A stretch of 38,217 bases of DNA from a bacterium (GTDB lineage Bacteria; Actinomycetota; Acidimicrobiia; Spongiisociales; JAENVV01), in assembly GCA_024641305.1 (NCBI GenBank), contig JAHEDI010000010.1, positions 48,417 to 86,633 on the forward strand. The letters run 5' to 3'. Position numbers and translations under genes: made by a program. The notes under the pieces are model-generated. The model did no database searches. It had not been told where the DNA came from and saw only the letters and a program-made list of their open reading frames with translations. This document shows, piece by piece, positions 1-38,217 of this stretch; the stretch's first letter is position 1, and every line of letters begins with the position of its first letter.

Positions 1-561
1 ACCCCGTCCGGCAAGATCGAGCTCTACTCGTCCACCCTGGCATCGTTCAGCTACGAAGACTGCCCGGCCCATCCGACATTCTTCGAACCGAAGGAATGGC
101 TGGGAGCGGTAACTCGCTTCCCACTGCAACTCATCTCCAATCAGCCGCCAGGGCGACTCCACTCACAGCTCGACCACGGTGTCACGAGCACCGACCGCAA
201 GATCGACGGACGCGAGCGCATGCGAATACATCCGTCTGATGCTGCGGCCCGCGGGCTGTCGGACGGAGACACAGCCAAAGTATTCAACGACCGGGGCGTT
301 TGCTACGTCGGTATCGAAGTTTCGGACCGTATCCGTCCCGGAGTCGTGGAACTTCCCACTGGCGCCTGGTACGACCCGGTCGATCCGGCCACCCCTGGTT
401 CGGCGTGCCGCCACGGCAACCCGAACGTGCTCACCCGCGACGAAGGTACTTCGGGTCTCGCCCAGGGCCCGGTCGCCCAAAGCTGTCTCGTCGAAGTGGA
501 AAAAAGTCTGACTGCTCCCTCCCCGGACCCCTATTCGGGACCGACGTTCGCGCCTCGCTGA
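1..561 (+). CDS. Molybdopterin-dependent S/N-oxide reductase-like protein, C-terminal part (5' end outside window)
   Basis: The frame is open from base 1 and ends at TGA 559-561, giving 186 residues. It starts with the TPSGKIELYS motif and continues with NQPPGRLHSQLDHG, MRIHPSDAAARGLSDGD and HGNPNVLTRDEGTS. These are typical of the molybdopterin-dinucleotide-binding (MopB_CT) domain of the BisC/TorA/DMSO reductase family. This domain clasps the bis-MGD cofactor. Family members reduce S- or N-oxides such as biotin sulfoxide, DMSO or TMAO, but the substrate and any Tat signal cannot be judged because the N-terminal catalytic domains are missing. The gene converges on dnaE2 with only six bases between the two stop codons. 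An fdhD gene, whose product matures some Mo enzymes, lies about 29 kb away. Confidence 0.85.
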   Translation, partial: TPSGKIELYSSTLASFSYEDCPAHPTFFEPKEWLGAVTRFPLQLISNQPPGRLHSQLDHGVTSTDRKIDGRERMRIHPSDAAARGLSDGDTAKVFNDRGVCYVGIEVSDRIRPGVVELPTGAWYDPVDPATPGSACRHGNPNVLTRDEGTSGLAQGPVAQSCLVEVEKSLTAPSPDPYSGPTFAPR

Positions 562-567
562 CGGTCC

Positions 568-3500
568 TCAGCGGAAGTTTCGTGACTGGGTGTGGAGGGT
601 CGGAAACGGGGTAAACGATCTCGCCACCAGATTGGTTACTCCGTCTCGATACTCCAAGACTCCGTCAATGACCAGACCCGGGTTCCGGCGAGCAATGAGG
701 TGGTTGGCCGCCCATACGTCAGGTAGAACCACCACATTCAACAGACCGGTCTCGTCCTCCAGGTTGAAAAAAATGACCCCCGACGCGGTGCCAGGTCGTT
801 GCCGGTGGGTGACAATGCCACCAATCCTGACGATAACCCCATGCTTCTGTCTGGCAAGAGCCTCGGCCGTCGTCCAGCATCCCTGTTCGACCAACCATTC
901 CCGGATGAACACGACCGGATGATTCACCGAGATACCGGTCGCCCACCGTTCGGCTGCCGAAGCCTCTTCCGGGCTCATTCCAGGAAGGGTGGGTGCCGCT
1001 ACTCCCGGAGCCAGCGGAAGCCGCTCAGGGCCGATGTCGGCCAGAGCGCCTGCCGCCCACAACCCGTCTCGCTTACCAAGGCCTATGGATACAAGCGCAC
1101 CGGAGACCGCCAGCGCTTCAAAGGCTCCCACTCCAAGGCCGGTCCGATGGGCGAGCTCTTCTGGAGAGCTAAATGGACCGCCGATCTGCCGGGCCGCTTC
1201 GATGCGGGTTATCTCAGCATCACCGAGGTTGCGCACATACCGCAACCCGATCCGCAACGAGACCGCCATCCGGATCGGGTCGTCCACCGGACCTCTCCCC
1301 CGTCGCCATGACTTGCCAAGGAACGCAACAATGTCATCGGGGTCGGCGTCCTCTACCTCAATCGTGCAATCATGCCACGACCGGTTGATGTCGGGTTGGT
1401 TCACCACCACGCCGTGACGCTGGGCGTCATGTACGAGCGAATTGGGACTGTAAAACCCCATTGGCTGGGCATTGAGCAGGCCAGCCAGATATTCGGCCGG
1501 CCAGTGATAGCGAAGCCAGGCTGACATATACACGATGTAGGCAAACGACACCGAATGACTCTCGGGAAATCCGAACGATCCAAACCCCTGAAGTTTCTCC
1601 CAGATCTCATCGGCAGCTGCCCCGACCACCCCCTGACCGACCATCCCCTCGTATACCTCGGCCTTCAGTTTTTCCATCGCTTGTTCGGAGCGCTTATGCG
1701 TCATCGCCTGGCGAAGACGGTCACATTGACCCGGATCAAACCCTGCACACACTCGTGCCAACTCCATGAGCTGCTCTTGGAAGATGGGAACTCCAAGCGT
1801 TTTGGCAAGAACGGGTTCAGCGAGCGGGTGCGGATACCTGATCGGTTCCTCACCGTTGCGGCGTCGTAGATACGGATGCACGGAATGGCCCTGGATCGGG
1901 CCTGGCCGAATGAGCGCCACCTCCACCGCCAGGTCGTAAAAGGTTTTGGGCTTCATCCGGGGCAGCGTGGCCATCTGGGCGCGCGATTCGATCTGAAACA
2001 ATCCGACCGTGTCGGCGGCCGTCAGCGATTCGTAAATGGCCGGTTCTTGTTCGATGACGGCCAGATCGATCGAAACACCATGCATTTCACGGATGCCATC
2101 CACCGCAAGATGCAACGCGTTGAGCATCCCGAGTCCCAACAGGTCGAACTTTACGATGCCGATCATGCCGCACGATTCTTTGTCCCATTGCAGGATCGAC
2201 CGACCTTCCATCCTCCCCCATTCCAACGGGACCACCTGCCACAACGGTCGGTCGGCAATCACCATGCCTCCCGAATGAATCCCCATGTGACGGGGAAACC
2301 CGTCCAGTCGCCAACACACGTCGTAGATCTGGTCAGCCGTCAAGCCTTCCGGGAGGGGGGCTTCAAGACGCAGCTTGGCCGGATTGCGGGTGTCGATGTA
2401 TTTGGAAAGGCCATCGACCTGCGCCTGGGTGAACCCGAACGTTTTGGCCACATCACGTAACACGGACCTGGCTCGATACGTAACCACGTTGGCAACCATT
2501 GCGGCCCGCTCCCGCCCGTACCGGCGGTAACAGTATTGGATCACTTCTTCCCGACGGTCCGCCTCCAGATCAAGGTCGATATCGGGCGCTCTACCCCGCT
2601 CTTCTGATAGGAATCGCTCGAACGGCAGGTTGAGCCGAATCGGGTCCACTTGCGTCAGTCCGATACACCGACAGATCGCCGAGTCACCTCCCGACCCTCG
2701 AATCTGGCAATAAATATCCCGGGAGCGTGCGAACTGAACGATGTCCCATACGATGAGGAAGTAGCCGGGAAAATTCAGCCGATCGATCACCCCGAGTTCA
2801 TGTTCAAGCCTCGATAGCGCCCGGGGATCAATTCCCCCCGAGCCATCCGAGTACACCTGGCGAGCTCCCTCAAGGGTGAGATGACGGAGGAACTCCATTT
2901 CGGACCGGAAATGACCTGGCATGGGAAAGTCGGGCAACTCGGGCGCAATCAAGTCAAGGTCGAAGGCGAGGTCCGCTCCGAGTTCCCCAGCCCTCCCCAC
3001 GGCACCCGGGTAACGTCGAAAACGGGCCTCCATTTCGGCGGGCGTCTTGAGGTGGCGTTCGTCGGTGGCCGGCCTGAACCCATCATTGATACCCAGCGTC
3101 CTCCGACCAGCGACGGCTGCCAACACTTCAGACAAGTCTGCTTTATTGCGGCTGTCGTAGTGAACGTTATTGGTGGCGATCGTCGCCAGCCCCAGACGGG
3201 CTCCGACTTCTGCCAGAACATCATTGCGTATGTCGTCCTCGGGCATCCGATGGTGAGTCAGTTCGAGGTACATGCGTTCCCCGAACAACTCGCGCAGATG
3301 ACCCGCTTCGGTCATGGCCACTGACAGATCACCCGCCTGAGCAGACCGAGGGACCGCCCCCTGCCAACACCCCGTCAAGGCAATGATGTTTCCCGATTCA
3401 GCGGCCGTCGCCAGATCCTCCCACGCATATTCAGGCCGGTCCTTCTCCCCGCGAAATTGTGCAGTGGATACCAATTTGGAAATATCGCCATATCCCGCCG

Positions 3501-3900
3501 GCCCGGTAGCGAGAAGAACCAGATGATCAGTAAGCAATGGCATAGTCGGTTTGGTCCCGTGCATACGCTTGGTACGACCTCGACGCGGTTGATCAAGATC
3601 GAAGAGCAGCTCAGGCGCTCGATCAAGGTCCCAGGCTTCGGCATCGACGAAGGGAGCGTCTTCGGTTTTCTCTCCAAAAGCAGGAAGGCCGATTTCGGTG
3701 CCATACACGATGGGCATGCCAAACTCTTTGGCGGCATTGGCTACGTGGGCCGCCCCATAGAAGCCGTGATGATCGGTTACCGCCAACGCCGTGTACCCCA
3801 ATTCGGCGGCCTTTTCCACCAACTCATGAGGGTGAGAAGCCCCATCGAGAAAACTGAAATTGGTGTGGGCGTGTAGCTCTGCATAGTCCATGTCGGACAC
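568..3900 (-). CDS. dnaE2: Error-prone DNA polymerase III alpha subunit DnaE2 (ImuC)
   Basis: The 1110-residue protein is the usual length for DnaE2, the translesion C-family polymerase of the ImuA-ImuB-DnaE2 mutasome. It starts with a PHP domain (AELHAHTNFSFLDGAS near residue 7, then VTDHHGFYGA). The polymerase palm holds PDIDLDLEADRR at about residue 439 and KFDLLGLGML, which supply the catalytic aspartates. A PHxMGIHSGGMVI-like finger segment and a C-terminal OB-fold follow, and the protein ends in SRNFR, close to the SRDF ending common in DnaE2. The start chosen is ATG 3898-3900; a second ATG at 3891 is possible. A LexA box lies just upstream, so SOS induction is expected. Its partners imuA and imuB lie about 21 kb away on the same strand and are not linked in one operon. 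Confidence 0.96.
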   Translation of the reverse strand: MSDMDYAELHAHTNFSFLDGASHPHELVEKAAELGYTALAVTDHHGFYGAAHVANAAKEFGMPIVYGTEIGLPAFGEKTEDAPFVDAEAWDLDRAPELLFDLDQPRRGRTKRMHGTKPTMPLLTDHLVLLATGPAGYGDISKLVSTAQFRGEKDRPEYAWEDLATAAESGNIIALTGCWQGAVPRSAQAGDLSVAMTEAGHLRELFGERMYLELTHHRMPEDDIRNDVLAEVGARLGLATIATNNVHYDSRNKADLSEVLAAVAGRRTLGINDGFRPATDERHLKTPAEMEARFRRYPGAVGRAGELGADLAFDLDLIAPELPDFPMPGHFRSEMEFLRHLTLEGARQVYSDGSGGIDPRALSRLEHELGVIDRLNFPGYFLIVWDIVQFARSRDIYCQIRGSGGDSAICRCIGLTQVDPIRLNLPFERFLSEERGRAPDIDLDLEADRREEVIQYCYRRYGRERAAMVANVVTYRARSVLRDVAKTFGFTQAQVDGLSKYIDTRNPAKLRLEAPLPEGLTADQIYDVCWRLDGFPRHMGIHSGGMVIADRPLWQVVPLEWGRMEGRSILQWDKESCGMIGIVKFDLLGLGMLNALHLAVDGIREMHGVSIDLAVIEQEPAIYESLTAADTVGLFQIESRAQMATLPRMKPKTFYDLAVEVALIRPGPIQGHSVHPYLRRRNGEEPIRYPHPLAEPVLAKTLGVPIFQEQLMELARVCAGFDPGQCDRLRQAMTHKRSEQAMEKLKAEVYEGMVGQGVVGAAADEIWEKLQGFGSFGFPESHSVSFAYIVYMSAWLRYHWPAEYLAGLLNAQPMGFYSPNSLVHDAQRHGVVVNQPDINRSWHDCTIEVEDADPDDIVAFLGKSWRRGRGPVDDPIRMAVSLRIGLRYVRNLGDAEITRIEAARQIGGPFSSPEELAHRTGLGVGAFEALAVSGALVSIGLGKRDGLWAAGALADIGPERLPLAPGVAAPTLPGMSPEEASAAERWATGISVNHPVVFIREWLVEQGCWTTAEALARQKHGVIVRIGGIVTHRQRPGTASGVIFFNLEDETGLLNVVVLPDVWAANHLIARRNPGLVIDGVLEYRDGVTNLVARSFTPFPTLHTQSRNFR

Positions 3901-3903
3901 CGC

Positions 3904-3935
3904 AGTATATCCAAATCATCGAACGTATGTTCGAT
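3904..3935 (-). promoter_or_regulatory. SOS promoter of dnaE2 with LexA box
   Basis: On the minus strand the palindrome ATCGAACATACGTTCGAT (3918-3935) contains GAAC-N4-GTTC, the LexA operator of Gram-positive and actinobacterial type. A -10 hexamer TATACT follows at 3909-3904, 12 nt before the dnaE2 ATG. The box covers the place where a -35 hexamer would lie, so LexA should block polymerase binding. No good -35 hexamer is visible. The mRNA leader would be very short, about 5 nt. Confidence 0.88.
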
Positions 3936-3971
3936 CAAGGATGGAGGACTCGGCAACCAACCAGTCCGCCC

Positions 3972-3977
3972 TAATCT
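3972..3977 (+). promoter_or_regulatory. Candidate -10 element of the aconitase X operon (leaderless)
   Basis: TAATCT matches TANNNT and ends 6 nt before the GTG at 3984. That geometry places the transcription start on or next to the start codon. There is no clear -35. The promoter is back to back with the dnaE2 SOS promoter, about 40 bp away. Confidence 0.4.
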
Positions 3978-3983
3978 GGCGAG

Positions 3984-5222
3984 GTGAACGATCTTATGCT
4001 CGATGACGATGACCGGGCAATGCTGCATGGCCAAGCCGGCCCCCAGGTGGCATTGGCGATGCGGATCGTTTCCGGCCTCGCCAGGGCATCCGGCGCCCGG
4101 AGACTCCTCGACATATCAGCAGCCCACATTGACGGATGCCTGTACAACGGCCAAGCCAGCCTGGATTTCGCCAAACGCCTGGCTGGAGCCCGGGTGCGGG
4201 TACCGACCACCCTCAACGTCTCCTCCCTCGATCTCCTCCATCCCGACCTCATTCGATCCGACCCCGAAACCCAGGGCCGGGCCCGTCAACTCATGGATGC
4301 CTACACCGCAATTGGGGCTCGCCCCACCTGGACATGTGCGCCCTATCAGGAACTCACCCGACCGGCATTCGGCGACCACATCGCCTGGGCGGAATCGAGC
4401 GCCATCGTTTTCGCCAATAGCGTGCTGGGAGCCCGGACCGGCCGGTATGGCGACTTTATCGATGCGGCGGCGGCCATCACCGGACGGGCGCCTGCCGCCG
4501 GTCTTCACCTCGACGAAAACCGGCGGACCGGGATTATCTTCGACGTCTCCAGTCTTTCCACCGGACTCAAGCGGCGGGATGCATTCTTCGCCGTCCTTGG
4601 CCTGGTCGTCGGCGCTCGATCCGGTGGACTGGTTCCGGCAATCGTGGGGGTCGAGACGGCCACAGAGGATCAGCTGAAGATCCTCGGGGCGGCAGCCGCA
4701 TCGGCTGGGTCAGTTGGTCTTTTTCACATGGTCGGGATCACCCCCGAAGCTCCAACGGCCAGCCAACTTACCGCTTGCACACTGCCACAGATCATGGTGA
4801 CAACCGACCTACTCAGCGCAGCTCGTCAGCGGATCAGTGCGGACGCCGGTGCCGGCCACCTGGGTTCCGTACACCTCGGGACGCCCCACTACTCGGCCAA
4901 CCAACTCGATCACCTGCTCGACACACTCGGCGGGCGTGCGGTACGTCTGAGCCTATATGTGAGTACCGGTCGAGACGTATTGAAGACCTGGGGTCGAGAT
5001 GATGAGCTTGCCGCGCTAGGTGTGACGATCGTGACCGACACGTGCACCTACGTCACGTCGATCACCCCTATCGACAGTGGCATGGCGATGACCGATTCAG
5101 CCAAATGGGCGTACTACGCGCCCGGAAACATCGGCTTGCAGGCGGTCTTTGGCTCGGTCGAAGAATGCGTCGAATCGGCCGTCACTGGTCATCTCGTGAA
5201 ACGAGATGACCAGTGGACGTGA
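3984..5222 (+). CDS. Aconitase X, large (catalytic) subunit
   Basis: The 412-residue protein matches the AcnX catalytic domain (formerly DUF521), an Fe-S hydro-lyase family. Known members are mevalonate-5-phosphate dehydratase (archaeal modified mevalonate pathway) and cis-3-hydroxy-L-proline dehydratase (bacteria). Three cysteines sit in the expected motifs: HIDGCLY (C52), TWTCAPYQ (C118) and VTDTCTYV (C354), the presumed cluster ligands. SAKWAYYAPGN near the C-terminus is also typical. The start GTG 3984 is chosen because a TANNNT element lies 6 nt upstream. ATG 3996 with GAGGTG nine bases before it is a real alternative, and many family members begin near there. The small subunit gene overlaps the 3' end. 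No hydroxyproline or mevalonate gene is visible nearby, so the substrate is unknown. Confidence 0.9.
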   Translation: MNDLMLDDDDRAMLHGQAGPQVALAMRIVSGLARASGARRLLDISAAHIDGCLYNGQASLDFAKRLAGARVRVPTTLNVSSLDLLHPDLIRSDPETQGRARQLMDAYTAIGARPTWTCAPYQELTRPAFGDHIAWAESSAIVFANSVLGARTGRYGDFIDAAAAITGRAPAAGLHLDENRRTGIIFDVSSLSTGLKRRDAFFAVLGLVVGARSGGLVPAIVGVETATEDQLKILGAAAASAGSVGLFHMVGITPEAPTASQLTACTLPQIMVTTDLLSAARQRISADAGAGHLGSVHLGTPHYSANQLDHLLDTLGGRAVRLSLYVSTGRDVLKTWGRDDELAALGVTIVTDTCTYVTSITPIDSGMAMTDSAKWAYYAPGNIGLQAVFGSVEECVESAVTGHLVKRDDQWT

Positions 5223-5602
5223 CGTTTCTGGTGGCCGGGAGCGGCTCGGGCCCAACCCTGGTACTTGATGAGCCACTCAGCTTCTGGGGTGGAGTCGATC
5301 CGGCGTCCGGGATGATCATCGACCGGGCTCACCCCCAGGCCGGGTCGACGATCACCGGCCACATCATGGTCATGCCAGCCGGCCGGGGATCTTCATCGTC
5401 AAGCAGCGTCCTCGCCGAATGTATCCGGGCCGGAACCGGACCGGCTGGCATCGTTCTCGGTGAAGCCGACCCGATCCTGGCCCTGGGGGCACTGGTGGCC
5501 GCCGAGTTATACCCCGACCGAATCTGCCCGGTTGCGGTAGCCGATGACTATGAAGCCGCCACGATGGCCGGCACCATCGACCTGGTGCCCCCAGCCGGCT
5601 AG
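5213..5602 (+). CDS. Aconitase X, small (swivel) subunit
   Basis: The 129-residue protein matches the AcnX swivelling domain (formerly DUF126). GSGSGPTLVLDEPLSFWGGV and the serine-rich PAGRGSSSSSSVLAE motif, which carries the catalytic serine region of the family, are visible. The start is GTG 5213-5215, overlapping the large-subunit gene by 10 nt, so translation is probably coupled. Large and small subunits form one active site between two chains. Having the two parts as separate genes is the two-subunit AcnX layout; other bacteria fuse them. The TAG stop lies in the palindrome CTAG, shared with the stop of the convergent DinB gene. Confidence 0.9.
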   Translation: MDVTFLVAGSGSGPTLVLDEPLSFWGGVDPASGMIIDRAHPQAGSTITGHIMVMPAGRGSSSSSSVLAECIRAGTGPAGIVLGEADPILALGALVAAELYPDRICPVAVADDYEAATMAGTIDLVPPAG

Positions 5603-6087
5603 GACCAGGGAAGACCACCTGGGGGGAAACCTCCAGTTTGCCCGTCGATCTGCTCGCGCAAGATGTCCATGTGCCCGGCATGACGAGCGGTTTCTTCAAT
5701 CATGTGAACCACCACGTCGCGAATCGAGAGCTCACCGTCACCGAAAGGCACCAGGTCGTTGAGGTTTCGGGTAGACAGGATCTCGCGGCTGATGGCACAC
5801 TGCTCGTCGAAGAACGCCACTATCTGGTCAACGGTCTCGTCGTCAGCCGGCGTGAACTCGTCGGCGGGCGGGATTGATTCGAGCTTACGCCGATCGATGA
5901 CTTCCTGGAACCAGCCTTGCTCGACATATCCCATGTGCTTGACAATCCCAAGTAGCGACGTTCCGGACGAAACCATCGATCGGGCGGCCTGTTCTCTTGC
6001 CAAACCGGCGACTTTCCATCTGATGGCGCCCCGGTAGGCGTCAAGATACCGACTCAACAAGTGAAGCTCTGTCTCGGTGCCGGCCAT
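5599..6087 (-). CDS. DinB-family (DUF664) protein
   Basis: The 162-residue protein has the four-helix DinB/YfiT-like fold. Metal-binding histidines are visible in LGIVKHMGYVE and HMIEETARHAGHMDILREQI, and the spacing fits the DUF664 subgroup, which in actinobacteria contains mycothiol-dependent S-transferases. The real substrate is unknown. It starts at ATG 6087, 15 nt after the mmsA stop, so it is probably transcribed with mmsA. Its stop codon overlaps the stop of the aconitase X small subunit. The name DinB is historical and does not imply a DNA polymerase. Confidence 0.85.
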   Translation of the reverse strand: MAGTETELHLLSRYLDAYRGAIRWKVAGLAREQAARSMVSSGTSLLGIVKHMGYVEQGWFQEVIDRRKLESIPPADEFTPADDETVDQIVAFFDEQCAISREILSTRNLNDLVPFGDGELSIRDVVVHMIEETARHAGHMDILREQIDGQTGGFPPGGLPWS

Positions 6088-6102
6088 CCCGCGGGCCCCG
6101 AT

Positions 6103-7596
6103 CTAGCCGTGTTGGGGAAAGCCGAGATCCACCCCTCGATGGATCGGGTCGGGCCAGCGACTGATGATGACCTTGCCCCGGGTATAGAAGTGGATTCCGT
6201 CGGGACCGTAGATGGCATGATCACCGAAGTTGGAGTCCTTCCATCCGCCGAAACTGTAGAACGACAGCGGCACCGGGATCGGCACATTGATCCCCACCAT
6301 GCCCACCTGGATCTCGTTCTGGAATTTACGAGCCGCGCCACCGTCGTTCGTGAAAATGGCCGTGCCATTTCCATACGGATTCGCATTGATAAGGTCGATG
6401 GCCTCCTGATACGAACTCGTCCGAACGGTCGACAGCACTGGCCCAAAGATCTCATCCCGGTAAATCGACATGTCAGGCGTCACGTTGTCGAACAGGGTGG
6501 GGCCGATAAAATAACCCTCTTCGTGCCCTTCGACGACCAGGCCCCGTCCGTCTTCGAGCATGGTCGCCCCGGCAGCTTCTCCGGCATCGACGTATCCAGC
6601 CACCCGCTCAAGATGCTGCTTCGTTACCAGGGGACCCATCTGGGCACCCTCGACATCGCCGGGAGCGACGGTGAGATCGGCCATCCTTTCCCGAACCTTG
6701 GGAAGAAGTCTATCGGCCGCATCGCCCACGGTCACGACAACCGAAATGGCCATGCACCGTTCGCCGGCCGATCCGTATCCGGCCGAAACGGCGGCATCGG
6801 CGGCCAGATCCATATCGGCGTCCGGGAGCACGATCATGTGATTCTTGGCTCCGCCGAGGGCCTGGACCCGCTTGCCATTCTTGGTGCCGGTCTCATACAT
6901 GTATCGGGCGATCGGGGTCGACCCGACAAAGCTCAGCGCCGCAACGTCGGGATGGGCCAATAAGGCGTCCACGGCGGGTTTCTGGCCGTGCACCACGTTG
7001 AACACGCCGTCGGGCAGCCCGGCCTCTTGAAACATCTCGGCCGCCATCATCGAGACCGACGGATCCTTTTCCGATGGCTTCAGGACGAAGGTATTCCCAC
7101 ACGCAATCGCGACGGGGTACATCCACATCGGGACCATGGCCGGGAAGTTGAATGGTGTGATTCCGGCGACCACCCCGAGCGGTTGGCGGATGGTGTAGGT
7201 GTCGACGGCCGTGGAAACCTGCTCCGAGTAATCCCCTTTGAGCAGATGGGCAATATTGCAGACGAACTCAACCACTTCCAGGCCGCGCTGAACTTCGCCC
7301 AAGGCATCGTCGACGGTCTTTCCGTGCTCGGCGCTGACCTGCCGGGCGAGATCGAGCTTGCGGTCATTGAGGATCCGTCGGAACTCGAACATGATGTTCT
7401 GGCGACGAGTCAAGGGCGTATCGCGCCACGCAGGAAAGGCCAGGGCGGCAGCCGCAACCGCCTGATTGACATCTTCGTCGCCAGCGAGAACGACTTCGGC
7501 CGATTGCTGCCCGGTCGCCGGGTTGAACACGGGCGCCGTGTCGCTGCCGACCCCTTCCCAATGCGATCCAGAAACCCAATGATTGATTTTGTTCAT
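6103..7596 (-). CDS. mmsA: CoA-acylating methylmalonate-semialdehyde dehydrogenase
   Basis: This 497-residue aldehyde dehydrogenase has the MmsA/IolA features: PFNFPAMVPMWMYP, FVLKPSEKDPS, GGAKNHMIVLPDAD and the nucleophile in GSAGERCMAIS (Cys281). The family converts methylmalonate semialdehyde (valine, thymine) or malonate semialdehyde (inositol, beta-alanine) to propionyl-CoA or acetyl-CoA with NAD and CoA. The length is typical. The start ATG 7596 is supported by the Shine-Dalgarno AAGAGGAG at 7609-7602. The downstream DinB-fold gene is probably in the same transcript. The diverging SDR and aldo/keto reductase genes suggest a catabolic region, but they do not reveal which substrate feeds it. 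Confidence 0.94.
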   Translation of the reverse strand: MNKINHWVSGSHWEGVGSDTAPVFNPATGQQSAEVVLAGDEDVNQAVAAAALAFPAWRDTPLTRRQNIMFEFRRILNDRKLDLARQVSAEHGKTVDDALGEVQRGLEVVEFVCNIAHLLKGDYSEQVSTAVDTYTIRQPLGVVAGITPFNFPAMVPMWMYPVAIACGNTFVLKPSEKDPSVSMMAAEMFQEAGLPDGVFNVVHGQKPAVDALLAHPDVAALSFVGSTPIARYMYETGTKNGKRVQALGGAKNHMIVLPDADMDLAADAAVSAGYGSAGERCMAISVVVTVGDAADRLLPKVRERMADLTVAPGDVEGAQMGPLVTKQHLERVAGYVDAGEAAGATMLEDGRGLVVEGHEEGYFIGPTLFDNVTPDMSIYRDEIFGPVLSTVRTSSYQEAIDLINANPYGNGTAIFTNDGGAARKFQNEIQVGMVGINVPIPVPLSFYSFGGWKDSNFGDHAIYGPDGIHFYTRGKVIISRWPDPIHRGVDLGFPQHG

Positions 7597-7623
7597 AGCG
7601 ACTCCTCTTGGCAGGCGTCAGCG

Positions 7624-7629
7624 AGCCTA
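7624..7629 (-). promoter_or_regulatory. Candidate -10 element of mmsA
   Basis: TAGGCT on the minus strand ends 27 nt before the mmsA ATG. A transcript starting about 7 nt downstream would carry the strong SD at 7609-7602. The same hexamer occurs before the SDR, formyl-THF cyclo-ligase and fpg genes. Confidence 0.4.
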
Positions 7630-7747
7630 GCCCCCACTTGGCCAGGATTCGCGTTTGCCGCTTGGCCGACACCCGCCCAACTGAAGTGGTGCCGATTGAC
7701 ATATTGTGAAAGCCAATTGTACTGGAGTAGCCAGACCGGGTACCGAG

Positions 7748-7753
7748 TAGGCT
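7748..7753 (+). promoter_or_regulatory. Candidate -10 element of the SDR/aldo-keto reductase pair (leaderless)
   Basis: TAGGCT ends 7 nt before the ATG at 7761 and no Shine-Dalgarno sequence is present. A second possible promoter, TTGACA (7696-7701) with TGTACT (7718-7723), lies further upstream and would give a longer leader. Confidence 0.42.
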
Positions 7754-7760
7754 CGCTCTG

Positions 7761-8510
7761 ATGCTGAACGATTTTACGGGCCGGGTTGCCATCGTCACTG
7801 GAGGAGCCTCAGGAATGGGAGCTGCTACGTCCGGTCTGCTGGCCGAACGTGGGGCAACCGTAATCGTCGTTGATCAAAATAGGGATCTCGCCGCGAAGGT
7901 GAGTGAATCACTCCAGCTCCTCCCGCCCATTGTCGGAGACGTCAGCAACTCGGCGTTTTGCGACGCGACCGTTGCCGAGGTGACTGCCACCCACGGTCGC
8001 CTCGACGTTTTGGTCAATGCCGCTGGCATAATCGTCCGCTCCCGAGCCGCGACAACCTCCGATGACGAGTGGCGCCGGGTCATGGGTGTGAACGTCGACG
8101 GGACGTTCTTCATGTGCCGGGCGGCTGTCAGAGCCATGGCCGGAACCGGCGGTGCCATCGTCAACTTCGGGTCGATTTGGGGGGATCTCGGGGCTGCGGG
8201 AGTCGCCGCCTACTGCGCCTCAAAAGGCGCCGTACATAACCTCACAAGAGCGCTGGCGATCGAGCACGCCTCAGGCGGTATCAGGGTCAACGCCGTCTGC
8301 CCCGGAGAGGTAGACACACCCATGCTCCGCTCTGAACGAACCGGTCCAGTCACCGATGCCATGCTGGCGGACATCGCCGCAACGGTTCCCATGGGGCGGC
8401 TCGCCCGACCTGCCGAAGTCGCCGAAGTAGTGGCCTTCCTGGCTTCAGACCGATCCAGTTACATGACCGGGGCGCTCGTCAGCGTCGACGCCGGATACGG
8501 CGCTCACTGA
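7761..8510 (+). CDS. SDR-family NAD(P)-dependent oxidoreductase
   Basis: The 249-residue protein is a classical short-chain dehydrogenase. It has the cofactor motif VTGGASGMGAATSG, an aspartate after beta-2 (VIVVDQN) that favours NAD over NADP, NAAGI, a catalytic serine in NFGSIWGD and YCASK. The C-terminal MTGALVSVDAGYG is typical of FabG-like enzymes. The substrate is unknown; such proteins oxidise or reduce sugars, steroids or 3-oxoacyl compounds. Its TGA shares one base with the ATG of the following aldo/keto reductase, so the two are translated from one mRNA and may act in the same pathway. Confidence 0.9.
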   Translation: MLNDFTGRVAIVTGGASGMGAATSGLLAERGATVIVVDQNRDLAAKVSESLQLLPPIVGDVSNSAFCDATVAEVTATHGRLDVLVNAAGIIVRSRAATTSDDEWRRVMGVNVDGTFFMCRAAVRAMAGTGGAIVNFGSIWGDLGAAGVAAYCASKGAVHNLTRALAIEHASGGIRVNAVCPGEVDTPMLRSERTGPVTDAMLADIAATVPMGRLARPAEVAEVVAFLASDRSSYMTGALVSVDAGYGAH

Positions 8511-9520
8511 TGCAGTATCGGCGGCTCGGCAGATCCGACATCGAAGTCTCTGCCCTGGCGCTAGGAACGGACAACTTCGCAAATCCCACACCCGAGGCCG
8601 AGTGCGTACGGCTCGTACACGCCGCCCTCAATGCCGGCATCACGCTCTTTGATACCGCCAATACCTATGCAGGCGGAGACGCCGAACGAATTCTCGGGAG
8701 GGCCATTGCCGGACGTCGAGCTGAAGCGGTTGTGGCGACCAAGGCCTACTACCCGACCGGTCCAGAACCGGACGACCGAGGCAATTCGCGCCAGGCGATT
8801 CTCAAGGCGTGCGACGCTTCACTCACCCGTTTGAACACGGACTACATCGACCTTTTTCAGCTACATCGGCCCGACTTCGACGTGCCGATGGCTGAAACGA
8901 TGGGGGCTCTTCACGAGCTCGTTGAAGCAGGCAAGGTGCGCTTTGTAGGCAGTTCGACCTCGCCGGCGTGGCGGATTCTCGAAGGTATCAACGTCGCAGA
9001 AGCGGCCGGGTGGGAGGGGTTTGTCACCGAGCAGCCCCCGTACAACATTCTCGACCGGCGAATCGAGAACGAGATCGTGCCCATGGCCCAAACCTTCGGT
9101 CTGGGCCTCCTGCCATGGTCGCCCCTGGCGATGGGCATGCTGGCGGGAAGATACGACAACAACCACCCGACGCCGACCGGGTCACGGGCAACCGCACGAG
9201 GTGGCATCTACGCCGAACGAGTAACCAGCCGGGCGGTTGCCGCCGGCAACCAGTTCGCCGCCCTTGCCAGGGCCCATGGGTACGACCCGGCCCGACTCGC
9301 TATCTGCTGGGTGAAAGACCAACCGGGCGTGGTCGCTCCACTGTTCGGAGCCAAGACCATCGATCAGCTCAACGACATGGTCACCGTCGGCGCCATGTCG
9401 TTCCCGCCTGAGCTCAACGCCGCCGTCGACGACCTGTGTCCGCCGGGCAGCGCCATCGCCAACTTCCATAATTCGGCGGACTGGATGAAACAGCAACTCA
9501 GCCTTGGAGTCGATGCCTAA
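8510..9520 (+). CDS. Aldo/keto reductase
   Basis: The 336-residue protein has the (alpha/beta)8 aldo/keto reductase pattern. It starts with [19 protein letters not shown]. The catalytic tetrad is visible as Asp in [11 protein letters not shown], Tyr in the same motif, Lys in [11 protein letters not shown] and His in LFQLHRPD. The ending DLCPPG and the overall length resemble YajO/YghZ-like members that use NADPH. The substrate cannot be deduced. The start ATG 8510 overlaps the SDR stop by one base (TGATG), which implies coupled translation. A small hairpin follows the gene before the convergent DUF1304 gene. Confidence 0.92.
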
Positions 9521-9530
9521 TCACGCGACC

Positions 9531-9548
9531 CGAGCAATACCTTGCTCG
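9531..9548. terminator. Possible weak bidirectional terminator hairpin
   Basis: CGAGCAA (9531-9537), loop TACC, TTGCTCG (9542-9548) form a perfect 7-bp stem between the convergent stops at 9520 and 9575. There is no run of T on either side, so intrinsic termination would be weak. Confidence 0.3.
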
Positions 9549-9574
9549 CCAAACCGGTCACTGCGAGCCATCGT

Positions 9575-9952
9575 TCAGACCCAGATCAAGGCGATCAGCG
9601 TCACGAGTGGTGGTCCCGCCTGGATGAGCGCAGCGCGCAGCATAGAACGGCGACTGACTGCAAGCACCACGCCGGCTCCGACCATGAAGAGACAGCAATA
9701 CCCAAGCAAGGTGGTTCGACCGGGTACCTCGACGGCCAACAGCACGGACCCGACCACGGCTCCGACGCCCAGAAAGAGGTTGTAATACCCCTGATTCAGC
9801 ATGTTGAAGGCAAGCGAGTCTGCTTGCTCTTGCGTTTTGATGCCGAAGCGACGCCACCACTCGGGTCGGCGCCACCAAACGGCCTCCATCAGCCAGAACA
9901 GAATATGAAAGATCCCTGATAGGGCACCGAAAACCACCGCAATCCAAACCAT
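9575..9952 (-). CDS. DUF1304-family small membrane protein
   Basis: The 125-residue protein has four predicted membrane segments: the N-terminal VWIAVVFGALSGIFHILFW, two in the middle (NLFLGVGAVVGSVLLAV and LLGYCCLFMVGAGVVLAV) and a C-terminal one. The conserved family stretch LAFNMLNQGYYNLFLG, together with a cytoplasmic loop rich in Trp and Arg, fits DUF1304. No biochemical role is established for the family. ATG 9952 is chosen because TAGGGT lies 6 nt upstream, which fits a leaderless start. GTG 9958 would add two residues and overlap that spacing. It converges on the aldo/keto reductase and diverges from NAD-glutamate dehydrogenase. Confidence 0.82.
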   Translation of the reverse strand: MVWIAVVFGALSGIFHILFWLMEAVWWRRPEWWRRFGIKTQEQADSLAFNMLNQGYYNLFLGVGAVVGSVLLAVEVPGRTTLLGYCCLFMVGAGVVLAVSRRSMLRAALIQAGPPLVTLIALIWV

Positions 9953-9958
9953 CAACAC

Positions 9959-9964
9959 ACCCTA
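9959..9964 (-). promoter_or_regulatory. Candidate -10 element of the DUF1304 gene (leaderless)
   Basis: TAGGGT on the minus strand lies 6 nt before ATG 9952 and decides between this start and GTG 9958. No Shine-Dalgarno sequence is visible. Confidence 0.38.
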
Positions 9965-10008
9965 CCTGTCATGGGTCCAAGAAGACCGCGAGCCAGGTAT
10001 CGACTCGT

Positions 10009-10014
10009 TACCAT
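10009..10014 (+). promoter_or_regulatory. Candidate -10 element of NAD-glutamate dehydrogenase (leaderless)
   Basis: TACCAT ends 6 nt before the GTG at 10021. There is no Shine-Dalgarno sequence before that GTG. It is back to back with the DUF1304 promoter, about 45 bp away. Confidence 0.38.
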
Positions 10015-10020
10015 GTCACC

Positions 10021-13000
10021 GTGGACACAATCGCCGGGGTACTCGAACGGATCGCCAAAACAGAGTCCGGACCCCGCGGCGAGGCCTTGGCCCAACTCGC
10101 CAACGCCTTTCTGCGCCGAACCGAAGATGACACGCTGGGTCTCGACGAGACGTATGCCCGGGTCATCGACGTCTTCAGGTTCATAGAGACACGGTCCGTT
10201 GCCACGAAGATCCGGGTCTTCAATGCCAAGCGCGCCCAACATGGCTACGACTCGGTCGGGTCCGTCCTTGAGCTGTGCGTCAACGATGGTCCCTTTCTGT
10301 TCGACACTGTGGCCGCGGAGCTCAGTCGTCGGGAACTGAAGGTAGTCAGAGCCGAGCATCCCGTTATCGGGACCTTGCGCGAGGCCGACGTCCTGATCAG
10401 CATCGTTCCGGGCCGTCAGACCAGCCATCGTGAATCTGTCCAGCATTTTGAACTGCACCGTCCACTCGACGACCACGAACGAGCAGATTTGGAAAAAGCG
10501 GTCGAACGGGTTGTGGCCGATGCCCAACAAGTGGCTCTGGATCACCCCCTGATGCTCACCCGAATCGACCGGATGATCTCACTCACCCAGCAGGCGGCAG
10601 CCAATTACCCTGAGGACGACGTCAACGAAACAGCCGCCTTCCTCGACTGGCTCCGACGAGGCAACTTCATCTTTCTCGGATATCGTGAATACGCCATAAC
10701 CAAAGAAGACGACGGGCCGGCGGTGCACACCGTGCCCGGCTCGGGTCTCGGCCTCCTCGCCGACATTTCCAATTCGAACGTCGACAAACCGGTCCAGCTA
10801 TCGACCCTTCGTCCCGAATTGGCAGCTCGATATCTTGACGGACCCCTGCTGACCATCACGAAGACCAACCGTAGATCGACCGTCCAACGCGACACAAAAA
10901 TGGACTACATCGGCCTCCGGCTGGTCGATGCCTGGGGAAAGACGACCGGCGAAGCCAGAATGATCGGCTTGTTTACGACAAAGGCGGCTTCGGAATCGGC
11001 CCTGAACACCCCCATTCTCCGCCGCAAGCTTGAAGCGATCATCGAGGCAGAAGATCTCATCGAAGGATCTCGGGATCACAAAGCAGCCATCCAGATGTTC
11101 GACGGCTTCTCGAAGCATGATCTCTTCGCAAGTCCAATCGCCGACCTCAAGCGTGAAGTGGTCGGGCTTCTCCAGATGGCCAAATCGGGAGGCATCCACC
11201 TCTACGTGCGGCGCGATCAGCTCGAGCGTTCGGTTTTTGTGCTGCTCTCACTCCCTCATGAAAGCTTCAACCCCCGCCTTCGCAGACAGCTGCAGGGATA
11301 TTTTCTCGAGCGTTTCCATGGTACGTCAGTTGACTATCACCTCAACCTGGCAGAGGCTGCCGCCGCTCAAATTCACTTCACCATCTGGGTTGAGCAGGGA
11401 GTCATTCCGGAAATCCCCTTCGGCGAGCTGGAGGCGGAGGTCCGTCGTATGGCGCGCTCCTGGCGCGATCAGGTGCACGACCAGCTAGCCGACCGGGGAT
11501 CCGATGCCGACCGGATTTGCACGCAGTGGTGCGATCAGCTTCCCGAGTACTATCGGAGCTCTACCCCGCTGGCGATCGCCGCCATCGACCTTGAACATCT
11601 CGATGAACTCGCCACCTCAGACCGCAAGTTCCTCGTCGGAGTTCACAATGAGCCAGGCCACACCTTTGGGGAACGCCTGACTCGCATCACCCTGTACCGG
11701 GCCGGCGAGAAGAAGACGCTCACAGAGCTCGTGCCCGCCCTCGAGGATCTCGGCCTACAGGTCGTCGAAGAAGTCCCGACGAGAGTCGGAAGCGGACAGT
11801 TTCTCCACGATTTCGGTGTACTGAACAAAGCCAATGAGACTCTCGATGCAGAGCATGTTGGGGATCGCATAGCCGCTTCACTGGAGGCGGTGTGGTCAGG
11901 CAACACCGGCTCTGACACTCTGAACGGCCTGATCGTCACGCACGGCTTCACACATCATCAGGTCGAAATCTTGCGGGCCTATCGCACCTACTGGCGCCGG
12001 GTCCGGCCGGTGTTCACGGAAGGGTATATCAATGAGGCCTTGCTTCGTCACGGCGGCCTCGCCTCCGAAATAGTTGGTCTCTTCGAAAGCAAATTCGATC
12101 CAGATCGTCAGCCGGCCGATGACGATGCGAGAGCCGCCGCTATTCTCACGAAACTCGATGCGGTTCCGTCAATCGACGACGACCGGATAATCAGGGCGCT
12201 GGTGAGCCTGGTGCAGGCAACTCTGCGCACCAACTTCTATCAAACCGACCGGACCGTATTGAGCCTCAAGTTCCGCTCATCGGACGTCCCCGACATGCCC
12301 GACCCCCGGCCGATGGCGGAGATCTTTGTACTGGGACCCGAAATGGAAGGGGTCCATCTGCGAGGAGGCATGGTTTCGCGCGGCGGGCTACGTGCCTCAG
12401 ACCGTCGGGAAGACTATCGAACCGAAGTCCTCGGGCTGATGAAGGCCCAAAACACCAAAAACGCCGTCATTGTCCCTGACGGATCAAAAGGCGGCTTTGT
12501 ACTCAGATATCCCCCCGAAGACCGTGATGAGCATCGCGAAGCCGTCCGGGTTCAATATGAGGAGTTCGTAGCGGGCCTGCTCGACATTACCGACAACATC
12601 GTTGCCGGAGCAGTCGTGCACCCTGACCGGGTTCGCCACTACGACGAGGACGATCCATATCTCGTCGTAGCGGCCGACAAAGGAACTGCTTCGTTCAGTG
12701 ATGTTGCGAACGCAATAGCTGCCCGGTACAACTTCTGGCTCGGAGACGCGTTCGCCTCAGGAGGGTCTGCCGGCTACGACCACAAAGCACTTGCCATAAC
12801 TGCCAAAGGCGCCTGGGAATCCCTCAAACGCCATTTCGGCGAACTCGGTCTGGACCCAGCGGCTGACGAGTTCCGGGTGATCGGCATCGGGGACATGTCT
12901 GGCGATGTTTTTGGCAACGGCATGCTGCTCTCGGATCGTATTCAGCTGGTTGCAGCATTCGACCATCGACATATTCTTGTTGACCCCAATCCCGACGCCG

Positions 13001-14763
13001 CCCGCAGTCACGCCGAGCGGGAACGCCTCTTCAACCTGCCGCGATCCTCATGGGACGATTACAACCGGGAGCTTCTCTCAGAAGGTGGCGAAATCTGGCC
13101 CCGCTCGACGAAAACCATCACCCTGTCGGAAGCGGCCAGGACCGCACTCGGCACCGATATCGCCGAATTCACCCCGACTGAACTCATTTCGACCATCTTA
13201 CGGGCCCCCGTCGACGTCTTCTGGAACGGAGGAATCGGAACCTATGTGAAGTCTGTGACTGAGTCGCACGCCGACGTCGGGGATCGTGCCAACGACGGTC
13301 TACGCATCAACGGATCTCAACTGCGAACCCGGATCGTCATCGAAGGAGGAAACCTCGGTTTCACCCAACAAGCCCGAATCGAGTTCGCCGAACATGGCGG
13401 GAATATCAACACGGACTTCATCGACAATTCTGGCGGGGTGGATTGTTCAGACCGAGAAGTCAATATCAAGATACTGCTACAGCTGGCCATGGAAGCCGGG
13501 CGGTTGACCCTGGAAGAACGCGACGAGCTCATCGCTCAGGTCGCCCAGGATGTTGTTGCGGGGGTTCTCTACGACAACTATCTACAGGCACAGATCCTTT
13601 CTCAAGAGGTGCGGAGTTCGGCTCCCCGACTCGACGCTTACGAAGATCTCATGGTCGAACTTGAAGCTGACGGCATCCTCGATCGTACGTTGGAGGGATT
13701 GCCGAGCTCGGAGATCATGGCTGAACGCCAGACGTCGGACCTGGGACTCACCCGCCCTGAACTCGCCGTGCTCGTTGCCTACTCCAAGCGGAGCCTCCGA
13801 GAATCCATCCAGGCGTCAGGGCTGCCCGATGATGACTATTTCATTGCCGACCTCAACACGTACTTCCCGCCTGCCATCGTCGAACGGTTCGGGGACTTGA
13901 TCAGCGAGCACCCGCTCCGAAAACGACTCATTGCAACCATTGTCTCCAACGAAGTCGTGAATTCTGAAGGGCCGACCTTTGTGTCGCGCATTTGTCGCCG
14001 GGCAGGGGCGAAACCTGAGGAAGTCGTCAAGGCCTATCAGATCGCTCGCGATGCCAGTGGGGTTGTCAAGCGATGGGAGGCGATCGAAGCGATTTTCGAT
14101 ACGGTCGAAACCGGCATCTGGCACAAACTCATGTCCGGGGCCGATGGACTCGTGGCCGCCTTGACCAGGCGATATCTTGCCGAGGTGCCAGAAAGCACCT
14201 CGATCGGCGAGGTCGTCGAGGGCTCCGTGGACGGCTTTGTCGCCGTCGAGCAGATTATGGACCAAGGTGGATCCGATTACTGGCGGGCCGCCCGGGCAAG
14301 CACCATCGACCATCTCGTCATATCCAACGTTCCCCCCGACGTGGCGCGTTGGCACGCGTACACGCCGCTCTTTGTGCACGCGCCGGGAGCAATACGGCTC
14401 GCCAAGCGATACAATCGCGAACCGATCGAATGCCTAGAGGTGATGCTCAACATTGGCGTCGTCGTATCCCTTGATCGATTGGATGAAGTCCAACAGAACT
14501 TCGTCCCACGGGTGCCCTGGGACCGATGGGCGATCCAAAGCATCATGGATGACCTCATTGGACTCAGACGCCGGTTGGGGTCCGCCGTTCTGCGACGGGC
14601 CGAAGGTCTGACCGGTCCCGAAGCCGTCGACAAATACGTAGAACGTCACGGCCAGCAGATCGCCCGCATCGAACGCGTTATGGAAAGTTTCGAACACGCC
14701 TCACACGAAGACCTGACACCACTGATCGTGGCCATTCGCCAGATTCGAACGCTACTCGCCTAA
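10021..14763 (+). CDS. NAD-specific glutamate dehydrogenase, large (180-kDa type)
   Basis: The 1580-residue protein matches the bacterial NAD-GDH family (about 1,600 residues), which deaminates glutamate to 2-oxoglutarate and ammonia with NAD. The first ~700 residues are the regulatory ACT-like part. The catalytic core follows, with FVLGPEMEGVHLRGG, SRGGLRASDRREDYRTEV, MKAQNTKNAVIVPDGSKGGF (Lys823) and the nucleotide-binding IGIGDMSGDVFGNGM. DVFWNGGIGTYVK and GGNLGFTQQARIE precede the C-terminal helical region. The start is GTG 10021, with a TANNNT element close upstream. The gene stands alone and converges on an aminotransferase gene. Both act on amino groups, but nothing shows that they are co-regulated. 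Confidence 0.96.
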   Translation: MDTIAGVLERIAKTESGPRGEALAQLANAFLRRTEDDTLGLDETYARVIDVFRFIETRSVATKIRVFNAKRAQHGYDSVGSVLELCVNDGPFLFDTVAAELSRRELKVVRAEHPVIGTLREADVLISIVPGRQTSHRESVQHFELHRPLDDHERADLEKAVERVVADAQQVALDHPLMLTRIDRMISLTQQAAANYPEDDVNETAAFLDWLRRGNFIFLGYREYAITKEDDGPAVHTVPGSGLGLLADISNSNVDKPVQLSTLRPELAARYLDGPLLTITKTNRRSTVQRDTKMDYIGLRLVDAWGKTTGEARMIGLFTTKAASESALNTPILRRKLEAIIEAEDLIEGSRDHKAAIQMFDGFSKHDLFASPIADLKREVVGLLQMAKSGGIHLYVRRDQLERSVFVLLSLPHESFNPRLRRQLQGYFLERFHGTSVDYHLNLAEAAAAQIHFTIWVEQGVIPEIPFGELEAEVRRMARSWRDQVHDQLADRGSDADRICTQWCDQLPEYYRSSTPLAIAAIDLEHLDELATSDRKFLVGVHNEPGHTFGERLTRITLYRAGEKKTLTELVPALEDLGLQVVEEVPTRVGSGQFLHDFGVLNKANETLDAEHVGDRIAASLEAVWSGNTGSDTLNGLIVTHGFTHHQVEILRAYRTYWRRVRPVFTEGYINEALLRHGGLASEIVGLFESKFDPDRQPADDDARAAAILTKLDAVPSIDDDRIIRALVSLVQATLRTNFYQTDRTVLSLKFRSSDVPDMPDPRPMAEIFVLGPEMEGVHLRGGMVSRGGLRASDRREDYRTEVLGLMKAQNTKNAVIVPDGSKGGFVLRYPPEDRDEHREAVRVQYEEFVAGLLDITDNIVAGAVVHPDRVRHYDEDDPYLVVAADKGTASFSDVANAIAARYNFWLGDAFASGGSAGYDHKALAITAKGAWESLKRHFGELGLDPAADEFRVIGIGDMSGDVFGNGMLLSDRIQLVAAFDHRHILVDPNPDAARSHAERERLFNLPRSSWDDYNRELLSEGGEIWPRSTKTITLSEAARTALGTDIAEFTPTELISTILRAPVDVFWNGGIGTYVKSVTESHADVGDRANDGLRINGSQLRTRIVIEGGNLGFTQQARIEFAEHGGNINTDFIDNSGGVDCSDREVNIKILLQLAMEAGRLTLEERDELIAQVAQDVVAGVLYDNYLQAQILSQEVRSSAPRLDAYEDLMVELEADGILDRTLEGLPSSEIMAERQTSDLGLTRPELAVLVAYSKRSLRESIQASGLPDDDYFIADLNTYFPPAIVERFGDLISEHPLRKRLIATIVSNEVVNSEGPTFVSRICRRAGAKPEEVVKAYQIARDASGVVKRWEAIEAIFDTVETGIWHKLMSGADGLVAALTRRYLAEVPESTSIGEVVEGSVDGFVAVEQIMDQGGSDYWRAARASTIDHLVISNVPPDVARWHAYTPLFVHAPGAIRLAKRYNREPIECLEVMLNIGVVVSLDRLDEVQQNFVPRVPWDRWAIQSIMDDLIGLRRRLGSAVLRRAEGLTGPEAVDKYVERHGQQIARIERVMESFEHASHEDLTPLIVAIRQIRTLLA

Positions 14764-14815
14764 CGGTCCCCGTCACGAGACGGTCAGCGTGAAGTCCGCC
14801 AGGCGGCATGACGAG

Positions 14816-15958
14816 CTATAGCCCGGACATTCTCTCCAACGCTTGTTCCAAGGTTCCCTCGTCTTTGCAAAATGCGAAGCGAACGAGGTGGGTTCCCTCG
14901 TCGGAACCGTGGTAGAACACCGATGGAGGGATAGCCGCGACTCCAATCTCAGTGATCAAATGTTGGACGAACTCGACATCGGTCCCCAACCCGAACGGCC
15001 GATGATCCGCCAGGACGTAGTAGGCACCTTCGGGAGCCTCGGCAGTAAAGCCGACCGACCTCAGGCCATCGACAAGGAGGTCTCGTTTCGATAGGTACAT
15101 CGCCCGAAGCTCAGTGAAATAGGCCTCGGGGGCTCGGAGAGCGGCCGCTGATCCGTACTGCATAGGATTAGGGGTCGTGAAGGTCAGGTACTGGTGGGCG
15201 GCCCGGATCGGCTGAGTCAGGTGGGCGGGAGCAATCGCCCAACCGGTCTTCCAACCTGTCAGCGAGAACGTTTTACCGATCGAGGACAAGGTTATGGTTC
15301 GTTCCCACATGCCGGGCAGGGCCGCCATCCGTATGTGGTCCCGCCCGTAGGTGATGTACTCATATACCTCATCAGTAACGGCCACCACGTCATATTCCCG
15401 ACATAACTCGCTGATCAGGGCCATCTCTCCGGCGTCGAACACCCGACCGGTTGGATTGTGCGGGGTGTTGACGACGATCAAGCGGGTCCGTGAACCAAAC
15501 GCGGCGCGAAGTTGCGCCTCATCGAACCTGAAATCCGGCCCATGGAGAGTCACATATCGCACTGTGGCGCCGGCCATGGCACAACCAACCGGATAGGCAT
15601 CGTACGTTGGTTCGAACAGGATGACCTCGTCACCGGGATTTACCAAGCCCAGAAAAGTGGCCGCCAGGGCTTCGGTACACCCTGATGTCACCGTCACTTC
15701 GACAATTGGATCGATCTGAAGCCCGCTGACCTGCAGGAACCGATCGCATATCGCCTCCTGGAGGACGGGGATTCCCATCGACGGTGGATATTGGTTCGAC
15801 TCCACGGCGATGGCGTTCATCGCGGCCTGCTTGACGAAGTCGGGGCCTTCCCACGAGGGGTACCCCTGGCCGAGATCGATAGCCTGGTGCTCTCTCGCCA
15901 GCGCAGTAATCGTCGTAAAAATCGTAGCCCCGAAGGGAGCAAACCGGTCTGACACCAT
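14816..15958 (-). CDS. Pyridoxal-phosphate aminotransferase, class I/II
   Basis: The 380-residue fold-type I aminotransferase has IDLGQGYPSWEGP, YPPSMGIPVLQEAI, NTPHNPTGRVF, a DEVYEYITY segment and the Schiff-base lysine in SSIGKTFSLTGWKTGW (15272-15274). The GQGYP and SIGKTFS motifs resemble methionine/kynurenine aminotransferases (YbdL/KAT type), but the substrate cannot be fixed from sequence alone. ATG 15958 is chosen because TACAGT lies 7 nt upstream and family homology begins there (DRFAPFGATIF). GTG 15994 would add 12 residues. It converges on the glutamate dehydrogenase gene with 52 nt between, where only short, weak hairpins are seen. Confidence 0.9.
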   Translation of the reverse strand: MVSDRFAPFGATIFTTITALAREHQAIDLGQGYPSWEGPDFVKQAAMNAIAVESNQYPPSMGIPVLQEAICDRFLQVSGLQIDPIVEVTVTSGCTEALAATFLGLVNPGDEVILFEPTYDAYPVGCAMAGATVRYVTLHGPDFRFDEAQLRAAFGSRTRLIVVNTPHNPTGRVFDAGEMALISELCREYDVVAVTDEVYEYITYGRDHIRMAALPGMWERTITLSSIGKTFSLTGWKTGWAIAPAHLTQPIRAAHQYLTFTTPNPMQYGSAAALRAPEAYFTELRAMYLSKRDLLVDGLRSVGFTAEAPEGAYYVLADHRPFGLGTDVEFVQHLITEIGVAAIPPSVFYHGSDEGTHLVRFAFCKDEGTLEQALERMSGL

Positions 15959-15965
15959 CGACCAG

Positions 15966-15971
15966 ACTGTA
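15966..15971 (-). promoter_or_regulatory. Candidate -10 element of the aminotransferase (leaderless)
   Basis: TACAGT on the minus strand lies 7 nt before ATG 15958. If it is used, GTG 15994 cannot be the start, because it would be upstream of the transcript. Confidence 0.38.
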
Positions 15972-16095
15972 GCTGGTGAAGCCGACTCGCCCACATGTCA
16001 CGAACCATCCGGTTCCCGACAACTGTCGTTGAGGTGACATTTGCGCGTCGAACTGACCGGGACGGGTTGTACCGGTACGCAATCAGGAGAAGCCA

Positions 16096-16502
16096 ATGAT
16101 CAACAGCGACCGCCAACTCTTCGAATCTGTCCTTGATTACCCGGACATCCTCCTACTCCTCCGACTCGTCGTCGGCTTGGTATTCGTCGTGGCCGGCCGG
16201 AACGACCTCAAGGATGCGCCGGCGTTCGCCAAGCACAACGGCCTCAGTGTCCCCATCGCCTGGGGATTGATCATCGCCGAGGCATCGGGCGGACTGGGTT
16301 TATCCTTGGCATCCTTCCCCAATTGGCTGCCCTGGTGATCATGGGTTCGATGGTCGGATCCAGGTCGTTCCACATCTTTAAGTGGAAGAGCACATAGTGG
16401 ACTGCGAGCGGCGGATGGGAATACGACCTGATGATCTTCACGATGGCGTCGATCTTCCTCATCTCCGGCGGCGGCGACATCGCGGTCTATCCGACCTTCT
16501 AA
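16096..16502 (+). pseudogene. DoxX-like membrane protein, frameshifted and with an internal stop
   Basis: A good SD (AGGAG) precedes ATG 16096, and the first ~69 codons read as a DoxX-type protein: ILLLLRLVVGLVFVVAGRNDL, then PIAWGLIIAEASGGLGL. After about 16300 the frame runs into a stop at 16336-16338. The -1 frame continues the protein (LGILPQLAALVIMGSMV, FHIFKWKS), passes an in-frame TAG near 16396, and goes on with GGWEYDLMIFTMASIFLIS to TAA 16500-16502. Loss of one base, for example an A in the GGTTTATCC stretch, would explain the shift. Two independent lesions suggest real decay, though sequencing error cannot be excluded. DoxX proteins are four-helix membrane proteins linked to oxidoreductase partners. 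Confidence 0.8.
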
Positions 16503-16598
16503 TTCGGCCCGGCGTCCGCCGAACATCGGGTCCACTCACATTCGAATCCTGATCCAACCCGAGTTCACAGTGAAGGAAACCTGAGTTGAAGGTGCAGT

Positions 16599-19115
16599 AT
16601 GTCGGTCGATCAGCCAGACTGCTCGGGCAGAACAAGCGGGAACGAGAAACACATGCCAGGCAAAGTTGTAATCGTCGGTGGCGGCATCATCGGCGCCCTC
16701 ACCGCATACCACCTAACACGCTTGCACGGGTGGAAAGAGGTCGTGGTCATCGACCAAGGCGAACTCCCGATCAACGCCGGGTCCACCTCGCAGGCGGCCG
16801 GTGGGGTGGTCGCCGTCAGCCACAACCAGACACTGACCCAGATGGCCGTGTACTCATCACGGTTCTACGCCGGACTTGATCCACTCGACGACAAACATCG
16901 CCACTACGCCGGGGTTGGCGGGCTCGAGCTCGCCAGGACCCCCGAGCGTATGGAGGATCTGGTTCGATTACACGGCGAGTGCAGCGGATGGGACGTCGAA
17001 ACCGAACTGCTCACCCCGGCCGAAACCGTCAAACAGATGCACATCCTTGATCCCGAAGCATTCCTTGGCGCCCTGTTTGCACCCGCCTCGGCGCAAATCA
17101 AGGGTTACCAGGTGGTCGGAGACCTCATGAAACGGAGCCGGGCGCTCGGAGCGAGTTTTCTTGCCCACACGAAACTGGAAGGCATTGAAAGCATCAACGG
17201 TCGCGTCAGGGGCGTCAGCACGAATAATCCGGCTCTGGCGCACATCGACTGCGACCACGTGGTCATCGCCGCCAACATCTGGACACCCGCCATCCGCGGT
17301 GCCTTCGGATTCCGGGTCCCGCTGATGGCCTTCGAGCACCAATACGCCATCACGCCCCCCCTCCCCGAACTATCGGAGTACCTCCCGTCCAACCTCGACG
17401 ACGAAATGACGTTCCCGATCCTGCGCGACCTCGACAACGCCATGTATTACCGCAAACACTGGAACGCTCTCGGCCTGGGCTCATACAACCACCCACCTCA
17501 CATGGTGCACCCGAAGGATGTCGGTCCAACGGCCCGGCGCGCCTTCACCCCACAGGACATGGTGGAACCCTGGTCGCGGGCCCAAGAATTGATTCCGATC
17601 CTCCGAGATCACCAACCCGAATTCGACTCGGCCTTCAATGGCCTGACCGCGGTTTCTGTTGACGGAATGCCGATCATCGGTGAGTCCAGGGAGATCCGAG
17701 GTCTCTGGTCGGCCAACGCAGGATCGATCAGCCACGCCGGGGGCATCGCCAAATCCCTGGCAGAATGGATGACCACAGGCGAAACCGAATGGGACATGCG
17801 GGCCTGCAATCTGTATCGATTCCAGAGCCATGTCACCACTCCAGCTTTCATCGAACGAGTCACGCCGACGAACTATCGCGAAATCCATGACATCGTCCAC
17901 CCGCGCCAACCGAGTCGTGAACCTCGCAAGGTTCGGCAGACCCCGCTGCACAGCTGCCATGTCGAAGCCGAAGCCGCCTTCACTACCGAAGCTGGCTACG
18001 AAATCCCTAATTGGTTTGACTCGAATGCGAACCTTCTCGACAAGTACGGCCAGGCGGTTCCCGCCCGGACCGGCTACTCCGCCAAGTACTGGTCACCAAT
18101 CGTCGGCGCAGAACACCTGGCTGTCAGAGACACTGCCGGGTTGTTCGATCTAAGTGGACTGTCGATTATTGACGTGGCAGGGCCGCGCGCCGCCAAGTTC
18201 TCCGACTACCTATGTTCAAATCGCATGGATGGTCCGATCGGCAAAGTGGTCTATACCTGCTGGCTCACGAGGTCCGGAGGAATCAAGCGGGACCTGGTGG
18301 TAGCCCGTATGGCCTCCAACCGCTTCTGGATGTTCACCACGGAAGAAACCCTCCCACAGGACCTCGACTGGGTCGAACGCAATGCTCCCAACGATGTGGT
18401 CGTCTCGAACATCTCTGATTCCTACTCGGCGATCGGCCTCTTTGGCCCAAACGCCCGCAACATCTTGCAGTCGGTATCGGAAGCCGATCTCTCCAACCAG
18501 GCTTTCGCCTACTACACCGGCCAATGGATCGACGTTGGGATGGCCAGGGTGTTCGCCATGCGTATCTCCTATGCGGGTGAGCTGGGCTGGGAACTTCATG
18601 TCCCGACCGACATGAGCCTCCATGTCTGGGACGAGATCCGGCAGGCAGGCGAGAGGCACGATCTCATACTGGCCGGGTTGGCGTGTAGGGATTCATTGCG
18701 CGTCGAAAAGGGATACCGGCTCTGGGGCGCTGACATACATGCCGACTATGACGTCTACGAAGCCGGCCTGGGTTGGACGGCCCGGCTCACCAAAGACGAC
18801 TTCATCGGTAAAGCGGCGACCCAGGTTCTCAAAGCCGACGGGCTCCACCGAGAACTGACATGTCTGACCGTGGATGATCCTGACTGCGTCCCCACCGGTT
18901 ATGAGGCAATCATCGCCGATGGCGAACCGATCGGAAACGTGACGACCGCCAACTTTGGATACTCGGTCGGGAAGACCATCGTCTACGGGTACCTGCCGAT
19001 CAAATACTCCTACCCGGGCAAATCGTTACACATCAGATTCCTCGGCCATGATTATCCGGCCCTGGTCACCTCCAAGCCGCTCTACGATCCGGAAATGACC
19101 AGGGTCTACGACTAA
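16599..19115 (+). CDS. FAD-dependent oxidoreductase/aminomethyltransferase fusion (dimethylglycine/sarcosine dehydrogenase-like)
   Basis: The 838-residue protein joins a DAO-type FAD domain to a GcvT-type folate domain. KVVIVGGGIIGALTAYHL (about residue 22) is the FAD dinucleotide-binding fold, and GLTAVSVDGMPIIGES ends the oxidase half near residue 360. From about residue 470 it follows GcvT: YWSPIVGAEHLAVRDTAGLF, ISYAGELGWELHVP, GLACRDSLRVEKGYRLWGAD, and the C-terminal beta-barrel. Relatives oxidatively demethylate dimethylglycine or sarcosine and pass the one-carbon unit to tetrahydrofolate. Where the covalent-FAD enzymes have His (GSTWHAAG type), this one reads GSTSQAAG, so FAD is probably not covalent. 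The start is ATG 16599 with GAAGGTG four bases upstream; ATG 16653, close to the FAD motif, is an alternative. The native substrate is uncertain. Confidence 0.9.
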   Translation: MSVDQPDCSGRTSGNEKHMPGKVVIVGGGIIGALTAYHLTRLHGWKEVVVIDQGELPINAGSTSQAAGGVVAVSHNQTLTQMAVYSSRFYAGLDPLDDKHRHYAGVGGLELARTPERMEDLVRLHGECSGWDVETELLTPAETVKQMHILDPEAFLGALFAPASAQIKGYQVVGDLMKRSRALGASFLAHTKLEGIESINGRVRGVSTNNPALAHIDCDHVVIAANIWTPAIRGAFGFRVPLMAFEHQYAITPPLPELSEYLPSNLDDEMTFPILRDLDNAMYYRKHWNALGLGSYNHPPHMVHPKDVGPTARRAFTPQDMVEPWSRAQELIPILRDHQPEFDSAFNGLTAVSVDGMPIIGESREIRGLWSANAGSISHAGGIAKSLAEWMTTGETEWDMRACNLYRFQSHVTTPAFIERVTPTNYREIHDIVHPRQPSREPRKVRQTPLHSCHVEAEAAFTTEAGYEIPNWFDSNANLLDKYGQAVPARTGYSAKYWSPIVGAEHLAVRDTAGLFDLSGLSIIDVAGPRAAKFSDYLCSNRMDGPIGKVVYTCWLTRSGGIKRDLVVARMASNRFWMFTTEETLPQDLDWVERNAPNDVVVSNISDSYSAIGLFGPNARNILQSVSEADLSNQAFAYYTGQWIDVGMARVFAMRISYAGELGWELHVPTDMSLHVWDEIRQAGERHDLILAGLACRDSLRVEKGYRLWGADIHADYDVYEAGLGWTARLTKDDFIGKAATQVLKADGLHRELTCLTVDDPDCVPTGYEAIIADGEPIGNVTTANFGYSVGKTIVYGYLPIKYSYPGKSLHIRFLGHDYPALVTSKPLYDPEMTRVYD

Positions 19116-19279
19116 CCACCGCTGATCACGGGAATCTGCCACTTGATCGAGTCACGATTCATCAGTGACCTCATCGAGCACTGCCCCGACCAGGTTCTGC
19201 TGTACGACGTCGACTCGCATCCCCTCGACGGACATAGACTCATTAAACCTTCCGGCCTTGTCCGGTGTGTGTTCAGTGA

Positions 19280-19783
19280 ATGGCGACTGTGACCGACAAC
19301 CCGCAAGTTATTTCGTTTGAGGCCTTCTACCGGACCGAATACGGCCCGATGGTGGCCCTGGCGACCGCGGTAGGAGGCAACCCTGCCGTTGGCGAAGACA
19401 TCGCCCAGGAAGCCCTGATTCGTGCACACAAGAACTGGGCAAAGATTTGCTCATACGAACGGCCCGGGACGTGGTTACGTCGCACAACGATCAACCTGGC
19501 GCTCAATGTCCGGCGTGGATCCCGCCGCCAGGGAGCAGCCATCCAACGGCTTGGAAGCCGCCCTGCCAACCCGGTCGAGATCATTCTCAGTGACCCTGCG
19601 GTCTGGCAGGCAGTGGCCGCCTTGCCGGTCCGTCAACGAGCTGCAGTCGCCTTGCACTACCTCGAGGACCGGTCGATCGACGAGATCGCCGGCATTCTCG
19701 AGTGCTCACCGAACACCGCCAAAGCACACCTTCATCATGGTCGACAGTCTCTGGCCAGCCACCTCAAGGAGAATCAGCAATGA
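19280..19783 (+). CDS. ECF-type RNA polymerase sigma factor
   Basis: The 167-residue protein is a two-domain sigma-70 family factor of the extracytoplasmic-function class. Region 2 includes the conserved EDIAQEALIRAHKNW and GTWLRRTTINLALNVRR. Region 4 is a helix-turn-helix with ALPVRQRAAVALHYLEDRS followed by IDEIAGILECSPNTAKAHL. A short linker joins them and there is no extra C-terminal domain. Its stop overlaps the start of a membrane protein by 4 nt (ATGA), which is the classical sigma/anti-sigma layout. The start ATG 19280 lacks a clear SD. A TAGACT -10-like hexamer is at 19235-19240, so a leader of about 35 nt is possible. The 164 nt before the gene hold nothing else I recognise. Confidence 0.93.
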   Translation: MATVTDNPQVISFEAFYRTEYGPMVALATAVGGNPAVGEDIAQEALIRAHKNWAKICSYERPGTWLRRTTINLALNVRRGSRRQGAAIQRLGSRPANPVEIILSDPAVWQAVAALPVRQRAAVALHYLEDRSIDEIAGILECSPNTAKAHLHHGRQSLASHLKENQQ

Positions 19784-21213
19784 GCGAAGACCGGATTCGC
19801 CGGGCATTCGACAACTTGAGCCGCCAGGCCAGACAAGCCAACCCGGATGCCTCCTTAGGAGCCCTCATGAACCCGCAAGAAAACGCCAAGAACCGCTGGA
19901 TATACCTGGCCGCCGCCGCCGTCATCGTTCTCGTACTGGGCTCGGTGGCAATTGCCTTAAACGCAAACCGATCCCGAGACGTAGTTTCGCCGCCGGCCAG
20001 CACTACCGTGACGACATCTGGATCCACCAACTCGACGGTCCCGTCCACTGACTCGACCCGCCCAGGCGAATCCACTACAACCACTGCACCAAACACGTCA
20101 ACGACCAGCACCCCAACCACCACGACTGCTGTGGCGAGCCCGGCGATTGGCTGGCACGTCGTAGATGTCGCCAGCAACGATGTCCTCAACGTGCGCCAAT
20201 CCCCCTCTGCCGTATCCCCGATCGTCGGAACCCTGGCCTACAACCAGGACGACGTGACCGTGCTCCCCCGAGCGGGGAATCCGATAGGTGGACCAGCCTG
20301 GTACGGAGTCCGGCTCACTGATGGAACCGAAGGCTTCGTAAACAGCCGGTTCCTCGGCCACCCGTCGACCTGGGACTCAGGTATCGCCGGGGCACCCTGT
20401 ACGACGAGCCGGAGCTCGGGCGAGGCCACCGCCTCGACGCCAACTAGCGGAGATGCCTCAGCGGTCGTCGGATTGTTCCAGGTCAGTGCCGGCAACTGTG
20501 ACCGTTACGTAATCGTTCTCGGATTAGACAGCGTGGACGTGTTCGAAACCGCCGACACACTCGGCGGCGGAGAGGTCCGTGTGACCAGCGGAGGAACCCG
20601 GGTTACCGTCGAGTTACCCGACTCGATCACCGGTGTGGCCCCCCAGGCGACCAATGCCGACTTCACAGACGCCCTGGCACTCACCGTTCTGCCGATCAAC
20701 ACGACCGGTTCGCCCGATCGGCTCGAAGTGCGTTTCTTGCACGACTCGTCTCGAATAGCTGGTGTTACGGTGCTGTCCAACCCGGCCCGCATCGTCATTG
20801 ACGTCGGCTCCGCCCCGACCGGTACCGGACTCGACTACGCACCGGTCGTCGGAACCGGCAACACCATCCTCGAGCACCCGGTTGATCAGTCAGCAGACAA
20901 GCTCGGCGTCGCCCACCCGTTCAGCGTCACCGGCTACGCCCGCTGGTTCGAAGCCCAAGGGTACGCAACCATTGCGACGGCCGATGGCGCCCGGCCGACT
21001 GACATCTCCTGGTCAGGCCCATCGATGATCACCGCGAACGGAAGTATGGCTTCCATCTACGCCTTCTACATTCCAACGTGGGGCGAGTTCACGTTCACGG
21101 TCGACCTTCCGTCCGGTGGCTACGAGCTATTCGTCGGCGACGACTGCATGAGCGATGACGGCAACTCAAGCCAGCCATGCGGCGTGACGGAGACCTTCGA
21201 CGTGGCTCCGTAA
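19780..21213 (+). CDS. Membrane protein with SH3b, AMIN-like and Ig-like regions; putative anti-sigma/sensor partner of the ECF factor
   Basis: The start ATG 19780 lies in the ATGA overlap with the sigma gene and has AAGGAG about 7 nt upstream. The 477-residue protein has a 39-residue charged cytoplasmic head, one membrane helix (about 40-60), a Thr/Ser/Pro linker (65-120), a bacterial SH3 domain (about 121-197; WHVVDVASNDVLNVRQSPS to GFVNSRFLGHP) and a region like the AMIN-like domain (about 220-345; CDRYVIVLG, RVTVELPDSI, RLEVRFLHD). A C-terminal Gmad2-like, Ig-type region follows (SVTGYARWFEAQGYATI). Operon position suggests control of the sigma factor, but the head lacks the HxxxCxxC zinc motif of common anti-sigma factors. 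Four extracytoplasmic cysteines match those in the next gene. SH3b and AMIN folds often bind cell wall, so an envelope role is likely by inference. Confidence 0.8.
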   Translation: MSEDRIRRAFDNLSRQARQANPDASLGALMNPQENAKNRWIYLAAAAVIVLVLGSVAIALNANRSRDVVSPPASTTVTTSGSTNSTVPSTDSTRPGESTTTTAPNTSTTSTPTTTTAVASPAIGWHVVDVASNDVLNVRQSPSAVSPIVGTLAYNQDDVTVLPRAGNPIGGPAWYGVRLTDGTEGFVNSRFLGHPSTWDSGIAGAPCTTSRSSGEATASTPTSGDASAVVGLFQVSAGNCDRYVIVLGLDSVDVFETADTLGGGEVRVTSGGTRVTVELPDSITGVAPQATNADFTDALALTVLPINTTGSPDRLEVRFLHDSSRIAGVTVLSNPARIVIDVGSAPTGTGLDYAPVVGTGNTILEHPVDQSADKLGVAHPFSVTGYARWFEAQGYATIATADGARPTDISWSGPSMITANGSMASIYAFYIPTWGEFTFTVDLPSGGYELFVGDDCMSDDGNSSQPCGVTETFDVAP

Positions 21214-21229
21214 TCCCCATGACCACTGC

Positions 21230-21268
21230 CTGGTCCCGGACGTGGCATCATTGCTCGTCCGGGACCAG
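21230..21268 (+). terminator. Intrinsic terminator-like hairpin between the two SH3b genes
   Basis: CTGGTCCCGGACG (21230-21242) pairs perfectly with CGTCCGGGACCAG (21256-21268) over 13 bp with a 13-nt loop. Only TTT follows, so termination may be partial, or the hairpin may separate expression levels of the two paralogues. It begins 17 nt after the first gene's stop. Confidence 0.6.
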
Positions 21269-21291
21269 TTTCGCGTACGCTGAGGAGACCG

Positions 21292-22638
21292 ATGACAACG
21301 CCAAATGAAAAGGGTCGCAGCTACGTAGTCGTGGCCGCTGCGGTTACCCTCCTCGTTGCCGCCAGCTGGTTTGCCTCCAAAGCTTTGGGCGGTCCTGCCG
21401 CCGTGACGGTCGGGCCCAATGAGAGCATCCCCGCGACCGCCCCGACCACGGCTCCGACCCCGAGCACCACGCAGCCGCCATCTACGACGGCACCACCGAC
21501 TCCGACCACGTCGGGGACGACAGAAACCACCATCGAAACAACGACCACGACCACCCTGGGTCCCGATACAACAGCAAACATCGGTTGGTATGTGACCGGC
21601 ATCGCACCTGGCGATGTTCTCAACGTGAGAGCTGCTCCGACTGTCAATGCTGAGGTGGTCGGCATTCTGCGGCCCAATCAGGACGAGATCGTCGTCCTAC
21701 CGATGGCCGCCAACCCGATCGGTGGAACCGCCTGGTACGGCGTCCAGTTGCCCAGCGGCGTCGAGGGGTTTGTGAACAGCCGGTACCTCGCTCACCCCAA
21801 TCAGTGGGACGCCGGAATCAAGGCTTCTCCGTGCATGGCTCAGACGGCCACCGGGTCCACAACAGCCAGTACTCCCGCTACCGGAGACGCAACGGCCGTG
21901 ATCGGACTATTCCAGTTTCAGACCGCCACCTGCGACAGGTATGTGATCGTTCTCGGAACGACCGACGGAGCAAGCTTCGAGGCTGGCGATATTCTCGGCG
22001 GGGGCGATGTCGTCGTGACCAGCGGAAAGACGCGTGTTTCGGTCAGTCTTCCACCCGGTGTGGTCGATGTGATTCCCCAAGCGACCAACGCCGATTTCAA
22101 GTTGGCGCTCGCCCTGACGGTGGTTCCGGTGGACCAACCCGAAAGACTGGAAGTCCGTTTCCTCCATGAACAGGGCCGGGTAGCCGGCGTCACCGTGCTC
22201 TCCAATCCGGCTCGGGTCGTCATCGACGTAGCGGAGACGCCGATCGGTGCCGGCCTCGACTTCCGACCGGTCATAGAGACGGGTAATACCGTCCTCGAAT
22301 ACTCGGTCGACCAATCGGTCGACAACGTGGGCATCTCCGGTGGCTTCACGGTGATCGGTTATGCCCGGTGGTTCGAAAGTCAGGGCTATGCCACGGTGCT
22401 CACGCGCGACGCGCAAGATCCAACCACCATCACCTGGTCTGGACCATCGTTGGTTGCGAGCGAAGGAGGCTTCGCCTCACTGAGGGCGCCGTACCAACCT
22501 ACCTGGGGCGAATTCAAGCTGGCTGCGCAAGTCACGCCAGGCAAGTACCGGTTGTTCATCGGGGACGACTGCATCAACTCGATCGACAACACAGTCCAGC
22601 CGTGTGGGGTTACCGAGTCGTTCGAGATCCTGCCCTAG
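21292..22638 (+). CDS. Membrane-anchored SH3b/AMIN-like/Ig-like protein, tandem paralogue
   Basis: The 448-residue protein repeats the extracytoplasmic layout of the preceding gene. It has a membrane helix at about 10-28 (YVVVAAAVTLLVAASWF), a Thr/Pro-rich linker to about 95, an SH3b domain (GWYVTGIAPGDVLNVRAAP to GFVNSRYLAHP), an AMIN-like middle (CDRYVIVLGTTD, RLEVRFLHEQGRVAGVTVLS) and a C-terminal region with VIGYARWFESQGYATV. It keeps the same four cysteines (PCMA, TCDRY, DDCIN, QPCGV). The cytoplasmic head is only about nine residues, so it lacks the candidate sigma-binding part. It could therefore be a co-sensor, decoy or structural partner, or a regulon member. SD GAGGAG precedes ATG 21292. 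A hairpin separates it from its paralogue. Confidence 0.8.
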   Translation: MTTPNEKGRSYVVVAAAVTLLVAASWFASKALGGPAAVTVGPNESIPATAPTTAPTPSTTQPPSTTAPPTPTTSGTTETTIETTTTTTLGPDTTANIGWYVTGIAPGDVLNVRAAPTVNAEVVGILRPNQDEIVVLPMAANPIGGTAWYGVQLPSGVEGFVNSRYLAHPNQWDAGIKASPCMAQTATGSTTASTPATGDATAVIGLFQFQTATCDRYVIVLGTTDGASFEAGDILGGGDVVVTSGKTRVSVSLPPGVVDVIPQATNADFKLALALTVVPVDQPERLEVRFLHEQGRVAGVTVLSNPARVVIDVAETPIGAGLDFRPVIETGNTVLEYSVDQSVDNVGISGGFTVIGYARWFESQGYATVLTRDAQDPTTITWSGPSLVASEGGFASLRAPYQPTWGEFKLAAQVTPGKYRLFIGDDCINSIDNTVQPCGVTESFEILP

Positions 22639-22644
22639 ACGCCA

Positions 22645-23673
22645 TCAAAGAACCAGCTCAGCCAGCGTTCGTAGGGTCGCCAGATTGGCGACAGATACGA
22701 GGAGAGTAGACGCGTTCGACGCCTCCCAGACATCAAGCCGATCACGCACCATCTCGCGGGTTCCCACCAGGTTCACCTCGTCTAGGAGCTCGTCGGGCAC
22801 CGCATGAACGGCGGCCATCTTGTCGCCGCCCAAATACAGATCCTGGACCCGCCCGGCCGCCTCTGCAAATCCGTACCGGCACGCAAGATCGTTGTAAAAG
22901 TTGCGTCCCTTGGCACCCATCCCGCCGATATAGAGGGCTGCTTGGGGGCGGAGCCGATCGCGAGCCGCAGCGAGATCATCGGAAATGACAACCGCCAGGC
23001 TTGGCGCAACATCAAACGATTTGTCGGGGTCGGATGCCTTCGCCAATCCAGACGCCAGGCTTGGGCCGAACACTTCGCCAGCCCGTTCGGGCGAGTAGAA
23101 GACCGGTAGCCAACCGTCGGCGATTTCGGCAGTCAACGCGACGTTCCTGGGACCGATGGCAGCGAGATAGATGGGTAGATCCGATCGGAGCGGATGAGTC
23201 ATCAGCTTCAATGGCTTGCCAAGGCCCGTTGCCTGCGGACCGGCAAACGGGATCTCGTAATGCTCGCCACTATGAATAAGCGGCCCATTGCGGCTGAATA
23301 CTTTCCGAACGATGGAAACGTACTCACGACTCTTGCCGAGCGGTTTGCCGTACGCCTCCCCATGCCACCCCTCGACGACCTGCGGTCCCGACAGTCCGAG
23401 ACCAAGCAGCAATCGACCCCCGGACAAACGGTCCAGGGTGGCGGCGGTCATGGCTGTCATGGCTGGCGTACGAGCGGGCATCTGAAGAATGGCCGAACCG
23501 AGTTTGATGGTCGAGGTCTGCGCGCCAATCCACGACAGCACCGTCACCGCATCCGACCCCCAAGCCTCCGCAGCCCACACAGAGTCGTACCCAAGCCGCT
23601 CTGCCTCGAGAATCAGCTCCATATCGGGTCGGTCCGCACGGGCGAGATACCCCAAGTTGAGCGCCAGCTTCAT
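22645..23673 (-). CDS. LLM-class (probably F420-dependent) oxidoreductase
   Basis: The 342-residue protein is a luciferase-like monooxygenase/F420 oxidoreductase fold protein. [16 protein letters not shown] opens the barrel. [38 protein letters not shown] and [26 protein letters not shown] are typical of the mycobacterial F420-dependent subgroup, and [21 protein letters not shown] follows. Cofactor F420 is inferred from that likeness; FMN cannot be excluded and the substrate is unknown. ATG 23673 is chosen because it lies 4 nt after the stop of the formyl-THF cyclo-ligase gene, so the two form an operon. An ATG at 23715 would overlap that gene and adds non-conserved residues. The C-terminus lies next to the convergent SH3b-protein gene, six bases between stops. 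Confidence 0.9.
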
Positions 23674-23677
23674 GGGA

Positions 23678-24205
23678 TCAACCTGACACCTGGCGAACAC
23701 CGGTTTCAGTGGCAAGGTGGGTCATCGCAATGTCATGCGACTCGGTCGGGATTCTCTCAACAACCGCGGCTGCCGTGGTTACCCCCACCCGGACCACATC
23801 AGGTCGGCATGTGGCGAGCAGCCGATCGTAATACCCCCGCCCGTGGCCAAGGCGGCCGCCTCGTCTATCAAACAATGCACCAGGAACGAGTACGACATCG
23901 ATGTGCATGGGTTCAACCCGGGCCGCGTCTGCCACAGGTTGCCGGTATCCCCAACGGTGGGTTTCCATCGGCGAATCAGCCCGATGAACGGTGAGACCAC
24001 CTACCTCTGGCGTCCGGGTCAAGAGCAGTTCGCCCGCCCCTTCGATTGACTCAACATCGGCTTCACCGGGCATCGCCGAATACGTCAGTACGGTCGGAGC
24101 TTCAAGTCCCATGAGAAAGGCTTCGATCCCGGATCGAATCCGCTCACTATCGACAGTCCAGTTCTGACCATTCGCCCACTCTCGCCACAATCGTTTCGTC
24201 GTCAT
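23678..24205 (-). CDS. 5-formyltetrahydrofolate cyclo-ligase
   Basis: The 175-residue protein matches the MTHFS/YgfA family, which uses ATP to turn 5-formyl-THF into 5,10-methenyl-THF. The diagnostic substrate and ATP motif is clear: [20 protein letters not shown] followed by YYDRLL. The N-terminal ATP-binding part (KRLWREW) is short and weak. The ending [20 protein letters not shown] is also typical. It is slightly shorter than common members (about 190). The start is ATG 24205; a longer upstream frame is open but shows no family likeness. It is followed at once by the LLM oxidoreductase gene. The FAD/GcvT fusion in this window also feeds the folate one-carbon pool, though it is in another operon. 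Confidence 0.88.
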
Positions 24206-24213
24206 GAAAGGCG

Positions 24214-24237
24214 AGCCTACTGTCAGGCGGCTAGTTT
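24214..24237. promoter_or_regulatory. Two back-to-back candidate -10 elements (cyclo-ligase minus, acyltransferase plus)
   Basis: On the minus strand TAGGCT (24219-24214) lies 8 nt before ATG 24205. On the plus strand TAGTTT (24232-24237) lies 8 nt before ATG 24246. Neither start has an SD. The two divergent coding regions are only 40 bp apart, so each promoter's -35 region would have to lie inside or next to the opposite gene. Confidence 0.4.
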
Positions 24238-24245
24238 GGGCCGCC

Positions 24246-25001
24246 ATGATTGCTTGGATCAGAACTGGCTTGCTCATAGTGAGCGGCTTCATCGTCACGC
24301 TCATTGTCTCCGCGATGCTGATCGCCGTGGCGGCGGTTCGACCGAACTCTCCTGTGCTTGACCGGATACTCAGAAAGTGGAGCCAAGCCTGGTTCACGTT
24401 GGGAGGTGTCACATTCTCCGCGGACGGAGCCACGATTGACGAATCCCGATCATATGTGATCGTGTCGAACCACCAGTCGAATTTCGACATCATGGCCGAT
24501 CTGTTGGCGGTACCGGTTCCCGGCCGGTTCATGGCCAAAAAGGAGCTGTATCGGATCCCGGTAGTTGGATCGGCAATGAAGGCAACCGGGATGGTCAAAG
24601 TTGACCGGACCCAACACGGATCAAGCGTTCATGCTCAGCTGACGGCAGACGCCCGGGCCAACACCGATGCCGCCCGCAGCGTCATCGTCTATCCCGAGGG
24701 AACCAGAAGTCGAACCGGGGAACTCATGGCGTTCAAACGAGGCGCGTTCGCAATCGCCATCGCCGGCCAACTTCCGATCTTGCCAGTTACCATCGCTGGC
24801 TCCCACCGGGCCTGGCCACCCAAAGGGGCTGTTCGGGGCGGACCGATCGTGGCCAGGGTCCATGACCCTATCGAGACGGTAGGCATGACCAAAGATGACA
24901 TCGCGTCGCTTTCCGAACGGGTCCGAGCGGCGATTGCCGCCGATCTGGCCGATCTCAATGACCAACTTTCCACCGCCCCGCACCACCAGAGCCGAACGTG
25001 A
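24246..25001 (+). CDS. 1-acyl-sn-glycerol-3-phosphate acyltransferase (PlsC family)
   Basis: The 251-residue protein carries the acyltransferase motifs NHQSNFD (the HX4D-type catalytic pair), YPEGTRSRTGEL and PILPVTIAGSHR, plus an N-terminal membrane helix (TGLLIVSGFIVTLIVSAMLIA). Such enzymes add the second acyl chain to lysophosphatidate at the inner membrane in phospholipid synthesis. ATG 24246 is preferred because the helix follows directly and a TANNNT element lies 8 nt upstream. ATG 24204 would overlap the divergent gene's start codon. The stop lies six bases from the convergent imuB stop. Confidence 0.92.
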   Translation: MIAWIRTGLLIVSGFIVTLIVSAMLIAVAAVRPNSPVLDRILRKWSQAWFTLGGVTFSADGATIDESRSYVIVSNHQSNFDIMADLLAVPVPGRFMAKKELYRIPVVGSAMKATGMVKVDRTQHGSSVHAQLTADARANTDAARSVIVYPEGTRSRTGELMAFKRGAFAIAIAGQLPILPVTIAGSHRAWPPKGAVRGGPIVARVHDPIETVGMTKDDIASLSERVRAAIAADLADLNDQLSTAPHHQSRT

Positions 25002-25007
25002 CGCCGA

Positions 25008-26453
25008 TCAGTCATAGAGGCCGATGAGATACATTCCCCCATCTCGCCGTTCACACAGCAATGCTCCTACCGAAGTGACCAACTGATACCGATCCGCATC
25101 GGGCTCGCCAGTCCACCACCGGCCAGTCCGACGCCACGGGCCCGCCCAATTGAGAACTGGCTCCCAGCGGCTACGCAGCCGAACACGGGTGGGTTGCTCC
25201 TCATCCCATTCCACTTCGATACGCTGCGAGATAACCAGTGCGGGAGATGGGCCAGGAGTCGCCCCGGGCCAAGGAGCGGCTGGTGCAACAAGTTCCGGGG
25301 GTTCACCCCATCGATGCCAACTCACCCGGTCAGCGGGGTCGCGCCCGCCTTGGGGCACCGCTCCCAGCACCTGATCAGGACCAATCAAGGCTTGCACCCT
25401 GGCCAAAGCTCGATCGGCCTCCATCACGGCCATTGTGTCTTCGAAGAAACCCAATTGACGTCCTCCCCCTGAAACATCGGCAGGAGACAGACGCAGCCGA
25501 ACCATCCCGCCAGTTATGCCATGCGATTCGATCCAGGCTCGCAATTGCCACCAGACACGTTCGGCCAACATCACCTCATCAAAGGGGTCGGCATTTCTCC
25601 AAACCCGCAACCTAATAGCCCCATCGGCCGCTTCAGCTTCAACCTCTACCCGATGAGTGGCCGAACCATTTCTTCGCAACTCCCCCACCAGTTCGGTCGC
25701 CGCAGCTCTGGCCGCAAATCCAACCTGTTCCAGACGCTCCAGTGGGTCCTCAAATCGACGCTCGACGAATACATCCACGGGCACAGCTCGAGGTTGGGTC
25801 GAGCGATCCTGTCCACTGGCCAGCTGATGAGCCCGTAACCCTTCCGCCCCAAAACGAGAAACAATGGTGTCGCGAGGCAGTTGCGACAATTGGCCGAGTG
25901 TGGATATACCCAACCAACGAAACGTAGCCACCAAATCCTGGTTGGTGAGGGAATCGATGGCCACGTCAGTCAAGAACGTGGCGTCATCGGTAACGGCATA
26001 AACCCCACCAGGATGGGCTACTCCGGCGGCTCGCCGGGCAGCAAATGGACTATTGGCAACCCCGATCCGTGGCCGTTCACGGGTCTGAATGGTTTTGGCA
26101 ACAAGTTCGACGAGTTCACCCTCACCCCCATAGAAGGCAACCGCCCCGTCGATATCAATAAATATCAATCCCGGTTCGGCTACTTCGACCATCGGAACCA
26201 GATCCTCGATGCTACGAACCACTGGCTCAAATCGGGCTAGTTCGGCGGAGATGTCCTGATCAAGCACCAACCCTCCCGGACAGATCGCCTCGGCACTTCG
26301 CCGCTTCATACCCCGGACGACTCCGGCAGTCCGAGCAGCCTGATTGGCGGCAACGACATGCTGGTTATCGGCTACCACACATGGCTTATCCGACGGCGCG
26401 TCCGGGCGAAACAGCGCCCAGGTTTCCCACCAGATGCACATCACTCGTTCCAT
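25008..26453 (-). CDS. imuB: ImuB, Y-family DNA polymerase homologue of the mutasome
   Basis: The 481-residue protein resembles Y-family polymerases but has the ImuB pattern. The first catalytic segment reads VMCIWWETWALF, where active enzymes have a metal-binding aspartate, and the second reads FIDIDGAVAFYGGEGE. ImuB is therefore expected to be catalytically inactive and to act as an adaptor. RQLGFFED near residue 333 resembles a beta-clamp binding motif, by which ImuB is known to bring ImuA and DnaE2 to the clamp. A helix-hairpin-helix-like segment (FRWLGISTLGQLSQLP) and the little-finger region follow. ATG 26453 is chosen for its GGAG nine bases upstream; TTG 26462 is also open. It overlaps imuA by 68 nt, so translation is coupled, and it shares the imuA SOS promoter. 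Confidence 0.93.
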   Translation of the reverse strand: MERVMCIWWETWALFRPDAPSDKPCVVADNQHVVAANQAARTAGVVRGMKRRSAEAICPGGLVLDQDISAELARFEPVVRSIEDLVPMVEVAEPGLIFIDIDGAVAFYGGEGELVELVAKTIQTRERPRIGVANSPFAARRAAGVAHPGGVYAVTDDATFLTDVAIDSLTNQDLVATFRWLGISTLGQLSQLPRDTIVSRFGAEGLRAHQLASGQDRSTQPRAVPVDVFVERRFEDPLERLEQVGFAARAAATELVGELRRNGSATHRVEVEAEAADGAIRLRVWRNADPFDEVMLAERVWWQLRAWIESHGITGGMVRLRLSPADVSGGGRQLGFFEDTMAVMEADRALARVQALIGPDQVLGAVPQGGRDPADRVSWHRWGEPPELVAPAAPWPGATPGPSPALVISQRIEVEWDEEQPTRVRLRSRWEPVLNWAGPWRRTGRWWTGEPDADRYQLVTSVGALLCERRDGGMYLIGLYD

Positions 26454-27120
26454 CGTCTTCAACTCCGAATCGTTGTTCTATTCCTCGAACTCCCTTGCCA
26501 GATGCGTACAGGGATAGGCTTCGTCCAGAGAGGCGCCCATGTCCTCGATCCGGCCCTGACCAGGTGACCCGCTCAGCGGTCAGACGCATGTGGGTTATGC
26601 CTGCAGGCAACTGGCCACTCATCGGTCGCAACGCGACCGCCGCTCGTTCTTGACGTGCCTTGGCCGAGAGGCGGCGAAGTACCTGATCAGGAACCCCTGG
26701 GGGCACCTCGGCATAGATACCCCCCAACCCGGTCAGTAACGCACCTAGTACAGAAGGCCACTTCTCAGCATCAGAACATCGAATCACGGAAAGACGTGCC
26801 GGAGGAATCCCAACTTCCCAGGCCGCAACCGGACAGAACCATCCCCGCGTATCAACAATTGCCACGGGAGCCCGACTCGCAATCTCGGCCAGCATCACCA
26901 GGGCCAATCGGGTAAGTCCCGTACCCACCGGCCCCTCCAAACCGATTACTCGCCCTGGAACGAGCGTTAACTCGGTTGCCGGCCCTGACAACGTGGTTGT
27001 GTGGGTTGCGATAAGCGCCGCGAGTTCTTCCCGTGAAGCTTGCCTGCCACGTTGATTGGCGGTTTGGAGTGCCTTTTGTCGCACCCTTTGTTGGAGAAGC
27101 GTCGTTGCTGCCATGTCCAC
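26386..27120 (-). CDS. imuA: ImuA-like protein (RecA-related mutasome component)
   Basis: The 244-residue protein is the first gene of the imuA-imuB pair. It has a RecA-like core with a degenerate P-loop (GLEGPVGTGLTRLAL), VAIVDTRGWFCPVAAWEVGI and the basic segment LSAKARQERAAVALRP, and it ends in a polar tail. The actinobacterial version (ImuA') is weakly similar to proteobacterial ImuA; both help ImuB and DnaE2 in damage-induced mutagenesis. The start is GTG 27120; ATG 27114 would remove two residues. No SD is visible at either. A strong promoter with an embedded LexA box lies 20 nt upstream. Confidence 0.88.
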   Translation of the reverse strand: MDMAATTLLQQRVRQKALQTANQRGRQASREELAALIATHTTTLSGPATELTLVPGRVIGLEGPVGTGLTRLALVMLAEIASRAPVAIVDTRGWFCPVAAWEVGIPPARLSVIRCSDAEKWPSVLGALLTGLGGIYAEVPPGVPDQVLRRLSAKARQERAAVALRPMSGQLPAGITHMRLTAERVTWSGPDRGHGRLSGRSLSLYASGKGVRGIEQRFGVEDDGTSDVHLVGNLGAVSPGRAVG

Positions 27121-27140
27121 TCATATCGGAGGGACACGCC

Positions 27141-27170
27141 ATGATATCGAACATACGTTCGATCTGTCAA
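27141..27170 (-). promoter_or_regulatory. SOS promoter of imuA-imuB with LexA box in the spacer
   Basis: On the minus strand TTGACA (27170-27165) and TATCAT (27146-27141) are separated by 18 nt. The palindrome ATCGAACGTATGTTCGAT (27163-27146) contains GAAC-N4-GTTC and fills the spacer. Bound LexA would block open-complex formation. The -35 lies 4 nt past the fpg stop, so imuAB has a promoter of its own. Confidence 0.9.
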
Positions 27171-27174
27171 CCGG

Positions 27175-28059
27175 TCATTCGAGCTCGTCAATGGTCTTGG
27201 GCCAGTCATCTTTGAGCAATCTCGATAACGACCGGTCAGCGAGTAATTTGCCGTCGGTTTGGCAGGTAGCGCAGTAATTTGTTTCGTTACTTGCGTAGAC
27301 GATACGTTGGACTTTCGATCCGCACACCGGGCACGGTTCTGCGTACTTACCATGGACCGCCATGTCTTTGCGGAAGGCAGTCACCTTGTCAGGGAACCCG
27401 TCACCGACCTCGGCTCGAAGCCGCTCTGTCCATTCCAGCAAAGAGCTTTGGGTGGCCTCGTACAGCCGGGTTATTTCATCTTCGGTCAATTGCCTGGTTC
27501 GTCTTACCGGAGACAGCTTCGCTTTATGCAGAATCTCATCTGAATAAGCGTTGCCGATGCCCGAGAAAATACGCGGGTCAGTCAATCCTCTCTTCATCGT
27601 GCGATTCTCCCGGATGAGCGCTCCAGCAAACTCCGCCCGACTCGCCGTAAGTGGTTCAATGCCACCCCGGTCGTGAGCCAGAACGGCATCGATGCCTCGT
27701 TCAATATGCAACGACGCTCGCTTCTTGGTTCCCTGCTCGGTAAGCATTAAGGTGCCCTCTGGGAAGTCGAACGCGCACAACCCCACCTTGTTGGGTACGG
27801 CCTGGCCCTTCTTCACCCACCGCAAGCGCCCGGCCACCATGAGATGAAGCACAACAAACAAGTCATCTTCGAACTCGAAAACGATTCGCTTGCCTATCCG
27901 CTGGAACCCGCGGACCTTCTTACCTTCGACGGCCGACACCGGTGGGTCGTAGGTCCGAAGCAGGGATACCGAGCGCACCCGGAGCTTCTCGAGCGTTTGA
28001 CCTACGGTGAAGCGTTCGAGAGCCTCTACGTAGACGACTATGTCAGGAAGTTCCGGCAT
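27175..28059 (-). CDS. DNA-formamidopyrimidine glycosylase family protein (Fpg/Nei)
   Basis: The 294-residue protein begins MPELPDIVVYVEAL; after Met removal Pro1 and Glu2 are the catalytic residues of the Fpg/Nei fold. GKRIVFEFEDDLFVVLHLMV is the beta-sandwich, DPRIFSGIGNAYSDEILHKA is the helix-two-turns-helix, and CPVCGSKVQRIVY with YCATCQTDG forms the zinc finger. The enzyme removes oxidised bases and nicks the strand. The residues seen do not decide between Fpg (8-oxoG) and Nei (oxidised pyrimidines). The C-terminal tail after the finger (SLSRLLKDDWPKTIDELE) is longer than usual. It starts 9 nt after the upstream membrane-protein gene, and TAGGCT lies 6 nt before the ATG, so it may have its own leaderless transcript. 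imuA follows behind a LexA box. Confidence 0.9.
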   Translation of the reverse strand: MPELPDIVVYVEALERFTVGQTLEKLRVRSVSLLRTYDPPVSAVEGKKVRGFQRIGKRIVFEFEDDLFVVLHLMVAGRLRWVKKGQAVPNKVGLCAFDFPEGTLMLTEQGTKKRASLHIERGIDAVLAHDRGGIEPLTASRAEFAGALIRENRTMKRGLTDPRIFSGIGNAYSDEILHKAKLSPVRRTRQLTEDEITRLYEATQSSLLEWTERLRAEVGDGFPDKVTAFRKDMAVHGKYAEPCPVCGSKVQRIVYASNETNYCATCQTDGKLLADRSLSRLLKDDWPKTIDELE

Positions 28060-28065
28060 GCCGGG

Positions 28066-28071
28066 AGCCTA
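28066..28071 (-). promoter_or_regulatory. Candidate -10 element of fpg (leaderless)
   Basis: TAGGCT ends 6 nt before the fpg ATG. Its first three bases are also the TAG stop of the preceding gene, so chance is a serious alternative. Confidence 0.28.
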
Positions 28072-29145
28072 GTTCTCGCCGGTCGGCCGGCGCCGCTGCT
28101 CCCGCACCGCCACGGCCGCGGCCAACGCCATAAGCGCCCAGATGGCCGCATACACTCGGAGCGAATCTGTTCCCTTCCGCCACACAACCTCGCCGCCCAG
28201 GACCGCTCCCGCAAACCATCCTGCAGACATGAGAATAATGAGACGTTGGCGGGACCAGAGAGCTACGGGGCCAATGGCCGCCAGTCCGAACAAGCTCAAA
28301 TATGAGGCTCGTCGGGAAACGACGTAGGCAGAACTCCAGCCGTGTGACGCTTCGACAATCCCGAAGAACGGGGCCGTTACATTGGAGCCGAGTCCTCCGC
28401 TCCCGTCGAAAGCCGAGACCACAATCAGGCTGACGACGACCAAAACCCCAAACGGTACGAGCAGGTAGATGAGAGCTGCCCGTCGTTGGCCCCCAATCCA
28501 AGCGTCGATCGCCACGGCAATCGCAAATATCAAGAACTGCTCCTTGGTGAGAACGGCCGCAGCCAACAGCAGCACGGCAAGGGCCCGATGACCCTTACGG
28601 TAGGCGGCCACCCCGGCCAGCGACAGCCCCAGTCCAAGCGAGTCGGGCGTCGATATCACCGTGGAAAGAATCAACCCCACGTTGAGATACACCGCCAGAG
28701 CCAACAGGCGCGACCGGACCCCATACGTCTCACCGATCACCACGAGGGCAGCCGCGGCGAGTCCAAATCCAATCGCCGACCAGATGGCGAGTCCCACGAT
28801 CGTTGCACGGGGCGACAGTGTTCCCATGACCCCTCCGAGCGCAGGATATAGCCAGCGGCGATAGCGAAAAGCTGGAGCACCCAATGCCTCTCCCGCCTCC
28901 CCTCCGAATGGTTGACGGGCGATAACGTATGCAGCCTGCCCGTCATGTCCAAAGTCAGGAAAGATGGGAATGTCGTCGCCGAGTTCCGACTTGATGAACG
29001 GCGCCACCGAAGACGACTCGCCAACCTGGAGCATGGCAGCGGAATCGCCAAAAGCACGAGTCACGAACATTTGAAAAATCCCGGCCAGAACCAGCCCGCC
29101 CAGAAATATCGTCCACGGACGTAGTCCTACCATATGACGAAACAT
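28069..29145 (-). CDS. Polytopic membrane protein, GT-C glycosyltransferase-like
   Basis: The protein of 358 residues has about nine hydrophobic segments. After the first helix comes a large loop with FPDFGHDGQAAYVIARQPFGG and FRYRRWLYPALGG. The DGQ-YY/RYR-R-LYP pattern is seen in predicted GT-C-type membrane proteins that use lipid-linked sugars for surface glycopolymers. AVLTKEQFLIFAIAVAI in the middle fits that group as well. No catalytic assignment can be made. ATG 29145 is chosen because the first helix follows it; TAACCT lies 15 nt upstream. GTG 29217 would add 24 polar residues. The region 29146-29256 shows nothing else I recognise. It is followed closely by fpg. Confidence 0.65.
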   Translation of the reverse strand: MFRHMVGLRPWTIFLGGLVLAGIFQMFVTRAFGDSAAMLQVGESSSVAPFIKSELGDDIPIFPDFGHDGQAAYVIARQPFGGEAGEALGAPAFRYRRWLYPALGGVMGTLSPRATIVGLAIWSAIGFGLAAAALVVIGETYGVRSRLLALAVYLNVGLILSTVISTPDSLGLGLSLAGVAAYRKGHRALAVLLLAAAVLTKEQFLIFAIAVAIDAWIGGQRRAALIYLLVPFGVLVVVSLIVVSAFDGSGGLGSNVTAPFFGIVEASHGWSSAYVVSRRASYLSLFGLAAIGPVALWSRQRLIILMSAGWFAGAVLGGEVVWRKGTDSLRVYAAIWALMALAAAVAVREQRRRPTGEN

Positions 29146-29256
29146 CGCGACTGAAGACGGCAGGTTAGGGGCATCGACGCATAGCCTATCGCGGTCTGTG
29201 CGAAGCGGTCGGACCACCCGATTACCCGATGTCCGAGAACGATCAGTTGGCGGGTA

Positions 29257-30039
29257 TCAGTGCAATCGGTGAAAACCCGAGTAGACGACGAGCGAGCCAT
29301 CACGCACAAAGCCAGCCAGTGTCAAACCAACCTGCGTCGCCAGGTCGACGGCCAAGGATGAGGCAGCAGACACCCCACACACGATCGGAATACCGGCCAC
29401 GGCGGCCTTTTGGGCAATCTCAAACGACACCCGACCAGAGACAAATAGGATCGTGTTTGCGAGGTCGAATCTGTCAACCAGGGCCACCCCGACGACCTTG
29501 TCAACCGCATTGTGCCGACCGATATCTTCACGAATGGTCAACAACTCTCCAGCCGGCGTGAAGAGAGCTGCGGCGTGCAAACTCCCGGTTGCGTCAAAAC
29601 CCTGCTGATGAACCCGCATGACAGCGGAGAGGCGGTTCAGCACATCCACGCCGATCCTGGGGCCGACCGGGAGCTCCGATGCCGTAATGAGTACTGCGTC
29701 GATCGAGGCTTTGCCGCAGACCCCGCAGGACGACGACGAATACAGATTGCGACGAAATTGCTCTGGATCGATCACGACACCATCGGTGATGGTCAATTCC
29801 CATCGGCCCTCCCCGAGATCGATCGGCTCGCCAAGCTCGTGGGAACCAAGAACGATGGCCTCAGTGAGGGCAAACCCACGAATGAGGTCCGGATCGTCTC
29901 CCGGCGTACGCATGAGGACGGCGATCGGCACATTTCCGAGCCGAATCTCCAGTGGCTCCTCAACAGCCACGAGATCGGAGGTATCGGCGACGACACCGTC
30001 AACAATACGGCGAACCGGTCGAGAGGTACTGGCAGTCAT
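29257..30039 (-). CDS. fdhD: Formate dehydrogenase accessory sulfurtransferase FdhD
   Basis: The 260-residue protein has the FdhD hallmark CGVCGKAS, whose cysteines relay sulfur from a cysteine desulfurase to the molybdenum cofactor. VEEPLEIRLGNVPIAVLMRTP at the N-terminus, LTIREDIGRHNAVDKVVG and the ending AGIPIVCGVSAASSLAVDLA are also conserved. It is needed to activate formate dehydrogenases and perhaps related bis-MGD enzymes. ATG 30039 is chosen because conserved sequence starts shortly after and TACGCT lies 9 nt upstream. A start at 30084 is open but would run close to the pnp terminator and adds unconserved residues. No formate dehydrogenase is in the window; the only Mo enzyme seen is the partial gene at the left edge. 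Confidence 0.94.
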   Translation of the reverse strand: MTASTSRPVRRIVDGVVADTSDLVAVEEPLEIRLGNVPIAVLMRTPGDDPDLIRGFALTEAIVLGSHELGEPIDLGEGRWELTITDGVVIDPEQFRRNLYSSSSCGVCGKASIDAVLITASELPVGPRIGVDVLNRLSAVMRVHQQGFDATGSLHAAALFTPAGELLTIREDIGRHNAVDKVVGVALVDRFDLANTILFVSGRVSFEIAQKAAVAGIPIVCGVSAASSLAVDLATQVGLTLAGFVRDGSLVVYSGFHRLH

Positions 30040-30048
30040 GTGTCGGAC

Positions 30049-30054
30049 AGCGTA
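30049..30054 (-). promoter_or_regulatory. Candidate -10 element of fdhD (leaderless)
   Basis: TACGCT on the minus strand lies 9 nt before ATG 30039. No SD is visible. It sits just downstream of the pnp terminator, so fdhD would be transcribed independently. Confidence 0.35.
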
Positions 30055-30088
30055 CCCGTCCGGCTCAGGCATGCCGACATACATTCAA

Positions 30089-30123
30089 ACAAAAAGGAAC
30101 CCCCAGGTTGCCCCGGGGGTTCC
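30089..30123 (-). terminator. Rho-independent terminator of pnp
   Basis: On the minus strand GGAACCCCC (30123-30115) pairs with GGGGGTTCC (30104-30096), followed by TTTTTG. The stem is 9 bp and perfect. It lies 22 nt after the pnp stop and insulates fdhD from the pnp transcript. Confidence 0.88.
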
Positions 30124-30145
30124 TCACTCAATGGTTGTGGTCAGA

Positions 30146-32629
30146 CTAAACCTCTGAACCAAACTCGTCTTCAAACGAGACCATCTTGCGAGCGGGCTGA
30201 CTCGTGTTGCCTGAATCACCGGCCGCCTCACGGGGGCGATCCGAAGCACTATCACGATTCCCACTGCTGCGGTTTCCGTCGCGACTGGCGCTGTCACGGG
30301 TGTTGCCACTCCGATTGCCGCCCCGGTCACCACCACGGTCACGGTCACGGTCACGACCGCCCCGGTCACGGTCACGACCACCCCGGTCGCCACCCCGGTC
30401 ACGATCGCCACCACGGTCACGGTCACGACCACCACCACCGGTATTCTGCGACGGTGGTCGGTTCTTGGCTTCCTCCGATGGCTCAATCGCTTCGGCCGGC
30501 TCAAGGCTGACCTTGCCGTTACGGTCGATCTCGCGAACGATCACCTTGACTGCCTGGCCAAGCGCCAGGTAGTCCTCGACGTTCTCAACCCGACGATCGC
30601 TGTCGATCTTAGAGATATGCAACAACCCGTCACGGCCTGGCAAGATGTTGACGAACGCACCAAAGCTCGTGATGTTCACAACCGTGCCTTCGTAGGTCTC
30701 GCCAACTTCCGCCTCGGGCGGGTTCGCAATCGCCTCGATCCGGGACTTGGCCAGTTCCAGCTTCACACTGTCAGAAGCGCCGACCCGAACGATGCCGTAG
30801 GCACCGTCCTCTTCGATCTCGATCGATGCGCCAGTCTCTTCCTCGAGTTCACGGATGACCTTGCCTTTTGGCCCGATGACCTCACCGATCTTGTCCTTGG
30901 GGATACGGATCGAAATGATGCGAGGAGCATTCGGGTTGAGTTCTTCCCGAGGGCCGGCAATCGCTTCCGCCATCGCCGCCAGAATCTTCAGCCGGGCATC
31001 TTTGGCCTGATCGAGGGCCTTTGCCAATACCTCGGCCGGAAGGCCTTCGATCTTGGTGTCAAGCTGTAAAGCCGTAATGGTATCAGCCGTACCGGCCACC
31101 TTGAAGTCCATGTCTCCGAGGGCGTCTTCAGCACCAAGGATGTCGGTCAACGTGATGAACGTGTCGCCCTCGTTGATCAACCCCATGGCAATGCCGGCCA
31201 CTGGCGCGATAATCGGCACCCCGGCATCCATCAGTGACAGCGAAGACCCACATACAGACGCCATCGAGGACGAACCGTTGGATGACAGAACTTCTGAGAC
31301 AAGCCGGTAGGCATACGGGAAATCTTCAGACGTTGGGATGACCGGATGCACCGCCCGTTCGGCGAGCGCACCGTGGCCAATCTCGCGACGCTTCGGACCC
31401 CGCATGAACCCGGTCTCGCCAGTCGAATAGGGTGGGAAGTTGTAGTGATGCATATAACGCTTGGATGTTTCAAGATCCAACGTGTCGAGCATCTGTTCCA
31501 TCTTCAACATGCCGAGCGTCGTTACGTTAAGGACCTGCGTCTCACCGCGCTGGAACAAACCAGAACCGTGGGCACGACCAATGACACCAACTTCCGCCTT
31601 CAATTCGCGAATGTCGGTGAGTCCGCGTCCGTCGAGACGGATGCCCTCATTGATAACCCGCTCACGCATCATGACCTTGGCAACCTTGCCAAAAGCCTTC
31701 TTGGCCATCGCCAGCTCGTCTTCATCGGCTTCGCCATACTCGACCATGACCTCGTCGCGAGCGGCACTCTGGGCGAGGCCACGCTCCTTCTTACCCGGTA
31801 GCCGGATAACCGACTCAAGCTTCGGGGCGGCCAGGGATTTCACCTTGTTGTAGACATCGTCGGTGAAATCTACCGATATCTCATATTCGACTTCTTCGAT
31901 GTCGAACATGGCACGCAACTGGGTTTGTAGATCGATGAATTGGCCAATGTACTGTTTGGCCTCTTCCAACCCACGGGCCACAGCGGCCTCGTCCGAGGTC
32001 GGAGCTCCATCCTGGGCCATCCGGATGCCGTTCACTGTCGAACCGGCCTCAACCATGATGATGTCGATCTCACCAGCAGGATTACGGACCCCGGCAACGG
32101 TGAGTTCAAACACCGACTCGTCGAGATCGTCGAAGGTCGGCAACGGGATCCACTCGCCATCTTTGAGGGCAAGACGAACGGCGCCAACCGGACGCTCAAA
32201 CGGAATCGAACTTACCGACAAGGCAGCAGAAGCACCGTTGAGGGCCAGGATGTCATACGCCTGCTCTTCATCGACGGCCAGAACCGTCCCGATGATGTGC
32301 GTATCGCACCGGAATCCATCGCGAAAGTTGGGGCGTAGTGGGCGATCGATCAAACGACAGGTGAGGATCGCCTTCTCCGAAGCCCGACCTTCCCTGCGAA
32401 AGAACGACCCCGGGATGCGACCCGCTGCATACATACGCTCTTCGATATCCACCGTCAATGGGAAGAAATCGGTACCGGGACGCATCGTCTTCGATGCCGT
32501 TGCGGTGACGAGAACTTCCACGCCGCCAAGTTGTACGGTGACGGCACCGTCGGCCTGAAGGGCCAGTTTTCCGGCGCTAATGGTGACTTCCTTGTCACCG
32601 ACTAGGCCACGTACCTGATGTTCTGGCAC
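30146..32629 (-). CDS. pnp: Polyribonucleotide nucleotidyltransferase (PNPase) with Arg/Asp/Gly-rich tail
   Basis: The 827-residue protein has two RNase PH domains (ITRRG-type residues replaced here by FFRREGRASEKAILTCRLID in the first; GRAHGSGLFQRGETQVL in the second), a KH domain (ISIRIPKDKIGEVIGPKG) and an S1 domain (GTVVNITSFGAFVNILPGRD). It phosphorolyses RNA from the 3' end. From about residue 730 it carries an unusual tail of RDRDRGG/DRGG repeats and then SGN/RD-rich sequence, ending FEDEFGSEV; most PNPases end soon after S1. The tail may bind RNA or RNase E-type partners. The start is GTG 32629 with AAAGGAG upstream. rpsO precedes it, as in many bacteria, with a hairpin-rich leader between. 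Confidence 0.95.
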   Translation of the reverse strand: MPEHQVRGLVGDKEVTISAGKLALQADGAVTVQLGGVEVLVTATASKTMRPGTDFFPLTVDIEERMYAAGRIPGSFFRREGRASEKAILTCRLIDRPLRPNFRDGFRCDTHIIGTVLAVDEEQAYDILALNGASAALSVSSIPFERPVGAVRLALKDGEWIPLPTFDDLDESVFELTVAGVRNPAGEIDIIMVEAGSTVNGIRMAQDGAPTSDEAAVARGLEEAKQYIGQFIDLQTQLRAMFDIEEVEYEISVDFTDDVYNKVKSLAAPKLESVIRLPGKKERGLAQSAARDEVMVEYGEADEDELAMAKKAFGKVAKVMMRERVINEGIRLDGRGLTDIRELKAEVGVIGRAHGSGLFQRGETQVLNVTTLGMLKMEQMLDTLDLETSKRYMHHYNFPPYSTGETGFMRGPKRREIGHGALAERAVHPVIPTSEDFPYAYRLVSEVLSSNGSSSMASVCGSSLSLMDAGVPIIAPVAGIAMGLINEGDTFITLTDILGAEDALGDMDFKVAGTADTITALQLDTKIEGLPAEVLAKALDQAKDARLKILAAMAEAIAGPREELNPNAPRIISIRIPKDKIGEVIGPKGKVIRELEEETGASIEIEEDGAYGIVRVGASDSVKLELAKSRIEAIANPPEAEVGETYEGTVVNITSFGAFVNILPGRDGLLHISKIDSDRRVENVEDYLALGQAVKVIVREIDRNGKVSLEPAEAIEPSEEAKNRPPSQNTGGGGRDRDRGGDRDRGGDRGGRDRDRGGRDRDRDRGGDRGGNRSGNTRDSASRDGNRSSGNRDSASDRPREAAGDSGNTSQPARKMVSFEDEFGSEV
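30321..30437. repeat. Direct repeats coding the Arg/Asp/Gly tail of PNPase
   Basis: Short units such as CGGTCACGGTCACGACC recur several times with CACC or CGCC variations. On the minus strand they encode RDRDRGG/DRGG repeats. The units are in frame, so slippage would change tail length without disrupting PNPase. There are no spacers, so this is not a CRISPR array. Confidence 0.8.
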
Positions 32630-32667
32630 GGTTACTCCTTTGTTTCATGGAGAAGAGCCGCAATTGG

Positions 32668-32703
32668 CAGTGGTCACAGCTCCCGCGGGAGCGGTCTCCA
32701 CTG
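32668..32703 (-). promoter_or_regulatory. Stem-loop in the pnp mRNA leader
   Basis: Outer arms CAGTGG (32668-32673) and CCACTG (32698-32703) flank the palindrome GCTCCCGCGGGAGC (32679-32692), giving a long stem with an internal loop. It lies about 40 nt before the pnp start. In enterobacteria a pnp leader hairpin is cut by RNase III and mediates autoregulation. Whether this one works that way is inference. Confidence 0.45.
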
Positions 32704-32790
32704 ACAATCGACAGGCTTTCTCCGATGGTGTTTCTTAGGTGATCTCGGGGTTTCCCGAAACTCGGAAGAGGGTGACTCCCCCATAATCAA

Positions 32791-32814
32791 GAAAGCGGCT
32801 GTTCAGCCGCTTTC
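32791..32814 (-). terminator. Terminator of rpsO
   Basis: On the minus strand GAAAGCGGCT (32814-32805) pairs perfectly with AGCCGCTTTC (32800-32791) around a 4-nt loop, followed by TTGATTATGG. The U tract is broken, so read-through into pnp is possible. It lies 8 nt after the rpsO stop. Confidence 0.7.
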
Positions 32815-32822
32815 TCAAAGTC

Positions 32823-33080
32823 TTAGTGGCGAAGGCCGAGCGTTGTAATCAACGTACGATATCGCTCGACGTCCTGGCGCTTCAGGTAGTTCAGCAGACG
32901 ACGGCGCTTGCCGACCAACATGAGCAAGCCACGTTGTGTGTGAAAGTCGTGCTTGTGCTCTCGCATGTGATCGGTCAGATGCTTGATACGCTCGGTCAGT
33001 AAAGCGACCTGAACCTCGGGCGAACCCGTGTCAGAGTCGTGCTGGCCGAATTCGGAAATGATTTCTTCGGTGGTCTTCAT
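32823..33080 (-). CDS. rpsO: 30S ribosomal protein S15
   Basis: The 85-residue protein matches S15 throughout: [59 protein letters not shown] and [21 protein letters not shown]15 binds 16S rRNA early in assembly of the small-subunit platform. ATG 33080 gives the usual length. ATG 33101 would add seven residues. Neither start has a strong SD. It has its own promoter and terminator, and pnp follows, as is common. A Rid-family gene lies between it and ribF. Confidence 0.96.
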
Positions 33081-33142
33081 GAATCCAATGTTTCTCGACA
33101 TGTACGCCCACTCGACAAGAGGTGGTAAGTGGGACGGTTGAA

Positions 33143-33170
33143 AGTGTAACAGGTCCCACGCATGTGCCAA
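33143..33170 (-). promoter_or_regulatory. Candidate promoter of rpsO
   Basis: On the minus strand TTGGCA (33170-33165) and TACACT (33148-33143) are spaced by 16 nt. A transcript would have a leader of about 55 nt before ATG 33080. It lies in the gap after the Rid-family gene, consistent with separate expression of rpsO. Confidence 0.5.
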
Positions 33171-33202
33171 TTCGGCCAGGTCTCCGGCGACTGAGACCTT
33201 GA

Positions 33203-33586
33203 TCACCCGGCGAGGGCGTCGACCTCGATCTCTACCTTCCAGGCCGGATCAAGCAGCGCAGCCACCACCACCATGGTCGCCGGCGGAGTTGACTGATCAA
33301 ACAGCTGACGGTGTGCCCTGCCGACCTCGTCAGCGAATGCGGCATCCGTTATGTACATCCGCGTCCGAACGACACCCGCTGCCGTACCCCCAAGCTCTTC
33401 GATTGCCGCCAGGGCGATGGTTCCGCACAGCATCATCTGATCGAAAGGACCGTGGGGGGTTGGAGCTCCGTCCTGCGGTATCGGCGCAGTGCCCGCCACC
33501 CGGATCATCTCACCAACCCGGACCGCCCTTGAAAACCCGTACCGTTCCTCAAAGGGCGAGGCAGATCGAACAAATCGGCGTTTCAT
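33203..33586 (-). CDS. Rid-family (YjgF/YER057c/UK114) protein
   Basis: The 127-residue protein has the Rid fold pattern: [20 protein letters not shown], a [18 protein letters not shown] helix, [11 protein letters not shown] and the ending [14 protein letters not shown]. The Arg of the RTRMY motif is the usual one; the Glu-Ile-Glu ending differs from RidA, so it is best called a Rid-family member of unknown substrate. Such proteins hydrolyse reactive enamines or imines from PLP enzymes, or act on other small compounds. It sits inside the truB-ribF-rpsO block, starting 9 nt after the ribF stop. TAGTTT, which includes that stop codon, lies 6 nt before ATG 33586. Confidence 0.85.
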
Positions 33587-33595
33587 GCCGTGAAA

Positions 33596-34564
33596 CTAGC
33601 CCAAGGCGTTCGGCTTGGTGGATCGGCGATCAGCATTCAGTACATCGCCGGCGGCCGCGATGTCGCGGCGGATCTGTGCGACGAGGTTCTCGACTCCGTC
33701 AAACTTCTGTTCCGCTCGCAGCCGATGGGCCAGCTCCACCTCAATCACCCGGCCGTACAGGTCGCCGTCCCAATCGATCAGATGAGCCTCAACGGTCACC
33801 GAGCGGCCATCAAACGTCGGACGAACCCCGACATTGGTCACGGCAGGAACCCGCTCTTGGTCGAGGATTGCGTATCCGGCGTAAACCCCGGTCTCGGGTA
33901 GCACGATGGTCGGTTCATAGTTCACGTTGGCGGTTGGTATTCCAATCGTTGTACCCCGACCGTCGCCGCGGACTATTGGACCTTCGATGGCATACGGCCT
34001 GCCGAGAAGCTCAGTGGCTTCTTCGACCTTCCCTTCAGAGATCAGCGCCCGAATTCGAGTAGAAGAGAGTTGTGAGTCATGCTCTGACAAGAGCGGCACC
34101 GCGTCGACCAAGAACCCCCATTGCTCGCCGGCCGCCACCAACGTAGCGACATCGCCGGCTCGATTCATCCCGAAACGAAAATCGGCCCCAACGGCAACAG
34201 CCCGAGCGGCGAGCGCATCGACGAGCACGGCTTTGATGAACTCGTCGGGCTCCATGGACCTAATTCGGGTGAAGGGCAGCACGCCTACGACATCGACCCC
34301 ATGGGCTTCAAGCTGGCTCAACCGTTGGTGGATCGTTCCCAACAATCGGGGAGCCCGGTCAGGGGCGATGACGGCGAGAGGATGAGGATCGAAAGTCAAC
34401 ACACCCCGCACCGTGCCCGGTCCATTGGCCCGTTCGCCGAGAGACACCAACTCATCGAGCACGGCCTGGTGGCCTCGATGAACCCCGTCAAAGACGCCAA
34501 TCGCCACGACCGAGCGTTTCTTGGCTATCTCCCACCCGGCTGGATCACCGGTAAGAACTCTCAC
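33596..34564 (-). CDS. ribF: Bifunctional riboflavin kinase/FAD synthetase
   Basis: The 322-residue protein has the FAD synthetase half (AIGVFDGVHRGHQ, TFDPHPLAV, GADFRFGMNRAGD, SSTRIRALI) and the riboflavin kinase half (GRPYAIEGPIVRGDGRG, GIPTANVNY, PAVTNVGVRPTF, EAHLIDWDGDLYG). It makes FMN and then FAD from riboflavin. The length is typical. Its start overlaps the truB stop by 4 nt, so it is translated from the infB-truB transcript. FAD made here could serve the FAD oxidoreductase at 16.6-19.1 kb, but there is no direct link. Confidence 0.96.
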   Translation of the reverse strand: MRVLTGDPAGWEIAKKRSVVAIGVFDGVHRGHQAVLDELVSLGERANGPGTVRGVLTFDPHPLAVIAPDRAPRLLGTIHQRLSQLEAHGVDVVGVLPFTRIRSMEPDEFIKAVLVDALAARAVAVGADFRFGMNRAGDVATLVAAGEQWGFLVDAVPLLSEHDSQLSSTRIRALISEGKVEEATELLGRPYAIEGPIVRGDGRGTTIGIPTANVNYEPTIVLPETGVYAGYAILDQERVPAVTNVGVRPTFDGRSVTVEAHLIDWDGDLYGRVIEVELAHRLRAEQKFDGVENLVAQIRRDIAAAGDVLNADRRSTKPNALG

Positions 34565-35457
34565 GGCAAGACCACCTCAGGCACAAAGGTCCCTGAAACG
34601 AGCCGGTAAACCGCCAGCAGGTTCTCTGCGGTATCGGCCAATCGAACAATATCGCCCTCGGTCCATTGGCCGGGTACCTCCTCGACGGTCAACCGGGCTC
34701 CGTTACGGACCCGATCCGCAACTTCGGAACGGAGCAAACAGTGGGGCAACGAAGCCAGCGCATCAAAAGGACTGAGGAGAGCCGTATCCCATCGACCGGC
34801 TTCACCCAGCTCATCGAGGCGCTCAAGGGTGATGGCATGTTCGACAGACAATGCGCCTGTCTTCAGTCGACGGAGTGCCTTAAGGTGAGCTCGCCCACCG
34901 AGAGCTTTGGCGAGATCGTCTGCCAGAACCCGAACATAGGTCCCTTTTGCGCAGACCACCCTGATGACCGCCTCGGTATATTCCTGCGGCCGCACGTCGA
35001 GGACCTGAAGAGAGTAGATCTCAACCGGGCGCGCTTCGCGCTCAACCTCGATCCCCTGGCGTGCCAATTCGTGGAGCCGCCGTCCCCCAACCTTCAGAGC
35101 GGAGACCATCGGCGGAACCTGGTACACCGTCCCGGTAAACTTCCCAATTACGGCTTCAAGGTCAGCCGGCGTCACCAGCATGGGCTGGCGGTAGGTTTCT
35201 TCGCCATCTGCATCAAGGGAATCAGTGGCGACGCCGAACTGAATCTGCCCGACATATTCTTTTGGAAGGTCCTGGACAAACCGCATGAGTTTCGTTGCCG
35301 GGCCAACCCCACAAACCAGTAGCCCGGTGGCCAGCGGATCCAGCGTTCCTGCATGGCCCACTTTGCGGATGTTGATGGCCCTCCGAACCCTGGCGACCAC
35401 ATCGTGTGACGTCATACCTGACGGTTTGTCGATGAGCAGGAACCCTCGATCGCTCAT
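34561..35457 (-). CDS. truB: tRNA pseudouridine(55) synthase TruB
   Basis: The 298-residue protein has LLIDKPSGMTSHDVV, the catalytic Asp40 in VGHAGTLDPLATGLL, ATKLMRFVQDLPKEY, VPPMVSALKVGGRRLHELAR and CAKGTYVRVLADDLAK. It makes pseudouridine 55 in the T-loop of tRNAs. It overlaps both rbfA (4 nt) and ribF (4 nt), so the cluster is tightly coupled. The C-terminal part, a PUA-like region, is present but not strongly marked. Confidence 0.96.
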   Translation of the reverse strand: MSDRGFLLIDKPSGMTSHDVVARVRRAINIRKVGHAGTLDPLATGLLVCGVGPATKLMRFVQDLPKEYVGQIQFGVATDSLDADGEETYRQPMLVTPADLEAVIGKFTGTVYQVPPMVSALKVGGRRLHELARQGIEVEREARPVEIYSLQVLDVRPQEYTEAVIRVVCAKGTYVRVLADDLAKALGGRAHLKALRRLKTGALSVEHAITLERLDELGEAGRWDTALLSPFDALASLPHCLLRSEVADRVRNGARLTVEEVPGQWTEGDIVRLADTAENLLAVYRLVSGTFVPEVVLP

Positions 35458-35795
35458 TCTTCTTCGTCGAGTTCCCGCAGCTTCTGCGAAATACGTACGC
35501 CATATTCAATGGCCGGGTCGACTTCGAACCTCAGCGTCGGCGTGTACTTCATCCGGATCGACGAACCGATCGCCCGGCTTAGCCGGGGGGCGGCAGACTC
35601 GAGAGCCGCCTGCGTGGCTACTTGTTGTTCAGCCGGACCCAGCACGGAGTAAAACACCCGGGCGGTGCGCAAATTGGGAGCCGTTTCCACTCCGGTGATC
35701 GTGACAAATCCCAATCGAGGATCTTTGAGATCCTCAACCTCTCTTGCGATCACATGATGCACGGACGAGTTGATCTTTCGCATCCGGTCTGACAT
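35454..35795 (-). CDS. rbfA: 30S ribosome-binding factor A
   Basis: The 113-residue protein matches RbfA: MRKINSSVHHVIAREVEDLK, DPRLGFVTITGVETAPNLRT, ARVFYSVLG and RIRMKYTPTLRFEVD-type sequence near the end (here SSIRMKYTPTLRFEVDPAIE). It binds immature 30S subunits and helps 16S rRNA maturation. It begins immediately after the DUF503 stop with no gap and overlaps truB by 4 nt. Confidence 0.95.
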   Translation of the reverse strand: MSDRMRKINSSVHHVIAREVEDLKDPRLGFVTITGVETAPNLRTARVFYSVLGPAEQQVATQAALESAAPRLSRAIGSSIRMKYTPTLRFEVDPAIEYGVRISQKLRELDEEE

Positions 35796-36059
35796 CTACG
35801 CCTCCGGTGGCTCTAGGTAGCTGATCGAGCTGGATACCAGTTCGATCTCCAGCTGGTTCTCCGTACATTCCACCACGTTCATAACCATCGAGTCGACCAC
35901 AAGGAGGCTGGACGAGACAAGGGCCACGGCAAGTTCTGTTCGCTGCCAGGTGTCCTGATGGCCAACCTCGGCTGTGACCACGTCGGCGATAGATCGAACG
36001 GAAGTGACCAACCTGGCGAGGACCCGACGCTTTTCCTTGAGGGAATGAACGCCTGGCAT
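35796..36059 (-). CDS. DUF503-family protein (start uncertain)
   Basis: From ATG 36059 the protein has 87 residues with the DUF503 motifs MPGVHSLKEKRRVLARLV, AEVGHQDTWQRTELAVALVS and the acidic C-terminal strand. The function is unknown; the family often lies between infB and rbfA, as here. Known members begin with a beta-strand before the PGVHSLKEKR motif. In this frame that strand is encoded upstream (VVAAVLVLELR, about 36060-36092), but I see no ATG, GTG or TTG codon that could start it. Either the shorter protein is real or an unusual start is used. The infB stop lies at 36095-36097. Confidence 0.75.
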   Translation of the reverse strand: MPGVHSLKEKRRVLARLVTSVRSIADVVTAEVGHQDTWQRTELAVALVSSSLLVVDSMVMNVVECTENQLEIELVSSSISYLEPPEA

Positions 36060-36094
36060 TCTCAGCTCAAGAACAAGAACGGCCGCGACAACAG

Positions 36095-38194
36095 CTACGA
36101 GCGGGCCACCTCTCGGACCTCGTACGCTTCGATCACGTCGCCTTCCTTGACATCGTTATAGCCCTCAAGAGAGACACCACACTCGAAACCAGCCTGGACC
36201 TCGCGTACGTCGTCTTTGAATCGGCGCAGTGTCCCGATGGCCCCGTCATGGATGACCACCCCTGCTCGCAGGAGACGGACTTTCCCACCCCGGGTAAGGG
36301 AACCTTCTGTGATATAGCAGCCAGCGATATTTCCACGACGCGGAACCTTGAACACTTCCCGAACCTCAGCCGAGCCAAGAACTGCCTCAACCTCGTCGGG
36401 AGCCAGACGACCGACCAAAAGGGCTTCGATGTCATTCAGCAGTTCGTAAATGATGTTGTAGGTGCGGATCTGGATACCCTTGGCTTCGGCTGCTTTGCGG
36501 GCCTGAGCATCGGGGCGGACATTGAACCCGAAGATCAAAGCCTCGGTCACTTCGGCGAGACTCACATCGTTCTCGGTGATGCCACCAACGGCCCCATGCA
36601 CGATGGTGATCGTTCCGCCATCGCGGGTGATCTTGCTGGTCGCTTCACGTACTGCTTCCATCGAACCGTGAGCGTCGGTCTTGACAATCAAGCGAAGCTC
36701 GGCCTCATCGGCCGTTCGGAGCTGTTCGAGCAGAGACGTCAACCTCTCGCGTGCGGTCGGGACCACCAGTTCGGCCTGACGCATTCCTTCGAGGGTGGCC
36801 GCCGCCTCTTGCCTGGCGATCCGTTCATTCTTCCGCACATCAAAAGCATCACCGGCGGTGGGAACATCTGACCAACCCATCACGAGTACTGGAGTCGACG
36901 GACCGGCCGATTTGAGCTCCTGACCGTTGAAATCCAACATGGCGCGAACCCGGCCAGAAATGGGTCCGGCAACCAGGGCATCTCCCCGACGCAAGGTGCC
37001 ACGCTGGACGATCACCGTGGCAACGGGCCCGCGGCCCTTATCCAACTGGCTCTCAACGACCGTGCCCGACGCAGATGCCTTCGGATTGGCCTTGAAATCC
37101 TCGACCTGGGCTACCAGGTCAATAACTTCAAGCAAGGTGTCGACTCCCTCGCCCGTGAGTGCAGAGAGTTCCACCGTCGGAACGTCGCCACCGAGAGATT
37201 CAGCGATCAATCCATACTCGGTGAGTTGGGCGCGTACCCGATGGGGATCCGCGCCGGGTGTGTCCATCTTGTTTATCGCGACAATGATTGGCACATTCGC
37301 CGCCTTGGAGTGACTGATCGCCTCCTGGGTTTGCGGCATGATCCCGTCGTCGGCGGCCACCACGAGAACGACAATATCTGTGACATTGGCTCCCCTGGCC
37401 CGCAGGGCCGTGAAAGCCGCATGACCAGGCGTATCGAGGAACGTGGTCTGTGCCCCATCATGATCGACCTGATAGGCCGCGATGTGTTGGGTGATCCCCC
37501 CGTGCTCGCCCTCAACGACACTGGTTTTGCGAATGACATCGAGCAACGTGGTCTTTCCGTGATCGACGTGGCCCATTACGGTCACGACGGCCGGCCTGGA
37601 CACCAAATCGGTATCGGCGTCATCAAACGTCCGCTTGGGCCTGATGAGGGATGCAGTCTCTTCCTCTTCAGCTTCGCCACCTTCAACGGTCACCACAACA
37701 CTGAAGTGATCGCCAAGCAATTCAAAAGCGTCAGCCGGTATCGGGGTTCCCAGACCCACCAGCTCGCCCATCTGAATGAGGGCAGCCACCACCTCGGTTC
37801 CTGGTCGGCCGATGACATCACCAAATCCACTCGGCGTAATGCCCATGAGTACAGTCACAGCACCCCGCTGTGAGGCGACCACGGTCGGTTCAGCAGGTTC
37901 CGGAGCGGCGTCGACGATCGCCTTCGGTGGCTCAGGTTGGGCCTGAGGTTCGGGTTCGGTCGCTGCGACAGGTTGAGGGTCTGGCTGAGGCTCGGAAGGT
38001 TTGGGGGCAGCCTTCTTCACAGGTTCGGACGGTGACGCTGGAACCAAGGCGGCTTTCAGCAGCACCGTATCGGACGCCTCCAATCCGGAGGACGCTGTCT
38101 TCACCGCAAGTCCGAGCTCCTCGGCCTTGGCCAGTACATCTTTCGAATCGAGACCCAGGTCCCGGGCAATTTCGTAAATTCGTGCTTTAGCCAT
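36095..38194 (-). CDS. infB: Translation initiation factor IF-2
   Basis: The 699-residue protein starts with an IF2N-like domain (RIYEIARDLGLDSKDVLAKA), continues with a Pro/Glu/Gln-rich linker (about 55-105), then a second IF2N-like segment (VLMGITPSGFGDVIGRPGTE). The GTPase domain follows with G1 GHVDHGKT (about residue 208), G3 DTPGH and G4 NKMD, and then domains II, III and C2 (GGITENDVSLAEVTEALIFG, RGNIAGCYITEGSLTRGGKV). It loads initiator tRNA on the 30S subunit. The N-terminal extension is short compared with many actinobacterial IF-2 proteins. ATG 38194 has GAGGAG at 38203-38198. Confidence 0.97.
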   Translation of the reverse strand: MAKARIYEIARDLGLDSKDVLAKAEELGLAVKTASSGLEASDTVLLKAALVPASPSEPVKKAAPKPSEPQPDPQPVAATEPEPQAQPEPPKAIVDAAPEPAEPTVVASQRGAVTVLMGITPSGFGDVIGRPGTEVVAALIQMGELVGLGTPIPADAFELLGDHFSVVVTVEGGEAEEEETASLIRPKRTFDDADTDLVSRPAVVTVMGHVDHGKTTLLDVIRKTSVVEGEHGGITQHIAAYQVDHDGAQTTFLDTPGHAAFTALRARGANVTDIVVLVVAADDGIMPQTQEAISHSKAANVPIIVAINKMDTPGADPHRVRAQLTEYGLIAESLGGDVPTVELSALTGEGVDTLLEVIDLVAQVEDFKANPKASASGTVVESQLDKGRGPVATVIVQRGTLRRGDALVAGPISGRVRAMLDFNGQELKSAGPSTPVLVMGWSDVPTAGDAFDVRKNERIARQEAAATLEGMRQAELVVPTARERLTSLLEQLRTADEAELRLIVKTDAHGSMEAVREATSKITRDGGTITIVHGAVGGITENDVSLAEVTEALIFGFNVRPDAQARKAAEAKGIQIRTYNIIYELLNDIEALLVGRLAPDEVEAVLGSAEVREVFKVPRRGNIAGCYITEGSLTRGGKVRLLRAGVVIHDGAIGTLRRFKDDVREVQAGFECGVSLEGYNDVKEGDVIEAYEVREVARS

Positions 38195-38217
38195 TACTCC
38201 TCAGCGTCCCCGTCTGT

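Follow-up and report, generated by a model that had tools for sequence, protein, structure and literature searches.

When a sigma factor gene runs into the gene of a membrane protein, the question arises whether the second product controls the first, through which contact, and in response to what signal. We addressed this question for positions 19280-21213 of a 38,217-nucleotide stretch of DNA from a member of the Acidimicrobiia (the window), for which a first-pass annotation had proposed a signalling unit in which wall contact or damage sets sigma activity. Our analysis makes it likely that these two genes form an ECF sigma/anti-sigma switch, in which a short cytoplasmic head of the membrane protein would sit on sigma4 until sensing by the ectodomain leads to its release.

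The sigma factor and its membrane partner

The upstream gene (19280..19783, + strand) encodes a protein of 167 aa with Pfam matches to Sigma70_r4_2 (9.5e-16) and Sigma70_r2 (5e-9), and with SigW and RpoE as sequence relatives in the PDB. It contains only the sigma2 and sigma4 regions, as ECF sigma factors of about 170-200 aa do, and scores above the NCBIfam sigma70-ECF cut-off. The nearest named family is TIGR02983 (SigE family), which gives the best-scoring, full-length alignment (3.6e-32). Because its 111.5 bits fall short of the curated cut-off of 141.55 bits, we refer to the protein as a SigE-type sigma factor and not as a family member. A GTG at 19289 is a possible alternative start.

The downstream gene (19780..21213, + strand) encodes a single-pass membrane protein of 477 aa, the proposed anti-sigma factor, and shares ATGA at 19780-19783 with the sigma gene, as the first-pass annotation had stated. 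An anti-sigma gene typically follows its sigma gene with just such a 4-nt overlap. An upstream GTG at 19702 was considered as the start of the partner and rejected: in the orthologue from G003 the open frame begins at about 19780 (475 aa stop to stop), so that the start at 19780 is right and the GTG is unused.

The partner begins with a cytoplasmic head (residues 1-40, 19780..19899, + strand), which AF2 models at low confidence. The head contains an amphipathic helix at residues 3-19 with the motif [DE]xRxRxA[AF]xxL and, at low confidence in AF2, a short second helix at 24-29. It is followed by a single TM helix (residues about 41-59, 19900..19956, + strand), seen in hydropathy and as an AF2 helix at 40-65, and by an extracytoplasmic linker rich in Thr, Ser and Pro (19957..20145, + strand) with pLDDT below 50. 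Of the three ectodomain folds named earlier, the bacterial SH3 domain stands: SH3_3 at residues 134-192 (20179..20355, + strand) has a Pfam E of 9.8e-10 and 38.9 bits, above the gathering cut-off of 27. The Ig-like assignment is weaker, with Gmad2 at residues 377-459 (20908..21156, + strand) reaching E = 4e-4 and 21.0 bits, below the gathering cut-off of 25.7; in a homologous lipoprotein (L182:4112-4963) the same domain scores 39.1 bits (9e-10). The AMIN-like label has no profile support: in seven relatives, no AMIN family matched at E values of 5 or less. The middle domain (residues about 205-345, 20392..20814, + strand) is rich in beta strands in the AF2 model, has no Pfam match and shares homology with a portion of a lipoprotein that stands alone in G017. 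When the AF2 partner model was compared with PDB folds, nothing matched it convincingly as a whole, since it consists of beta domains strung along a disordered linker; the one conspicuous group was that of wall enzymes bearing SH3 domains.

The two genes co-occur, overlap and follow a conserved promoter

Four genomes of the genus keep the unit as a whole, and it is also found in another family, where the sigma factor and the head retain 55% and 59% identity and the whole partner 32%. Conservation over this range is therefore more than chance, and we count the keeping of sigma factor and head in favor of the switch. In the wider SigE-type group, 160 of 205 sigma/partner pairs have an overlap of exactly 4 nt, and none of the 205 partners carries HxxxCxxC within its first 100 residues, in line with the earlier description of a short head lacking this motif. 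In all of the 140 closest pairs a TM helix directly follows the short head, with the first TM within 62 residues. A head profile run over the genomes of 40 relatives found 26 heads, each of them (26/26) directly downstream of a SigE-type sigma gene and none an orphan. For head-bearing proteins, the pattern that the first-pass annotation had named as refuting its proposal, homologues regularly lacking a neighbouring ECF gene, was therefore not observed. The Asp/Glu of the head is invariant (91/91), a loose form of the head motif is present in 72 of 91 heads versus 0.18 in shuffles, and the heads are strongly amphipathic, with those in other classes more divergent. A fused sigma-head protein was sought in the long-frame match G179:C332 and not found there.

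The same head carries ectodomains from at least 38 unrelated clusters. This unit represents a single branch within a large family that extends through Acidimicrobiia and other Actinomycetota, and the sigma/short-head layout is therefore not unusual, which corrects the first-pass annotation. What is particular to the window's branch is only the SH3b/Ig ectodomain together with a headless paralogue.

Directly 5' of the sigma gene lies a predicted autoregulatory ECF promoter, TTAAACC-N16-TGTGTG (19243..19272, + strand). It belongs to a GGTAAACC-N16-CGWGT-type promoter that is conserved 5' of sigma genes of this group: TAAAC(C) at a fixed spacing to CG[AT]GT or TGTGT precedes 57 of the 68 closest sigma genes and 67 of 206 overall, and shuffled sequences yield at most 2 of 206. 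This conservation of a predicted promoter implies that the sigma factor is probably autoregulated. In each of the four genus genomes the strict pattern occurs only at the sigma operon's own promoter, and looser forms are no more frequent than in a reversed control. Neither wall genes nor other targets can therefore be named, and no wall gene in the genus genomes searched has the strict form.

The head co-evolves with sigma4

Residue 108 of the sigma factor co-varies with residue 6 of the head, located by profile placement, at z = 18.7, with the next pair at 6.5. Phe at position 108 goes with Ala, Gly or Ser at head position 6, and Val, Leu or Ile at 108 with Leu, Ile, Met or Val, in 161 of 171 pairs. 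This size-complementary switch agrees in 10 of 12 independent contrasts and is opposite in none, and the rule held in pairs gathered after it had been seen; one clade (L261, L262, L264) breaks it. The next four pairs join sigma4 positions 121, 130, 153 and 149 to head positions 10, 7, 6 and 6. Coupling of helix 1 to sigma4 was found; there was no clear coupling of helix 2 to sigma2. V108 of the sigma factor aligns with RpoE V131, a sigma4.1 residue that contacts the anti-sigma factor in all four class I (ASDI) co-crystals (PMC7406223 Table 2). R155 corresponds to RpoE R178 and is Arg or Lys in 198 of 201 sequences, which fits the published Arg-Asp contact to helix 1 of the anti-sigma factor. 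Collectively these patterns suggest that the head binds sigma4.

Joint inheritance within one operon might also produce such patterns, in which case the head would only anchor the N-terminus of an envelope protein belonging to the sigma factor's targets. Related pairs do inherit their states together, and well-supported branches alone provide only 2-3 independent contrasts. We nonetheless hold this to be the least probable of the explanations considered, since a single pair of columns stands far out and follows a physically sensible size switch across the contrasts, since its signal exceeds that of shuffles confined to sigma clusters, with either 7 or 22 clusters, and since the ectodomain in the same operon has been freely replaced while the head was kept.

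Contact does not by itself give the sign of the effect, and the head could bind in a positive role or as a scaffold, the partner delivering or stabilising the sigma factor at the membrane without inhibiting it. The joint loss of sigma factor and head in G002, where the paralogue is intact, suits either sign. Speaking against this second explanation, which we consider unlikely though marginally less so than shared ancestry, are the position of the contact at a known anti-sigma site, the overlap typical of anti-sigma genes, and four other ECF genes of the same genome (L069, L072, L073 and L078) that have the same type of layout and canonical HxxxCxxC anti-sigma partners. That the head inhibits would be expected from what ECF partners generally do. 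We believe the best reading of the partner is a minimal, zinc-free, membrane-anchored anti-sigma factor with exchangeable sensors. In the sigma/anti-sigma switch, helix 3-19 of the partner would bind sigma4, its residue 6 resting against residue 108 of the sigma factor, and would hold the sigma factor at the membrane, off promoters. Once the SH3b/Ig-like ectodomain sensed a change, the sigma factor would be freed and would then transcribe the operon that encodes it, to which the headless paralogue probably belongs. Release may occur by conformational change or by regulated proteolysis; six Peptidase_M50 matches in the genome make intramembrane proteolysis possible.

Signal, paralogue and relation to known anti-sigma systems

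The tandem paralogue reported by the first-pass annotation is present at 21292..22638 (+ strand). It has about 10 cytoplasmic residues and no head, followed by a TM helix, linker and SH3b, middle and C-terminal domains, and is 58% identical to the partner over residues 123-477. Between the two genes lies a conserved 13-bp RNA hairpin (21230..21268, + strand; z = -3.2), all 13 pairs of which are retained in 6 of 6 sequences, three with changes on both sides. Its U tail is weak, and it may be an attenuator, a processing element or a stability element.

The signal could be the cell wall. Of the earlier proposal, the sigma/anti-sigma part is upheld by the conserved pairing, the absence of orphan heads among those found and the covariation with sigma4; the wall contact or damage part is not, given at least 38 ectodomain types and no pointer to wall genes in the flanking genes or the promoter. 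A variant of the same switch, overlapping with it and differing only in the signal, has the ectodomain sensing something other than the wall, such as a soluble ligand or a partner lipoprotein, with the paralogue as a ligand-competing decoy or an assembly partner. We give this variant a little under an even chance. SH3b and Ig-like folds accept many different ligands, the ectodomain type turns up again as a lipoprotein that has no sigma factor, and the paralogue has the whole ectodomain, adjoins the unit throughout the genus and persists without the sigma factor in G002; against it, L034, a g36 relative, lacks the paralogue.

Anti-sigma factors share little sequence, their identification leans on known ones, and many ECFs adjoin unknown genes (review, PMC8103513). 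Class I domains made up only about 36% of the putative anti-sigma factors in one large collection, where domains shorter than 50 residues were left aside (PMC7406223). A head recognisable by its motif, its co-varying residue pair and its shared promoter would permit annotation of such pairs across Actinomycetota, and sigma 108/head 6 provides one directly testable contact, which may determine the specificity of pairing where a genome has several paralogous pairs.

The unit resembles class I systems (RseA, RsiW, RskA, ChrR; ZAS/RskA type) in the sigma4 contact at the RpoE 131 position, the invariant acid in the first helix, the basic residue at RpoE 178 and the 4-nt overlap. Unlike class I domains, which average about 101 residues (PMC7406223), the head of about 40 residues has no room for four helices: ASDI domains have at least 50 residues in a three-helix bundle plus helix 4, and the head has a long predicted helix and a short one, with the ZAS motif Hx3Cx2C in 0 of 205 partners. 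Some partners weakly match the N-terminal part of NCBIfam CU044_5270 or NF052375 'anti-sigma factor', far below the curated cut-offs; the window's partner matches neither. RsgI of the SigI system of Clostridium thermocellum is like the partner in its N-terminal sigma-binding part, single TM and exchangeable extracellular sensors, and cleavage of RsgI-type anti-sigma factors by RseP is known (PMC12203970); unlike SigI, the sigma factor here is a SigE-type ECF, and the search returned no RsgI profile match. Class II systems (CnrY/CnrH, NepR/EcfG) share with the head a short, zinc-free, helical form. In class II the first of two short helices lies on sigma4 and the second on sigma2; AF2 predicts two helices in the head at low confidence, and coupling of the second to sigma2 was not clear. 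When the PDB was searched with the head profile, two chains, both unrelated, were all that matched at E values of 10 or less, with no anti-sigma chain, CnrY or NepR among them. Helix 1 of CnrY binds sigma4 (PMC7406223, PMC8103513), as helix 1 of the head co-varies with sigma4, and unlike class II the partner is a single-pass protein with a large ectodomain. We tentatively raise the possibility, to which we give slightly less weight than to the non-wall signal, that these heads represent a distinct, unclassified anti-sigma class: a zinc-free helix of about 35-45 residues, anchored in the membrane, that would inhibit SigE-type ECFs across Actinomycetota, grip sigma4 through a size-matched residue pair, and combine at least 38 exchangeable ectodomains with one shared type of autoregulatory promoter.

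The sigma/partner unit and its family

The sigma gene (19280-19783, in contig C11 of the Acidimicrobiia genome G000) encodes a 167-residue protein comprised of regions 2 and 4 only, whose nearest named family is the SigE family TIGR02983 with a score below the family cut-off. As the first-pass annotation had proposed, the membrane partner (19780-21213) starts inside the sigma stop codon, giving a 4-nt ATGA overlap at 19780-19783. The partner begins with a head of 40 residues followed by a single transmembrane helix, and continues through a Thr/Ser/Pro-rich linker into SH3_3, a middle domain rich in beta strands and a weakly supported Gmad2 Ig-like domain. The SH3 and Ig-like assignments made earlier for its ectodomain thus hold, the latter weakly, and the AMIN-like label was dropped as the middle domain has no profile match. 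The reported tandem paralogue is also present (21292-22638), being 58% identical to the partner from the SH3 domain onward and having only ∼10 residues ahead of its membrane helix.

We located sigma genes across the order, class and phylum and read the genes downstream. The window pair is one of many, 205 such sigma/partner pairs having been read. The overlap is exactly 4 nt in 160 of these 205, and where the sigma factor is closest (140 pairs) every partner has a membrane helix that starts within the first 62 residues. The HxxxCxxC motif, noted earlier as missing from the window partner, occurs in none of the 205 partners. Partners with the zinc motif were found beside other ECF genes in the same genome (loci L069, L072, L073 and L078), indicating that our reading method separates the two kinds. 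The heads are amphipathic and have in common the motif [DE]xRxRxA[AS/F]xx[LIV], with the acid present in 91/91. When 40 genomes were searched with a head profile and the coordinates compared with the sigma list, all 26 heads found lay directly behind a SigE-type sigma gene, and none lacked an ECF gene. The ectodomains, by contrast, form 38 clusters that show no detectable similarity among themselves; SH3, Ig-like repeats and a solute-binding protein are among the types seen. One contig of a compared genome (L114, G009:C37:17921-28519) carries three SigE-type sigma/short-head pairs within ∼10 kb, which is a local expansion of the system.

Covariation of the head with sigma4

Residue covariation provides evidence of contact between head and sigma. 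Mutual information over 117 pairs gave a single outstanding column pair, sigma residue 108 and head residue 6. The table is nearly either-or. Head 6 is Ala, Gly or Ser where sigma 108 is Phe, and Leu, Ile, Met or Val where sigma 108 is Val, Leu or Ile. After addition of 90 more pairs, with head residue 6 placed by profile, this size rule is obeyed in 161 of the 171 pairs of the combined set; a small head 6 never occurs with V/L/I/M108, and a large one occurs with Phe108 three times. The full set gives z = 18.7 for this pair; the four column pairs ranked next likewise fall within sigma4 and involve head residues 6, 7 and 10. On a sigma tree built without column 108, 10 of 12 independent contrasts shift the same way and none the opposite way. 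Since only two or three contrasts sit on well-supported branches, we regard the statistical weight of the covariation as good but not final. One clade (L261, L262, L264) breaks the rule with Phe at sigma 108 and Leu at head 6, and His replaces a conserved Ala in its heads.

In a gap-free alignment, sigma 108 corresponds to RpoE V131. Across the four class I complexes that have been solved, RpoE 131 is one of the few sigma4 positions that contact the anti-sigma factor every time, and in class I and class II domains alike it is the first helix that binds sigma4 (PMC7406223).

Expression, conservation and loss

A promoter is predicted at 19243-19272, upstream of the sigma gene. Its motif, TAAAC(C) followed at fixed distance by xG[AT]GT, precedes 57 of the 68 closest sigma genes, compared with at most 2 of 206 in a shuffled-sequence control. 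The strict form occurs once per genus genome, at the promoter of the sigma operon; G001 has one further copy, at a contig end bearing the same upstream gene. This enrichment and the single strict site make autoregulation of the operon likely. Between partner and paralogue lies a 13-bp hairpin (21230-21268) with a weak U tail. It is conserved in six sequences, three of its pairs showing compensatory changes, so expression of the paralogue may be subject to attenuation or to separate processing.

The sigma-partner-paralogue triple is flanked by a GCV_T/FAD-oxidase gene and a luciferase-like gene, and occupies the same site in genus relatives. A distant unit (G061/L034 and G062), without the paralogue, is 55% identical to the window unit in sigma and 59% in the head versus 32% over the whole partner. 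This g36 version of the unit (L034 4516-6479) lies between genes that, from their translations, we take to be secA and prfB-ftsE-ftsX, and may be connected with the control of division or of wall hydrolases. In two genomes belonging to a third family (L212, L213) the head subtype is the same, and SH3 and Gmad2-like ectodomains are joined by an extra C-terminal part. Both the middle and the Gmad2 domain of the window ectodomain recur in a stand-alone lipoprotein (L182:4112-4963, minus strand), whose gene adjoins a GAPDH gene and has no sigma gene with it.

In genome G002 (L006 / L178, G002:C180), the sigma gene and the partner's head, transmembrane helix and SH3 domain are deleted, leaving an ectodomain remnant. 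This is a natural joint loss of sigma and head, to be read with caution as it is seen in one contig of a fragmented assembly. The headless paralogue there is intact (91% identity), which points to a sigma-independent role for it.

Proposed mechanism and relation to known systems

The computed support consists of the conserved pairing, head motif, covariation, promoter and hairpin. We propose that the head would cover sigma4 and hold sigma at the membrane until an ectodomain signal frees it, either by intramembrane proteolysis (the genome has six Peptidase_M50 matches) or by a change in the head; freed sigma would then raise its own operon. The SH3 domain makes a wall signal plausible, at an even chance at best.

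We found no description of the head family in the literature searched. The main ECF classification lay outside that search, so it may already list the partner among putative anti-sigma factors without a class. By the defining features of class I and zinc anti-sigma domains, the head belongs to neither. In size and mode the closest is class II (CnrY/NepR); a sequence link between it and the heads was not found, and the covariation shows coupling to sigma4 but no clear coupling of a second helix to sigma2. The partner would act as an anti-sigma factor at the membrane whose sensors can be exchanged, as RsgI proteins do toward SigI.
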